The notes beneath the pieces are model-generated. The model was not told the origin of the DNA and made no database searches. It saw only the letters and a program-made list of their open reading frames with translations. Source: Chitinophagaceae bacterium (GTDB taxonomy: Bacteria; Bacteroidota; Bacteroidia; Chitinophagales; Chitinophagaceae). From it: 53,665 nt of DNA. The stretch covers positions 1 through 53,665 of the forward strand of contig CANGIY010000021.1 of assembly GCA_947454235.1 (NCBI GenBank). The letters run 5' to 3'. This document shows, piece by piece, positions 1 through 53,665 of the stretch. The stretch's first letter is position 1. Each line of letters begins with the position of its first letter. The position numbers were made by a program, and so were the translations under genes.

Positions 1-95
1 CGCTCTGATGACGAAGTATGATTTGTAAGTTCAAAATAGTCCTTGAATGCTGAAGGGAAAATAATGTCTAATACCGTTGTGAAGGAAGAATGCAT
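1..95 (-). CDS. 5' end of a gene leaving the window; possible IS transposase N-terminus
   Basis: An ATG at 95 on the minus strand opens a frame with no stop through to base 1, giving about 31 residues that begin MHSSFTTVLDIIFPSAFKDY and continue FELTNHTSSSE. The pattern of a hydrophobic stretch, 'P', then 'YFELT' recalls the N-terminal region of ISAon1-type transposases of Bacteroidota, but this is recognition from memory on a very short piece. The rest of the gene lies outside the window. It could equally be an unrelated gene or a chance frame. Confidence 0.3.
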   Translation of the reverse strand, partial: MHSSFTTVLDIIFPSAFKDYFELTNHTSSSE

Positions 96-193
96 GACAC
101 TAATTTACAACAACTATTTGTTCTGACCCACAGGTTTTGTTCCTGATCCCTTTGTTTCAATCCTTCTCATACGCTCTAATGTCAGAACAACAC

Positions 194-757
194 ATGAAAC
201 GCGTAATTCCATCCTCTGCAACAATCTGCTTCTTTTGGGGACTTTTTGCATGCAATAAACCAAAGAACAATCCTGTACAGCCTGTTACAGTTGACAGCAC
301 ATTCATACATCAACTGGAAAATAGCTGCACGCAACCCTTTGTGGCCCTTGGCGATTCGGGCACGTACGCGCTTCCTACAGCCTTTTCCCCTAACGACGAT
401 GGCGTTAATGACGAGTTTTATCTTTTAGGATATCCTTACACTTTTACAACGTACCAACTAGCGATTTATAAGACAAACGGAACAAAAGTGTTTCTAACCA
501 CCGACCCACACACCCACTGGAACGGCAGAGACACCGCCAATACAAAATGTACCGACTACAAATATTTCGTAAAAATCAAATACACGACCCCAGGCGCACG
601 AACTGTAGACACAGGAACATATTTATTCCTTTTAGGCACCGGCACAGGTGGTTGCACGCAAAAAGTCACCGCCGACCTACCTCTTTATAAATTCCCCGAT
701 CAATACAACGGCACCGGCGGGTTTACATACCCAACCTATGAAAATTTCTGCCCGTAA
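194..757 (+). CDS. Small lipoprotein with a gliding-motility type-B-like domain
   Basis: A 187-residue predicted lipoprotein. I start at the ATG at 194 because it gives a clean lipoprotein signal (MKR, hydrophobic run, then FAC with Cys20); upstream in-frame starts (TTG at 137, ATG at 179) would spoil it. Residues about 62-75 carry FSPNDDGVNDEF, the hallmark of the T9SS type-B sorting domain (gliding motility-associated C-terminal domain), followed by a strand like 'LAIYKTNG' and 'WNGRD'. In typical cargo this domain is the extreme C-terminus of a large protein and ends in a short basic tail. Here it is almost the whole protein and is followed by a Cys- and Gly-rich tail of about 50 residues. 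It may therefore be an anchored domain rather than a sorting signal. Function unknown. Confidence 0.75.
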   Translation: MKRVIPSSATICFFWGLFACNKPKNNPVQPVTVDSTFIHQLENSCTQPFVALGDSGTYALPTAFSPNDDGVNDEFYLLGYPYTFTTYQLAIYKTNGTKVFLTTDPHTHWNGRDTANTKCTDYKYFVKIKYTTPGARTVDTGTYLFLLGTGTGGCTQKVTADLPLYKFPDQYNGTGGFTYPTYENFCP

Positions 758-810
758 ACGGGTGAGGGTTGAGAAAATTTGCAATCTATTTGTTCTTTAG
801 TTACCGTGAA

Positions 811-1104
811 TCGTAGGGGCGAATGGCATTCGCCCGATAACAAAATCATCAGATAATGCACGACAACACAGGCATTTTATTTTCCCCAAACCGTAGGGGC
901 GAATGGCATTCGCCCAGTAACCAAATCATTAGATAATGCACGACAACACAGGCATTTTATTTTCCCCAAACCGTAGGGGCAAATGGCATTCGCCCAGTAA
1001 CCAAATCATTAGACAATGCACGACAACACAGGCATTTTATTTTCCCCAAACCGTAGGGGCGAATGACATTCGCCCGGTAACCAAATCATCAGACAATGCA
1101 CGAC
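811..1104. repeat. Tandem 80-bp direct repeat, 3.7 copies
   Basis: Copies start at 811, 891, 971 and 1051, each exactly 80 bp apart; the fourth copy stops matching at about 1104. Units differ by only a few substitutions. Each begins with a REP-type palindrome preceded by GTAG and continues through a spacer containing AATGCACGACAACACAGGC. The block fills most of the 470-bp gap between the lipoprotein gene and the RAYT gene. The short reading frame inside it is a product of the repeat and not a gene. Confidence 0.95.
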
Positions 1105-1159
1105 TAAAATTGAGCTAATAGTTATCGTGCAGGTTAGGGCGAAAGCCTTTCGCCCCTAC
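813..1159. repeat. REP palindromes with GTAG flank (four direct, one inverted)
   Basis: Five 19-bp palindromes lie at 817-835, 897-915, 977-995, 1057-1075 and 1137-1155. The first reads GGGCGAATGGCATTCGCCC: an 8-bp stem with a 3-nt loop. Copy 3 has one stem mismatch (GGGCAAAT), and copy 4 changes the loop to GAC. The first four are preceded on the plus strand by GTAG. The fifth (GGGCGAAAGCCTTTCGCCC) is followed by CTAC at 1156-1159, so it is the same motif in inverted orientation. A GTAG tetranucleotide 5' of the palindrome is the known recognition layout for REP/RAYT pairs in gamma-proteobacteria. A small CCCC-TACA-GGGG hairpin follows at 1153-1164. Confidence 0.85.
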
Positions 1160-1226
1160 AGGGGTGGACTAATTTAATTTAAATTCAGGGAGTCATAAAA
1201 TACAATCGGTGTTACTTTGGTAGACC

Positions 1227-1790
1227 ATGGCATTTAAAACAGAAATACATCATAGGAGGTCAATCAGGCTGAAAGGATACGATTATTCATCGGAAGGTGC
1301 CTATTTTATCACTATTTGCACCTTCCAAAAACATTGCATTTTCGGAACAATTAAAAAAGGCGAAATACACTATTCTCCGTTGGGGGAAATTGCAATGGAA
1401 GAATGGAAGAAAACATCTGAAATTCGTAATGAGATTGAATTAGGTTCTTTCATAGTAATGCCAAATCACGTTCATGGAATTGTTTTTATAAACACTGACA
1501 ACTCAAGAAACCTACCCTCACAAACAAAAGACATAGACACATCACCTATAAAACTAGAAAACGCACCTCAACTTCATTCACCATCTAAAACTATTGGCGC
1601 GCTAGTTCGAGGATATAAATCTGCAGTCACAAAACAAATTAATTCTAGTTTTGTTAGCCCCAATTCAAAAATCTGGCAACGCAATTATTATGAGCACATC
1701 ATTAGAAGTGAAGCTGCCCTTCAAAAAATCGATTCCTACATATGTCAAAACCCCATAACTTGGGAGGATGATACACTGTTCGTTAAATAA
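1227..1790 (+). CDS. REP-associated tyrosine transposase (RAYT, Y1/IS200-like)
   Basis: An intact 187-residue HUH-superfamily single-strand transposase. The metal-binding motif is MPNHVHGIV with H81 and H83. The candidate nucleophile lies in WQRNYYEHIIR (Y154 or Y155). The N-terminal RRSIRLKGYDYSSEGAYFIT stretch is typical of the RAYT/TnpA_REP group. RAYTs are domesticated relatives of IS200/IS605 TnpA that bind and cut REP palindromes. The palindrome array ends 72 bp upstream of the start, which supports the assignment. A box TTACTTTG (one mismatch to TAnnTTTG) lies 7 nt before the ATG. The stop is 6 bp from the convergent neighbour's stop. Confidence 0.92.
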   Translation: MAFKTEIHHRRSIRLKGYDYSSEGAYFITICTFQKHCIFGTIKKGEIHYSPLGEIAMEEWKKTSEIRNEIELGSFIVMPNHVHGIVFINTDNSRNLPSQTKDIDTSPIKLENAPQLHSPSKTIGALVRGYKSAVTKQINSSFVSPNSKIWQRNYYEHIIRSEAALQKIDSYICQNPITWEDDTLFVK

Positions 1791-1796
1791 CCCACA

Positions 1797-2303
1797 TTAC
1801 CGCCCTTTACCAGCCTCAACCAATTGACTATCCAAGGCATCGAACCATTCACGGTTGGCGGTGCAATGGTTAGTCCAAACAACAGAAGAATCGAGTGAAA
1901 TCGTTTTATGATTTAATGAATAAAAGGCAAAGTCGTAATCAGAACAAAACAATGCGTATTGTCCTCCTACTTCCATCCTATACCCACATGCGGCACCGGT
2001 AAAAGGAGTAAGAACAGTAATTGTATCAATGGTTTTAGTGCCTTTATAGGTTTTAACGATCTTCAGCTTGTACGCAGCAAAAATCCCATTTGAACCTTTG
2101 AAAACATCATTCTTTTCACCCTGTTCTATTACCTTGTATTTGCCCCAGTCTGTCACCTGTTCCTTTGATAGCACTATACCCCTGAAAACGCGAGCATAAT
2201 TAGCCATTGCATGGCGCAAATCAAAAATATCGCCATCACAAACGCAGGTATTCCCTAAAAAAGGTACTATAACCAAGATTGTAAGCAATAAAAACTTCTT
2301 CAC
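1797..2303 (-). CDS. Secreted TIMP/netrin-like (OB-fold) protein with N-terminal CxC
   Basis: A 168-residue exported protein starting at GTG 2303. Signal peptide residues 1-19 end in a hydrophobic run and GNT, directly followed by C20-V-C22. Further cysteines are C106 (AACGY), C120 (LFCSD) and C147. The spacing 'CxC ... VFRGIV ... YKLKIVKTYKG ... CGY...GGQYALFC' resembles TIMP/netrin-module proteins (OB fold), a family also present in bacteria. In animal TIMPs the mature N-terminal CxC chelates the metalloprotease zinc. Whether cleavage here leaves Cys at the N-terminus is inference. The sequence before C20 is not a good lipobox. The gene is convergent with RAYT, and a strong promoter sits directly in front of it. 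Confidence 0.6.
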   Translation of the reverse strand: MKKFLLLTILVIVPFLGNTCVCDGDIFDLRHAMANYARVFRGIVLSKEQVTDWGKYKVIEQGEKNDVFKGSNGIFAAYKLKIVKTYKGTKTIDTITVLTPFTGAACGYRMEVGGQYALFCSDYDFAFYSLNHKTISLDSSVVWTNHCTANREWFDALDSQLVEAGKGR

Positions 2304-2307
2304 TTAG

Positions 2308-2340
2308 TAAAGCTACTGAAAACATAGCAAACAATACAAA
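2308..2340 (-). promoter_or_regulatory. Bacteroidota-type promoter of the TIMP-like gene
   Basis: On the minus strand TTTG (2337-2340), 21 nt, then TAGCTTTA (2308-2315), one mismatch to TAnnTTTG. The -7 box ends 4 nt before the GTG start, so the transcript would have essentially no leader. This supports the choice of GTG as the start. Confidence 0.6.
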
Positions 2341-2371
2341 TCACCTACCTTCACACAATATCACAGCCCCC

Positions 2372-2818
2372 ATGCACACACTCACCTCCAAACTCGGCAT
2401 TAAGCGAATTATCTTTTGGGTGATTTATTTTTATACGATTACAGCGGGCGTCTATTTAGGGCTTATTTCTTTGATCAAAGTCAACTCTAGTGAATTTCCG
2501 TTCTATGTTTTCTCATTGATGGCGTTGGGACTTATTGGAGCAGGTATTTATGGGTTTTGGTGGGACTATAAAAATATCCCCAAACTTGAAATTGACAACG
2601 ATAAAATGGTCATTGCGCGCCTTGGCACCTTTTTCTGGAACGACCTATTAAGCTGCAATACGGAAGCAAAAAAGCAAGTTGGAAGAAATACTTATGAAGT
2701 CATTAAGCTCCAATTCAGAGAGGGTACAACAATTCTACTTTACAAATTTGGATACAGAAATTCGAAAGAAATAAGTGAATTTATCTCATCAATCTTAAGC
2801 CAAAATTCAAAGCAGTAG
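2372..2818 (+). CDS. Small membrane protein with two N-terminal helices
   Basis: A 148-residue protein of unknown function. Two hydrophobic helices (about residues 12-36 and 44-63, ending GFWWDY) precede a soluble C-terminal domain of about 80 residues. That domain contains a 'KMVIARLGTFFWNDLLSC' stretch and 'LQFREGTTILLYKFGY', which looks like a small beta-rich PH/YcxB-like membrane-associated domain. I do not recognise a specific family. It is transcribed away from the TIMP-like gene and converges on the next gene with a 5-bp gap. Confidence 0.6.
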   Translation: MHTLTSKLGIKRIIFWVIYFYTITAGVYLGLISLIKVNSSEFPFYVFSLMALGLIGAGIYGFWWDYKNIPKLEIDNDKMVIARLGTFFWNDLLSCNTEAKKQVGRNTYEVIKLQFREGTTILLYKFGYRNSKEISEFISSILSQNSKQ

Positions 2819-2823
2819 TTTCT

Positions 2824-4029
2824 CTATTGCTTCACCATTTGCGATACTTGGCGCCCCTCCTTGTTTTCCACAGAAACAATATAAACGCCGGAAACCATTC
2901 CCTTAATGTCCATTTCTTTTTGCCCTGATGTCATTTGTAGGCATTTTAATTTCCTTCCCAATACGTCATATATCTCAATAGTACTTGGCATTGATATGTT
3001 TTCAAAAGTCAAAACATCACTAGCAGGGTTAGGGTGAAAACTTATAGGCAATTGTTCATGGTGTAGCAATGATGCATCCAATCCCGCCTGCTCGAAATCG
3101 GCAATCCACAAAGCTTGGGAGACCGACCCGCTGCTTTCGTTTGAGATAAACATTCTGTGTTTATTCACCCGAGTAAGTCCCTCGGTATGCCACGCATTTA
3201 CATCTCCAATTTCTAACCTACGTTTATTGCCCGAAAAGAAATCAACGCTATTGAAGTCATATAACAGCCATAAAAATGAATAATTGTGTGCGGGCATATA
3301 CCCTAACAGAATAACGCTATTGGTCACTGAATCGTAGTCAGCATCGGTGATTAACCCATGGACATGATAGCTTGTGATAGGAGAAACAGAATAAGTTCCT
3401 GGTGTTTTGGGTAGTTTATATACCCTGGTTGATGTATCGCCACGGTCCTTAGTAAAAATATACAATGAATCGCGCAATGAAATCATGGCTTCACAATCAT
3501 AGTTATTTGAACTGCCCAAAGAGAAATTAGTTTGGTCGGCATAGGCAAAATGAATGACCTGTGAATTTAAATGTACCGTACTACTAGCGGAGATATCAGA
3601 TTTAGCTATTTTAAGTATTCTCAAATCGGTTCTATCGCCACTGTTATTGCCCATATCGCCAACGTATATATTGCTGTCGTCGGCTGTTATGGATTCCCAA
3701 TCTATATTGGAACAATTGTCCACCACTATCTTTTGCAATAAAGAGCAACTGGTCGTATCCACCGCATATAATTCGCTGGGATTTCCGCTATCTCCATGCG
3801 ACCAAATTCTCCCACTGATATATTTCAAACCAGATGTTTCAACCAACTCCGACGGCAAATCAGCACGGCGCGTAACAGTAATGTGCGTGATGGGATATAG
3901 GCATGATCCGTCATTGACCACTGCATGGCTGTCATAATTTGTTGCTGCCGGGTCGGTACATCCGCTTTGCCCCAAAACCGGCGAGCTGATTCCAAAACAA
4001 ATCAGCAATAAAATATAAAGTCGATACAT
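2824..4029 (-). CDS. T9SS type A cargo protein with beta-propeller-like body
   Basis: 401 residues with signal peptide 1-20 (ending VLGQS). A Cys-containing TSP3-like calcium-binding segment follows at about 22-45 (CTDPAATNYDSHAVVNDGSC). The central 270 residues show repeating beta-strand patterns such as 'RIWSHGDSGNPSELYAVD' and 'SITADDSNIYVGDMGNNSGD', suggesting a beta-propeller. The last 75 residues are a T9SS type A sorting domain (FHPNPASDVLTFEN, IYDVLGRKL, GVYIVSVENKEGRQVSQMVKQ). It should be exported by Sec, then moved across the outer membrane by T9SS and have its C-terminal domain removed. The exact activity is unknown. Confidence 0.85.
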   Translation of the reverse strand: MYRLYILLLICFGISSPVLGQSGCTDPAATNYDSHAVVNDGSCLYPITHITVTRRADLPSELVETSGLKYISGRIWSHGDSGNPSELYAVDTTSCSLLQKIVVDNCSNIDWESITADDSNIYVGDMGNNSGDRTDLRILKIAKSDISASSTVHLNSQVIHFAYADQTNFSLGSSNNYDCEAMISLRDSLYIFTKDRGDTSTRVYKLPKTPGTYSVSPITSYHVHGLITDADYDSVTNSVILLGYMPAHNYSFLWLLYDFNSVDFFSGNKRRLEIGDVNAWHTEGLTRVNKHRMFISNESSGSVSQALWIADFEQAGLDASLLHHEQLPISFHPNPASDVLTFENISMPSTIEIYDVLGRKLKCLQMTSGQKEMDIKGMVSGVYIVSVENKEGRQVSQMVKQ

Positions 4030-4200
4030 TGTCTTTCAGTAAATTGGTAAAAATATAAACCGCACATTACCAGAACATTAATAAACAATCAAACGACACC
4101 GAATATTCCCCGGCAAGTAAGAATGCACACCTCAATTGAAAGCATTTGATGTACAATTTTATAAGTTTAACTACATTAGCATAGGCTAAACAGCGGCAAC

Positions 4201-4908
4201 GTGCGTATAAAGAAGTTTTTTTACAAGTTATTATTAGGCAACGAGAAAGATAATTTACCGGTAAGGCATTCGGTGTATTCAACCCTTTTTCACAACCTGC
4301 ACCGTATATGGAACAACCATAAACAAAATGATGTAGGCTTTGAGAAGATTTTAAGGTTGTTTCTGGTGGGGGTTCAATTGATATTTCCCGGCCTTCATAT
4401 TCGCCAATATTTCAGCAAAAAAGGGATGAATGTGCGCAACGTTGCCAATGAGTTCTATGTGCTGTTTAAAACACTTTTGCCGCTTGTATTTCTGATAACC
4501 GGTGCCTACCAAAGCAAAATTGCCATTGGTATTTCATGCTACCTGCTTTTTGAAACTATCTGCTACGTTTCATCCCTCATCTTCGTATCTGATATGTTTG
4601 TGAAACCGCGCTCGTATCGCCGCAATATCCTGATGCTATTTTTCAACTACACCGAAATAGCGCTTGATTTTGCAGTCATTTATGGCGGTCTTCACTTGCT
4701 ATCCGACAATGCAACCAATGTAGCTGACTACATTTATTTCAGTGTAATCACTTCTACAACCATCGGCTTTGGCGATGTACACCCAGCCTCATCGGCAGGC
4801 AAAATAGTGGTGTGTTTCCACGCTATGCTCATTGTATCATTTATTGTATTGTTCCTCAACTTCTTCAGCTCAAAAGTTGAAGTAATGCACAACGACGATA
4901 CCATGTAA
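4201..4908 (+). CDS. Two-pore-type potassium channel (Ion_trans_2)
   Basis: 235 residues from GTG 4201. Hydrophobic helices lie at about 86-125 and 140-170, followed by a pore loop with TTIGFGD (near residue 200), the K+ selectivity-filter signature, and a final inner helix (VVCFHAMLIVSFIVLFLNFF). There is no cytoplasmic RCK/TrkA-N or cyclic-nucleotide domain, so gating is not obvious. The N-terminal 80 basic residues are soluble. The stop overlaps the terminator that serves the convergent M13 gene. Confidence 0.85.
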   Translation: MRIKKFFYKLLLGNEKDNLPVRHSVYSTLFHNLHRIWNNHKQNDVGFEKILRLFLVGVQLIFPGLHIRQYFSKKGMNVRNVANEFYVLFKTLLPLVFLITGAYQSKIAIGISCYLLFETICYVSSLIFVSDMFVKPRSYRRNILMLFFNYTEIALDFAVIYGGLHLLSDNATNVADYIYFSVITSTTIGFGDVHPASSAGKIVVCFHAMLIVSFIVLFLNFFSSKVEVMHNDDTM

Positions 4909-4934
4909 AAAAGCCGCCCCCTTGCAGGAGCGGC
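4907..4934 (-). terminator. Rho-independent terminator of the M13 peptidase gene
   Basis: A 9-bp stem (4913-4921 with 4926-4934, including G-T pairs) with a GCAA tetraloop on the minus strand, followed by TTTTTT. It lies 36 bp after the M13 stop and may also act on the convergent channel transcript. Confidence 0.8.
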
Positions 4935-4969
4935 CATACTTTGTACTATGATACTTCAACAATATTTGA

Positions 4970-7021
4970 TTACCAAACCCTGGCCCTTTGGTTGGCAGGA
5001 CGGTACATTTTGTCTGTTGGTTTAATATCGAATGCTTTATACCAAGCCTCAACATTACTTACCGGAACGTTAGAACGCAATTCACTTGCAGAGTGCGGAT
5101 CTGTTTTAAGACGATTCGCCAATTCTTCAGTTGTTGTGTTTGCTCTCCATACTTGTGCCCAGCTTAAGAAGAAACGTTGGTCAGGTGTAAAGCCATCGAT
5201 TTTCTCGTTACTTTGACCTTGTTTTGTTTTCTTGAAAGCTTCGTAAGCGATATTGATACCACCAAGATCAGCAAGGTTTTCACCTTCAGTCAACTGACCG
5301 TTTGCATGGCATGTATCGTACACAATCATTTTATTGAACTGGTCAACAACCATTTCAGCTTTATCCATGAAGTGCGCTGAATCTTCGGAAGACCACCAAT
5401 TGTTCAGGTTACCTTCTGCATCATACAAACGACCCTGATCGTCGAAACCATGCGTGATTTCGTGACCGATAACAGCACCAATTCCACCGTAGTTAATAGC
5501 GTCATCAGCTTGCTCGTCGAAGAATGGGAACTGGAGGATACCGGCAGGGAAAACGATTTCGTTGAATGCAGGGTTGTAGTAAGCATTCACTGTTGGAGGT
5601 GTCATACCCCACTCCATTTTATCAACTGGTTTGCCCAATTTGCTCATTTCGTAGTTATAACCCCACTCACCTGATGCCAATGCATTTTTGATGTAGTCGT
5701 TACTTACTATATTGAGTTTGCTGTAGTCGCGCCATTTGTCAGGGTAACCGATTTTCCTCATGATTGCATTGAGCTTTTTCGCTGCAAGTTTTTTAGTGTC
5801 AGGGCTCATCCATTCAAGGGTTTGAATCCTTTCGCTATATGCTGCCTGTAGGTTGTCAAGCATTACCATCATACGCTTCTTAGCTTCAGGTTTGAAGTAT
5901 TTTTGAACGTATAACTGCCCCAACAAATCACCGATAGAACCATCTACTTCATGCAATACCCTTTTCCAACGTGGGCTTTGTACTTTTTGTCCACGCATTG
6001 TTGTACCATAGAAATCGAACCTTGCCTTGTCGAAATTAGAAGGAAGGTAAGAAGCCATAGTATTGATCATCGTGAATTTCAAATACTTTTTCCATGTTGC
6101 GAGCGGAGTTGCAGATAATTGTGCACCCACAGCTTTGAAGAATTCAGGCATAGCAACAATCAATGAATCTTCGCCTTTCACTTTTAAACCTGCAAATAAC
6201 TGGTGCCAGTTCAAACCCGGAGTTAACGCTTCGATTGCTTTTAAATCGTATTTGTTATACAACCTAATAGGGTCACGCATTTCAACCCTTGTCAAAGATG
6301 CCAACGCCAAAGTGTTTTCCAAAGCATAAATTTCTGCTGCGTCTTTTTCAGCAGTTGCTTTATCAACGCCAGCTAGTTGCAACATTTTAGGAATGTACAA
6401 TTTGTACGCTTCCCTTACTTTGGTTGTACGAGGGTCGTTATCAGTGTAGTACTCTCTGCCCGGCATACCAAGACCAGCCTGACCGAACTGACAAATTTCT
6501 TTTACTACGTTTTTATCATCGGGTGAAATACCGAATGAGAACAACGGGCTAAGACCTATCGTGTGCTCGTAAGTAATTTCATCTATAAGCCCTTTAACGT
6601 CTTTAATTGCTTCGATGCGTGCCAGGTGTGGCTTCAACGGTGCGATGCCTGCTTTTTCAATCGCAATGCTATCCATACCTGTTCGGTAGTAGTCACCTAC
6701 TTTTTGAACGGCACTACCCGGTTTTGCATTTTTTACAGCAGCAGCTTCGTCAAGAATACCATGAAGTGCTTTCAGGTTATTTTCAGCGAGAATATTGAAA
6801 CTACCCCACCTAGTTTGGTCGCCCGGAATAGGGTTAGTTTTCAACCATGCACCATTGGCATACTGGAAGAAGTTATCACCAGGACGAACTGAAAGATCCA
6901 TGTTTGCAGGATCAATAAACTTCGTCTTTTTTACCGTTGCATTTTTGCCGCCAGCAACAGCATTAAAAGAGACAAGGGTCGCACATGCGGCGCTTGCCAG
7001 AAGAACGTGTTTTACTTTCAT
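4970..7021 (-). CDS. M13 family zinc metallopeptidase (neprilysin/PepO-like)
   Basis: 683 residues, full length for the family. An N-terminal signal peptide (MKVKHVLLASAACATLVSFN, cut near VAGG) implies export to the periplasm or envelope. The zinc site is HEITH (H520, E521, H524) in GAVIGHEITHGFDDQG. The third ligand is E581 in GENLADLGG, with D585 of the ExxxD motif. The PxVNAYYNP segment (NAYYNPAFNEIVFPAGIL) is the usual substrate-binding region. The C-terminus YRPANQRARVW is close to the standard CxxW end but lacks the cysteine. M13 enzymes cut peptides on the amino side of hydrophobic residues. The gene is monocistronic with its own promoter and terminator. Confidence 0.95.
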   Translation of the reverse strand: MKVKHVLLASAACATLVSFNAVAGGKNATVKKTKFIDPANMDLSVRPGDNFFQYANGAWLKTNPIPGDQTRWGSFNILAENNLKALHGILDEAAAVKNAKPGSAVQKVGDYYRTGMDSIAIEKAGIAPLKPHLARIEAIKDVKGLIDEITYEHTIGLSPLFSFGISPDDKNVVKEICQFGQAGLGMPGREYYTDNDPRTTKVREAYKLYIPKMLQLAGVDKATAEKDAAEIYALENTLALASLTRVEMRDPIRLYNKYDLKAIEALTPGLNWHQLFAGLKVKGEDSLIVAMPEFFKAVGAQLSATPLATWKKYLKFTMINTMASYLPSNFDKARFDFYGTTMRGQKVQSPRWKRVLHEVDGSIGDLLGQLYVQKYFKPEAKKRMMVMLDNLQAAYSERIQTLEWMSPDTKKLAAKKLNAIMRKIGYPDKWRDYSKLNIVSNDYIKNALASGEWGYNYEMSKLGKPVDKMEWGMTPPTVNAYYNPAFNEIVFPAGILQFPFFDEQADDAINYGGIGAVIGHEITHGFDDQGRLYDAEGNLNNWWSSEDSAHFMDKAEMVVDQFNKMIVYDTCHANGQLTEGENLADLGGINIAYEAFKKTKQGQSNEKIDGFTPDQRFFLSWAQVWRANTTTEELANRLKTDPHSASELRSNVPVSNVEAWYKAFDIKPTDKMYRPANQRARVW

Positions 7022-7043
7022 CTAAAACTTAAACTTTAGGAAA

Positions 7044-7076
7044 CAAAGGTAACATTCGAATTAATATAATCACAAA
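7044..7076 (-). promoter_or_regulatory. Promoter of the M13 peptidase gene
   Basis: Minus strand TTTG (7073-7076), 21 nt, then TACCTTTG (7044-7051), an exact match to TAnnTTTG. The box ends 22 nt before the ATG. This is the clearest housekeeping-type promoter in the window. Confidence 0.75.
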
Positions 7077-7123
7077 GATTATACCGCAATAGCAGGGGGA
7101 ATGTTGGGGGGAATCTGAGAGTG

Positions 7124-7975
7124 TTATTTTCTCGCGGAGATGAAACGAGTAAGCCCTTGCATATCTGTATGTAAATGCACCTCTTTTAACCCTTTCTTTT
7201 CAAACAGCTCCTTACAACCTTCTGCATTATCTGGGTCCAATTCGCAAAAAACATAACCACCCAAATTCAAGTGATATCCGGCAAATTCAGCAATGGCGCT
7301 GTAGAACACTAAGGCATCGTCATTAGGAACAAATAATGCCAAATGCGGCTCGAATTCAACTACATTTTTGTGCATTTTCGCCTTATCTTTCAATGGTATG
7401 TAGGGTGGATTGGAAACAATTACATCAAATTGCCCCAAAGATTGCCAACACAGTTCATTGAGAAAATCACACGCTAAAAAACTGATAGTCGCACCTAACT
7501 GCACTGCATTTTTTCCCGCCAACTCAAGGGCATTTTCGCTGATATCGCAAGAAGTAACGCTGCATTCGTTCATCTCAAGTTTCAACGTAATGGGTATGCA
7601 TCCACTACCTGTACCAATATCTAAAAATGAAGGATTTGGTAGTTGCTTTGATGCATTTAATACCATTTGCACCAATTCCTCAGTTTCCGGACGGGGTATT
7701 AAAACGTGTTCATTGATTGTGAATGCTCTACCATAAAACCAAGCAATTCCAATAACTTGTTGTATTGGTTTGCCCATTTTTAAAACAGAGATGGCTTCTT
7801 TTAGCGCCTGCGTTTTAGTTTCTCCAAATGACAAATCTTTGTTCGTCAGCCTATCGAGCTTTCCTAAACCGGTAACATGTTCTAAATAAAGGTGGGCTAT
7901 ATTGGCAGCTTCGCGCTCACCGTAGAGGTCGGTCAGTTCTTTTTTAATTGCGAAAAATGCCTCAGAAGTGGTCAT
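7124..7975 (-). CDS. prmC: Peptide chain release factor N5-glutamine methyltransferase PrmC
   Basis: About 283 residues. PrmC methylates the Gln of the GGQ motif of release factors RF1 and RF2 using SAM. The SAM-binding motif is FLDIGTGSGCIP and the catalytic motif is NPPYIPL. The N-terminal helical domain and 'QQVIGIAWFYGR ... LIPRPETEELV' are typical. I choose ATG 7975 over TTG 7984 because the upstream start lies inside the -7 box TATCTTTG. That leaves only 6 nt between box and ATG, so the mRNA is probably leaderless. Single gene, between the M13 gene and an XRE regulator. Confidence 0.95.
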   Translation of the reverse strand: MTTSEAFFAIKKELTDLYGEREAANIAHLYLEHVTGLGKLDRLTNKDLSFGETKTQALKEAISVLKMGKPIQQVIGIAWFYGRAFTINEHVLIPRPETEELVQMVLNASKQLPNPSFLDIGTGSGCIPITLKLEMNECSVTSCDISENALELAGKNAVQLGATISFLACDFLNELCWQSLGQFDVIVSNPPYIPLKDKAKMHKNVVEFEPHLALFVPNDDALVFYSAIAEFAGYHLNLGGYVFCELDPDNAEGCKELFEKKGLKEVHLHTDMQGLTRFISARK

Positions 7976-7981
7976 GTTACA

Positions 7982-8008
7982 CAAAGATAGTGTTACAAAA
8001 CAGACAAA
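7982..8008 (-). promoter_or_regulatory. Promoter of prmC, probably leaderless
   Basis: TATCTTTG at 7982-7989 on the minus strand is an exact -7 box ending 6 nt before ATG 7975. A TTTG at 8005-8008 is only 15 nt upstream, shorter than the usual spacing, and falls in the U-tract of the preceding terminator. Confidence 0.6.
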
Positions 8009-8057
8009 AAATAAAAATCCGGACTGCCAAAAGGTGAAAGGGGACGGCAGTCCGGAG
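8006..8057 (-). terminator. Terminator of the XRE regulator gene
   Basis: A perfect 11-bp stem TCCGGACTGCC (8018-8028) and GGCAGTCCGGA (8047-8057) with an 18-nt loop, followed on the minus strand by a T-rich run at 8006-8017. It lies 83 bp after the XRE stop. Confidence 0.8.
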
Positions 8058-8140
8058 AATTTTATGGTGAGGGTAAAAAATGGGGGGTTAGGGGTATTAA
8101 GTCTTTTGGTAAATATCCCGTTGAACGAACGAGTATATTA

Positions 8141-8461
8141 TTAAGCGACTTCGCTAACTAAATTTAAATGTTCTGCACTAACCATTTGAAGTGCAAGGTT
8201 TTTCAATGAAGGATATACTAAATCGTATACACCTTTCTTGCTTGGGGGTACATCTGATTCCTGCATTGCTACTATGTAGATTACAGATTCCGGAATATCG
8301 AGAACAGAGCAAACTCTCGTAATCGTTCGCTGGCTAGGACGCTTGACGCCAGTCTCAATTTGTGAGAGTGATGTTTGTGAGAGGTCGCATTTGTCAGCGA
8401 GCTCGTACTGCGTAATTGCCAGTTTTTTCCTGATCGTTTTGATCGCTAATCCAATGTTCAT
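8141..8461 (-). CDS. XRE-family helix-turn-helix regulator
   Basis: 106 residues. An N-terminal Cro/C1-type HTH spans about residues 7-60 (IRKKLAITQYELADKCDLSQ, then TSLSQIETGVKRPSQRTITR). The C-terminal 45 residues show no known domain and may mediate dimerisation. Just upstream of the start is an AT-rich palindrome that could be its own operator. It is flanked by its own terminator and has no obvious partner gene, so the regulon is unknown. A toxin-antitoxin role is not supported because no toxin-like neighbour is present. Confidence 0.88.
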   Translation of the reverse strand: MNIGLAIKTIRKKLAITQYELADKCDLSQTSLSQIETGVKRPSQRTITRVCSVLDIPESVIYIVAMQESDVPPSKKGVYDLVYPSLKNLALQMVSAEHLNLVSEVA

Positions 8462-8480
8462 CGGGTTAAGTTTAGAGGGT

Positions 8481-8500
8481 TAATTAATTTTGATTAATTA
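8481..8500. promoter_or_regulatory. AT-rich inverted repeat, candidate operator of the XRE gene
   Basis: TAATTAAT (8481-8488), TTTG, ATTAATTA (8493-8500): a perfect 8-bp inverted repeat with a 4-nt spacer, starting 20 bp upstream of the XRE ATG. HTH regulators of this type often bind such dyads to control themselves. Low sequence complexity makes chance occurrence possible. Confidence 0.4.
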
Positions 8501-8633
8501 GGTTTAGTAGGTTTCAATTAATAAAGACAGTAGTCCCTAGCCTTTGGTTGGGCTTACTTCAAAGAAATTAATTCACAATATTTAAACACCCTCAAGAACC
8601 CCGGGCAGGGCCAATACGCAATTTGAGGAAATA

Positions 8634-9041
8634 CTATAAAACAGAATATTCAAAAAGTATTTCCCTAAGACTATCAATCAGTTGCACTTTTTCATTTTTC
8701 TGATAGTCAAACATTACTATAACATCATGCGCCTCTGCAACTAAATAATTATCAAAGTCAAATATAGAGTGGAATAATCCATATGACGTATTTTTAATAA
8801 ACTCTACGCTCGTTTTTATCAAAATTCCCCCCGGATACTTCAAGGGCTTTATAAACCGACAGTTAGTAGACAATAAAACAGGACCAATGCTTTTTTCATT
8901 AATCAACGGCTGCAATTCACACTGCTCCCAACTGTTAACGCGGGCAGCCTGAATGTACTTGAAATAAGCCACATTATTGATATGACCAAACATATCCATT
9001 TCGCTCCAGTCGAGCCGTAGGGCTATCTCAAAATGCTTCAT
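8634..9041 (-). CDS. Acyl-CoA thioesterase, hotdog fold (4HBT, YbgC-like)
   Basis: 135 residues, normal length for a single-hotdog thioesterase. The N-terminus 'RLDWSEMDMFGHINNVAYFKY' holds the family's DxxGHxNN active-site loop with Asp near residue 16 and His near 20. 'FIKPLKYPGGILIKTSVEFI' and 'VAEAHDVIVMFDY' match the central strands. It hydrolyses acyl-CoA thioesters; the chain preference cannot be read from sequence. Its ATG is 5 bp after the stop of the barrel-protein gene, so the two form an operon. Confidence 0.9.
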   Translation of the reverse strand: MKHFEIALRLDWSEMDMFGHINNVAYFKYIQAARVNSWEQCELQPLINEKSIGPVLLSTNCRFIKPLKYPGGILIKTSVEFIKNTSYGLFHSIFDFDNYLVAEAHDVIVMFDYQKNEKVQLIDSLREILFEYSVL

Positions 9042-9046
9042 TTATA

Positions 9047-9715
9047 TCAATACCTGAATAAGTAGTACAATTGAGTTGTCCAGACATTGCTGTATTGCTT
9101 TGACCTGGCATAAATTTCTGGGATATCAGTGCGCATCGGGATGATGGAATATTGAAAACGCACATTCAGGAATAATCCCTTCCACATGTGTAAAGTACCA
9201 CCGGCGACGATTTCAACATTGTTTTTATTAAATGTATATTTCGAGAGGTCTACATCAGACAAAGTATTATGTTTTGAAATCTGTAAGTGCTCACTGCTCT
9301 GCACTAACTGGCTGTACGACAATCCCAACCCAAAGTGATTTCTTTTGTCGTCGAAGTAATTAAGCATTACAGGTACTTCGGCGTAAACAGCGTTAATTCC
9401 ATAGTTGGCTATTGAAATGCTGTCGTTAATTACGCGCCAGCCTGATGCATTACTACCTCTTTGCGAATATGCAATCTCCCAACTAATTGCCCAATCTTCC
9501 TTGAAATTCCAAAAACCGATAGCCCCAAATCTGGCTCCCTGCTTACCATACCCTGCATAGTAATCGCCATCAACCTGTGAAAAATTGATACCTCCTTCAA
9601 ATCCGGCAGTGAATAATCCGCGTTCCTTTTCGTTTTGTGCATTGGTGGTGGAGACAAACAGCCCCGCCAGAAGAATTAAAATGAGTTTTAGCTGGTTTTT
9701 CCTACTTTTATTCAT
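9047..9715 (-). CDS. Outer-membrane beta-barrel protein (PorT/OmpX-like)
   Basis: About 222 residues from ATG 9715; a TTG 9 bp upstream is less likely. The signal peptide runs to about residue 27 (ILILLAGLFVSTTNAQN). The rest alternates polar and aromatic residues in strand pairs ('FTAGFEGGINFSQVDGDYYAGYGKQG', 'DWAISWEIAYSQRG', 'FLNVRFQYSIIP') and ends in aromatic 'YYLFRY', typical of small barrels annotated as PorT-family or outer membrane beta-barrel proteins. Function unknown. First gene of a two-gene operon with the thioesterase. Confidence 0.8.
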   Translation of the reverse strand: MNKSRKNQLKLILILLAGLFVSTTNAQNEKERGLFTAGFEGGINFSQVDGDYYAGYGKQGARFGAIGFWNFKEDWAISWEIAYSQRGSNASGWRVINDSISIANYGINAVYAEVPVMLNYFDDKRNHFGLGLSYSQLVQSSEHLQISKHNTLSDVDLSKYTFNKNNVEIVAGGTLHMWKGLFLNVRFQYSIIPMRTDIPEIYARSKQYSNVWTTQLYYLFRY

Positions 9716-9733
9716 TGAAAACAATGGTGAAAA

Positions 9734-10042
9734 ATGAGTTTCAAATATACGCCAAACACCCTTAAAAAACTTGAAGAACTCTTTGAAGAAGCGAAATATA
9801 CTGTTCGCTTTGAAAAAGGGAACTTCACGAGCGGCTATTGCATATTAGAGAGTAAACGAGTTGTTGTGGTAAATAAGTTCTTCAACATAGAAGGGCGTAT
9901 TAATGCATTGGTAGAAATATTGCACAACATCACCATAATTGAAAGTGAGTTGAGTGGTGAAATGCTTAAGTGGTACAAAGCTTTAAAAGAACAACCTGAA
10001 TTTGCTTCTGTAGGTTCGGTACAAACCCAAATGGACCTATAA
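9734..10042 (+). CDS. Conserved-looking 102-aa protein of unknown function
   Basis: 102 residues, no signal peptide or membrane helix. It begins MSFKYTPNTLKKLEELFEEA and has a 'YTVRFEKGNFTSGYCILESKRVVVVNKFFNIEGRINALVEIL' core, suggesting a small alpha/beta fold. The stop is one base before the GTG of the MBL hydrolase, so the two are co-transcribed and perhaps functionally linked. The start is only 18 bp from the divergent barrel gene's start, so its promoter must lie inside that gene; a candidate TACTTTTA is at 9703-9710. Confidence 0.75.
   Translation: MSFKYTPNTLKKLEELFEEAKYTVRFEKGNFTSGYCILESKRVVVVNKFFNIEGRINALVEILHNITIIESELSGEMLKWYKALKEQPEFASVGSVQTQMDL
9742..9749 (-). promoter_or_regulatory. 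-7 box of the barrel-protein operon inside the divergent gene
   Basis: TATATTTG on the minus strand is an exact TAnnTTTG match 26 nt before ATG 9715. It lies within codons 3-6 of the divergently transcribed gene that starts at 9734. No clear -33 TTG was found. Confidence 0.5.
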
Positions 10043-10043
10043 C

Positions 10044-10808
10044 GTGAAAATCACTTTCCTGGGAACAGGCACTTCGCAAGGTGTACCCTTGATTGGTTGT
10101 AGTTGCCCTGTTTGCACCTCTCCCAACAAAAAAGACAACAGATTACGCAGTTCCATTTTGGTGCAGACTGACGATGTAACTGTCGCTATCGATTCAGGGC
10201 CCGATTTCAGGTACCAGATGTTGCGGGCAGGCGTTAAGAAACTGGATGCAATTGTGTACACTCACGGTCACAAAGACCATGTTGCCGGAATGGATGATGT
10301 ACGTGCGTTCAATTATTTCTCGAATGAGCCAATGGAGCTTTTTGCCACAACCGAAACTCAGGAGGTATTGCGCAGGGAATTCAAATATGTGTTTGATGCA
10401 CCCGATTATCCCGGTGTGCCCAGAGTCAATATAAACACCATCGATGCCCAGACCCCTTTTCAAATCAAGGGGTTGTGGTTCACTCCAATCAGGGTGCTAC
10501 ACATGCGGATGGAAGTATTAGGTTTCAGAATTGGAGATTTCACTTACATTACCGATGCCAACTTTATTGCCGAGGAAGAAATGGCTAAAGCAAAGGGCAG
10601 TAAAAAAATAGTACTTACAGCATTGCGTCATGAAAAGCATCCTTCTCATTTTACATTGGCAGAATCAATAGAAGTGGCCGAAAAACTGCAAATACCTGAA
10701 GTGTATTTCACCCACGTAAGCCACCAGTTGGGGCTGAATGATGTGATAAATGAGGAACTACCAAAAGGTATGCAACTCGCGTACGACGGACTTACTCTGG
10801 AATTTTAA
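10044..10808 (+). CDS. PhnP-like MBL-fold metallohydrolase
   Basis: 254 residues from GTG 10044. The N-terminus 'FLGTGTSQGVPLIGCSCPVC' has the Cys pair common in PhnP-type members. The metal motif is THGHKDHVAG (HxHxDH, near residues 74-79). Further ligands fit 'ITDANF' and the C-terminal 'FTHVSHQLG'. PhnP relatives are phosphodiesterases acting on cyclic phosphates, but Bacteroidota members of this group are not tied to phosphonate clusters and no phn genes lie nearby. The last 4 bp overlap the 3' end of the convergent holB gene. Confidence 0.9.
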   Translation: MKITFLGTGTSQGVPLIGCSCPVCTSPNKKDNRLRSSILVQTDDVTVAIDSGPDFRYQMLRAGVKKLDAIVYTHGHKDHVAGMDDVRAFNYFSNEPMELFATTETQEVLRREFKYVFDAPDYPGVPRVNINTIDAQTPFQIKGLWFTPIRVLHMRMEVLGFRIGDFTYITDANFIAEEEMAKAKGSKKIVLTALRHEKHPSHFTLAESIEVAEKLQIPEVYFTHVSHQLGLNDVINEELPKGMQLAYDGLTLEF

Positions 10809-11941
10809 TAAAGCGGAACAGGTCTGTTTTTTACAGTGTACAACAACTTGATTGCCATGGCATGAAGTTGCGTTTTTGAATGCGCATTTCTTTCAATTAA
10901 TCGCATAGTATCAGTTAAAATCTCATTCATTTTGGTAAATGATTCAAACGTAACTCCGGTTGATGCCAGTTTTTTCACGAATTGGGCTTCCATGAGTGGC
11001 AACGACAAAGGAGCTTCAGGCGTGTACCTCGCCCTTATTGCTTGCTCAATCAGTTGAATGATATAGTGTAAAAAGTTCTTCTGCTGTTCCCTACCCGCCT
11101 TCGACCATTCTTCGGCAAACTTCATAATCATAATGCCGTTGCCCGTAAAGAGCGCATTGAATAAATCCTTTACGCCCGGGAACAAATCATTGTCGTGATT
11201 GTGTACTTGTTTCAGGGCTTCGGTGTAGCTACCCATTGAAATTTGCGCTACTTGATTAGCTCTTGTCTCACCAGTCCCGAATTTTTGAATCAAATCTTTA
11301 GCGATAAAATGGGCAGGTATTGGTGCCAACCTTACAGTCTGTGTACGAGACTTAATTGTACTTAAGATATCTTCCAGTTCCTCGGCAACAAAAATGATGA
11401 TGGTATCCTGAGGTGGTTCTTCAATCAGTTTCAACAAAATATTGCCTTCCTTCCTCAAATACTCTGGTCGCCAAATCAATTGCACCTTTTTGCCACCTTC
11501 GTAAGCTCTTAGATTCAGTATTTCAATAATCTCTCTACATTCTTCAGCAGTAATGTTACCCTGTTTGTTTTCAGCATTAATTGCCTGCAACCAATCGAAA
11601 GTAGTGCCATAGGGGTGTTTATGTACAAACTCCCTGAACTCCTTCATGTACAATCTGCTCACTCCCTTGGTACCAGCCTTGGGTGGTATGGTTGGGAAAG
11701 CAAAATGTACATCGGCATGTTCCATCTTTGAAACTTTCCTACAATTTGCACATACCCCGCATGAATCAGTAGGCGTTTTATCAGCACAAAAAATATACTG
11801 TGTAAGTGCAAGTGCAAGCGGTAAGCCTCCCAACCCCTCGGCACCGGCGAGCATCAAAGCATGCGGAAACACATTACGGTGCCACATTTTTAATAGCCCT
11901 TCCTTTGCAGCCTGTTGTCCTATTACGTCAGAAAATTTCAT
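10805..11941 (-). CDS. holB: DNA polymerase III delta' subunit
   Basis: About 378 residues from ATG 11941; an upstream in-frame start at 11977 adds residues unlike the family. MKFSDVIGQQ opens an AAA+ clamp-loader domain. The P-loop is degenerate (AGAEGLGGLP, no GKT), as expected of delta', which does not bind ATP. The zinc module is C-x8-CGVCANC. The sensor-1 region reads TIKSRTQTVRL (SRT instead of the usual SRC). 'LIEEPPQDTIIIFV' matches the Walker B region. It acts in the clamp loader that places the sliding clamp on DNA. Confidence 0.9.
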   Translation of the reverse strand: MKFSDVIGQQAAKEGLLKMWHRNVFPHALMLAGAEGLGGLPLALALTQYIFCADKTPTDSCGVCANCRKVSKMEHADVHFAFPTIPPKAGTKGVSRLYMKEFREFVHKHPYGTTFDWLQAINAENKQGNITAEECREIIEILNLRAYEGGKKVQLIWRPEYLRKEGNILLKLIEEPPQDTIIIFVAEELEDILSTIKSRTQTVRLAPIPAHFIAKDLIQKFGTGETRANQVAQISMGSYTEALKQVHNHDNDLFPGVKDLFNALFTGNGIMIMKFAEEWSKAGREQQKNFLHYIIQLIEQAIRARYTPEAPLSLPLMEAQFVKKLASTGVTFESFTKMNEILTDTMRLIERNAHSKTQLHAMAIKLLYTVKNRPVPLY

Positions 11942-11999
11942 TGCCCTGATTAGAGAAAGCGAAAGTACGAAGTTCACATGTTTGTAGTGCCCTAAAATA

Positions 12000-12034
12000 A
12001 AAACAAGCTTCTGTTATCCACAAAAGCTTGTTTT
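12000..12034. terminator. Terminator downstream of the gldN-like pseudogene
   Basis: A perfect 11-bp stem AAAACAAGCTT (12000-12010) and AAGCTTGTTTT (12024-12034), 13-nt loop. The minus strand ends in a run of T. It lies 36 bp past the pseudogene stop and separates it from holB. Confidence 0.7.
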
Positions 12035-12069
12035 AAACGTGAGAATAAAGCGCCCACATTATTGGAAGG

Positions 12070-12666
12070 TTACCCCTTCACGCTAATTATCTTACTAGAA
12101 ATAAGTTGTTCCTCGAAAACCTGAGCGAGGCTCGCCGTTTTTTGTTCTGAGAATTGGACTGTACATTGATTGAACATATCCCATATATCTCGATAGTCAA
12201 CCCAAAACGAAGCTGTACCCTTATCTTCTTGGTTTCCAGTAGCCGGCGCAATCGAAAAAATACGCCGCTGTATTTTACCCAACGATTTTACGTATAACCA
12301 ATCTTCGACAATTAAATATTTTTGGACATTGCCTGTGCCCGCAACATCTGAAATTTGCGATTGCTGCATAGGATTGTTGAGCCCAGCAACGCCCTCTCCG
12401 TACGCCCTAACTGAACCACTTTTCACCGCTCTCATCAACAATCCGCAAAGCGATGGGCCATCACTGGTTTTATTGAGCATTTGGTTGGCCGCTTCACCCA
12501 CATTCACTTCCCTAACCACACGCTTCCGCTACAAAACATCACTTTCAGCTATTTTAGGAAAATGGCTCGCATAAGCAGTTTTACTGGATACTGCTATAGG
12601 TTGTTGTGCAAACGCACTGCCACCCAACAATATTAAAGTTATTGCTGTAAGTACGAATCTTTTCAT
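12070..12666 (-). pseudogene. GldN/PorN-family T9SS gene interrupted by an in-frame TAG
   Basis: Read from ATG 12666, the frame gives a signal peptide (MKRFVLTAITLILLGGSAFA, then QQPIAVSS) and continues to SDVL at residue 45. A TAG stop follows at codon 46 (12529-12531). The same frame then runs open as RKRVVREVNVGEAANQ to a stop at 12070, for 199 codons in all. The part after the stop matches GldN/PorN: 'REVNVGEAANQ', 'LLMRAVKSGSVRAYGEG', 'YLIVEDWLYV' and 'FWVDYRDIWDMF'. In the family a Trp often stands near the interrupted position ('DVxW'), so TGG to TAG is the likely change. GldN is a periplasmic partner of GldK in the T9SS ring. This copy is shorter than classical GldN (about 300 aa) and is not next to gldKLM, so it is a paralogue. 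A GTG at 12519 could restart translation but would lack the signal peptide. Confidence 0.85.
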
Positions 12667-12725
12667 GTAATAGCTTTTAATGAAGTTATGACATGTAACG
12701 TGAACTACAAAAATTTATTGTGTAA

Positions 12726-12882
12726 GTGAAGTTGACAAAATAAATTCCATCAAGTTTAATTATTATGTTTCTTTAGTGCTAGGCGCAAAATCCGAGAATA
12801 GTGAACTATTTAAGGACTTTTGCAACGACGCAGAAATGGAACAGAATGGTTGAAATGGTGGTATTTATTTTGTCATCTTCAC
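12726..12882. mobile_element. 157-bp MITE-like palindromic element with 20-bp terminal inverted repeats
   Basis: GTGAAGTTGACAAAATAAAT at 12726-12745 and its inverted copy at 12863-12882 match at 19 of 20 positions. Both ends are flanked by TAA (12723-12725 and 12883-12885), a possible 3-bp target duplication. The centre is also palindromic: GCAAAA (12785-12790) pairs with TTTTGC (12818-12823), and AATAGT with ACTATT around 12804, which is the midpoint of the terminal repeats. No coding frame is present. It fits a non-autonomous element moved by a transposase elsewhere; no matching transposase is visible here. Confidence 0.6.
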
Positions 12883-12890
12883 TAAGCAAC

Positions 12891-12920
12891 AAAAAAGCCG
12901 AATGTTCTACACCCGGCTTC
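12891..12920 (-). terminator. Terminator of the BI-1 family gene
   Basis: AAGCCG (12895-12900) pairs with CGGCTT (12914-12919), 13-nt loop. The minus strand then has a run of six T. It lies 23 bp after the stop of the BI-1 gene and directly abuts the MITE-like element. Confidence 0.7.
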
Positions 12921-12942
12921 GTTGTTATATATTGAAAAACTA

Positions 12943-13707
12943 TTAGTCTCTGCGTTTGTTACCAAACAATTCAAGCATAAACAGGAAGATATTAATAAAG
13001 TCAAGGTACAAAGTAAGCGCACCCAACAAAACCAATTTTTTAGTATCGATAGCCATTACATTTTGGTAATAAGCACCAGCACCAATTCTTTTCAGCTTTT
13101 GGATATCGAATGCCGTGAGTCCTAAAAACACACCAACGCCGACCAGGCTAATTAAATAATTAAGCGCCGGACTATGCATGAAGAAGTTAATCATCATCGC
13201 AATTACCAACCCAATTACACCCATCTGGAGGATAGAACCAAATTTAGTAAGATCTTTATCGGTTGTGTACCCCATCACTGCCATAACCCCAAACATACCA
13301 GCTGAAGAAGCAAAGCAAGTGAACAATGACCCAGAAGTATAAACAAGCGCCAATGTACTTAAACTCATACCCATTGCTGCTGAGAAGGCGATAAGTATAC
13401 CACTCAATGCACTACTGGAAAGCTTGTTAATGCCAAAAGTGATAACCAATACAAACGCAAGTGGAGCAAAGGAAATCAGGCTACCAAACCCGGTTAGGCG
13501 GGTACGCCCCAAAACTTCTTCATGCAATAATGCACTCAAAGATTCAACTTGTGAGAAAAGAATGGCAAAAACCGAGCTTATAGCGAGTGCAGCAAACATC
13601 CAACTAAAAACGCCTGCCATAAACTTTTTCGAAACACTGTTAATCGGAACTTGATGAGAGTCCACTACTGTGTAATCCGAAAATTGACTTTGACTGTAAT
13701 TATTCAT
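12943..13707 (-). CDS. Bax inhibitor-1/YccA family membrane protein
   Basis: About 254 residues from ATG 13707 (MNNYSQSQFSDYTVVD); the upstream in-frame start at 13740 adds a non-conserved tail. Seven hydrophobic helices follow a short cytosolic N-terminus, starting at 'KKFMAGVFSWMFAALAISSVFAI'. The family-typical 'GLTAFDIQKLKRIG' stands before the last helix, and 'LVLLGALTLYLDFINIFLFMLELFG' forms the C-terminal helix. Bacterial BI-1 proteins are pH-sensitive calcium leak channels or partners of membrane proteases such as FtsH. Single gene. Confidence 0.93.
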   Translation of the reverse strand: MNNYSQSQFSDYTVVDSHQVPINSVSKKFMAGVFSWMFAALAISSVFAILFSQVESLSALLHEEVLGRTRLTGFGSLISFAPLAFVLVITFGINKLSSSALSGILIAFSAAMGMSLSTLALVYTSGSLFTCFASSAGMFGVMAVMGYTTDKDLTKFGSILQMGVIGLVIAMMINFFMHSPALNYLISLVGVGVFLGLTAFDIQKLKRIGAGAYYQNVMAIDTKKLVLLGALTLYLDFINIFLFMLELFGNKRRD

Positions 13708-13832
13708 TTGTGACGAAAATTTCAATGTAAAAATACGCATCCTGATGTTAAGGAACTACTTACAAAATGTGAAAACACACGGTTTTAACTTTGTATTAAA
13801 TCACCTAGGGGGCTATTTTTTTCCTTAAATTC

Positions 13833-14378
13833 TCATTTTAAATATCTGAATCCCAAAAAGCTATGCACAGTGCAACGCTTAAACTTCATGGTATCAGAAT
13901 AGCATTCTGGGCTATTGAGCCTTGCGGATATGTACGCACGAACCTGATTTGCACTCTGAAGCTGCGACATGGGTGTATCAATTTTAAATGACGCTGCATA
14001 CAATACCCCTTTTTCTTTGTCCTTCGATATTATTTTATAGAACCCATAAACGTTGCTATCCACCTTTTCCGGGCTGGCTATATTCAAAAACTCTACTCCG
14101 TTGATGTAAGAAATAAAGCCCAATGCCGTATCTAAACCAAAATCGCGCTGAATTTTATTGACCCTGCGCCGCAAATCAAATTGATAAATATTGTAAGTGT
14201 TCGAACTGGCGGCGGTGATGGTTACGCCTGCTCTATTGCTTTCCTTCGATTTCCATGTTCCCAATAGAAAGGAATCATTTTTTTCTTTCGGGGTGCTGTC
14301 AATGGCGTAATAACAGTTATTACAACCCACAAACATAAAGGACATCACTAACGATATCCAGATGATACTTGTTTTCAT
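13833..14378 (-). CDS. Lipoprotein of unknown function
   Basis: 181 residues. A lipoprotein signal ends at FVGC (Cys19) after a hydrophobic run. The mature part starts with a second Cys and contains 'LLGTWKSKESNRAGVTITAASSNTYNIYQFD', a pattern seen in lipocalin-like beta-sheet proteins of Bacteroidota, but I cannot assign a family. It starts 6 bp after the stop of the GT9 gene, so it is probably co-transcribed with it. Confidence 0.75.
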   Translation of the reverse strand: MKTSIIWISLVMSFMFVGCNNCYYAIDSTPKEKNDSFLLGTWKSKESNRAGVTITAASSNTYNIYQFDLRRRVNKIQRDFGLDTALGFISYINGVEFLNIASPEKVDSNVYGFYKIISKDKEKGVLYAASFKIDTPMSQLQSANQVRAYISARLNSPECYSDTMKFKRCTVHSFLGFRYLK

Positions 14379-14384
14379 AATTGC

Positions 14385-15398
14385 TTAGTTTTTGATATTC
14401 CAGAACTTAATGACTGCTTCCACAGCCTTATTCATGTCCAGTTGATTCATGCAATTAAAGTGTTTTTTGGGGCATTTATCGTATCCTAGCTTGCTGCACG
14501 GGCGGCAACCGATGTCTTTATTTTCCAGCATAAAAGAAAGAGGCGCCACGTTTTTATTCAGGTTATTGAAACCGTAATAAGGATACATACCCAGCTCCGG
14601 CGTTGTATTACCCCATAACGAGACAATCGGTTTTTTAAATGCTGCTGCAATGTGCATCAGCCCGGTATCATTGCTTACCATCACCTTTGAGTGCCTTACA
14701 AGGTCGGCTGTCTCGTTGATGGTGAACTTGCCGCAGGAATTGTAAATTTTCACATCATCCAATGCCGCAATCTGCCTGCCTTCCTCCCTATCCTCGGGGC
14801 CACCCATCAAAATCACAGGGTATGGTATTTCAGAACAGAACTTTCTCCATTGTTCTACCGGCAGCTTTTTTGTAGCATAAGACCCCCCAATTACTGCCCC
14901 CACAAAGCCGCTCCAGTGACTCATGGGAATATCATCATTCGAAATTTCTTCATGCTTAGGGATGAAATAATCAAGTCCGCGCCCGTCATTTTTGGCATTG
15001 ATGGGCTCCGCAGCTTCAAAATATCGCTCAACAATACTCACATCGGGCATGGTGTCTAACTTAAAATTAGTGTACAGCCACTTTTTTACATTGAGTTTCG
15101 GAAACGCTTTTGATGGTGCATCAAGTGCTTTACGCACGCGTGCAGTCCTTAAATTATTATGCAGGTCAATAACGTAGTCGAAGTTTTCTTTCTTCAGGTC
15201 CTCAATTACTTCATCAAGGCTATTATCGAGCAAATGAACTCTATCGATATACGGATTGAACTCCACTAAAGTTCTGAATGACTTTTTAGTCAAAAAATGC
15301 ACTTCGGCATCGGGATGTGCTTGTTTGGTGCACCTCACAACCGGAGTGGTAAGTACAATATCACCTATCGAAGAAAAACGAATAATCAGAACCTTCAT
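14385..15398 (-). CDS. Glycosyltransferase family 9 (heptosyltransferase-like)
   Basis: 337 residues with the GT-B two-domain layout of WaaC/WaaF/RfaF proteins. The N-terminus is 'VLIIRFSSIGDIVLTTPVVR'. The C-terminal donor-binding region has 'VSNDTGLMHIAAAFKKPIVSLWG', the family signature. 'CRPCSKLGYDKCPKKHFNCM' near the end is a Cys cluster often seen in GT9. It likely adds a heptose or related sugar to lipid A core or another surface glycan. First gene of a pair with the downstream lipoprotein. Confidence 0.92.
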   Translation of the reverse strand: MKVLIIRFSSIGDIVLTTPVVRCTKQAHPDAEVHFLTKKSFRTLVEFNPYIDRVHLLDNSLDEVIEDLKKENFDYVIDLHNNLRTARVRKALDAPSKAFPKLNVKKWLYTNFKLDTMPDVSIVERYFEAAEPINAKNDGRGLDYFIPKHEEISNDDIPMSHWSGFVGAVIGGSYATKKLPVEQWRKFCSEIPYPVILMGGPEDREEGRQIAALDDVKIYNSCGKFTINETADLVRHSKVMVSNDTGLMHIAAAFKKPIVSLWGNTTPELGMYPYYGFNNLNKNVAPLSFMLENKDIGCRPCSKLGYDKCPKKHFNCMNQLDMNKAVEAVIKFWNIKN

Positions 15399-15418
15399 CA
15401 GCTAAAGCAAATAATTAA

Positions 15419-15444
15419 CCCGTCCATTAAATGAAACGAACGGG
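15419..15444 (-). terminator. Weak hairpin after the LysM/RlpA-like gene
   Basis: CCCGT (15419-15423) and ACGGG (15440-15444) with a 16-nt loop, followed on the minus strand by TTAATTATTT. It is a weak stem with an imperfect U-tract, placed between the LysM gene stop and the GT9 start. Confidence 0.35.
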
Positions 15445-15486
15445 CTAAGTTAAAATTATTACTGCAACGTTTAAAATAACGTTAAT

Positions 15487-16359
15487 CTAATTCGGACAAT
15501 AAGTGAGTTCCACCCAGCAGCTTTTCTCATTCACACCCAGCGCATCTTTCGCAGCACTGCTAATACCTATCACCGAATTAGAGTACAATTTGGTGTTTGG
15601 CAATGGAGCAAGCACCTTCACAAGTATTGTTTTATCGGTACCTGGATTATGTATTTTAATAACTGCACCCGGTTGTGTTGTGCTGTGGAATGCATAAAAC
15701 ACTTTGTTACTACCCGCCTTATCGAAAAATACTGCTGTTCCTTTTTCAACAATAGTATTCGTGCCATTCTTTGTTTGCGCATTGTATAAGCTATCAAGCT
15801 CTCCAAATGCATGGCGGGAAGTATCAACAACAGTTTTTACTGCTCCGCTTTTTCTCAACGAAGGGTAAGCAACTCCATCATTTACACCCAAGGTATCTCT
15901 TTCAAAAACCTTAACCCAACCCAAAAACAGCCGTTGTCCAATTTGCAGGGTGTTGCCTTTTAAGTTATTCCAAAGTACAAGGTCTTTTTTTTCAATATTA
16001 TCTAAAAGACTAATCAATGCGATATCATCTTTTTCTCTCACTTTGTAGTATACAGGTTCTTCGTGCTGAATGCCAAATGGCTCTTTAGTAGAATAATAGT
16101 TTGCTTTTTGTACCAATGGAATGTACAATTCAGTGCCAACAGCCAAAGTTTTGCGTGCATCGACCATGCTTGAACTCTCAATTTTCTCCTGAGTGCTGAA
16201 GTAGCGGCGGGCAATCATATTGACTGTTTCGCGCGATTTGAGGCTGTATTTAATTGCCAGTCCCGAACCCTTCCTTACGGCAAAAATGGTATCGCTGCTT
16301 TGAGCATTTGCCAAGGCAGGAACCAACATCAATAAAAATATCCAGAAATTCTTTGCCAT
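15487..16359 (-). CDS. LysM protein with C-terminal RlpA-like domain
   Basis: 290 residues. The signal peptide ends near ANAQ (residue 20). Two LysM-like modules follow at about 33-80 (SLKSRETVNMIARRYFSTQE ... GTELYIPLV) and about 103-150 (YYKVREKDDIALISLLDN ... LQIGQRLFLGW). The last 90 residues resemble the double-psi beta barrel of RlpA/expansin-like proteins ('GTAVFFDKAG ... VIKIHNPGTDKTILVKVL'). Such proteins bind peptidoglycan in the periplasm; whether this one is a lytic enzyme is unclear because the catalytic Asp and His cannot be assigned with confidence. It follows the methyltransferase gene but has its own promoter. Confidence 0.85.
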   Translation of the reverse strand: MAKNFWIFLLMLVPALANAQSSDTIFAVRKGSGLAIKYSLKSRETVNMIARRYFSTQEKIESSSMVDARKTLAVGTELYIPLVQKANYYSTKEPFGIQHEEPVYYKVREKDDIALISLLDNIEKKDLVLWNNLKGNTLQIGQRLFLGWVKVFERDTLGVNDGVAYPSLRKSGAVKTVVDTSRHAFGELDSLYNAQTKNGTNTIVEKGTAVFFDKAGSNKVFYAFHSTTQPGAVIKIHNPGTDKTILVKVLAPLPNTKLYSNSVIGISSAAKDALGVNEKSCWVELTYCPN

Positions 16360-16380
16360 AAAAGCAATTTATATTGAAAG

Positions 16381-16413
16381 CAAAAGTACAAAATTTATGC
16401 CGCCCTCACCGAA
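16381..16413 (-). promoter_or_regulatory. Promoter of the LysM/RlpA-like gene
   Basis: Minus strand TTCG (16410-16413, one mismatch to TTTG), 21 nt, then TACTTTTG (16381-16388), an exact TAnnTTTG. The box ends 21 nt before the ATG. Confidence 0.55.
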
Positions 16414-16425
16414 CGTAAGATAATG

Positions 16426-17799
16426 TTACGTTAAATCTGCATCAAAGTCAATCTCCATTCTTATGCGCCAGTGTTTTGGTAAATAATTATTCACCCTATT
16501 TCCCAAGGCTTTTACCCAGCCTAATCCGAGACCGCGATAAGTAATTAACTGCCACCCCCTTAAACTACTGTCAAACTCAAATTCTTCTTTTTTCAAAAAC
16601 CTGAGAGCATTTTCTCTGTCCAACTCGATGGCAGCAAGCGTTTTATTTCTATCAACACTCAAAGCCACTTCATGCGCCGGAAGCCATTCTTTTTGGGTGG
16701 GCTGCCCAATGTTCAATCCCGCCTTCTTGAAATACAAAGACTTAGAAAGCAAGTAAAAATCAGCTTCATGACTTGGGTAAATGGCGCAATACATATCCTT
16801 CACAGGGTTAATGAGGGTACTTTGTACATCCTTTGCAAGTAGGTGCATTGAAGCCTTTTTGATATCATCCAACTTCGCAGTTTTAAACTTCGGTTGTTTG
16901 TACAACGATTGTTCTTCTACCTTTCTGAAAGCAGCCAGATAAAACCCTTCTCCCTGCACCAAATGAGGGAAAAACCTATACCCCGGTGCTTTATTGGCTT
17001 TAGAGATTGTGGTTACAATATTCCACTCGGCGGGGGGATTCAATGCTACCCCTTCAAAACCTAAATCGGTGCATAACCAATCTGCAACGCCTTCATCTTC
17101 AATCTCAGAAAACGAGCATGTGGAATAAATCAGTATTCCATCTTTAGCAAGAGCCGGATATATATCAGATAAAATACGCTTTTGGCGGGCGGCACACAAT
17201 TGTACATTTTCTTCACTCCATTCTTTCAAAGCGCGTTCATCTTTCCTGAACAGGCCCGAGCCACTACACGGCGCATCAACCACAATCACATCAAAAAAAC
17301 CTTCCAATGTCGCAAAGTCAGCGGGATCGTTGTTGGTGACCCAATTGTTGGAATACCCCCACCGTACTACATTCTCTTCCAGTATTCCTGCACGCGTTTT
17401 AATCACCTCGTTAGATACCAATAAATCTTCAGGCGATAATAATGCAGCTAACAAAGTTGATTTTCCACCCGGTGCAGCACATAAGTCAAGCACCCTGATG
17501 CCTTTTTTATCAGACCTTACCTGATTAAAAGCATACTCAAGAAACATTGAAGAAGATTCCTGTACATAGTATGCCCCACCATGAAAAAACGGGTCGGTGG
17601 TAAACACAGGGCGGGCAGCAAGATTGAACCCACCCTTACACCACGGAACTCCAGAGCCTTCAAAAACAACATCATTCCCCTTTAACGGATGCAGCCTAAC
17701 AGATGTACCCGAACCTGAATCATGAGCGCGACAAAACAGCTCACTATTAACACCATCAATTTGTCCTACGTCTTTTAATATGGAATCAGGTAGCTGCAT
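16426..17799 (-). CDS. rRNA cytosine-C5 methyltransferase (RsmB/RsmF, NOL1/NOP2/Sun family)
   Basis: 457 residues. The SAM motif is VLDLCAAPGGKSTLL. The first conserved Cys is in VDAPCSGSGLFRKDE and the catalytic Cys is in IYSTCSFSEIEDE. The length and the C-terminal domain ending 'GWQLITYRGLGLGWVKALGNRVNNYLPKHWRI', a PUA-like tail, fit the RsmF subgroup, which modifies C1407 of 16S rRNA in E. coli. The exact target here is inferred. 'NYLP' and 'LGWVK' are typical RsmF C-terminal patterns. A box TACCTTTA lies 18 nt before the ATG. Confidence 0.93.
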   Translation of the reverse strand: MQLPDSILKDVGQIDGVNSELFCRAHDSGSGTSVRLHPLKGNDVVFEGSGVPWCKGGFNLAARPVFTTDPFFHGGAYYVQESSSMFLEYAFNQVRSDKKGIRVLDLCAAPGGKSTLLAALLSPEDLLVSNEVIKTRAGILEENVVRWGYSNNWVTNNDPADFATLEGFFDVIVVDAPCSGSGLFRKDERALKEWSEENVQLCAARQKRILSDIYPALAKDGILIYSTCSFSEIEDEGVADWLCTDLGFEGVALNPPAEWNIVTTISKANKAPGYRFFPHLVQGEGFYLAAFRKVEEQSLYKQPKFKTAKLDDIKKASMHLLAKDVQSTLINPVKDMYCAIYPSHEADFYLLSKSLYFKKAGLNIGQPTQKEWLPAHEVALSVDRNKTLAAIELDRENALRFLKKEEFEFDSSLRGWQLITYRGLGLGWVKALGNRVNNYLPKHWRIRMEIDFDADLT

Positions 17800-17968
17800 G
17801 TACTTCTATTATCAGGCTAAAGGTAAAAATGATTTTGCTTTTGGGGGTGATGTAGGGGAAATTGCAGGAAAATGAAGCCGACTTAATGTAAATTCAATCT
17901 TATGCTTTTGAATAACTTTGGATGAAATAAAATTTCAGACAATCATATAAGTAACTTAGAATGTAGGA

Positions 17969-18466
17969 ATGAGCAACTTTCGAATAACATATTTTTTAGT
18001 GTCGCTGTGCCTTTTGACTCAATGTTCGTTTTCATGGAGTCAAAATTCGATTGATACCTCTAGAAAAGTGTATCTCGTTTTCGATAGCTTACAGATGGCA
18101 ATTAAACAAAAAATTGACTCAGTAGGACGAATTAGTGCCGTGAAAGGAGTTTTTATCAAGTTAGAATTAGAACACAGAGAACACAGTTTAAAAGTAAAAC
18201 CAATTCACGAGTTTGAATTTAATTATAGCTTCACAATACCCTTAATAGTCTCGAAAAAAGAAGAATACATTCTCAAACATACAAATAGATTCATCAAAAT
18301 TCAAGACTCATTATACCCAGTATTTTTGTTTGGTGTAGATGATTTGTTTACCCTAAATTGGTTTCAACGCACATTTCTGTTAAGAAAAATCAATAACCAC
18401 AGATTTAAAAAATTCTCAAAACAGCCTCAAATTGTTGCAGACATTTACAGCAAACACATTTTTTAA
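17969..18466 (+). CDS. Small exported protein, paralogue of the next gene
   Basis: 165 residues with an N-terminal signal peptide (ITYFLVSLCLLTQCSFSWSQ). The body contains a region 'DSLYPVFLFGVDDLFTLNWFQ' that resembles 'KKLIPVYVGLFDDMFTLNSGQ' in the next gene, so the two are distant tandem paralogues. No known domain recognised. A TAACTTTG box (17913-17920) lies about 48 nt upstream. The region has lower GC than its neighbours, which could reflect recent acquisition. Confidence 0.65.
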   Translation: MSNFRITYFLVSLCLLTQCSFSWSQNSIDTSRKVYLVFDSLQMAIKQKIDSVGRISAVKGVFIKLELEHREHSLKVKPIHEFEFNYSFTIPLIVSKKEEYILKHTNRFIKIQDSLYPVFLFGVDDLFTLNWFQRTFLLRKINNHRFKKFSKQPQIVADIYSKHIF

Positions 18467-18603
18467 TCAAATAATTAAGAGTATTGTTAGTACGGATTTA
18501 TTCACAAACAAAAACACGATGGACTCACCTGAAAAGGGTCAATATTATCAGGCTGGCAAAACGCTTGAAACATTTTTCACAAACTTGGAACATATACTTT
18601 TCT

Positions 18604-19188
18604 ATGAAATCATCAAAAGGTATCACTACACGTAAAATTGCCATTACTGTAACTTCTTTGTTGCTTACTTTTTTTATCTACAGTTGTAAAACTGTAGCAA
18701 CTGGAATGAATCAAAGACAAATTGAATATAAAATCCCAAAAAGAGTTACCGCCTTAATTAAAAAACAAATTAAGCTTCATCCTGAATTCGATTCTTGTCG
18801 CGTAATTGAAATCAGAGCTCTTGGATCTTTAGGTAACGACTACAGAGCAAAAATTAAACCGAAAGACCAAGAATTCTCTTTCGATGTTTTACTTTATTTC
18901 GATAGGGATTTTAAACGTTTTGGGAAGGAACAATTTAATGTATCCACAAACTGTTACATTAATATTGAAAAGAAGCTGATACCTGTTTATGTAGGCCTTT
19001 TCGATGATATGTTCACCTTGAATTCCGGACAAATGAATACCAATCTATGGAAGTTATATGAACCTTTCATGAAAAAACGCAACGATTTTGGACCACATGG
19101 AATCAATCGCTATTCATCGATGGAAAGTTTTGTAATAAATGCAAGCTTAAAAAAAAGAGTAATATGCTATAGAATTAAGACAGATTAA
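18604..19188 (+). CDS. Small lipoprotein, paralogue of the preceding gene
   Basis: 194 residues from ATG 18604. I reject the longer frame from 18484 because the ATG at 18604 opens a lipoprotein signal ending FIYSCK (Cys near residue 22). The body has 'FSFDVLLYFDRDF' and the shared 'IPVYVGLFDDMFTLN' motif. No family recognised. The 137 bp between the two genes hold no convincing gene. It lies 95 bp upstream of a GT2 gene. Confidence 0.65.
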   Translation: MKSSKGITTRKIAITVTSLLLTFFIYSCKTVATGMNQRQIEYKIPKRVTALIKKQIKLHPEFDSCRVIEIRALGSLGNDYRAKIKPKDQEFSFDVLLYFDRDFKRFGKEQFNVSTNCYINIEKKLIPVYVGLFDDMFTLNSGQMNTNLWKLYEPFMKKRNDFGPHGINRYSSMESFVINASLKKRVICYRIKTD

Positions 19189-19283
19189 GATTGTGTAAGA
19201 AAATGCATCTTCCAAAGAAATTGTTTGTGTATTCGCAACATTCAGGTATTTTAGTCGGGCATCGAAAAACAAGGGAGCAAAAA

Positions 19284-20195
19284 ATGGCGAGCGTTTCAAT
19301 TATTACAGTCAATTTCAATCAAAAAGAAGTCACTGAAGCACTTCTGAATAGCATTGAACGATTGAATACTTTTAAGGCGCTTGAAATAATTGTGGTAGAC
19401 AATGCGAGTAAAGTAAATCCCATTCCCGAGTGGAAATCAAAATACCCTGAAATCAAATTCTGCCGCTCCGAAAAAAACCTGGGGTTTGCCGGGGGCAACA
19501 ACCTAGGCATGAAAGTAGCCGGTGGCGATTACTTGTTCTTCATTAACAACGATACCGAAATAACTGCAGGACTGATAGAAACACTGGCCAGCTACCTCGA
19601 CCAGAATCCTAAAGTGGGCATGGTTTCACCTAAAATTCTATACTATTCTGAACCCGATGTTATTCAGTATGTAGGCTTTACCCCCATGAATTTTATTACT
19701 TGCCGCAATAAGTGCATTGGGCAATTTGAAAAAGACAATGGGCAATATAATAACATCTCCGGTCCAACAGGATTTATACACGGTGCAGCAATGATGGTGC
19801 GCCGAGAAGCCATCATCAAGGCGGGGTTCATGCACGAAAACTATTTCCTGTACTATGAAGAAATGGACTGGTGCGAGAGAGTGAGAAATACCGGTTATGA
19901 AATACATGTAAACACCAATGTAACTATTTACCATAAAGAGTCTATTTCGGTGGGTGCCAAAAGCGCACTCAAAGAGTACTTCATGAACCGAAATAGGATA
20001 CTATTCATCAGGCGCAATGCGGGGTTCATGAATACATTCCTCTTTTATTGCTATTTTTTATGTATTGTCACGCCGAGGAACATTTTGAATTACATAAAAA
20101 GCGGCGATAGTAATTTTATAGGTGTGTTGCTGAAAGCCATAGTCTGGAATTTCACCCACAGCAAAAACAGCGAAGATTTAGGATATAAAATTTAA
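19284..20195 (+). CDS. Glycosyltransferase family 2 (rhamnosyltransferase-like)
   Basis: 303 residues from ATG 19284, preceded by a purine-rich AGGGAG; the frame is open further upstream but that part is not GT2-like. The GT-A core is 'SVSIITVNFNQKEVTEALL', 'EIIVVDNASK', 'NLGFAGGNNLGMKVA' and 'YLFFINNDTEI' (NND acts as the DxD-type metal site). The acceptor region has 'YYEEMDWCERV' (the ED motif). This pattern is that of WbbL-like rhamnosyl transferases. It probably builds a surface polysaccharide with the next gene, 21 bp downstream. Confidence 0.92.
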   Translation: MASVSIITVNFNQKEVTEALLNSIERLNTFKALEIIVVDNASKVNPIPEWKSKYPEIKFCRSEKNLGFAGGNNLGMKVAGGDYLFFINNDTEITAGLIETLASYLDQNPKVGMVSPKILYYSEPDVIQYVGFTPMNFITCRNKCIGQFEKDNGQYNNISGPTGFIHGAAMMVRREAIIKAGFMHENYFLYYEEMDWCERVRNTGYEIHVNTNVTIYHKESISVGAKSALKEYFMNRNRILFIRRNAGFMNTFLFYCYFLCIVTPRNILNYIKSGDSNFIGVLLKAIVWNFTHSKNSEDLGYKI

Positions 20196-20216
20196 CCCTC
20201 CCAAAAACAAACACGC

Positions 20217-21389
20217 ATGTCCATCAAATTATTCTGGATCAGCTTATTTATAGTGTTCTATGCCTTTGTGGGGTATGGCATTCTACTCTATTTCCTGGTG
20301 AAAATTAGAATCGCACTCAAGGGGCGAAGGAAAGCCATGGGCAGCGTTGACCAATTACCCACACTTACATTGGTAGTTGCAGCCTACAACGAGGAGGGTT
20401 ATATTGAAGATAAAATCAAGAATACACTGGAACTTAACTACCCAAAAGACAAACTTCAAATCATATTTGTAACTGACGGCAGCAACGATAAAACGCCCGA
20501 TTTAATAGCCCGCTACCCTCAAATAAAATTGATGCACCGACCTGAAAGGGCAGGAAAAATAGCGGCAGTTCACAGAGCTATGACCGAGGTGAGTACCGAA
20601 ATAGTTGTATTCACCGACGCAAATACATTTTTGAACAAAGAAGCGCTGGTTCGTATTGCCCTCCATTACAGCGACCCAACCGTTGGTGCTGTTTCAGGTG
20701 AAAAAAGGGTGAGCATCGAAGAAGTATCTGACGCAACTGCAGGTGAAGGTTTTTATTGGAAATACGAATCGAAACTGAAGACCTGGGATTCAGAACTGTA
20801 TTCTGTGGTGGGTGCTGCAGGTGAACTGTTCAGTGTACGCGCATCGCTCTATGTTCCTGTTGAAAAAGATACCATCCTCGACGACTTCATGATTTCGATG
20901 CTGATAGCAAAAAAGGGATATAGGATTGTGTACGAACCAATGGCGTATGCAACAGAAAGCGGATCAGAGAATATTAAAGAAGAATTGAAAAGAAAAGTAA
21001 GAATTGCGGCAGGTGGCATACAAAGTATTGTGCGTTTGAAATCACTGTTGTTCCCGCTCCCCTATTTTACACTTTCATTCCAGTACATCAGCCACCGCGT
21101 GTTGCGCTGGACTGTAACGCCATTTTTAATGATGCTGGCATTAGTGCTGAATGCATACATTATTTTCAAAGGAAATCACTCGCCTCTTTATCTTGTGTTG
21201 ATGGCGGGGCAGGTAGGATTTTATGGTGCTTCGCTAATGGGTTGGCTGCTTGAAAAAAGGCAAATAAAAGTGAAACTACTGTTCATACCTTACTATTTTT
21301 GTATGATGAACTACGCCGTAATTGCAGGCATTGGCAGGTACTTAAAAGGCAGCCAAAGTGCGGCGTGGGAAAAGAGCAAACGAAAATAA
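20217..21389 (+). CDS. Membrane glycosyltransferase family 2 (cellulose synthase-like)
   Basis: 390 residues. One N-terminal membrane helix (about 5-28) precedes the GT-A domain: 'LTLVVAAYNEEGYIEDKIKN', 'IIFVTDGSNDKT', 'VVFTDANTF' (DxN in the metal position) and 'ILDDFMISMLI' (the EDxxL-like acceptor site). Three to four C-terminal helices follow from about residue 290. This architecture resembles processive or single-step polymer synthases such as IcaA-type enzymes, but an intact QxxRW motif is not seen ('KRKVRIAAGG' occupies that area), so polymer synthesis is uncertain. Confidence 0.88.
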   Translation: MSIKLFWISLFIVFYAFVGYGILLYFLVKIRIALKGRRKAMGSVDQLPTLTLVVAAYNEEGYIEDKIKNTLELNYPKDKLQIIFVTDGSNDKTPDLIARYPQIKLMHRPERAGKIAAVHRAMTEVSTEIVVFTDANTFLNKEALVRIALHYSDPTVGAVSGEKRVSIEEVSDATAGEGFYWKYESKLKTWDSELYSVVGAAGELFSVRASLYVPVEKDTILDDFMISMLIAKKGYRIVYEPMAYATESGSENIKEELKRKVRIAAGGIQSIVRLKSLLFPLPYFTLSFQYISHRVLRWTVTPFLMMLALVLNAYIIFKGNHSPLYLVLMAGQVGFYGASLMGWLLEKRQIKVKLLFIPYYFCMMNYAVIAGIGRYLKGSQSAAWEKSKRK

Positions 21390-21401
21390 AACATCTTAAA
21401 A

Positions 21402-21833
21402 ATGAACAACATAATATCCATTGATCACCAGTTTGAAGTCCCTGTTTCAAAACTTTGGGAAGCAATTACTATGCCTACAGAAATGAAACAATGGTATTTT
21501 GATTGGGCTGACTTTAAAGCCGAACCGGGTTTCAAATTTACCTTCCCCGGCGGCCCGGCACCCGACAGGATGTACACCCACCTGTGTGAATTGAAGGAAG
21601 TGATACCTAATCAAAAACTGAGCTACTCATGGGCTTACGAGGGGTATGAAGGTTCGTCGTTGGTGACCTTTGAAATATCAGGAGATGAAGAAAGATGTAC
21701 ACTTCATTTTACGCACGAGGGCATCGATACATTCCCTGCTAGTAACCCCGACCTCGCTATTGCCAATTTTATTGAAGGCTGGAACCACATCATCAATTTT
21801 TCGCTCAATAACTTCCTGACACATAAAAATTAA
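21402..21833 (+). CDS. SRPBCC/AHSA1 domain protein
   Basis: 143 residues making one START-like ligand-binding fold: 'IDHQFEVPVSKLWEAITMPTEMKQWYF', 'GPAPDRMYTHLCELKEVIPN', 'YEGSSLVTFEI' and the C-terminal helix 'GWNHIINFSLNNFL'. These are typical of the AHSA1-like group, named after the Hsp90 co-chaperone, whose bacterial members bind small hydrophobic molecules with mostly unknown roles. It starts 12 bp after the GT2 stop and 7 bp before the esterase start, so it sits in an operon. Confidence 0.88.
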   Translation: MNNIISIDHQFEVPVSKLWEAITMPTEMKQWYFDWADFKAEPGFKFTFPGGPAPDRMYTHLCELKEVIPNQKLSYSWAYEGYEGSSLVTFEISGDEERCTLHFTHEGIDTFPASNPDLAIANFIEGWNHIINFSLNNFLTHKN

Positions 21834-21840
21834 TTAAGTC

Positions 21841-22572
21841 ATGAAATCGGTTTTATCGCTACTACTTTTTGCCTTTATGTTCGCAATGCCAACGGTTGCA
21901 CAAACCATTAAAGACGATGGCATGGGACTCAAGTATATTGAGCAAGTGCCTATGTTCGTTAACAAAGACACGAAATTGATAGTATTGGTGCATGGTCGCG
22001 GTGGTGATGAAACCAGCCTGTTTTCTAAAAAATCGGTACTGCCTGAAAACGCCATTGTTATTGCACCCCGTGGCCCTATTGATATGGGCGGCACAGCTTC
22101 TTTCGGCTGGTACAATGTTACCAATGGCAAGGAAGCACCTGAACCCGTTGAAGCAGAAGCCGAAAACAGCCGGGTAGCACTAGCAGCATTCATCAAAAAA
22201 ATGCAAAAAAAGTACCACATCAATGCTGAAAAAACTGTTGTTTGGGGCTTCAGTCAGGGCGGTGCCATGGCACTCTCAATGGTACTCACCTACCCCGATG
22301 TTGCTAAAACAGCAGTAAACACCAGTGGTAGAATTTTAGACCAGTTTGTACCTAAGTTTCAGCCTAAAACTGTATTGGAACATGTAATTGTATTTTCAGG
22401 ACATGGCACAAACGACAAATTGCTGCCGGTAAAATTTGCGAAGAACAACAAAGAAACTTTAGCTAAAAAGGGCGTGAACATCGAATTGCACGAGTACCCA
22501 ATAGGTCACGAACTTTCAGAAGCTGAGTTGAAAGACATCAAAGAATGGTTGAAAAATATGCCACAGGAGTAA
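21841..22572 (+). CDS. Exported alpha/beta hydrolase (phospholipase/carboxylesterase family)
   Basis: 243 residues with signal peptide 1-20 (FAFMFAMPTVAQ). The nucleophile elbow is GFSQGG (Ser near residue 138), the acid is probably in 'GHGTNDKLLP', and the His is in 'YPIGHELSE'. 'LVHGRGGDETSL' supplies the oxyanion region. The family hydrolyses esters of broad specificity. The natural substrate is unknown, and its location in the periplasm is inferred from the signal peptide. Last gene of the GT2/AHSA1 run before accC, which has its own promoter. Confidence 0.9.
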   Translation: MKSVLSLLLFAFMFAMPTVAQTIKDDGMGLKYIEQVPMFVNKDTKLIVLVHGRGGDETSLFSKKSVLPENAIVIAPRGPIDMGGTASFGWYNVTNGKEAPEPVEAEAENSRVALAAFIKKMQKKYHINAEKTVVWGFSQGGAMALSMVLTYPDVAKTAVNTSGRILDQFVPKFQPKTVLEHVIVFSGHGTNDKLLPVKFAKNNKETLAKKGVNIELHEYPIGHELSEAELKDIKEWLKNMPQE

Positions 22573-22602
22573 CTTTTTGGGGTCTGATTTCCTTTCAGTT
22601 AG

Positions 22603-22610
22603 TATCTTAG
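22603..22610 (+). promoter_or_regulatory. -7 box of the biotin carboxylase gene, leaderless
   Basis: TATCTTAG (one mismatch to TAnnTTTG) followed by CCCC and the ATG at 22615, a 4-nt gap. A TTTG at 22576-22579 is 23 nt upstream. This suggests transcription independent of the esterase gene. Confidence 0.5.
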
Positions 22611-22614
22611 CCCC

Positions 22615-24093
22615 ATGCAAAAAATACTTGTAGCCAATCGTGGAGAAATAGCTATGCGCGTTATGCGTACAGCAAGAGAAATGGGTATAAAAACTGTCGC
22701 TGTTTTTTCTGAAGCAGATAGAAATATGCCCTTTGTTCGTTATGCTGACGAAGCGATTTGCATAGGCCCTGCATTAAGTGCACAATCATACCTAAGAGGA
22801 GAAAAAATAATTGAAGTTGCAAAAATGACCGGAGCACAGGGCATTCACCCAGGCTATGGCTTTTTGAGTGAAAATGCTGCGTTCTCGCAAGCTTGCGACG
22901 ATGCCGGTATCACTTTTATTGGTCCAACTGCCTATTCCATCAATATGATGGGTGATAAAATATCGGCGAAGCAAGCTGCAAAGCACTTCAATGTACCAAT
23001 GGTACCGGGCACCGATCAACCTATTAAAGATGTTAACGAAGCCATTGAGTTAGGTAAAAAAATTGGTTACCCTATCCTTATTAAAGCATCAGCAGGTGGC
23101 GGTGGTAAAGGTATGAGGGTGGTTGAAAAAGAAGCAGACCTTGAACAACAAATGCAAATGGCGAAAAGCGAGGCACTCAGTGCTTTCGGCAACGACGCTG
23201 TTTTCATTGAAAAATATGTTGGTGCGCCAAGGCACATCGAAATCCAGCTTTTGGGCGATAAACACGGCAACTATGTTTACTTGTTTGAACGTGAATGTTC
23301 TATTCAAAGAAGGCACCAAAAATTGATTGAAGAGGCACCTTCGTGCTGCCTTACTCCAGACATCAGAAAAGCAATGGGCGAATGTGCCGTTGCGGTTGCA
23401 AGGGCATGTAAATACCATGGGGCTGGCACTGTAGAGTTTCTGGTTGACGAAAACCTGAATTTCTACTTCCTGGAAATGAACACACGCTTGCAGGTTGAAC
23501 ACTGCGTAACTGAAATGATTACCGGCGTTGACCTCGTGAAAGAACAAATCAATGTTGCGCGCGGCGAAAAACTGTCGTTCGGTCAGAATGATTTAAAAAT
23601 CAACGGACACGCTATTGAATTAAGGGTATGTGCTGAAAACCCATTGAATAATTTCTTACCTGATACAGGTACACTTGAAATGTACCAACCACCAAAAGGC
23701 CCGGGTGTAAGGGTTGACGATGGTTTTGAAGAAGGTCTTGAAGTGCCTATTTACTACGACAGCATGATTGCGAAATTGATTGCACACGCCGGTACACGCG
23801 ATGAGGCTATTGCAAGACTTTGCCGTGCTATTGATGAATATTATATCAAGGGCATCGCAAATACGCTGGAATTCGGAAAGTGGGCTGTTAATACTCCTGA
23901 ATTCAAAACAGGTCATTTCGATACCAAATTCATTGATAAAAACTTTAAACCTGAAATGTTGGTGACCGAAGATGCCAATGCAGAAAAAGCAGCTTCGGTA
24001 CTTGCTGCTTACTTATGGGGCAAGGACAAAGTAGCCACTGAAGCAGCACCTGCTAATAAAAGCATGAGCAAGTGGAAACTGAACAGAAGATAA
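22615..24093 (+). CDS. accC: Biotin carboxylase subunit of an acyl-CoA carboxylase
   Basis: 492 residues. Order: N-terminal biotin-carboxylase domain (KILVANRGEIAMRVMRTARE), ATP-grasp with glycine loop 'KASAGGGGKGMRVV', 'EKYVGAPRHIEIQLLGD' and the signature 'FLEMNTRLQVEH', then the C-terminal carboxylase domain to about residue 450. The extra tail ends 'SMSKWKLNRR', which resembles the C-terminus of PccA/AccA-type subunits of Bacteroidota rather than the shorter classical AccC. No biotin carrier or carboxyltransferase gene is nearby, so whether the complex makes malonyl- or methylmalonyl-CoA cannot be decided. There is no biotin-attachment domain in this protein. Confidence 0.93.
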   Translation: MQKILVANRGEIAMRVMRTAREMGIKTVAVFSEADRNMPFVRYADEAICIGPALSAQSYLRGEKIIEVAKMTGAQGIHPGYGFLSENAAFSQACDDAGITFIGPTAYSINMMGDKISAKQAAKHFNVPMVPGTDQPIKDVNEAIELGKKIGYPILIKASAGGGGKGMRVVEKEADLEQQMQMAKSEALSAFGNDAVFIEKYVGAPRHIEIQLLGDKHGNYVYLFERECSIQRRHQKLIEEAPSCCLTPDIRKAMGECAVAVARACKYHGAGTVEFLVDENLNFYFLEMNTRLQVEHCVTEMITGVDLVKEQINVARGEKLSFGQNDLKINGHAIELRVCAENPLNNFLPDTGTLEMYQPPKGPGVRVDDGFEEGLEVPIYYDSMIAKLIAHAGTRDEAIARLCRAIDEYYIKGIANTLEFGKWAVNTPEFKTGHFDTKFIDKNFKPEMLVTEDANAEKAASVLAAYLWGKDKVATEAAPANKSMSKWKLNRR

Positions 24094-24112
24094 GAAAAAC
24101 TAAAATAACCGA

Positions 24113-25135
24113 TTAGAAACGAGGGCACGCATACATTGTAGTGCCCTTATTTTTTCCGAAAGGCGAACCGTAAATCAACGAAAACTCCAACGCACCGTAA
24201 GATGTATTGTAAGGTGCCAGCGCAGAAACTGTAGCATCATAACTAGCCATTATCCTCAATCCATTGTATTGGTAACCTGCGGTTCCAATAACAGCGTCAT
24301 TCCAACGATAAAATACTCCTAAAATCAGTTGAGAAACATCAGATGCACGCTTTGAACCTGTTAAATCAAAATAAGAAAGCGAACCGGCAACTACTTCTAA
24401 AGCACCCTTTTGCATTTCTGCGAACAAAGAAGGGTTCACTATTACGGAAAAATTGGGTTTTACCAAAACATCAACATTCAATGTTGGGCGCAACCCTATC
24501 TGGTTAGTACTGCTGTAAAAAGTCTCAACAGGTTGGTTTACATTGGCTACTCCCACACCCACTTTCATATAAAGCGCATTACTAGGAAATATGGCAAAAT
24601 TGGCGCCTAAATTCACCGTAGAGTAGTTGGTCTTCATAATACCAATCTGCTCCTTATTGGGCAAGTTGCCGTCGAATTTGTGCCCATCCCATTGAACATC
24701 AAAACTCAGCTTATCATAGTCAACAGAACGCTGAATATAGGCCGCCGATCCTCCAAACGACAGCATTGAACTTGGACCAATATGAATATGATATGCTAAA
24801 GCCCCTTGATATTGCATTAAAGACAAATTGCCCGAACCCGCCTGGTCATTAAAAAGAGCTATGCCCAGTCCCAACCAATTAGGATGATCCACGTTTCTGT
24901 TTGCGCCTATTTTAATATCACCAAATACATCGGTAGTTGAATATGGCACCGGAAGTGTCGCCCATTGATTACGGTAATTCACCCCAACCCTATAATCGTA
25001 TTCCGGACTTAGTGCCGCATTTGCCGGGTTTATCAATAAAGGCGCATTATAAAACTGCGAAAAGTGCATACTTTGCCCCCAAGCCATTGAATGACAAAAC
25101 GCGAAAAGCAGTGCTATACGTACGAATTTGTTCAT
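24113..25135 (-). CDS. PorP/SprF family T9SS outer-membrane protein
   Basis: 340 residues with a signal peptide ending in AWGQ (residue 21). 'MHFSQFYNAPLLINPANAAL' is the N-terminal hallmark of PorP/SprF proteins, and the rest is a beta-barrel with 'YRVGVNYRNQWATLPVPYSTTDVFGD'. SprF in Flavobacterium is needed to secrete the type-B cargo SprB, and a PorP/SprF gene usually sits directly next to its type-B cargo gene. That is the case here: the 1195-aa PKD protein ends 4 bp upstream in the same operon. Confidence 0.95.
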   Translation of the reverse strand: MNKFVRIALLFAFCHSMAWGQSMHFSQFYNAPLLINPANAALSPEYDYRVGVNYRNQWATLPVPYSTTDVFGDIKIGANRNVDHPNWLGLGIALFNDQAGSGNLSLMQYQGALAYHIHIGPSSMLSFGGSAAYIQRSVDYDKLSFDVQWDGHKFDGNLPNKEQIGIMKTNYSTVNLGANFAIFPSNALYMKVGVGVANVNQPVETFYSSTNQIGLRPTLNVDVLVKPNFSVIVNPSLFAEMQKGALEVVAGSLSYFDLTGSKRASDVSQLILGVFYRWNDAVIGTAGYQYNGLRIMASYDATVSALAPYNTSYGALEFSLIYGSPFGKNKGTTMYACPRF

Positions 25136-25139
25136 AAAA

Positions 25140-28100
25140 TTACCTTAGAAGTGTGATATTACCTTTAAGCGTTTTGTGAGTACCATCGATAAATGCCGCA
25201 GTTAAAACATAACCGTAAGCATCAACAGGGCAAGGCTGACCATTGAAAGAACCATCCCATCCAACTGCCTTAGACGTTGTTTCAAAAATCAATTCTCCCC
25301 AACGGTTAAATATCTTTAAGTCAAATGATTCTATTGCTGCTGAATGCACATAGAGTATATCGTTCTCGCCATCATTGTTCGGGCTAAAAGCATCCGGAAT
25401 ACCAATAATTGGCACTACATCAGCGGGCACTTCCTTACATTTTGTTGAAGGGCAATTACTGCCGTTATAGGCTGTAAGGCATGTATGGAAAGTTCCACTT
25501 CTGCTGAATTGATGTGTTGGATTTACCTCACCCGATGTACTTCCATCGCCAAACACCCATGAGTACCTTGTAGCATCAACAGAAAGATTGGTATACCTGG
25601 TTGGAACATTTTCAACTGGGGTCAAAGGAACAAATGTAAAATCAGCTATCGGTGCTGCGAGTACCTTAATAACAGCTCTGAAGGTATCAGCAAAATTACA
25701 GGTCGATGGATTTGTCACAATTAAGGTAACAGTATAGGTGCCTGCTGCCGGGAATGTATAGCTTGGAATCGGCACTGAAAAAGTAACTGAGTCGCCAAAC
25801 TGCCATGAGTAATTCAAGATATTATCTCCGCCTACCTGAGGAGATATACTTGTTCCAAGACATACAGAATCAGGGATTACAAATGAACCTGAAATTTCTT
25901 TATGTTGGATAGTTATTGTTTTAGTAAATGTATCGGGAGAGTTACATGCATTAGGCTCTATCATAATTAACCTAATGGTATAAGTACCCGTATCCGGGAA
26001 TGTATGTGTAGGGGGGGTACTCCCTGAAAATGTGGTTCCATCACCAAAGTTCCAGTTAAATGTTGCAGTAGTATCCAAACTTCCATTTTGAGTAGAAGTG
26101 TTGGTAAACGAAGCAGTATATGGACCACAGCTATCCAGTAAACTATAAGTGAAAGAAGGATCAATCAAATTGCCCCCAACAGTAATTACAAGTCTGAAAG
26201 TATCGTCGGTTACAAAACAAGCATTCGAGTTTGCTGCGGTAAGCACAACAGTATAAACACCAGGAGTTGTAAATGTGTGCGATGGCTCAAATGCGGTATC
26301 GGAAGAAGAGCCGTCACCAAAATCCCACCTGAAAGTTACCGCATTGGAAGTGTGGTTATGGAAACTAACCGTGTAGGGAGCACAACCTGAATCGCTTGGA
26401 CTTGCAGAAATATCAATATGAACCGGCCCCAACGAAAAGGCTATTTTAAGCGCACCCTCATTGCAGTTACCACTTGAATCTACTTCACTCCATGCATACG
26501 CTGTTGTCGGGAAACGATCGCGACAAGGAGCAGTACCGCCATAGGCCGGGCCTCCACAGCTTGCACAAATACCTTGGTATATTACACCGTGCTTATCAAA
26601 ACGAGAAGTTCCACCATCTACGTGCTCTCCATAACCGTCAAGCGTACAAGATCTACCGTGGTATGTTGCATATCGAAGTGTAGTCATATTTGCGCCTAAC
26701 ACAATAAAATAAAAGTCATTTCCGTCTGTTGTGCTTTGAAATGCATCACTGGTTACCGGCATCCCGGTACAATTTCCACTTGCAATACCACTGATACCCA
26801 AATTTCCACCCCAACCTGATACATACACGTTTGAGCAAGTATCAACTAGAAATGCAACGGGCGAAATATTACTATGTGTCGAAGCCCCTGACCCAAACAC
26901 AGTAGAAATCAAGTCAGTAGTAAGATCTCTATCCATTTTCATAATGAACTGACAGGAGTTGGGGTTTGAGTACACACCTGATGTGACCGGGAAAGTACCC
27001 CCAATCGACTGCCCCATTACGTAAACATCATTGGTCGGATAAATTTGTATCCCATATACCTGGTCATATCCTCTTGTACCAACGAATGTGCTCTTTTGAA
27101 TAGAATAACTGCCGCTGTTTAAAAATTTAGTCACGAATCCATCAGCCCCACCGCCTTGGTATGAAGTTAGCCAAGACCCGCTCGTACTGGGAAAGTTGGA
27201 GCTTTTGGTACCACCAGCCACATAAAGATATTGTTGAGTGCTATCAAATGCCAAAACATAGGCTGCATCGGCATTATTACCACCCAAGTAAGTACCCCAT
27301 ATCATACTATTAAGTGTACGATTGAACTTAAGCACAATACCATCTTGCTGCCCAGAAAGTGTTGTTGCAATAGCCGTTGACGTAGTTGGGAAGTCGGTTG
27401 ACATCGTACAGCCCGCTACATAAATATTATTTGAATTATCGACCTGAACTTCACTTCTCGAGTCATCGCCATAGTTATATTTTAAGTCGCCATAATAGTA
27501 TTCAGTCGAATCGTAGTTCACAACATCTGCTCCCGCTCCTCCTACGTAAGTAGAACCTATTAGCGCTGTGCCGGAACTGTTGATCGAAGTAACCACCATG
27601 TCCCAACTACCGTGATTGCTCGATTGATAACAACCTGAAGTAGTCGGAAAATCAACTGAAAGTGTTCGCCCGGCTAGCACCAAATTACCCAAATGGTCAA
27701 CAATCATACTGTGCACGTGATCGTTCTGAGCACCACCCAGGTAGGTACCATAAATTCTTGAACGACCATCTGGCGCGTATTTGATGAGCGATATATCTGC
27801 TGCATATGCAAGCACCATACTGCCTGAAATATACGTTACCCCACCGCCCCAACGCGTTTGAATTGCCCCAGTAGTTACTGGAAAATGTTCAGACGTTGAG
27901 GCAACGTTTACAAGACCTCCTGCATAAAAATTTCCGGAATCGTCATAAGTAGCAGAATATCCCCAGTTATCGGCAGTAGACCCGGTAAGTGTACAAAAAA
28001 CAACTGTAGGGTCAATAACCATTGCATGTTTACGGTCGTACCCTTCAGGGAAAATAAACGACAATTGATTTCCTTCTAAATTGTATTTACAAGGTACTGT

Positions 28101-28727
28101 CACTTTTTCATCGTTAATGTATTGGTATACGTAAGGCTTAACTTCTTTAATGTCGCCTACACTAGTACTGATTAATAGATTTCCGGCTTTGTCTAATTTA
28201 AGTTTGTCTTGTCCCTCAAACCCAATTTTAATTTTTTCTACATCAGCTTCGGGCTTCACCATAAATTCATAAACCAGGTTGCCATGTTCAGAAGTCACGT
28301 GTAAATCAATGTCCTTGTATAAGTTCTCATAATCAAGTCCATAATACGGGTGAATCTCTGCTTTCCATTTTGTAGGATCATTTCCTAAAAAGTAATTGTA
28401 GTAAACCGACTGGCGTTTTTTACCGACCATTTTGGTAGCATTCGAACCCTCAAATTTGAGTTTGTAGCAATGAAATTTGAGTAAAGGGTTGTCGTGAATT
28501 TGCCCGTGGTGAAATGAATCTAGCCTAAAATTGTTGCTCTTGTCCTGCAAAAGAATCCTGAAACCATCCCTTTCAAGGAATATGTCACTTCCCCTTGTAG
28601 TGGCACGATATTGAAACCAATCGCCCCACTGACCCTTATTTTCGATAAATTCAATAGGAGTTTGTCCATTTGAAACAAACGAAATCAGGAGCAGAAAAAA
28701 CAATAAGAACCGGGAAAATCGTTTCAT
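25140..28727 (-). CDS. Large T9SS type B cargo protein with SBBP and PKD domains
   Basis: About 1195 residues from ATG 28727, which opens a clean signal peptide (MKRFSRFLLFFLLLISFVSN, then GQ); the frame extends 57 bp upstream. Residues about 20-250 are a DUF7948-type N-terminal domain (IEFIENKGQWGDWFQYRATT, then YYNYFLGNDPTKW). Residues about 250-720 hold SBBP beta-propeller repeats ('FCTLTGSTADNWGYSATYDD', 'GTYLGGAQNDHVHSMIVD', 'STYVGGAGADVV'). Four PKD-like domains follow ('FRWDFGDGSSSDTAFEPSHTF' pattern). The C-terminus is a type-B sorting domain: 'AFSPNNDGENDILYV', 'KIFNRWGELIFETT', 'GWDGSFNGQP', ending 'LKGNITLLR'. A cell-surface adhesin or enzyme support is likely; no catalytic domain is visible. 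Confidence 0.92.
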   Translation of the reverse strand: MKRFSRFLLFFLLLISFVSNGQTPIEFIENKGQWGDWFQYRATTRGSDIFLERDGFRILLQDKSNNFRLDSFHHGQIHDNPLLKFHCYKLKFEGSNATKMVGKKRQSVYYNYFLGNDPTKWKAEIHPYYGLDYENLYKDIDLHVTSEHGNLVYEFMVKPEADVEKIKIGFEGQDKLKLDKAGNLLISTSVGDIKEVKPYVYQYINDEKVTVPCKYNLEGNQLSFIFPEGYDRKHAMVIDPTVVFCTLTGSTADNWGYSATYDDSGNFYAGGLVNVASTSEHFPVTTGAIQTRWGGGVTYISGSMVLAYAADISLIKYAPDGRSRIYGTYLGGAQNDHVHSMIVDHLGNLVLAGRTLSVDFPTTSGCYQSSNHGSWDMVVTSINSSGTALIGSTYVGGAGADVVNYDSTEYYYGDLKYNYGDDSRSEVQVDNSNNIYVAGCTMSTDFPTTSTAIATTLSGQQDGIVLKFNRTLNSMIWGTYLGGNNADAAYVLAFDSTQQYLYVAGGTKSSNFPSTSGSWLTSYQGGGADGFVTKFLNSGSYSIQKSTFVGTRGYDQVYGIQIYPTNDVYVMGQSIGGTFPVTSGVYSNPNSCQFIMKMDRDLTTDLISTVFGSGASTHSNISPVAFLVDTCSNVYVSGWGGNLGISGIASGNCTGMPVTSDAFQSTTDGNDFYFIVLGANMTTLRYATYHGRSCTLDGYGEHVDGGTSRFDKHGVIYQGICASCGGPAYGGTAPCRDRFPTTAYAWSEVDSSGNCNEGALKIAFSLGPVHIDISASPSDSGCAPYTVSFHNHTSNAVTFRWDFGDGSSSDTAFEPSHTFTTPGVYTVVLTAANSNACFVTDDTFRLVITVGGNLIDPSFTYSLLDSCGPYTASFTNTSTQNGSLDTTATFNWNFGDGTTFSGSTPPTHTFPDTGTYTIRLIMIEPNACNSPDTFTKTITIQHKEISGSFVIPDSVCLGTSISPQVGGDNILNYSWQFGDSVTFSVPIPSYTFPAAGTYTVTLIVTNPSTCNFADTFRAVIKVLAAPIADFTFVPLTPVENVPTRYTNLSVDATRYSWVFGDGSTSGEVNPTHQFSRSGTFHTCLTAYNGSNCPSTKCKEVPADVVPIIGIPDAFSPNNDGENDILYVHSAAIESFDLKIFNRWGELIFETTSKAVGWDGSFNGQPCPVDAYGYVLTAAFIDGTHKTLKGNITLLR

Positions 28728-28896
28728 TGTAATAGTTGATGGAAATTTGAAAGTAAATTTAAGAATATTTTTCATATCCGTCATAAAAAAACAGCGGTTG
28801 ATTTATTGCATTCAGTACAGGTTTCAACTTGCAATTAGTATTTAAAGCTGTTTTGTGAATAAAAAATCAACATCTTCTTTCAATGAGTTAAAATGA

Positions 28897-28904
28897 TATT
28901 TTTG
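28897..28904 (+). promoter_or_regulatory. -7 box of rfbB, leaderless
   Basis: TATTTTTG is an exact TAnnTTTG match, followed by CAAG and the ATG at 28909 (4-nt gap). No clear -33 TTG was found at the usual distance. Confidence 0.5.
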
Positions 28905-28908
28905 CAAG

Positions 28909-29958
28909 ATGAAAAAGACAATTTTTATTACCGGTGGTGCCGGCTTCATTGGCTCGCATGTAGTGCGCCTATTTGTCGAAAAGTACCCTGACTATAAAAT
29001 CATTAACCTCGATGCACTTACCTATGCAGGTAATCTTGAGAATTTAAAAGACATACAAGGTAAACCTAACTATATCTTCGAGCACGCAGACATCAACGAT
29101 GCGGCAAAAATCAATTCGTTGTTTACGCAATACCAACCCGATGGTGTAATACATTTAGCTGCTGAAAGCCACGTTGACAGGTCTATTACCGACCCCAATG
29201 CATTTATTCAAACCAATGTCATGGGCACTGCCAATCTACTCAATGCAGCAAAACACCTTTGGGGCAAGAATGCAGAAGGAAAACGTTTTTATCATGTATC
29301 AACCGATGAAGTGTATGGTTCATTAGGCGAAACTGGGTTCTTCCTGGAAACGACTCCTTACGACCCTCAATCACCGTATTCGGCGTCAAAGGCCGCTTCT
29401 GATCATCTCGTTAGGGCGTATGGCAACACTTACGAAATGCCATTTGTTATTACCAATTGCAGTAACAACTATGGACCTAACCATTTTCCTGAAAAACTGA
29501 TTCCTTTATTCATCAACAATATCAAAACCAACAAACCATTACCTGTTTATGGAGATGGTAAGTACACCCGCGACTGGTTGTTTGTTAAAGACCATGCCCG
29601 CGCAATTGATACAGTGTTCCATAATGGCAGAAACGGCGAAACCTACAATATTGGTGGTTTTAATGAGTGGCAAAACATTGAACTTGTTAAGTTGCTTTGT
29701 GACAAGATGGATGAAAAACTAGGTCGCCCGGCTGGTACATCTCAAGGACTCATTTCCTACATCAAAGATCGCCCGGGCCACGACAGACGTTATGCGATTG
29801 ATGCCAACAAAATCAATAAAGAATTGGGCTGGTACCCAAGTGTTACTTTCGAAGAAGGTCTTTCTTTAACTATCGACTGGTATATGGAGAATGATGCTTG
29901 GCTTTCCAATGTAACATCAGGTGCTTACCAAAAATACTATCAGGAGCAATACAAATAA
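28909..29958 (+). CDS. rfbB: dTDP-glucose 4,6-dehydratase
   Basis: 349 residues. The NAD-binding motif is TGGAGFIGSHVV, the catalytic pair is YSASK (Tyr and Lys), and 'STDEVYGSLG' holds the Asp-Glu pair used for dehydration. 'CSNNYGPNHFPEKLIPL' and 'RDWLFVKDHARAI' are RmlB-specific. The enzyme turns dTDP-glucose into dTDP-4-keto-6-deoxyglucose, the second step toward dTDP-rhamnose and related sugars. The other rml genes are not in the window. The rhamnosyltransferase-like gene at 19.3 kb could use its product, which is inference. Confidence 0.96.
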   Translation: MKKTIFITGGAGFIGSHVVRLFVEKYPDYKIINLDALTYAGNLENLKDIQGKPNYIFEHADINDAAKINSLFTQYQPDGVIHLAAESHVDRSITDPNAFIQTNVMGTANLLNAAKHLWGKNAEGKRFYHVSTDEVYGSLGETGFFLETTPYDPQSPYSASKAASDHLVRAYGNTYEMPFVITNCSNNYGPNHFPEKLIPLFINNIKTNKPLPVYGDGKYTRDWLFVKDHARAIDTVFHNGRNGETYNIGGFNEWQNIELVKLLCDKMDEKLGRPAGTSQGLISYIKDRPGHDRRYAIDANKINKELGWYPSVTFEEGLSLTIDWYMENDAWLSNVTSGAYQKYYQEQYK

Positions 29959-29977
29959 CAACCAACCTAATTTGAAA

Positions 29978-30023
29978 TATAAAAGGAAGAGGCGCGAAAA
30001 TTTTCGCGCCTCTTCCTTTTATA
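29978..30023. terminator. 46-bp perfect palindrome, bidirectional terminator
   Basis: TATAAAAGGAAGAGGCGCG at 29978-29996 starts a 23-bp arm that is exactly mirrored by 30001-30023, with no unpaired loop bases in the DNA. Both strands end with AAAA/TTTT flanks. It sits between the convergent rfbB and HIT genes and can terminate both. Confidence 0.85.
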
Positions 30024-30046
30024 AAATTGCCCCAAAAGTTTCAATA

Positions 30047-30439
30047 CTACATGTGGGCCAAAATCTTTGCCTTTGCTGCTTCGAGCTGCTCGTTTGTTAC
30101 AATTAATTTCTCACGAGTAAAATTCAAGTCATTTGCTGTATTTATAGGTACTACGTGCAAATGAGCATGTGGCACTTCCAAACCAATCAATGCAAAGCCA
30201 CATCGTTTACAAGGAAATGCTTTTTCAACCGCTGTTGCAATGGGCTGAGCAAACACCATCATGTTAGCCAAGTACTTTTCTTCTGCTTCATATACCTTGT
30301 CAACCTCTTGTTTAGGAACAACCAAAACGTGCCCTTCAACCAACGGCTCAATGTCAAGGAATGCAATAAACAAATCGTTTTCAGCAATCTTGTGGCATGG
30401 AATTTCACCAGCTATGATTCGGGAAAAAATACTCGCCAT
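30047..30439 (-). CDS. HIT family protein (histidine triad hydrolase)
   Basis: 130 residues, normal HinT length. The active site is HAHLHVV near residue 100 (HxHxH then VP), preceded by 'GFALIGLEVP'. 'SIFSRIIAGEIPCHKI' and 'VEGHVLVVPKQEV' are the usual N-terminal blocks. HIT proteins of this type hydrolyse purine nucleoside phosphoramidates. Two bases separate its ATG from the greA stop, so the genes are co-transcribed, an arrangement common in Bacteroidota. Confidence 0.95.
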   Translation of the reverse strand: MASIFSRIIAGEIPCHKIAENDLFIAFLDIEPLVEGHVLVVPKQEVDKVYEAEEKYLANMMVFAQPIATAVEKAFPCKRCGFALIGLEVPHAHLHVVPINTANDLNFTREKLIVTNEQLEAAKAKILAHM

Positions 30440-30441
30440 GA

Positions 30442-30915
30442 TTAGATAGAGATATTTTCAATCTGAAATTTAAAAGTACCGCTTGGTGCTGTAACTTCAG
30501 CAACCTCACCAATAACTTTACCCAACAGGCCCTTACCTATTGGAGAACTAACTGAAATCTTACCTGATTTCAAATCTGCTTCTTTCTCAGAAACAATCTG
30601 ATAAACAACGGTCTTCTTATTAGCCAGGTTGGTAACAGTTACCTTACTTAAAATAGATACTTTGCTGATGTCAATATCTTTAATATCAATGATACGTGCG
30701 TTAATGATAGCATTCTCAAGATGCGCAACTTTAGCCTCATGTAAACCTTGAGCTTCTTTTGCTGCATCGTACTCAGCATTTTCTTTTAAGTCACCTTTTT
30801 CACGAGCTTCTGCTATTGCTCTTGCTATTTCCGCTCTTCCTGATGTTTTTAACTTATTGAGTTCCTCTTTCATTTGAGTTAAACTCTCCTTGCTAACATA
30901 GTTTACTTCCGACAT
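30442..30915 (-). CDS. greA: Transcription elongation factor GreA
   Basis: 157 residues. The N-terminal coiled coil (residues about 8-75) carries the tip motif 'GDLKENAEYDAAKEAQ' with the acidic residues that stimulate RNA cleavage. The C-terminal domain has 'SVLSKVTVTN' and the signature 'ISVSSPIGKGLLGKVIGEVAEV'. GreA rescues backtracked RNA polymerase. A strong terminator lies immediately upstream, between PorV-like and greA, so its promoter must be within the short 40-bp region or inside that hairpin; I could not place a convincing box. Confidence 0.96.
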   Translation of the reverse strand: MSEVNYVSKESLTQMKEELNKLKTSGRAEIARAIAEAREKGDLKENAEYDAAKEAQGLHEAKVAHLENAIINARIIDIKDIDISKVSILSKVTVTNLANKKTVVYQIVSEKEADLKSGKISVSSPIGKGLLGKVIGEVAEVTAPSGTFKFQIENISI

Positions 30916-30933
30916 AAATTCTTTTGATTTGGA

Positions 30934-30971
30934 CTAAAAAAATCAACGCCTCCTTTGTGAAGAAGCGTTGA
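30934..30971 (-). terminator. Terminator of the TonB receptor/cargo/PorV-like operon
   Basis: TCAACGCCTC (30943-30952) pairs with GAAGCGTTGA (30962-30971) with one mismatch, followed on the minus strand by seven T. It lies 47 bp after the PorV-like stop. Confidence 0.8.
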
Positions 30972-31018
30972 CTTTGTGCAAAATTAAATTCTAATTCGTT
31001 AGAAAATTCTTAAATCGA

Positions 31019-32110
31019 CTATTCGTCCTTGTGATTAGCATTACGAGTAAATCTCAAAGAGAACATGTGTACACCATTTGCAGGGCGCTGTGTAGGACGG
31101 AAAGAATAATCGATTGCGAGCATCGGACCGCCTTTACCTAACCTAGTTTGTAATGTTGCACCTGCAGCGATACCTGTAAACATAGTTGAAGTAGTAGCCG
31201 GATCACCGATACCATTCTCCCACCTGTAAGCAGCCCTCAAAGACATCATGTTTTTGTAAGTGTATTCAGCACCAACACCAATGTAGTCATTGATAAAAGA
31301 GTTTGATGTGAAATTACCCATCAAAGTCAATTTTTGATTCTTAGACTCTTTACCATTTTCCTTCATGTAAATGTCGTAAGCGCCACTGATATTCAACAAT
31401 GTTGGAAGTTCAAACTTCTCAGTTGGGGTCATTTGAGTTGCTGAATAAGTAAGAGTTGACTGCGTTTGCTCACCGCTAACTGCAAAACCGGTACCAGTAA
31501 ATTTCATGTTGGTGCCAAGGTTTTTCAACGTGATACCTAAATGGTAGTTGTTGTCCTTACCTGTCACATATTGAATACCGCCTTCGAAAGCAACACCCAT
31601 AGCACCTACGTTATTTACCTGTTCTGATACAAAGGTTGCAGCAGCACCGGCGTTAACGTGGGTAGAGAATTGTTTTGAATAACCCATCTGAATGTTCAGG
31701 AAAGAAGGACGGAATTGTCCGTACCCGTCAGGGTTATTATAGTCAGTTGCAGTAATATCGCCAAAGCCAATTGACATAATATTAAAACCAATTGCCTGAT
31801 CATTCTTCAACGGAATGGCAATCCCGACGTTATTTACGTTAATTCCGGTATTAGTCAAATATACGCCAGTTGACGCGCCTACTTCCATAGAAGTATCTTG
31901 TGCCAAACCACCGATATTACATTTCATAGCTTCTAAACCTCCAATGTAAGAACCATTAAGTCCGAATACACCAGTTGTTCTAGCCCATGGATTAATCAGT
32001 AATTCTGATGCTCCAGATTGTCCTACCCTGTCCTTGTTTCCTGCAAATACGCCAGTCGAAACCGCGAGTAATCCTAGTGCAAGAGTAGATATTTTAAGAT
32101 TTCTTTTCAT
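31019..32110 (-). CDS. PorV/PorQ-like outer-membrane protein
   Basis: 363 residues with a signal peptide ending GVFA (residue 23). The sequence has the PorV/PorQ pattern 'GASELLINPWARTTGVFGLNGSYIGGLEAMKCNIGGLA' near the N-terminus, then a FadL-like barrel ('NVGIAIPLKNDQAIGFNIMSIGFGD', 'FLNIQMGYSKQFSTHVNAGAAATF', 'LGITLKNLGTNMKF'). PorV carries T9SS cargo from the translocon to the attachment complex. This copy ends an operon with a T9SS cargo gene and a TonB receptor, so it may be a dedicated shuttle (inference). Confidence 0.85.
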   Translation of the reverse strand: MKRNLKISTLALGLLAVSTGVFAGNKDRVGQSGASELLINPWARTTGVFGLNGSYIGGLEAMKCNIGGLAQDTSMEVGASTGVYLTNTGINVNNVGIAIPLKNDQAIGFNIMSIGFGDITATDYNNPDGYGQFRPSFLNIQMGYSKQFSTHVNAGAAATFVSEQVNNVGAMGVAFEGGIQYVTGKDNNYHLGITLKNLGTNMKFTGTGFAVSGEQTQSTLTYSATQMTPTEKFELPTLLNISGAYDIYMKENGKESKNQKLTLMGNFTSNSFINDYIGVGAEYTYKNMMSLRAAYRWENGIGDPATTSTMFTGIAAGATLQTRLGKGGPMLAIDYSFRPTQRPANGVHMFSLRFTRNANHKDE

Positions 32111-32147
32111 ACTTTAGAGAAATATTATAAAATTAACAGGTTTAAGA

Positions 32148-35100
32148 TTAATAGCTAGTTGCATCAATTGGTCGCAAAGCACCGAACCACTTAATAACTT
32201 TCTCACCAATTCCTTCAGCTTTAACGTGAATAAGGTACAAACCACTTGCTACCGGTAAGCCTGCAGCATTGCGGATATCCCAATCCAAATAAGAAGTTTC
32301 AGGATCACTCTTAGAAAGTGAACGTACCAATGTACCATCTAATGCATAGATCTGAACAGATACATTAGCAGGAAGGTTGATGATTTTCACCTTAGTATCA
32401 AACCTGTTCACTTCGTAACCACACATACCATAGTAAGGGTTCGGTGTTACGTTGATTTTATCTAAAAGTGCATTTTTATCAGGGTTATCGCTTAAAGACC
32501 TTGGTGCCAATTCTTTCGTTGAGAAAGTATAATATGGCCAATTAGCTTTAGCAGCGTCAAAATTAATCTGAGAAGAAGCGTTCAATTTAGAAGCATCAGC
32601 AGCAAATGGTGCATAAGGACGTGTAACTCTGAAACGAAGAGTAGTTGTAGTTGGGATCAAACCTTCAGCCAAATTATTCAAATGCAACGCAGGGTTAATC
32701 AATGGTAAACCTACCCATGCAAAATCGTAGAAAGTATTCTTAACACGCATTTGAACGTAGTCTGTACCAACGTGCGTCAATGTATCTCTAAATTTCTTAC
32801 AAGAGTCATATTTAGAAGAAAGCACATAAATCCAATGTTTACCGCCCATTACAAGTGAACCATCAAACAAGTTGAATTGATGAGATGTTGGGTTCCAAAT
32901 CATGTCACCGCCATTTTCGTTACCTTGGTAAGAATCTTCGCCAAACACAATGTTAAGGCGCTTACCGTTTTGGTCAACTGCATAACCTGGGAACCAACTC
33001 ATTGAACTATCGCGGCCATCATAAATTGGGTTACCACCGTCATCTAATCGCATATCCAAACCCCAGCTAGCATGTTTCCTCAAGCAGAATTTCTTAGCAT
33101 TACCTTGTGCCAGTGACGGAACCTCCTGCATTTCTAAAACCGCACAACGTGTCCACTTTGTTTTGTCAGATGTCAATACCAAGTTAACATCAGGCAACCT
33201 GCTCATATTATCAAGTGCAGAACCTTTAGTGAACGCAAACTGTGTTGTAAATGCACACTGTGTACCTGTACCTGCATATGAACCAGCCCATGGAGCACCA
33301 AGTGAGTAAGGTCCCCAACTGCTTTCCATTGGACCAAAGTTACCAAACATACCTTGGTATGCACTAGTAGAATCGATGCCCAAATCGTTGAAATCGCAAG
33401 GGTTTTTTGTAGGATCACGAGGAGCAGTATAAGAAAAGTTGTTACCAGCTCTCAACCAGTTAGAGAAGTTACTATCAGCCTGATCTTGAACGCCCCACAA
33501 CCAAGGCCTAGAGTTGTCTTCAAAAATAACATTCGAAGTCAAATAACCATTACCTACATAGTTATAACCTTTGTTAGCACTATTGCGAGCACCAGGAAGA
33601 TGTGTTTGTTCCAGACCCAATGACATACCATATTTCTCAAGGATTTGCTCATTGAATGTACCTAAGTTTGACTCACTGTAAATAGTTTCTACAACTTTAC
33701 CGTTGTCTAAAGCAGTGAGCATCCATTTTGTTGAATCGTTTAAGTTACCAGCACCATCAACATTGCCTTTAAGTTGTAAAACCCAATCATAAGGTTTGAT
33801 TGCAATCGGATCAATGACTTTAATATCAATCGGACCTTGACCAATGTTATAAGTTACAGAACCTGTAGAAGTACCAGATAAAACTTCATTTTGAGAATTT
33901 TCGCTCAATTCAATGATGTTGCCACCATTACCTTGACCTTCAACCCTTGTAATTTGAACACCAGAACCATAATCAGCATTCAAAGTAGTTCCCATTGCAC
34001 CATTAGATGGGTTAGGGATAGCTGTATAAACAGAGATATCACTATAACCGGCACCGTGTGAGCTCGCTAAGTAAGGTTGATCTTGAGTTCTTGTAGAACC
34101 ACCTTTCGTAGGGTCTGCAGAGAATGGAGCAAAGTTATTTTGCGCATACGCGATTGCAACAAAGTAATAGTTTTGGTAATTAACCAATGCCTTATTACTA
34201 CGAGTACTGAATTTATCTTCAGAAATAACAAAACTGTGTGAAATTCCACTGTCTTTACCATTTACTTTCACTTGTGCCATGTAAGTGGTATCGCTGATAG
34301 AAGGAACTTTAGTGTAGTTAACTAAACGTTTAACGTTATTTTTAACGTCGCACTGGAACACTTCAAAAGCTTTAGTGTTATCTACTTCGCCAGTTGTTGA
34401 GTTGAAAATTTCAGCAGGAGTAACTTGAGAGTTAGCAAGTTGGAATACCCTGTAACCTTCAAATTGATACAATGAATCGGTGATATCATCACCATTTTGT
34501 GCAATCCTTTGGTGGTAGTTCAATGAATCGATATAAGAACCGTCAGTTCTACCGTAATTTTCACCATAGTTGTTGCTACCGTAATCGTTAACTAGATAAC
34601 AAATCAATTTCTGATCTAACTCTCTAATCACCATTCTTGGAGCCTGAGGACCTTCAATTTTCTTAAAGCCTGCATCAAACAATGCTTGTGCACCATCGTC
34701 AATAGACTTGATTGTTTTGAAATCGGTATTAGGACAACCACCAACGTTTGGAGCCCAAACGCAACCAAAAGTAATATCGTTTACTGCACCCGGTAAAAGT
34801 TGGAAAGGACCAGCAGAGAAAATGAAACGACGGTCACCAACAACATTCTGACAAGTACACTCTGACCAAGTTGTTTTGTCACCAGGGTCACCAACAAACA
34901 CGAAGTTTGTTGACGGACCAGAACCATAACCTTTAGAGGTAATACCAGGACCTTTGAAATCATTCGCAAACCTATCGCCATTACGAACTGAACCAGTCAT
35001 GTAATTGTAGATTTGAATACCATTAGTAGGGTTACCAATTACAGAGTTATCATTGTTATAATAAGTGAAGTTGGTCATGTTCAATGTCTCGATAGTATCT

Positions 35101-36203
35101 GGCAAACCAACCCTGTGCTTAATTCTTTTTGGACCTTGGAAATAATCCAAACCAACTTGTGGCGGGCTACAACCATAGCTATTAACCGGGAAACCACCTG
35201 CCTGACCGTCACAAAGAACGCCATTGTACATGATACCCAAACCACGACCGTTTGTAGTGTCGCAACCGATGTAATCATCAAATGCATAACCTAAGTCGCA
35301 GTCATCCCATACAGCCAAATAAGTACTGTCCATTGTTAAGGCACCGCGGTTAATTACGCGATAGTTACCGAACGTAGCATTATTCAGGAAGTCTTGAGAA
35401 GAATAAGCGAATGAATAAGCCTGAACTTCAATACCAATTGAAGCTGTTTGACTTTGTTGTTTTGAGTTACCTGCATCGTTGAATACCCACCAAATCATCT
35501 CATCACCTTTGATTTGGTTCTTAGTATCCGCAAAACCAGGATATTCACCTGAACCTGGTTGATAAATTCCGTCACCATTCAAATCAACGAATGGAGCGTA
35601 AGTACAACCAGAATACATTTTAACAGGAGTACCGTTTGCACCAAGAGCACCAGAGTTTCCGTAACCAGGCCATTGGTTAATGGCATCGAATTCAGAACCA
35701 GATGTTGATTGGCCAGCTTTAGAAAGCTCAATGAAACGGTTGATTGTAGATTTTTGAATTTTCCAGAACCTGTCCCAGTTAGCACACTGATCTGAAGAAA
35801 TTTTTGCTGTTGAAGGGTCAAGTGCACCCGGCCAGTAGTCGTTACCATCCTGACGGTATGTTTGAGCCGCTACTTTCAAAGCACCGGTTTGGTCATAACC
35901 ACCAATCCAGCAAGAAGCTGCGAATTGAGAATTCTTGCCAGAACCAATAGGTACTTCATAGGCTGCAATAGCCAAGCCTTGATTCCACCACATGTCACCA
36001 CCAGTCATCAAACGGGCGCGAACGTTGTTTATGTCAAGGTCAATCGTTGCAACAGCAGGTTGACAACCTGTCGCTGTTGCTTTAAGGGCATCTCTATGCT
36101 GGTTTGTCTGGATATTCTCTTTTGCGTTTACATTAGAAGCAAAAGAAACTATTCCGAACACACTCAGGCAAGCCCAGAAATTTATTTTATTAAAAAAACG
36201 CAT
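32148..36203 (-). CDS. 1351-aa T9SS type A cargo protein
   Basis: A signal peptide ends near SNVNA (residue 27). The body has no domain I can name. It is rich in Asn, Gly, Asp and aromatic residues and contains 'FVDLNGDGIYQPGSGEYPGF', a calcium-site-like loop. The C-terminal 90 residues are a type A sorting domain of FlgD-Ig-like form: 'INVTPNPYYGMCGYEVNRFD', 'VQIYALDGTLVRSLSK', 'PVASGLYLIHVKAEG'. The gene starts 27 bp after the TonB receptor stop and ends 37 bp before the PorV-like start. Surface-exposed or released; role unknown. Confidence 0.88.
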   Translation of the reverse strand: MRFFNKINFWACLSVFGIVSFASNVNAKENIQTNQHRDALKATATGCQPAVATIDLDINNVRARLMTGGDMWWNQGLAIAAYEVPIGSGKNSQFAASCWIGGYDQTGALKVAAQTYRQDGNDYWPGALDPSTAKISSDQCANWDRFWKIQKSTINRFIELSKAGQSTSGSEFDAINQWPGYGNSGALGANGTPVKMYSGCTYAPFVDLNGDGIYQPGSGEYPGFADTKNQIKGDEMIWWVFNDAGNSKQQSQTASIGIEVQAYSFAYSSQDFLNNATFGNYRVINRGALTMDSTYLAVWDDCDLGYAFDDYIGCDTTNGRGLGIMYNGVLCDGQAGGFPVNSYGCSPPQVGLDYFQGPKRIKHRVGLPDTIETLNMTNFTYYNNDNSVIGNPTNGIQIYNYMTGSVRNGDRFANDFKGPGITSKGYGSGPSTNFVFVGDPGDKTTWSECTCQNVVGDRRFIFSAGPFQLLPGAVNDITFGCVWAPNVGGCPNTDFKTIKSIDDGAQALFDAGFKKIEGPQAPRMVIRELDQKLICYLVNDYGSNNYGENYGRTDGSYIDSLNYHQRIAQNGDDITDSLYQFEGYRVFQLANSQVTPAEIFNSTTGEVDNTKAFEVFQCDVKNNVKRLVNYTKVPSISDTTYMAQVKVNGKDSGISHSFVISEDKFSTRSNKALVNYQNYYFVAIAYAQNNFAPFSADPTKGGSTRTQDQPYLASSHGAGYSDISVYTAIPNPSNGAMGTTLNADYGSGVQITRVEGQGNGGNIIELSENSQNEVLSGTSTGSVTYNIGQGPIDIKVIDPIAIKPYDWVLQLKGNVDGAGNLNDSTKWMLTALDNGKVVETIYSESNLGTFNEQILEKYGMSLGLEQTHLPGARNSANKGYNYVGNGYLTSNVIFEDNSRPWLWGVQDQADSNFSNWLRAGNNFSYTAPRDPTKNPCDFNDLGIDSTSAYQGMFGNFGPMESSWGPYSLGAPWAGSYAGTGTQCAFTTQFAFTKGSALDNMSRLPDVNLVLTSDKTKWTRCAVLEMQEVPSLAQGNAKKFCLRKHASWGLDMRLDDGGNPIYDGRDSSMSWFPGYAVDQNGKRLNIVFGEDSYQGNENGGDMIWNPTSHQFNLFDGSLVMGGKHWIYVLSSKYDSCKKFRDTLTHVGTDYVQMRVKNTFYDFAWVGLPLINPALHLNNLAEGLIPTTTTLRFRVTRPYAPFAADASKLNASSQINFDAAKANWPYYTFSTKELAPRSLSDNPDKNALLDKINVTPNPYYGMCGYEVNRFDTKVKIINLPANVSVQIYALDGTLVRSLSKSDPETSYLDWDIRNAAGLPVASGLYLIHVKAEGIGEKVIKWFGALRPIDATSY

Positions 36204-36230
36204 ATCCTATTACGTTAATTGTTTACTGAA

Positions 36231-39200
36231 TTAAAAATTATACTCTAAACCGAAGTTAATAGTACGAGCGTAGTTTACGTTTCCGTAGTTGTGAGAAATG
36301 TTATACAAATCTTGGTAAGACTGAGGACTAACTTGGTTAGAAATCTGAACTTTACCGTTAGGTGAAGCAAGATAACCATCATCATCAGGACGACCAGTAT
36401 AGCCGTATACGCCAAGAATGTCTCTTGTATTGAACAAGTTTTGAATGTAGATGTAAGCACCCACTTTGTGTACTTTTCTCATCATACCTGATTTGTCATC
36501 AGCTTTTGCGTTAGCTTTAGCTTTACCGAACGCCAATTCAAAATCTTTGTTGATTTTCATATCAGCGCCAAAGTGCCAAGGCAAACGGCTACCGTTGATA
36601 CCACCTACGATAGTGTTACCGATAACGTCTTTCATTCTTGTATAAGGCTCACCGCTTCTACCTTTCAAAATCAAGTTAACACCTGCATTCTGTAAAATGT
36701 GTTTGTCAAACAAAACCGGACCTTCACCTTCGTTGAACCTGTAGTCAGCCGAAATTGTGATTGCGTGCCTAGAATCGTAATCAAGAGCAGAGATGTAACG
36801 AAGATTAGGTAAACCTGCTGAGATAAAGCTTTGTAACAATCCGTTAGGTGATACAGAACCACCGCCACCGCTGTTAGTTGAGAACGGAGAAGAACCTGTA
36901 CCTTCAGCAAACTGAAGTGTGTAGTTCATACTCAATTGAAGGTGGTTAGTAGCTCTCATTTCGTAAGACAACTTAACACCTTTAGTTGAAGAGAAGTCTC
37001 TGTTACCATAAGTGTAGTAAGTAGTAGGCCAAGCGTACAAGTAAGGCACAACAGTAATCATATCTTTACGCTCTTTGTAGAAACCGAAAATACTTAATAC
37101 TGCGTTAGATCCGATTACTTGGTTAAAACCTAATTCATAATCGAAAGTTTTTTCAGGCCTCAAATTAGCATTGCTGATAATTTGGTTTGAATTTTGGTTT
37201 AAGAAGTAATAGTCGTAAGCTGTTGCATAACCCAAAGCTGTTGGATAAGGGCGTTGTGAGTAGATATCATAGTGAGCAACAAACTTAGAAACATCAGAAA
37301 TTGGGAAACTGATTGTAATACGTGGCATTACAGTAACAGCCGGGTTGTAATCAGTGAATGAACCGTTAGGATTAAACGCAGTGTCGTTGATTTTTACTTT
37401 AGGGCTAACAAGCAATGGCTGAGGATCACGACCACCTGAATAGTTTTTCAACAATCCCGGGTCAGAAATTTCTTTACCAGTGTAGTCATACCACCTAGAG
37501 CCGTCCCTGTAACCAATAACAGTTGGGTTTGTTGATGAGTTATCGTCAACATAAACAACTGCAGTACGAGCGATGTTTGAAGGAGTAACTCCACCGTTCA
37601 ATGTATTTGTAAGACCTGACTGAGCTACGTCTTTTGTTTCGTACAAAGAGAATGGATCTTTCAATACTTTGGTATTTGCTGAATAACGCTCTACCCTAAC
37701 ACCAATATTGAAGTTGATGTTTTTAAATTCAAAACGATCCAACAAATAACCAGCAATCATGTTTGGTCTGAAAGGAGCAAGTGGACGAGTGTAGTTACCG
37801 TCAGCATCTTTCTTAGTCCAGAAGTCGTTGAAGTTAACTGTTCCGCTTTGGTTAGTACCGTCGTAGTTATAACCATAATAAGAAGCGTAAGGGTTACCAC
37901 TGTTCAACATTTCGTCAGCAGAGAACATGTTTAAGTTGAATGTTGACGGATCAAGCGCATCGATGTCGATGTTATCAGTCTTACCCAAACCTAATTTCTT
38001 TCTCAATTGTTTGTCGAAATTTGTTTGAACAGGGTTAATGTAGTTATAAGTGATTGTATCAGTAGGTGCCGGTCTAACTTTACCTGCATTAACATCAGCA
38101 AGCGTATACCTGTTACCGTTAACAATGAAGATTGGATTTGTTTTATCAAGTTTCAAGTTACCGTTGTTGTAACTGCTCACCAACTGCCTCATAGCTTGCC
38201 ACAATGAATTACCTCCATAAGCTGCACCGCTGATGCTGTAGCTGCTAATTACACGTTGATTGTAATACATACCAAATTCGAATTCATGAGTTACTTTACC
38301 CAATTTAAGATCGAAAGAGGCATCAATTGTTAAACCGTACTGATTAGAGTTATAAAGAGAATAACCAGTTTGTGTAGAACCTGGGCTATAGAACATTCCG
38401 TAAGTGAATGTTGGTTCGTCGCCATTCACCAAAGCGTTGTGCGCTTGAATTGATTGCAACGATGAAGGTTTGAAACCACCTTCACTTAAAAGGCTGTAAT
38501 ACTGTGTTGTGTATTGAGATAAAACGGGGTTCAAAGTGCTTTGAGTATAATCAATTCCAACTGGTGCTTTAAACAACAACGTAGTTCCGTTTCTTCCGCT
38601 CGTTGAGTCAGCAAAGTTAGGAATGTAGATATCTTGATACTGTGTTTGGAATTTACCAATATACCCGTACTTGAAGATGTCGTATTTGAAATTAGGATCG
38701 AAGGATGTCTGATACAATTTTTGGTAGTCAACTTGAAGTATATATGATGCATTAGCAATCATCGCTTTCTTTCCTGTATCGTTAAGTGAAAAGTTTTGCT
38801 TACCGAGGCGCTGAGTAAACCTAAGGAAACCACGACCAGTTAAAGTGTTTGAAGTTGGAGTAGCTTCAGGTGCAAATAAGTTCCTTGAGAAAGCATATTG
38901 ATCTTGTGAAGTATAATCCATGTTTCCACCAGCAATCAACTTCATTTCGTTGTTGATTTTAAGGTCAAGTTTACCAACTAATTTTACTTCTTGCAAAGTA
39001 TTGTGAGAAGGTTTTTTAACTTGTTCCAAATCAGCTTGAGTAACGTACAAAGAAGAAGGATTATAAACTGCCAAACCATTGTTATCAGAAGAAACCTTCA
39101 ACGGTGAGTTGTGCAACCTTTCCAAAACATCACCTTTTGCCTGGAACGTTTTGAAATAAGAAGGATACCTGTTTTGGTCATAGCTATAATCACCACTCAA

Positions 39201-40016
39201 AGCAAAACCTAAGTAAGGTTCTCTTTTGTGGGTATTGCTATCGATGTATTTTTTCTTCAAAAGCGGACCAGCAATTGAGAAGGCAACCATGTTGTTGTTG
39301 TATCCATCTAACGAATGCTGTGCTTTTACAGAACCTGAGAATTTCGGTGCAACACCACGTGATGTAATGTTTACAACGGCACCCGATACGTCACCATATT
39401 TTGCCGGGATACCTGAAGAAATAACCTCAATCTGATCAACGGAGTTTTGAGCCATATCGATGCCGGTAGAACCTTGTACCTGCACACCGTCAATGATGAA
39501 TACGTTACCTGTACCACGGCCACCGTCGGAGTTCAACTGACCACCCCTCGTAGCCTGACGTACACCTGCAGCAGTCGCAACAAGATCGGCAGTTTGTATT
39601 ACCGGTGCATTTTTAATGTCTTTTGAAGACATTGTCTTTGCAGTCTCGTACTTACTGATCAATTTTTTAGATGAAACGACAACTGTTTCGAGTTCGCCTG
39701 TACTCATTTTAACGTCACACTCAGCCTTTCCACTTGGTGAAACAGCAATTCCTGTAAGCGTTTTTTGTTTGTATTCAGGGTGGGTAACAATGATATCATA
39801 CGTACCAGGCTCAAGTGGCTTAATACTGTAGTGACCATCGATGTCTGTGATAGTAATACCCTTCTGGATACCACCTTGCAACGCGACCACTTTCGCGTTA
39901 ATAATCGGCTCTTTTTTCTTAGGGTCAGTGATGTCACCTAAGATCTCCTGAGCCAGAGCTGACCCGGATGCGCCGATTAAGACAATTAGTAAAAGATAAT
40001 GCAATTTGCGACTCAT
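36231..40016 (-). CDS. TonB-dependent receptor with carboxypeptidase-like regulatory domain
   Basis: 1261 residues. The signal peptide ends GSALAQ (residue 23). Residues about 23-110 form a CarboxypepD_reg-like domain (ILGDITDPKKKEPIINAKVV, then 'DIDGHYSIKPLEPGTYDI'). A plug domain follows at about 115-225 ('SKYETAKTMSSKDIKNAPVI', 'GNVFIIDGVQVQGSTGIDMA', 'IEVISSGIPAKYGDVSGAVVNI'). The remainder is a 22-strand barrel ending 'INFGLEYNF' with a terminal aromatic. The substrate is unknown. No SusD partner follows; instead the operon continues with a T9SS cargo gene. A box TATCTTTA lies upstream but without a clear -33 element. Confidence 0.93.
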   Translation of the reverse strand: MSRKLHYLLLIVLIGASGSALAQEILGDITDPKKKEPIINAKVVALQGGIQKGITITDIDGHYSIKPLEPGTYDIIVTHPEYKQKTLTGIAVSPSGKAECDVKMSTGELETVVVSSKKLISKYETAKTMSSKDIKNAPVIQTADLVATAAGVRQATRGGQLNSDGGRGTGNVFIIDGVQVQGSTGIDMAQNSVDQIEVISSGIPAKYGDVSGAVVNITSRGVAPKFSGSVKAQHSLDGYNNNMVAFSIAGPLLKKKYIDSNTHKREPYLGFALSGDYSYDQNRYPSYFKTFQAKGDVLERLHNSPLKVSSDNNGLAVYNPSSLYVTQADLEQVKKPSHNTLQEVKLVGKLDLKINNEMKLIAGGNMDYTSQDQYAFSRNLFAPEATPTSNTLTGRGFLRFTQRLGKQNFSLNDTGKKAMIANASYILQVDYQKLYQTSFDPNFKYDIFKYGYIGKFQTQYQDIYIPNFADSTSGRNGTTLLFKAPVGIDYTQSTLNPVLSQYTTQYYSLLSEGGFKPSSLQSIQAHNALVNGDEPTFTYGMFYSPGSTQTGYSLYNSNQYGLTIDASFDLKLGKVTHEFEFGMYYNQRVISSYSISGAAYGGNSLWQAMRQLVSSYNNGNLKLDKTNPIFIVNGNRYTLADVNAGKVRPAPTDTITYNYINPVQTNFDKQLRKKLGLGKTDNIDIDALDPSTFNLNMFSADEMLNSGNPYASYYGYNYDGTNQSGTVNFNDFWTKKDADGNYTRPLAPFRPNMIAGYLLDRFEFKNINFNIGVRVERYSANTKVLKDPFSLYETKDVAQSGLTNTLNGGVTPSNIARTAVVYVDDNSSTNPTVIGYRDGSRWYDYTGKEISDPGLLKNYSGGRDPQPLLVSPKVKINDTAFNPNGSFTDYNPAVTVMPRITISFPISDVSKFVAHYDIYSQRPYPTALGYATAYDYYFLNQNSNQIISNANLRPEKTFDYELGFNQVIGSNAVLSIFGFYKERKDMITVVPYLYAWPTTYYTYGNRDFSSTKGVKLSYEMRATNHLQLSMNYTLQFAEGTGSSPFSTNSGGGGSVSPNGLLQSFISAGLPNLRYISALDYDSRHAITISADYRFNEGEGPVLFDKHILQNAGVNLILKGRSGEPYTRMKDVIGNTIVGGINGSRLPWHFGADMKINKDFELAFGKAKANAKADDKSGMMRKVHKVGAYIYIQNLFNTRDILGVYGYTGRPDDDGYLASPNGKVQISNQVSPQSYQDLYNISHNYGNVNYARTINFGLEYNF

Positions 40017-40169
40017 AATCTATTTTAATAATTTGTTGCCAAATAAGGGGGTAAAGATAGAAAAATCTGTTAAAACTATACCCCCCATGAAATATATTTT
40101 CAGACTTACTTTCTGTTCAGGTGTTAACTGAACGTGAATTCACTGTTAAGGCCTACTTAAAATAAGACG

Positions 40170-40202
40170 AAAAAAGAAACTTCAACCTTTGGTTTAAGTT
40201 TC
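40170..40202 (-). terminator. Terminator of the 2-hydroxyacid dehydrogenase gene
   Basis: GAAACTTCAACC (40176-40187), TTT loop, GGTTTAAGTTTC (40191-40202), with one mismatch, followed on the minus strand by TTTTTT. It begins 11 bp after the stop. Confidence 0.8.
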
Positions 40203-40212
40203 ACATTTTTAT

Positions 40213-41151
40213 TTACACAATGAATCCTTGAAGCTTTTTCAACAAAACTTCGCTCATTTTGTGCAATGCCTCGTGTGTATATCCAGCAATATGGGGGGTG
40301 ATAATTACGTTGTCAAGTTGTTTTATTTCATCAAACAGCTGCTTGTATTCGCCCGGCATCTTAGCAATTGGTTCGTATTCCAGTACATCGAGGCAGGCAC
40401 CCAGTATCTTGCCTGTTTGCAAGCCTTCAGCGAGTGCTGTTGTCTCAATTACAGTACCTCTCGAGGTATTTACCAAAATAAAGGGGCGCCTCATCTTGTA
40501 AAGAAAATCTTCGTTGAAATAATGATGCGTTTCGGCTGTTAATGGCAAATGAAAGCTAACAATTTCGGCTTCATCAAAAATTCTGTTCAAATCGCTCAAA
40601 GCTGTTACTCCATCCTCCGGAAAATTGGGCTTGTACTTATCGTACACCAAAATGTTCATATCAAACCCTCTTAACTTTTTCGCCAATGCAGGTCCTGTGT
40701 GTCCGTAACCAATTAGCCCAATTGTTCTTCCCTCCAGTTCAATGCCTCTGTTTTCTTCCCGAAGCCAATTGTCATCTTTTACCTCAAGATTTGAAGTATT
40801 GATATTCCTGATCAGGCTCAACAACATACCAACTGCATGCTCACCCACGGCATTTGCATTGCCCTCAGGGCTACTGAAACAGGTAATTCCTTTGGCGCGA
40901 GCAAAGTCTAAATCAATTATTTCCATACCCGACCCCATGCGCGCTATCCATTTCAATTTCGAAGCATGTTGCAATAGTTGTGCATCTAATACCAGGCGTG
41001 TTGATGTTACAATACCTTCAAAGTCACCGATAAGACCAGGAGCTTCAGCCTGACTTATTTTTTCATTGATGGCTAGCGAAAATCCCATTTTACGAAGCCC
41101 ATTTGTCAAAACCGAATGTACGGGAGCAGCCACTAGTACCCTACCCTTCAT
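40213..41151 (-). CDS. D-isomer specific 2-hydroxyacid dehydrogenase (SerA-like)
   Basis: About 312 residues from ATG 41151. The NAD-binding motif is IGLIGYGHTGPALAKKL (GxGxxG). The catalytic triad fits Arg in 'NTSRGTVIETT', Glu in 'LDVLEYEP' and His in 'ITPHIAGYTHEA'. It lacks the ACT domain of long phosphoglycerate dehydrogenases. It could make 3-phosphohydroxypyruvate or reduce another 2-oxoacid; specificity is not readable. Its start overlaps the end of rsmA by 11 bp in another frame, so translation is probably coupled. Confidence 0.9.
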   Translation of the reverse strand: MKGRVLVAAPVHSVLTNGLRKMGFSLAINEKISQAEAPGLIGDFEGIVTSTRLVLDAQLLQHASKLKWIARMGSGMEIIDLDFARAKGITCFSSPEGNANAVGEHAVGMLLSLIRNINTSNLEVKDDNWLREENRGIELEGRTIGLIGYGHTGPALAKKLRGFDMNILVYDKYKPNFPEDGVTALSDLNRIFDEAEIVSFHLPLTAETHHYFNEDFLYKMRRPFILVNTSRGTVIETTALAEGLQTGKILGACLDVLEYEPIAKMPGEYKQLFDEIKQLDNVIITPHIAGYTHEALHKMSEVLLKKLQGFIV

Positions 41152-41902
41152 TATCAATCATATTAAACAGGTCTACAAATTCTTGCACTGAAAGCTGTTC
41201 AGCACGTTTATCAAACACTTTTTCCTTCCGAAGATTTTCATTGAGCATTGAACTCAAGGCATTTCTCAAAGTCTTCCTTCGCTGGTTGAACGCTAATTTG
41301 ACCATATTTTTGAATTTCCGCTCATTCTTAATCTGGTAAGGATTGTGAAGGTTGGTAAAACGTACAACCGCACTTTTCACTTTTGGTGGTGGTGTAAAAC
41401 AATTTTCATGTACCTCAAACAAATATTCAACCGAATAATAGGTTTGCATCAAAACACTTAGAATACCATAGGTCTTACTACCATGCTTTGCAGCAATACG
41501 TTGTGCGACTTCTTTCTGGAACATGCCAATCACTTCACCCACCTGATCGCCCCATTCTAAAATTTTGAACATAATGGGCGATGATATGTTGTAAGGAAAA
41601 TTGCCTACGACATTGAACTTATCCTCAAACGGCGCCTTAGCCCTCAGTATGTCTTCCAGTATGATTTTACCTTTTAATTCCTCAAACGTCTTTTCAAGGT
41701 ATTGTACTTTCTCTTGGTCTATTTCAACGGCTTTATAATTGACCTCGGGCAACTTAATCAGGTACTTGGAAATTGCACCTCCACCCGGCCCCACTTCGAG
41801 CAGGTTTTTGTTCTCTCCCAAAATAACTGAAGCAACTATCTTTTTGCAAACATTTTCATCATGCAGAAAGTGCTGCCCTAAACTTTTATTCAAAGTGTAC
41901 AT
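41141..41902 (-). CDS. rsmA: 16S rRNA dimethyladenosine transferase (KsgA)
   Basis: 253 residues. 'LNKSLGQHFLHDENVCKKIV' opens the family. The SAM motif is LLEVGPGGGAISKYL, with the acidic residue in 'YKAVEIDQ'. The catalytic motif is NFPYNIS (family NL/FPYNIS), and 'VGEVIGMFQKEVAQRIAAKHGSKTYGILSVL' is characteristic. It dimethylates A1518 and A1519 in helix 45 during 30S assembly. The -7 box ends 4 nt before the ATG. First gene of an overlapping pair with the dehydrogenase. Confidence 0.96.
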   Translation of the reverse strand: MYTLNKSLGQHFLHDENVCKKIVASVILGENKNLLEVGPGGGAISKYLIKLPEVNYKAVEIDQEKVQYLEKTFEELKGKIILEDILRAKAPFEDKFNVVGNFPYNISSPIMFKILEWGDQVGEVIGMFQKEVAQRIAAKHGSKTYGILSVLMQTYYSVEYLFEVHENCFTPPPKVKSAVVRFTNLHNPYQIKNERKFKNMVKLAFNQRRKTLRNALSSMLNENLRKEKVFDKRAEQLSVQEFVDLFNMIDNEG

Positions 41903-41906
41903 CGGT

Positions 41907-41914
41907 CAAAATTA
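41907..41914 (-). promoter_or_regulatory. -7 box of rsmA, leaderless
   Basis: TAATTTTG on the minus strand is an exact TAnnTTTG match, followed by ACCG and the ATG (4-nt gap). No clear -33 TTG upstream, where a terminator ends. Confidence 0.5.
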
Positions 41915-41934
41915 TGTCTAAACTCGGTATAGAA

Positions 41935-41964
41935 AAAATAAAGCCCGCGGAACTCCGCGGGCTT
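41935..41964 (-). terminator. Terminator of the enoyl-CoA hydratase gene
   Basis: A perfect 10-bp stem AAGCCCGCGG (41941-41950) and CCGCGGGCTT (41955-41964) with a 4-nt loop, followed on the minus strand by TTTATTTTTT. It lies 20 bp after the stop. Confidence 0.9.
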
Positions 41965-41983
41965 CAACTATTTTTTATGTTTA

Positions 41984-42763
41984 TTAAGCTTGCTTTGCTG
42001 TTTTTGCTTTGAAAGCATTGATTGCATTGCGTGTAAAATCACTCAACACCAACCTACCTGAAATTGCAGCGCGCTCAAGCAAAAGGGCATCCCAGTTTTC
42101 AGTGCCATGCCAGAAGATTTTCTTCAACTGATCCATTGCCTCTGGGCTGCTGTGCGCAAGTCGATCAGCTAGTTTAGCAACTGCATCATCAACTTCCTGA
42201 GTTGTCTTATGAATTTCAGAATACAAACCGTGACGTTTAGCCCATTCAGCACTTCTCCATTCAGCAGCATCAATTGCTAACTGAGAGAACCCTGAAATGC
42301 CTATTTTGCGCTCAACTGCCGGGCCAACTACGAACGGACCAATACCTACAGCCAGTTCGCTCAGTTTAACCGAAGCATCGTCGGTTGCAATCGCATAATC
42401 GCAAGCAGCAATAACACCAACTGCGCCACCAACTGCTTTACCCTGAACACGACCAATAATCAGCTTATGGCACTTTCTCATGGCATTGATTACATTAGCG
42501 AATCCACTGAAGAATTTTTTACCTTCTTCCATATTCGTAATGGACATCAATTCATCGAAAGATGCACCGGCACAAAATGCTCTGTCGCCTGCACTTTTGA
42601 GTACAATTACTTTAACCCGGCTATCAATACCTATGTCATTGATTGTTTTTGCCAAATCAGCCAGAATGGCAGATGGTAGCGAGTTACTGGATGGATGAAA
42701 AAACTCAATCGTGGCAATACCATGCTCTATTTCATGGCTCACGTATCCTTCCGCGTGTTTCAT
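41984..42763 (-). CDS. Enoyl-CoA hydratase/isomerase family protein
   Basis: 259 residues, the crotonase fold. 'GIATIEFFHPSSNSLPSAIL' opens the family. The oxyanion hole is provided by 'DRAFCAGASFDEL' and 'GRVQGKAVGGAVGVIAACDYAIA'. The two acidic residues of classical hydratases fall around 'ASVKLSELAVGIGPFVVG', where one position is Glu and the other appears replaced by Gly or Pro, so the reaction (hydration, isomerisation or another) is uncertain. Monogenic, with own promoter and terminator. Confidence 0.92.
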   Translation of the reverse strand: MKHAEGYVSHEIEHGIATIEFFHPSSNSLPSAILADLAKTINDIGIDSRVKVIVLKSAGDRAFCAGASFDELMSITNMEEGKKFFSGFANVINAMRKCHKLIIGRVQGKAVGGAVGVIAACDYAIATDDASVKLSELAVGIGPFVVGPAVERKIGISGFSQLAIDAAEWRSAEWAKRHGLYSEIHKTTQEVDDAVAKLADRLAHSSPEAMDQLKKIFWHGTENWDALLLERAAISGRLVLSDFTRNAINAFKAKTAKQA

Positions 42764-42795
42764 ATAAGTAGCTTTATTTATTAAATTAAGAGGGA

Positions 42796-42825
42796 CGAAA
42801 TTAATTATTTGTTTGTGAAATCAAA
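42796..42825 (-). promoter_or_regulatory. Promoter of the enoyl-CoA hydratase gene
   Basis: Minus strand TTTG (42822-42825), 18 nt, then TAATTTCG (42796-42803), one mismatch to TAnnTTTG. The box ends 32 nt before the ATG. Confidence 0.5.
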
Positions 42826-42900
42826 CACAAAATCATTACTCCATTATTTGCACCAATTGCATTATTGAATGAGCGAATAAATTTAAAAAGATGCCTTCAA

Positions 42901-43758
42901 CTATTTTTTTGCCTCAGTCGCTGTATGCCAGTTAGTTGGCAAAACAAAGCCTATTGACATTATAAGCTCGTAGGTGCCAAAGTTCTGCTTTGCTAGGCCT
43001 TGATACACCTTCAAATTACTGTAACGCGCGTAATCGACCTTCTGAGAAAACTCAATAAACGCATACTTATGTATCGTTGCCCTAACTACTGTTTCCAACC
43101 CTGTGTTCCAGCCACCAAATTGGAAAAGCTGATCATTTTTATCACCGAATAACCTGTTTTCAACGTGCGGTACTACCGGACCGATTCCTGCCTTACCAAC
43201 AAAATCAAGCACAAAATTTTTCTTTTTATCCTGAAACAAATTCACTCGGCGCACGATGTTAAACAAGAAAAAGTTAGCACCGTTATTGAGGTAGTAGTAA
43301 TCACCATTCGCTTCTGAGAACACAAAATTTGTATCCACTTCCCGACCCTTAAATGTACCCTTCATCCTCATGTTCTGTCCATCACGAATCAAGTACTTCG
43401 TGTGGTCGAAATTCAATTCAACACCCCACTTTTGTTCTTTTCCAATGTAAAAACCAAGGCGGTAATTATACTGCGGAATGGTTAACGCCTGACTGAAAAT
43501 ACTTTTATTATTCCAGCCCATGTGGTCACGCGCATCAACTTGAATAAAATCGTAATTACTATTTAATCTAGGCTGCTCCACGTGCACATTGCATTTTGTG
43601 TACCACTCCTGGTTGTAACCCCAACTAAAATAAACAGCCGATAACTTGTGTTCTTTCCCCTTCTTTTTTCCGGTCGGTTTTGCTTCTTGTGCAAATGAAA
43701 CCACACCAAAAAAAGCTAAACCAACCAATATTAGTGACGTTTTCAAACGACGACTCAT
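42901..43758 (-). CDS. Predicted outer-membrane beta-barrel protein
   Basis: About 285 residues. In-frame starts at 43767 (TTG), 43764 (ATG) and 43758 (ATG) are possible; I use 43758 as the one directly before the basic residues of the signal peptide (MSRRLKTSLILVGLAFFGVV). After cleavage near SFAQ, a lysine-rich linker leads to amphipathic strands ('KLSAVYFSWGYNQEWYTKCNVHV', 'YNYRLGFYIGKEQKWGVELNFDHT', 'YAFIEFSQKVDYAR'). No named family recognised. It has a promoter of its own and lies upstream of nothing in the same direction for 140 bp. Confidence 0.7.
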   Translation of the reverse strand: MSRRLKTSLILVGLAFFGVVSFAQEAKPTGKKKGKEHKLSAVYFSWGYNQEWYTKCNVHVEQPRLNSNYDFIQVDARDHMGWNNKSIFSQALTIPQYNYRLGFYIGKEQKWGVELNFDHTKYLIRDGQNMRMKGTFKGREVDTNFVFSEANGDYYYLNNGANFFLFNIVRRVNLFQDKKKNFVLDFVGKAGIGPVVPHVENRLFGDKNDQLFQFGGWNTGLETVVRATIHKYAFIEFSQKVDYARYSNLKVYQGLAKQNFGTYELIMSIGFVLPTNWHTATEAKK

Positions 43759-43783
43759 TAACATCAATTCTGATTTTAGGGCG

Positions 43784-43817
43784 CAAATTTACGCTTTATT
43801 TCACCGAGTTACCCAAA
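43784..43817 (-). promoter_or_regulatory. Promoter of the barrel-like gene
   Basis: Minus strand TTTG (43814-43817), 22 nt, then TAAATTTG (43784-43791), an exact TAnnTTTG. The box ends 25 nt before ATG 43758. Confidence 0.55.
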
Positions 43818-43904
43818 TTAGTCAACAAAAATGCTCAGACTCGAACACGCCTTAAAAAGCGCCCCACAATGCACTTGCGAGTTTGCTGAATTGCGAGCAT
43901 TTTT

Positions 43905-43940
43905 AAAACAAAGGAGGCTACCAAACAATGGCAGCCTCCT
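43905..43940 (-). terminator. Terminator of dnaK
   Basis: AGGAGGCT (43912-43919) pairs with AGCCTCCT (43933-43940), extended by two more pairs after one mismatch. On the minus strand it is followed by TTTGTTTT. It lies 26 bp after the dnaK stop. Confidence 0.85.
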
Positions 43941-43966
43941 CGTTTTCGACTAAAAAAATCAATCAA

Positions 43967-45865
43967 CTATTTTACTTCTTCGTATTCTGCATCAGCGTAG
44001 CCAGCATCACCTGCATTAGCATGTTGGTGTTGATCTTGTCCTTCAGCACCACCCGGATTACCTTGTGTAGCCTTGTACATTTCTTCGCTTGCAGCCATCC
44101 ATGCAGCATTCAATTCTTCTTCAGCTTTGTCTATACCGTCAAGGTCTTCAGCTTTGTGTGCGCTTTGTAATTTCTCTTTTGCCGCCTCAATTGCTGCTTT
44201 CTTTTCAGCCGGAATTTTATCTCCGTATTCTTTCAATTGCTTATCAGTATTGAAAATCAAGCCATCAGCTTTGTTCATTTTCTCTACTTTCTCACGCACC
44301 ATTTTATCACCTGCCTCATTTGCTTTCGCCTCGTTTTTCATGCGTTCAATTTCGTCCTTGCTCAAACCGCTACCCGCTTCAATCCTGATGTTTTGTTGTT
44401 TGCCGGTACCCTTATCGCGGGCTGTAACATGCAACAAACCGTTGGCATCGATATCGAAAGTCACTTCAATTTGAGGTACACCTCTTGGTGCCGGCGGAAT
44501 GCCATCTAAAATGAACCTACCGAGTGTTTTATTGTCTTTCGCCATAGGTCTTTCGCCCTGTAGCACATTGATTTCTACTGAAGGCTGAGAGTCGCTGGCA
44601 GTTGAGAATGTCTCGCTCTTTTTAGTTGGAATTGTAGTGTTTGACTCGATAAGGCGTGTCATTACTCCACCCATTGTTTCAATACCCAAAGAAAGCGGAG
44701 TTACGTCAAGCAACAATACATCTTTCACTTCACCGGTCAATACACCACCTTGAATTGCAGCACCAATTGCTACTACTTCATCAGGGTTAACACCTTTATG
44801 TGGTTTTTTGCCGAAGAATTTTTCTACAACTTCCTGTACTTTAGGAATACGAGTAGAACCACCTACAAGAATTACCTCGTCAATTTCAGAAGTGCTCATG
44901 TTGGCATCTTTCAATGCTTTACGGCATGGCTCCAATGTTCTTTCAATCAGGCTGTCAGACAGTTGCTCGAACTTAGCACGGCTTAATTTCTTAACAAGGT
45001 GCATAGGCACTCCGTCAACAGCAGTGATGTAAGGAAGGTTGATTTCAGTTTCCTGAGATGAAGACAATTCAATTTTTGCTTTTTCAGCAGCGTCTTTCAA
45101 ACGTTGCCAAGCCATTGGGTCTTTACGTAGGTCAACTGATTCATCTTTTTTGAATTCATCAGCCATCCAGTCCATAATTACTTTATCGAAGTCGTCACCA
45201 CCAAGGTGCGTATCACCATTCGTTGATTTTACTTCGAAAACGCCGTCGCCCAATTCAAGCACTGACACGTCGAATGTACCACCACCAAGGTCGAACACAG
45301 CGATTTTTGAATCCTGATTTTTCTTATCAAGACCGTAAGCCAAAGCTGCCGCTGTAGGCTCGTTGATAATACGACGAACTGTCAAACCCGCGATTTCACC
45401 CGCTTCCTTAGTAGCCTGACGTTGAGCATCGTTGAAGTAAGCCGGAACTGTAATTACAGCCTCTTTTACTTCTTGTCCGAGGAATTCTTCAGCAGTTTTC
45501 TTCATTTTCTGAAGAATCATCGCAGAAATTTCCTGCGGTGTATAAAGCCTGCCGTCGATGTCAACTCTCGGAGTGTTGTTGTCACCCTTAACAACTTTAT
45601 AGTTGAAGTGAGATATTTCGTTTGTCACCTCGTCGAACCTGCGACCCATGAAACGCTTGATAGACTGAAGCGTGTTAATAGGGTTTGTGATAGCCTGACG
45701 TTTTGCAGGATCACCAATTTTACGTTCGCCGTTTTTAAGAAATGCGACTACCGAAGGAGTGGTCCTGCGGCCTTCGTCGTTTGCGATTACTACAGGCTCG
45801 TTGCCCTCCATTACCGATACGCAGGAGTTTGTAGTACCTAAGTCAATTCCAATAATCTTTGCCAT
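43967..45865 (-). CDS. dnaK: Hsp70 chaperone DnaK
   Basis: 632 residues, standard length. The nucleotide-binding domain opens '[20 protein letters not shown]' and contains '[17 protein letters not shown]' and '[13 protein letters not shown]'. The linker [15 protein letters not shown] leads into the substrate-binding domain, followed by the helical lid and an acidic tail ending EYEEVK. No grpE or dnaJ gene is adjacent. Two hairpins in tandem lie upstream and insulate it from the preceding gene. No TAnnTTTG box was found in the 90 bp before the ATG, which could mean an alternative sigma factor for heat shock. Confidence 0.98.
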
Positions 45866-45945
45866 AAATCTTGTATTAATATAGTTGTTTTTACTTGTTT
45901 TCTTTTGGCTTTAGAGCAATGAATGTGCCAATGCATTTTCAATGA

Positions 45946-45977
45946 AAAAATGTCAGGTTTTCGTATTTATGCCTGAC
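45946..45977 (-). terminator. Second hairpin between the lipoprotein gene and dnaK
   Basis: GTCAGG (45952-45957) and CCTGAC (45972-45977), 14-nt loop, followed on the minus strand by A and six T. It stands 87 bp before the dnaK ATG and 34 bp after the first hairpin. It could be a back-up terminator or a regulatory structure for dnaK. Confidence 0.5.
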
Positions 45978-46002
45978 TTTTACATGCCAATTATTGAAAA
46001 AA

Positions 46003-46048
46003 CAATAAAAAAAACTGCCAAAAAGCCCGTAGACCTTTTGGCAGTTTT
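46003..46048 (-). terminator. Terminator of the 378-aa lipoprotein gene
   Basis: A perfect 13-bp stem AAAACTGCCAAAA (46011-46023) and TTTTGGCAGTTTT (46036-46048), 12-nt loop, followed on the minus strand by a T-rich run. It starts 18 bp after the stop. Confidence 0.9.
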
Positions 46049-46066
46049 TAAAAATAATTTCTATAC

Positions 46067-47200
46067 CTAGTAAGCTTTATCAATAATTTTTAGGTCTCTG
46101 AACATTGCATCAGTGACTAAAAACTGAATTGTCTTGTTAGACAGAGTAAGGGTACCCGTTCTTACGCCTCTCGAAGTAAACAATCCCACTACGTCTTTGC
46201 CTTGCAGGTTGGTATAAATAGGTTGAATCTCATTTCCTGTTAACCCTGTACCTTGAAGCGACTGAACGCTGATGTACGTTTTCAAATCGGGTGTAGCCAT
46301 GTATACAAATAGCTGACACCTATCCATGTACCTTACAACATTATTACCTGCTTTACCCATGCCACTCAATATTCCGCTGGCAATAGTAGCCGCTTTTTCA
46401 CTAAACAAAAACGGAACTACACCGGTTTGGTTGGTAGCCAGAGGTACATAACCGAAATCATAATCGAAAGAATGCTTGGTTTTAGGCCCACCTGAAATAG
46501 TCGAATCGTACCAATTAAAGCGCAAAATACATTGCACTACAGAAACAGGAGTTTTGGTTTCAGGAGTTGTCGGATTAGCAAAGTCAAAATTATCAACCGT
46601 CGTGTAACTTCCATTCACTAAAATCTTGTAGTTTAATGCTACACTGGAAAGATCCAACTGTGCCTTTGTTGCGGCAGTGTCATCAAGATAATCGATTTTC
46701 AAAGTCTGTTGACTACCTGTAAGCGGATTATCATCAACAATCACCGGTGCATCAGCATAGTTAACCATACCAGTTACATTGTTTATGACTTTGAGTCTGT
46801 ATATTTTTTGCGGATCAAGTACCTTAGTGAATTTGTAGGCATAGTTCGGACTGTTGAAAAACAAACCGGAATCTTTCGCGTACCCTTCAGTATTCAAATC
46901 AACACGCTTTAAGTCTACAGAGTCGAATGGCACCAAAGATCCCATTGTCAACTCAACCATTCTTACAGTAATCTGGCTAAAAAAACTTGAGTCAGAAACC
47001 TTGGCCATGTTCAGCGCACTTTTCGAATCGTCAAGGAAAGCCTTTTGGACCCTGATGTAATGCGCAGAATCTGCCTTGTCCAACAAACCGTAAATAACGG
47101 CTACTGGCTTATAGGGAGCTGCAACATCAAAATTTTCAGAGCAACTTGAATAGAAAACTACTATGGCTGAGAATAATAGGAAATGTAATGTTTTTTTCAT
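46067..47200 (-). CDS. Lipoprotein, possibly DUF4249-like
   Basis: 377 residues from ATG 47200; the frame is open 30 bp further upstream, but that part overlaps the promoter. A lipoprotein signal ends YSSCS (Cys near residue 20). The body has 'PVAVIYGLLDKADSAHYIRVQKAFLDD', 'IYRLKVINNVTGMVNYADAP' and 'QIQF'-like beta repeats, resembling the DUF4249 group of Bacteroidota lipoproteins, usually found near TonB receptors. None is adjacent here, so this is a family guess. Likely surface- or periplasm-facing. Confidence 0.65.
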   Translation of the reverse strand: MKKTLHFLLFSAIVVFYSSCSENFDVAAPYKPVAVIYGLLDKADSAHYIRVQKAFLDDSKSALNMAKVSDSSFFSQITVRMVELTMGSLVPFDSVDLKRVDLNTEGYAKDSGLFFNSPNYAYKFTKVLDPQKIYRLKVINNVTGMVNYADAPVIVDDNPLTGSQQTLKIDYLDDTAATKAQLDLSSVALNYKILVNGSYTTVDNFDFANPTTPETKTPVSVVQCILRFNWYDSTISGGPKTKHSFDYDFGYVPLATNQTGVVPFLFSEKAATIASGILSGMGKAGNNVVRYMDRCQLFVYMATPDLKTYISVQSLQGTGLTGNEIQPIYTNLQGKDVVGLFTSRGVRTGTLTLSNKTIQFLVTDAMFRDLKIIDKAY

Positions 47201-47217
47201 GAAAATCGAAGATGGGT

Positions 47218-47246
47218 CAAAAATAGACAAATATTCTGTTCCGCAA
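47218..47246 (-). promoter_or_regulatory. Promoter of the lipoprotein gene
   Basis: Minus strand TTG (47244-47246), 18 nt, then TATTTTTG (47218-47225), an exact TAnnTTTG. The box ends 17 nt before ATG 47200, supporting that start. Confidence 0.6.
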
Positions 47247-47551
47247 TTTTTGCATATTCAACAAGCAACAATCATTTTGTTAAAAAATCATAATACCACA
47301 ACTTCTTGCTACAATTTCTTGCTACAAAAAAAGCTTAGAGCATAAGTATTTATAACCATTTTTAGACTCTTTTATTGTGCATTTTGATTGAAACTCAATA
47401 GCATCATACCTCTTTACTCACACAACTGCATAATATTAGTAGAAAATCCTTCAAAAAACACCTCAAACCCCTGTTACATTATAAATTTTTGTCTAAATTT
47501 GAAACTTTATTATTGAACCACTTTTTTTGGAAAACTGCGCAAGCATTTTAT
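47231..47551. other. 320-bp AT-rich divergent intergenic region
   Basis: It separates the lipoprotein gene (minus) from the giant surface gene (plus) and carries the promoters of both. It also contains a short tandem repeat: TTCTTGCTACAA at 47303-47314 and again at 47316-47327 (13-bp period). No coding frame or RNA gene was recognised. Confidence 0.6.
47496..47503 (+). promoter_or_regulatory. -7 box of the giant surface-protein gene
   Basis: TAAATTTG is an exact TAnnTTTG match ending 48 nt before ATG 47552. No convincing -33 TTG at the expected distance. Confidence 0.45.
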
Positions 47552-50500
47552 ATGAGAAAAATTCTATTACCATTATTCTCCCTATCTCTATTTTCCCTCC
47601 TTGCATTTTGGGGCAACAATGTTTCAGCACAAAGAATTGATACCTACGCAGGTAACGGTTCTTCATCTTCAACAGGAGATGGAAGTGCAGCAACTCTTGC
47701 AGGCATCGGAAACCCGGCAGGCATCACCGGCGACCTTTCAGGCAACATCTACTTTACCGACCCTACCAACCACGTTGTGCGAAAAATTGATGGTTCGGGA
47801 ATCATTTCTACTATAGCCGGGACAGGAACATCGGGTTCAGCAGGCGATGGCGGCATGGCTACCGATGCAACACTTGGAACACCATGGGGTATAGCAGTCG
47901 ATTTGTCGGGAAACATATTTGTAAGCGACCGAACCAATAACGTAATCAGAAAAATTGATGCAAGTGGCTTTATTAGTCACTATGCTGGTGGAGGCGTTTT
48001 GCTGGGCGATGGCGGTAGCGCACTTGTTGCTATGCTCGCTTCACCTATGGGACTGTCAATTGACGGTGGCGACAATTTATATATCGCTGACAGGGACAAT
48101 TTCAGAATTCGTAAAATCAGCTCGATAGGAATTATCTCGACAGTTGCAGGAAACGGTTCGTTTGGCAGCACTGGCGATGGATCACTGGCTGTTTCTGCAC
48201 CATTGGTTTCTCCAACGGGCGTAGCTGTCGACCCTTCAGGCAATATTTACATCACTTCAACTTCCGACAATAAAGTTCGCCACGTAAACCTTTTCGGCGT
48301 TATCTCAACATTTGCAGGTAACGGTACAGCGGGAAGCACCGGCGACGGTGGTTTAGCTACCTCTGCACTGCTCAACAATCCAATAAGCGTTAACAGCGAC
48401 GGATCGGGTAATGTATACATCTGCGACCAAAACAACTTCAAGGTGCGCATGGTGAATACTTCAAACATCATCAGTATCACTGCCGGCACTGCAATTTCAG
48501 GCTATTCTGGTGACGGTGGAAATCCTGCTACCGCACAACTCACATCCCCTTCTGCTGTTTACATTGATGGTTCAGGCTTTATTTACATAGCTGACGCAGG
48601 TAACTCAACGATAAGAAGAATCATTCCTGCATGCTCGGGTATGCCATCAGGCGGTGATGCGATAACAGACTTAAACCTCGTTTGCGATGCCTCAATTTAC
48701 CACTTGAGTCTTTCAGGAGCAACAATTTCATACGCCGGCGATTTACAATATCAATGGCAAAGCTCAGCAGACGGATCTTCTTGGGGTTCTATCGGCGGTG
48801 CGACTGACTCTACTTATACCAACAACGCCACATTTACAACGTATTTCAGATGTTTAGTGACTTGCCCGTCTTCCGGGCTCGGATCTTTTTCAAACAATGT
48901 AAAAGTTAACCACTCAACAATTTGCTATTGTTCACCATCATACACTTTCGCTTCATTAAGCTGCGGCTATTTTGGTTACAACATTGCCACTTTTAAGACA
49001 CTTGGTGAATCAGGTACTTCTATTAACGATGTTTCATCATGTACCGGTGCCGGTTATGAAGATAAGACTTCATCAGTCGTTACCTACAACCTTTCTACCA
49101 GCTATTCCGATTCTATGCGTTGCGATAGCCCTGTGACGATGCAAGCGCAGGTTTGGATAGATTTCAATGATAACGGCACGTTTGAAAACACAGAAAGCGT
49201 TGGTGGCACTAATAGTTACGGCAACACTTTGACTGGCTTTAGTATTTCAATTCCTGCTTCTGTTTCAACAGGCATGCACCGTATGCGTGTTGTTACTAGC
49301 TCGGGTGGCTCCCTTTACCCTGGCCTTGATGCTTGTACATTGGGCTACTTTTATGGCGAAACCCGTGACTATACCGCTAAAATCACTCCTTTACCAAACT
49401 GCTCCGGCACACCAACAGCAGGAACTGTTGTAGCTCCTTACAGCGCATGTTTATCTACAAGCTTCAATTTGAGTCTTAGTGGCACTACCTCTGCGTCTGG
49501 TTTGAGCTATCAGTGGGAGCAATCATCTGACAGCACATCATGGAGCACTATTTCAGGTGCAACCAACAATACAGTATCCTTAACCGAATCTTCTACTACG
49601 TTCTACAGATGTAAAGTAGTTTGTTCTTTCTCAGGGTTTTCAAGTTTAACTCCCGGCAAAAAAGTGGTTCATTTAGGATTTTGCTATTGTACACCTGCCT
49701 ACACTGCTGCCAGTGATGGCTGCACAATAGGAACCAGCATCACTCAGTTTGCAGTAAATGGCGAAAGCAGCTCGTCGATTAATGACTTGTACGCATGTGA
49801 TGGTAGTGGTTACGTAGATCAAACTTACTACAGTGTGCAACTCCAACAAGCATCTTCTTATACAACAACTATCTCAGGTACCGCTACATACGCAATGGAT
49901 GCCCAGGTTTGGATAGATTTCAATGATGATGGTACTTTCCAATCTTCGGAAACTGTTGGTGGACTTAACACATACGCTGTCGGCGGTGCGTTCCCTATTT
50001 CAATTCCGTCTGATGCAACAACTGGCGACCACAGAATGAGAATCGTAACCATTTACGATGGCGATGGATATAGGTATCCTTCTTTGGATCCTTGTGCATT
50101 TTTCTATGATTACGGTGAAGCACGAGACTATATGGCACACATTACGGCTCTTCCAACTTGTTTAGGAACTCCGGTTGCTGGCACACTTTCAGGTACCGGT
50201 AGCGTTTGTGCTTCAACTTCTTACTCTTTGACACTTACAGGCATGACTGTTGGTGCGGGTATCACATACCAATGGCAACAATCATCTGATACTATTTCAT
50301 GGTCTAATATTTCTGGCGCAACAACCAGTTCATACTCAGGCACTGAATCATCTACAACATATTTCAGGGTTGTAGTTAGCTGCCCCGCTGCCGGCACATT
50401 AGCTATCAGTAACAACCACGCAGTTAATTTCAGTACAATCTGCTATTGCACTCCTTCTTATACTTCTGCATTAACTTCTTGCAGTACTCTTGGTTTGGCA

Positions 50501-53500
50501 ATTCAGGAATTTAAAGTGAGTGGATCTGCTGGCTCTTCGTTAGATGATGCTTCATTCTGTACAGGTACTGGTTATGAAAATTTAAGTTCAACTTTGAACG
50601 TCAATCTTTCTCAAAGCTCATCTGACACAGCCCTTCTCTATTTCTCTTCTTCATCATCATCAATGGACGCTCAAGTTTGGATTGACTTCAATGATAATGG
50701 CACTTTCGAAGGCACCGAGTCGGTAGGTGGTGCAAATGGTTTTAGCTCACCGGGCACTATTATGTTGAACATTCCTTCAACTGCAACACTAGGTTCTCAC
50801 AGAATGAGGGTTGTTACGAGCCAAGACGGTGTTGGATTTGTTTATCCAACTATGGATCCTTGTACTTCGGGCTACACGTTCGGTGACGCACGCGATTATG
50901 CAGCTACTATTATTAATCCAACTTGTTCCGGTACACCAACTTCAGGAACAGCGAGTGCTACCGTAACAACAGGTTGTGCTCCTTTGTCTACAATATTATC
51001 AGTGAGCGGTGCTTCTTCAGGATCAGGAATTACCTACCAATGGCAGTCTTCTCCTGATGACATTACGTATTCCAACATAAGTGGTGCAACAAACGCAACT
51101 TTTGCAACATCAGCCGGAACTACTACCTACTATCGTTGTAATGTAATCTGTTCTTTCTCTGGCCTCAATGCTGCTACAACTGGCGTACTTGTTACTGTAA
51201 ATACTGCTCCAACAGTTGCAGTTATCACAGGAACACCAACTGTTTGTGCAGGAAGCACAACTTCACTTTTCGATGCAACAAGCGGTGGTAGCTGGACTAG
51301 CTCGAACCTTTCTGCGGCAACAGTAAACGCTTCCGGCGTAGTTACGGGTGTAGACGCAGGCTCTACTAACATATCTTACTCTGTTACTAATGCTTGTGGA
51401 ACTACTTCAGTAGGTCAAGCAGTTACAGTAAGTGCATCACCATCAGCGGGTACAGTTTCTGGTCCAATCACACTTTGTGTAGGAGGTACTGGCTCTTATA
51501 CTTCAACTATTTCAGGTGGTAGCTGGACTTCTGCTACTACTTCAATTGCAACTATTTCAGGTACTGGTACAGCTGGTGGTGTTTCAACCGGTTCTGATGT
51601 TTTATCTTATTCGGTGACCAATGCATGCGGTACTGCAATTGCTACTTACGACATCAATGTAAGCGCAACTGCTTCAGCAGGCACTATATCTGGCGCTACC
51701 AACGTTTGTACGGGTGGCACTATTTTATTAACCGATGGCGTAAGTGGCGGTACATGGTCAAGCAGCGATGCATCAAGGGCTACAATCAGTGGTACTGGTG
51801 TCGTAACTGGTGTGCTCGCAGGTGCTGTTACTATTTCATATACAGTTTCGGGAGGTTGTACTCCTGCTGTCGCTACATATAATATAACAGTAACTACTAC
51901 CCCACTTGCAGGTACTATTTCAGGTCGCTCACTTATTTGTTTAAGTGTTCCCGATACTTTCACTGAAACAGTTTCAGGTGGTGTGTGGAGCAGCAGTAAC
52001 CCTGCGGTGGCTACAGTAACTGCAACAGGTATAGTTTCTGGCGTATCGACTGGTGTTGATACAATATATTATATAGTATCCAACTCTTGCGGAACCACAG
52101 GTACATACTTACCAATATCTGTTAACCTTCTTGCTGACCCTGGCACCATCTCTGGTACTACTGCAGTTTGTGCCGGTTACACAACCAATCTTTACGAAAC
52201 TGTATCTGGTGGAACCTGGAGTAGTTCAAGTTCTTCAATTGCAACTGTTAACTCTTCTGGTGTTGTAAGAGGTGTCACTACTGGATCAGCTACTATTTCT
52301 TATTCAGTTACCAATGCCTGCGGTACACGTTCAGCTACAGCAAATGTGACTGTAACTGCGTTCCCAACAGCGGGAACTATCTCTGGTCCAACAACATTAT
52401 GTTTGGGAACTCCGGCATCTTATACTGATACTGTTACCGGTGGTGTTTGGTCGAGCGGCCTTACTTCTGTTGCAACAATTAGTTCAACTGGTGTTGTAAC
52501 ACCATTAACGACTGGGTCGGTTAATATCTATTATTCTGTTACCAACGCATGTGGTTCTACAAACGTAACAATGACGTTGAGCATTATCACCGCTCCATCA
52601 GCTGGAACAATTTCGGGTACTTCAACAATCTGTCAGGGTGCAACAACTGCACTTTCTGAAACAGTAAGTGGTGGTACATGGAGCAGCAGCGATTCTACCA
52701 TTGCACGAGTGAACACTTCAGGATTAGTAACAGGTGTTGCAGGTGGTCGTCCGACAATCACTTACACAATAACAAATGCTTGTGGCACTACAAATGCTAC
52801 AAATAATATGACCATCAATCCTCTACCAAGTGTAGGCTCTATTAGTGGTCCATCTTCACTTTGTATTACCTCTCCTACTACATATATAGATACAGCAGGT
52901 GGTGGCACCGGTACATGGTCATCGTCAACTACATCTGTGGCAACAGTGTCAAGTACAGGCAGGGTTACTCCTGTTTCAGCCGGTACTACTACCCTTTCGT
53001 ACAGTCGCACCAACAGTTGCGGAACTAATGTTGCTACAACGGCAATCACAGTAAGCAACACTGCAAGTGCTGGTACAATTTCTGGTGGCTCATTTGTTTG
53101 TCCTGGCGACAGTATCTTATTGACAGATGCTGCAACTGGCGGCGTATGGAGTTCAACAAATACTGCTGCCGCTACTGTAACAACTGGTGGTCGCGTTTAT
53201 GGAGTGACACCAGGCACTACTACTATATCTTATACTGTAGCTAATGCTTGCGGAACTTCTGCAACATCAAGAACCATCACGGTTAACCGCAGCTCATCAT
53301 CAGGTACTATCGATGCGACCTCAGGCACATCTGTTTGTGCTGGTGCAACATTGAGTGTTACAGATACTACAATCGGTGGTACATGGTCATCAAGCAACCC
53401 ATCAATTGCGACGGTAGATGCAAGTGGTGACATCACAGGTGTTTCTTACTCTGGTGGCTCAGCTACTATCTCTTACACTGTGAGCAATAGCTGCGGCACT

Positions 53501-53665
53501 AATACATCTACAGTTTCTATCAGCGTGCTTCCGGCACCAATGTTGAGTGCAATCACAGGTTCAAGTGCATTGTGTACTTCAACATCTTATACTTACAGCG
53601 ATTCTTACTTCGGTGGTACTTGGAGCTCAAGCAATCCATCAGTTGCTACCATTGCTGCAACAACA
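47552..53665 (+). CDS. Giant modular surface protein (NHL, Ig-like/GEVED, Ig-like array), partial
   Basis: At least 2038 residues, open to the window edge. Signal peptide 1-26 (LFSLSLFSLLAFWGNNVSAQ). Residues about 30-360 carry six NHL-type repeats ('GIISTIAGTGTSGSAGDGG', 'LGTPWGIAVDLSGNIFVSD'), a likely beta-propeller. Residues about 367-1220 hold four Ig-like domains ('LQYQWQSSADGSSW' pattern) alternating with three GEVED domains ('AQVWIDFNDNGTFENTESVG', 'RMRVV', 'YGETRDYTA'), in units of 253 residues. From residue 1224 an array of Big_2-like Ig repeats of about 77 residues begins, each with the pattern T-I-S-G, C-x-G, GG-x-W-S-S, A-T-V, T-G-V, N-x-C-G-T, so two Cys per repeat. The far end, where a T9SS sorting domain would be expected, is not visible. 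Probably an adhesin. Confidence 0.93.
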   Translation, partial: MRKILLPLFSLSLFSLLAFWGNNVSAQRIDTYAGNGSSSSTGDGSAATLAGIGNPAGITGDLSGNIYFTDPTNHVVRKIDGSGIISTIAGTGTSGSAGDGGMATDATLGTPWGIAVDLSGNIFVSDRTNNVIRKIDASGFISHYAGGGVLLGDGGSALVAMLASPMGLSIDGGDNLYIADRDNFRIRKISSIGIISTVAGNGSFGSTGDGSLAVSAPLVSPTGVAVDPSGNIYITSTSDNKVRHVNLFGVISTFAGNGTAGSTGDGGLATSALLNNPISVNSDGSGNVYICDQNNFKVRMVNTSNIISITAGTAISGYSGDGGNPATAQLTSPSAVYIDGSGFIYIADAGNSTIRRIIPACSGMPSGGDAITDLNLVCDASIYHLSLSGATISYAGDLQYQWQSSADGSSWGSIGGATDSTYTNNATFTTYFRCLVTCPSSGLGSFSNNVKVNHSTICYCSPSYTFASLSCGYFGYNIATFKTLGESGTSINDVSSCTGAGYEDKTSSVVTYNLSTSYSDSMRCDSPVTMQAQVWIDFNDNGTFENTESVGGTNSYGNTLTGFSISIPASVSTGMHRMRVVTSSGGSLYPGLDACTLGYFYGETRDYTAKITPLPNCSGTPTAGTVVAPYSACLSTSFNLSLSGTTSASGLSYQWEQSSDSTSWSTISGATNNTVSLTESSTTFYRCKVVCSFSGFSSLTPGKKVVHLGFCYCTPAYTAASDGCTIGTSITQFAVNGESSSSINDLYACDGSGYVDQTYYSVQLQQASSYTTTISGTATYAMDAQVWIDFNDDGTFQSSETVGGLNTYAVGGAFPISIPSDATTGDHRMRIVTIYDGDGYRYPSLDPCAFFYDYGEARDYMAHITALPTCLGTPVAGTLSGTGSVCASTSYSLTLTGMTVGAGITYQWQQSSDTISWSNISGATTSSYSGTESSTTYFRVVVSCPAAGTLAISNNHAVNFSTICYCTPSYTSALTSCSTLGLAIQEFKVSGSAGSSLDDASFCTGTGYENLSSTLNVNLSQSSSDTALLYFSSSSSSMDAQVWIDFNDNGTFEGTESVGGANGFSSPGTIMLNIPSTATLGSHRMRVVTSQDGVGFVYPTMDPCTSGYTFGDARDYAATIINPTCSGTPTSGTASATVTTGCAPLSTILSVSGASSGSGITYQWQSSPDDITYSNISGATNATFATSAGTTTYYRCNVICSFSGLNAATTGVLVTVNTAPTVAVITGTPTVCAGSTTSLFDATSGGSWTSSNLSAATVNASGVVTGVDAGSTNISYSVTNACGTTSVGQAVTVSASPSAGTVSGPITLCVGGTGSYTSTISGGSWTSATTSIATISGTGTAGGVSTGSDVLSYSVTNACGTAIATYDINVSATASAGTISGATNVCTGGTILLTDGVSGGTWSSSDASRATISGTGVVTGVLAGAVTISYTVSGGCTPAVATYNITVTTTPLAGTISGRSLICLSVPDTFTETVSGGVWSSSNPAVATVTATGIVSGVSTGVDTIYYIVSNSCGTTGTYLPISVNLLADPGTISGTTAVCAGYTTNLYETVSGGTWSSSSSSIATVNSSGVVRGVTTGSATISYSVTNACGTRSATANVTVTAFPTAGTISGPTTLCLGTPASYTDTVTGGVWSSGLTSVATISSTGVVTPLTTGSVNIYYSVTNACGSTNVTMTLSIITAPSAGTISGTSTICQGATTALSETVSGGTWSSSDSTIARVNTSGLVTGVAGGRPTITYTITNACGTTNATNNMTINPLPSVGSISGPSSLCITSPTTYIDTAGGGTGTWSSSTTSVATVSSTGRVTPVSAGTTTLSYSRTNSCGTNVATTAITVSNTASAGTISGGSFVCPGDSILLTDAATGGVWSSTNTAAATVTTGGRVYGVTPGTTTISYTVANACGTSATSRTITVNRSSSSGTIDATSGTSVCAGATLSVTDTTIGGTWSSSNPSIATVDASGDITGVSYSGGSATISYTVSNSCGTNTSTVSISVLPAPMLSAITGSSALCTSTSYTYSDSYFGGTWSSSNPSVATIAATT
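48923..50440 (+). repeat. 759-bp (253-aa) GEVED/Ig-like repeat units
   Basis: The motif encoding CYCxPxYT begins at 48923, 49682 and 50441, exactly 759 bp apart both times. Each unit encodes one GEVED domain followed by one Ig-like domain. The third GEVED continues beyond 50440 to about 50920. The DNA copies have diverged while the length stays fixed. Confidence 0.9.
51221..53665 (+). repeat. 231-bp (77-aa) Ig-like repeat array, at least 11 units
   Basis: The codons for the [T/V]-[I/V]-S-G start of each unit lie at 51221, 51452, 51683, 51914, 52145, 52376, 52607, 52838, 53075, 53306 and 53549. Eight of ten intervals are exactly 231 bp; the others are 237 and 243. All are in the frame of the giant gene. 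The last unit is cut by the window edge. Confidence 0.92.

Follow-up and report, generated by a model that had tools for sequence, protein, structure and literature searches.

A gene of the GldN family on the minus strand of the window, by which we mean the whole stretch of 53,665 nucleotides that was analysed, is split by an in-frame amber codon, and we consider it, with a probability of about three in four, to be a recent nonsense pseudogene of a dispensable, short orphan GldN paralog. The reading frame starts at ATG 12666-12664, which opens the peptide MKRFVLTAITLILLGGSAFAQQ, runs for 45 codons to a TAG, and continues for 152 codons to a TAA at 12070-12072. The amber codon at 12529-12531 that the first-pass annotation reported as dividing one frame can be read directly from the DNA. 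The product with X at the stop is 198 residues long (45 + X + 152), rather than the 199 given at first. By eye, the 5′ part appears to encode a Sec signal peptide, which the TAG separates from the domain downstream. The TAG is the sole stop in the 198-codon frame and there are no frameshifts, and a single lesion in an otherwise clean frame fits a young lesion. The features are as follows.

12532-12666, minus strand: 5′ part of 45 codons, with the apparent signal peptide (by eye) and the start of the mature protein, from the sequence
12529-12531, minus strand: in-frame TAG, codon 46, at a position where relatives mostly have Trp, from the sequence and alignments
12073-12528, minus strand: 3′ part of 152 codons with the GldN-like domain, followed by the TAA at 12070-12072; the PF19841 match of a 149-aa open reading frame lies within it
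12517-12519, minus strand: GTG in the same frame a few codons past the TAG, the sole near start for the downstream open reading frame and a possible restart, from the sequence
12711-12738, minus strand: TTG-N18-TAAATTT, 72 bases 5′ of the ATG, a candidate promoter by its likeness to the Bacteroidota consensus

The family assignment was made on both the downstream and the joined frame. The 149-aa downstream open reading frame (from GTG 12519) matches the Pfam family GldN (PF19841) with an E-value of 2.8e-16 and 60.3 bits, and in a profile search of the genome positions 12079-12552 align to GldN positions 1-186 of 228 with 69.9 bits and one TAG inside the match. Both scores exceed the Pfam cut-off of 23, and the call of a GldN relative made at first reading holds. 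The upstream 45-aa piece has no Pfam match. At the stop frequency of the window, 149 codons would stay open by chance with a probability of about 0.00035; this value and the Pfam score together rule out a chance open frame.

The TAG lies at the start of the conserved GldN domain. Its column was read in an alignment of 62 GldN-like frames from within the genus, the family and the order. These are what was left of 76 after removal of the fragments of the window gene itself, repeat loci from the same genome and identical sequences, and they are stop-free by construction. Trp is present in 46 of the 62, with Tyr in 8, Phe in 4, Leu in 3 and Ile in 1, in agreement with the earlier expectation of Trp at this place. 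In the domain alignment, the same column holds Trp in 44 of 67 other rows, gaps in 2 and other letters in 21. Codon usage gave no support for coding on both sides of the TAG beyond that of many chance stops: the TAG ranked 58th among the 297 stops flanked on each side by 25 or more open codons, and the codon score of the downstream part, 0.063, lies at the bottom of the range for the 41 window open reading frames taken as genes (0.062-0.435). It is homology that carries the case for an interrupted gene.

The genome apparently belongs to Flavipsychrobacter, to judge from the holB loci of its relatives G002, G003 and G004, which match those of F. stenotrophus in identity or coordinates. It carries GldN matches at five places, and the window copy is the only one with an internal stop. 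Two places, on contigs C1 and C13, are complete gldKLMN clusters, with a protein that has an FGE-sulfatase domain (the domain of GldK), GldL_N, four GldM domains and GldN. Of these two clusters, on C1 (L076) and C13 (L075), the second has the longer and more divergent members. The other three places, on C10, C21 (the window) and C33, are short orphan GldN-like genes, those on C10 and C33 being uninterrupted. In L074:1266-5001 (C33), the orphan directly follows a gene for a DNA/RNA non-specific endonuclease, and an AbiEii-type gene and its DUF6088 partner lie close by.

These data bear on what had been called an orphan T9SS gene, shorter than true GldN, for which an intact gldKLMN cluster was to be sought elsewhere. 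Two such clusters exist, gldK, gldL and gldM are absent from the window copy's surroundings, and its 198 residues compare with 316 and 378 for the clustered GldN proteins. As a member of the GldN family the gene stands; as a core gldN it does not. Its neighbours are other genes, its profile match covers positions 1-186 of 228 and so lacks the C-terminal part, as the short orphans of the genus generally do, and it groups with those orphans as a short paralog.

The window copy lies between a holB-like and a BI-1-like gene. Among relatives, 145 holB loci were found and 80 kept, several to many of them cut by contig ends; none of the 80 has a GldN match, and none matches the window's BI-1-like or MBL neighbour. 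A conserved genomic place beside holB was rejected on this count, within the limit that contig ends set on many of the loci. The holB scan of genome contigs gave no match above 74% identity, and near records were possibly left out of it. A phage origin of the gene was likewise rejected, with no tblastn match in 50,697 phage records. Elsewhere in the window, an open reading frame of more than 2000 residues on the plus strand (47552-53665) runs off the contig and contains NHL-type repeats, three GEVED stretches and Big_2 repeats. A candidate second broken gene near 51036 was discarded, as it is antisense to the large open reading frame at 47402-53665.

TAG is an ordinary stop in this genome. It ends 10 of the 40 complete window open reading frames taken as genes, and release factor RF1 was found with 490 bits against a cut-off of 423. 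Thirty-three tRNA places were found with Rfam (150 of 258 candidates scored) and 32 of them were typed by ARAGORN; none of these 32 has the anticodon CTA, which reads TAG, in a list that is incomplete and includes no Ile tRNA. A reassigned TAG is ruled out by RF1 and by the use of TAG to end open reading frames, and the incomplete tRNA list agrees. Seven GldN matches in the genomes surveyed, the window gene included, were flagged as containing a stop, and none of the other six has an early internal stop. Those at G007:C35, G004:C14, G010:C292 and G005:C59 are terminal by their coordinates, and that at G040:C33 is terminal too. The sixth, on G054:C3 (L209:1941-2618), is a second GldN copy beside a longer one; its match to the family model extends nine residues past a TAA. 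A stop recurring in relatives was therefore rejected. Neither hallmark of programmed readthrough, a stop kept in relatives or a dedicated suppressor tRNA, was found, the latter within the incomplete tRNA list.

The window gene thus has a stop that is premature and in frame relative to its homologues, as expected of a nonsense pseudogene. One nonsense codon just past the signal peptide, at the mostly-Trp start of the domain, would inactivate the gene: translation most likely ends at codon 46, and its product would be the signal peptide plus a short stub lacking the GldN domain. The cell could probably afford the loss, as two gldKLMN clusters and two further orphans are still present in the genome. 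We infer that the TAG base is real, that the gene was working until recently and that the cell did not need it. Of the three options first proposed, a fresh pseudogene, a sequencing error and regulated readthrough, weighing the evidence favours the first. An error is unlikely but is the most credible of the alternatives. The whole lesion is one substitution, and if it came from a miscalled base, a misassembly or a minor strain variant caught in a metagenome assembly, the gene would be intact in the organism. The assembly is a draft of 47 contigs that may be a metagenome bin, and a 16S search of it found nothing (the search detected 9 of 14 controls). What counts against an artefact is general expectation: good drafts contain few substitution errors in their consensus, such an error would seldom strike a codon one change from a stop, and nonsense pseudogenes are common.

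The two ways in which the interrupted gene could still yield its domain are much less probable than an artefact. The in-frame GTG at 12519, or a later codon, could serve as a restart from which the downstream domain is made separately; the restart product would, however, be without the first conserved residues, and none of the six other stop-flagged matches shows such a split. GldN moreover works in the periplasm (PMC9127263), and a product without a signal peptide would stay in the cytoplasm. We regard separate expression as very improbable, and regulated or basal readthrough to a working full-length protein as marginally more so. The frame past the TAG is open and GldN-like, as readthrough would have it, but RF1 is present, TAG is used as a stop, and no TAG anticodon occurs among the tRNAs typed at 32 of the 33 places (150 of 258 candidates scored, no Ile). 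Nor does any relative checked have a stop at the Trp column, for which the stop flags are an independent check. Readthrough, if there is any, would rest on basal misreading, and nothing found speaks for the regulated form. A nonsense pseudogene remains the preferred reading.

The phylogenetic position of the window copy was examined in two maximum-likelihood trees. In both it falls inside a clade of nine rows with support of 100/88 and 98/96; the trees have many long end branches and a warning of joined long branches elsewhere, and which rows belong to the clade is better established than how they branch inside it. The nine rows are the window copy, the C33 orphan of the same genome, two rows from G007, one from G003, and one each from G004, G005, G006 and G010. 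A profile built from the other eight rows matched the read-through product with 68.6 bits and the downstream part with 61.6. A larger orphan clade includes proteins with one domain and with two, several of them encoded in tandem. In the ten further genomes of the genus, GldN matches number 2, 4, 6, 9, 7, 4, 7, 4, 9 and 7; they are counted as domains, so that two-domain genes count twice, and some of the genomes are incomplete. In other genera of the family, 23 of 25 genomes have one. A few of those genera have short GldN-like proteins too, and the seven GldN-like rows tested from outside the genus (six genomes, in regions chosen from the better short-type hits) fall outside the window's clade. 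The window protein itself has no match above 35% identity in the genus. Any match to it was found in 106 of 394 family genomes, the best being 34% over 125 residues, with values of up to 40% where the aligned stretch is shorter, and a close orthologue outside the genus was rejected on this basis. The parts of the literature consulted on GldN paralogs, pseudogenes and Chitinophagaceae copies contain no report of orphan GldN expansions.

Five orphans of the clade lie beside recG: L080, L087, L091, L092 and L215, in G005, G010, G004, G006 and G007 respectively. Over the ten pairs among these five genomes, recG is 82-99% identical and the canonical GldN domain 74-99%, against 28-56% for the orphans. 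In the closest pair, G010 and G004, recG and the canonical GldN are both 99% identical and the orphan 56%. For this pair dS is 0.47 for recG, 0.63 for a second neighbour and 1.41 for the orphan, which has a dN/dS of 0.22. It is the one recG-linked orphan pair with a readable dS, most of the other dS values being saturated. The orphan's raised dS points to recombinational replacement no less than to fast substitution. At another locus, the flanks of L090 and L216 are 86% and 78% identical and the orphan 29%. However, two of the tandem orphans shared by G004 and G010 are 95% and 96% identical and a third 69%. Fast divergence of the orphans thus holds for some loci, and the tandem pairs at 95-96% speak against a general rule. 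The tandem orphan GldN genes at L078, L079 and L085 (G004, G010 and G005) include two-domain proteins. Between the two-domain orphans of G004 and G010 the first domain is close, and the second lies on a long separate branch, as if replaced.

By itself the window gene is most likely a routine dead paralog, and the orphan GldN family to which it belongs is more promising. The gene points to a genus in which a hub protein of the T9SS has multiplied. By analogy, the intact orphans of the genus may be accessory hub subunits. A wider proposal, which we put forward tentatively and hold to be more doubtful than probable, is that the orphan GldN-like genes make up a diversifying family of accessory subunits of the hub or track, with one or two domains and in tandem or scattered genes, which exchange into the outer-membrane ring of the T9SS or gliding machine or modulate it. 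Copies would often arise, diverge or be replaced, and die, possibly driven by phages or competitors; the window gene would be one casualty. If any orphan copies enter the ring, its make-up may differ between species.

In PMC9127263, PMC10202324 and PMC12635249, GldN/PorN is described as a periplasmic ring subunit joined to GldK/PorK. The window gene resembles this subunit of the T9SS outer-membrane hub in its match to PF19841 and in the conserved start of its domain with the Trp column; the putative signal peptide, judged by eye, would be a further likeness. It differs in its length of 198 residues, in a profile match that ends at 186 of 228, in having no gldK, gldL or gldM adjacent, and in the TAG; the nearest solved GldN/PorN chains match its sequence with an E-value of 0.66 or worse. 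GldO of Flavobacterium johnsoniae is a partly redundant GldN paralog whose gene adjoins gldN, as reported in PMC9127263. Like GldO, the window gene coexists with GldN in its genome as a paralog, but its position is remote from both gldKLMN clusters. A further comparison is with the genus orphans L074, L080, L087, L091, L092, L215 and L217, which belong to the same nine-row clade and share the orphan position but are uninterrupted, unlike the window copy. The window copy sits between holB-like and BI-1-like genes, whereas other orphans of the genus are recG-linked or lie elsewhere.
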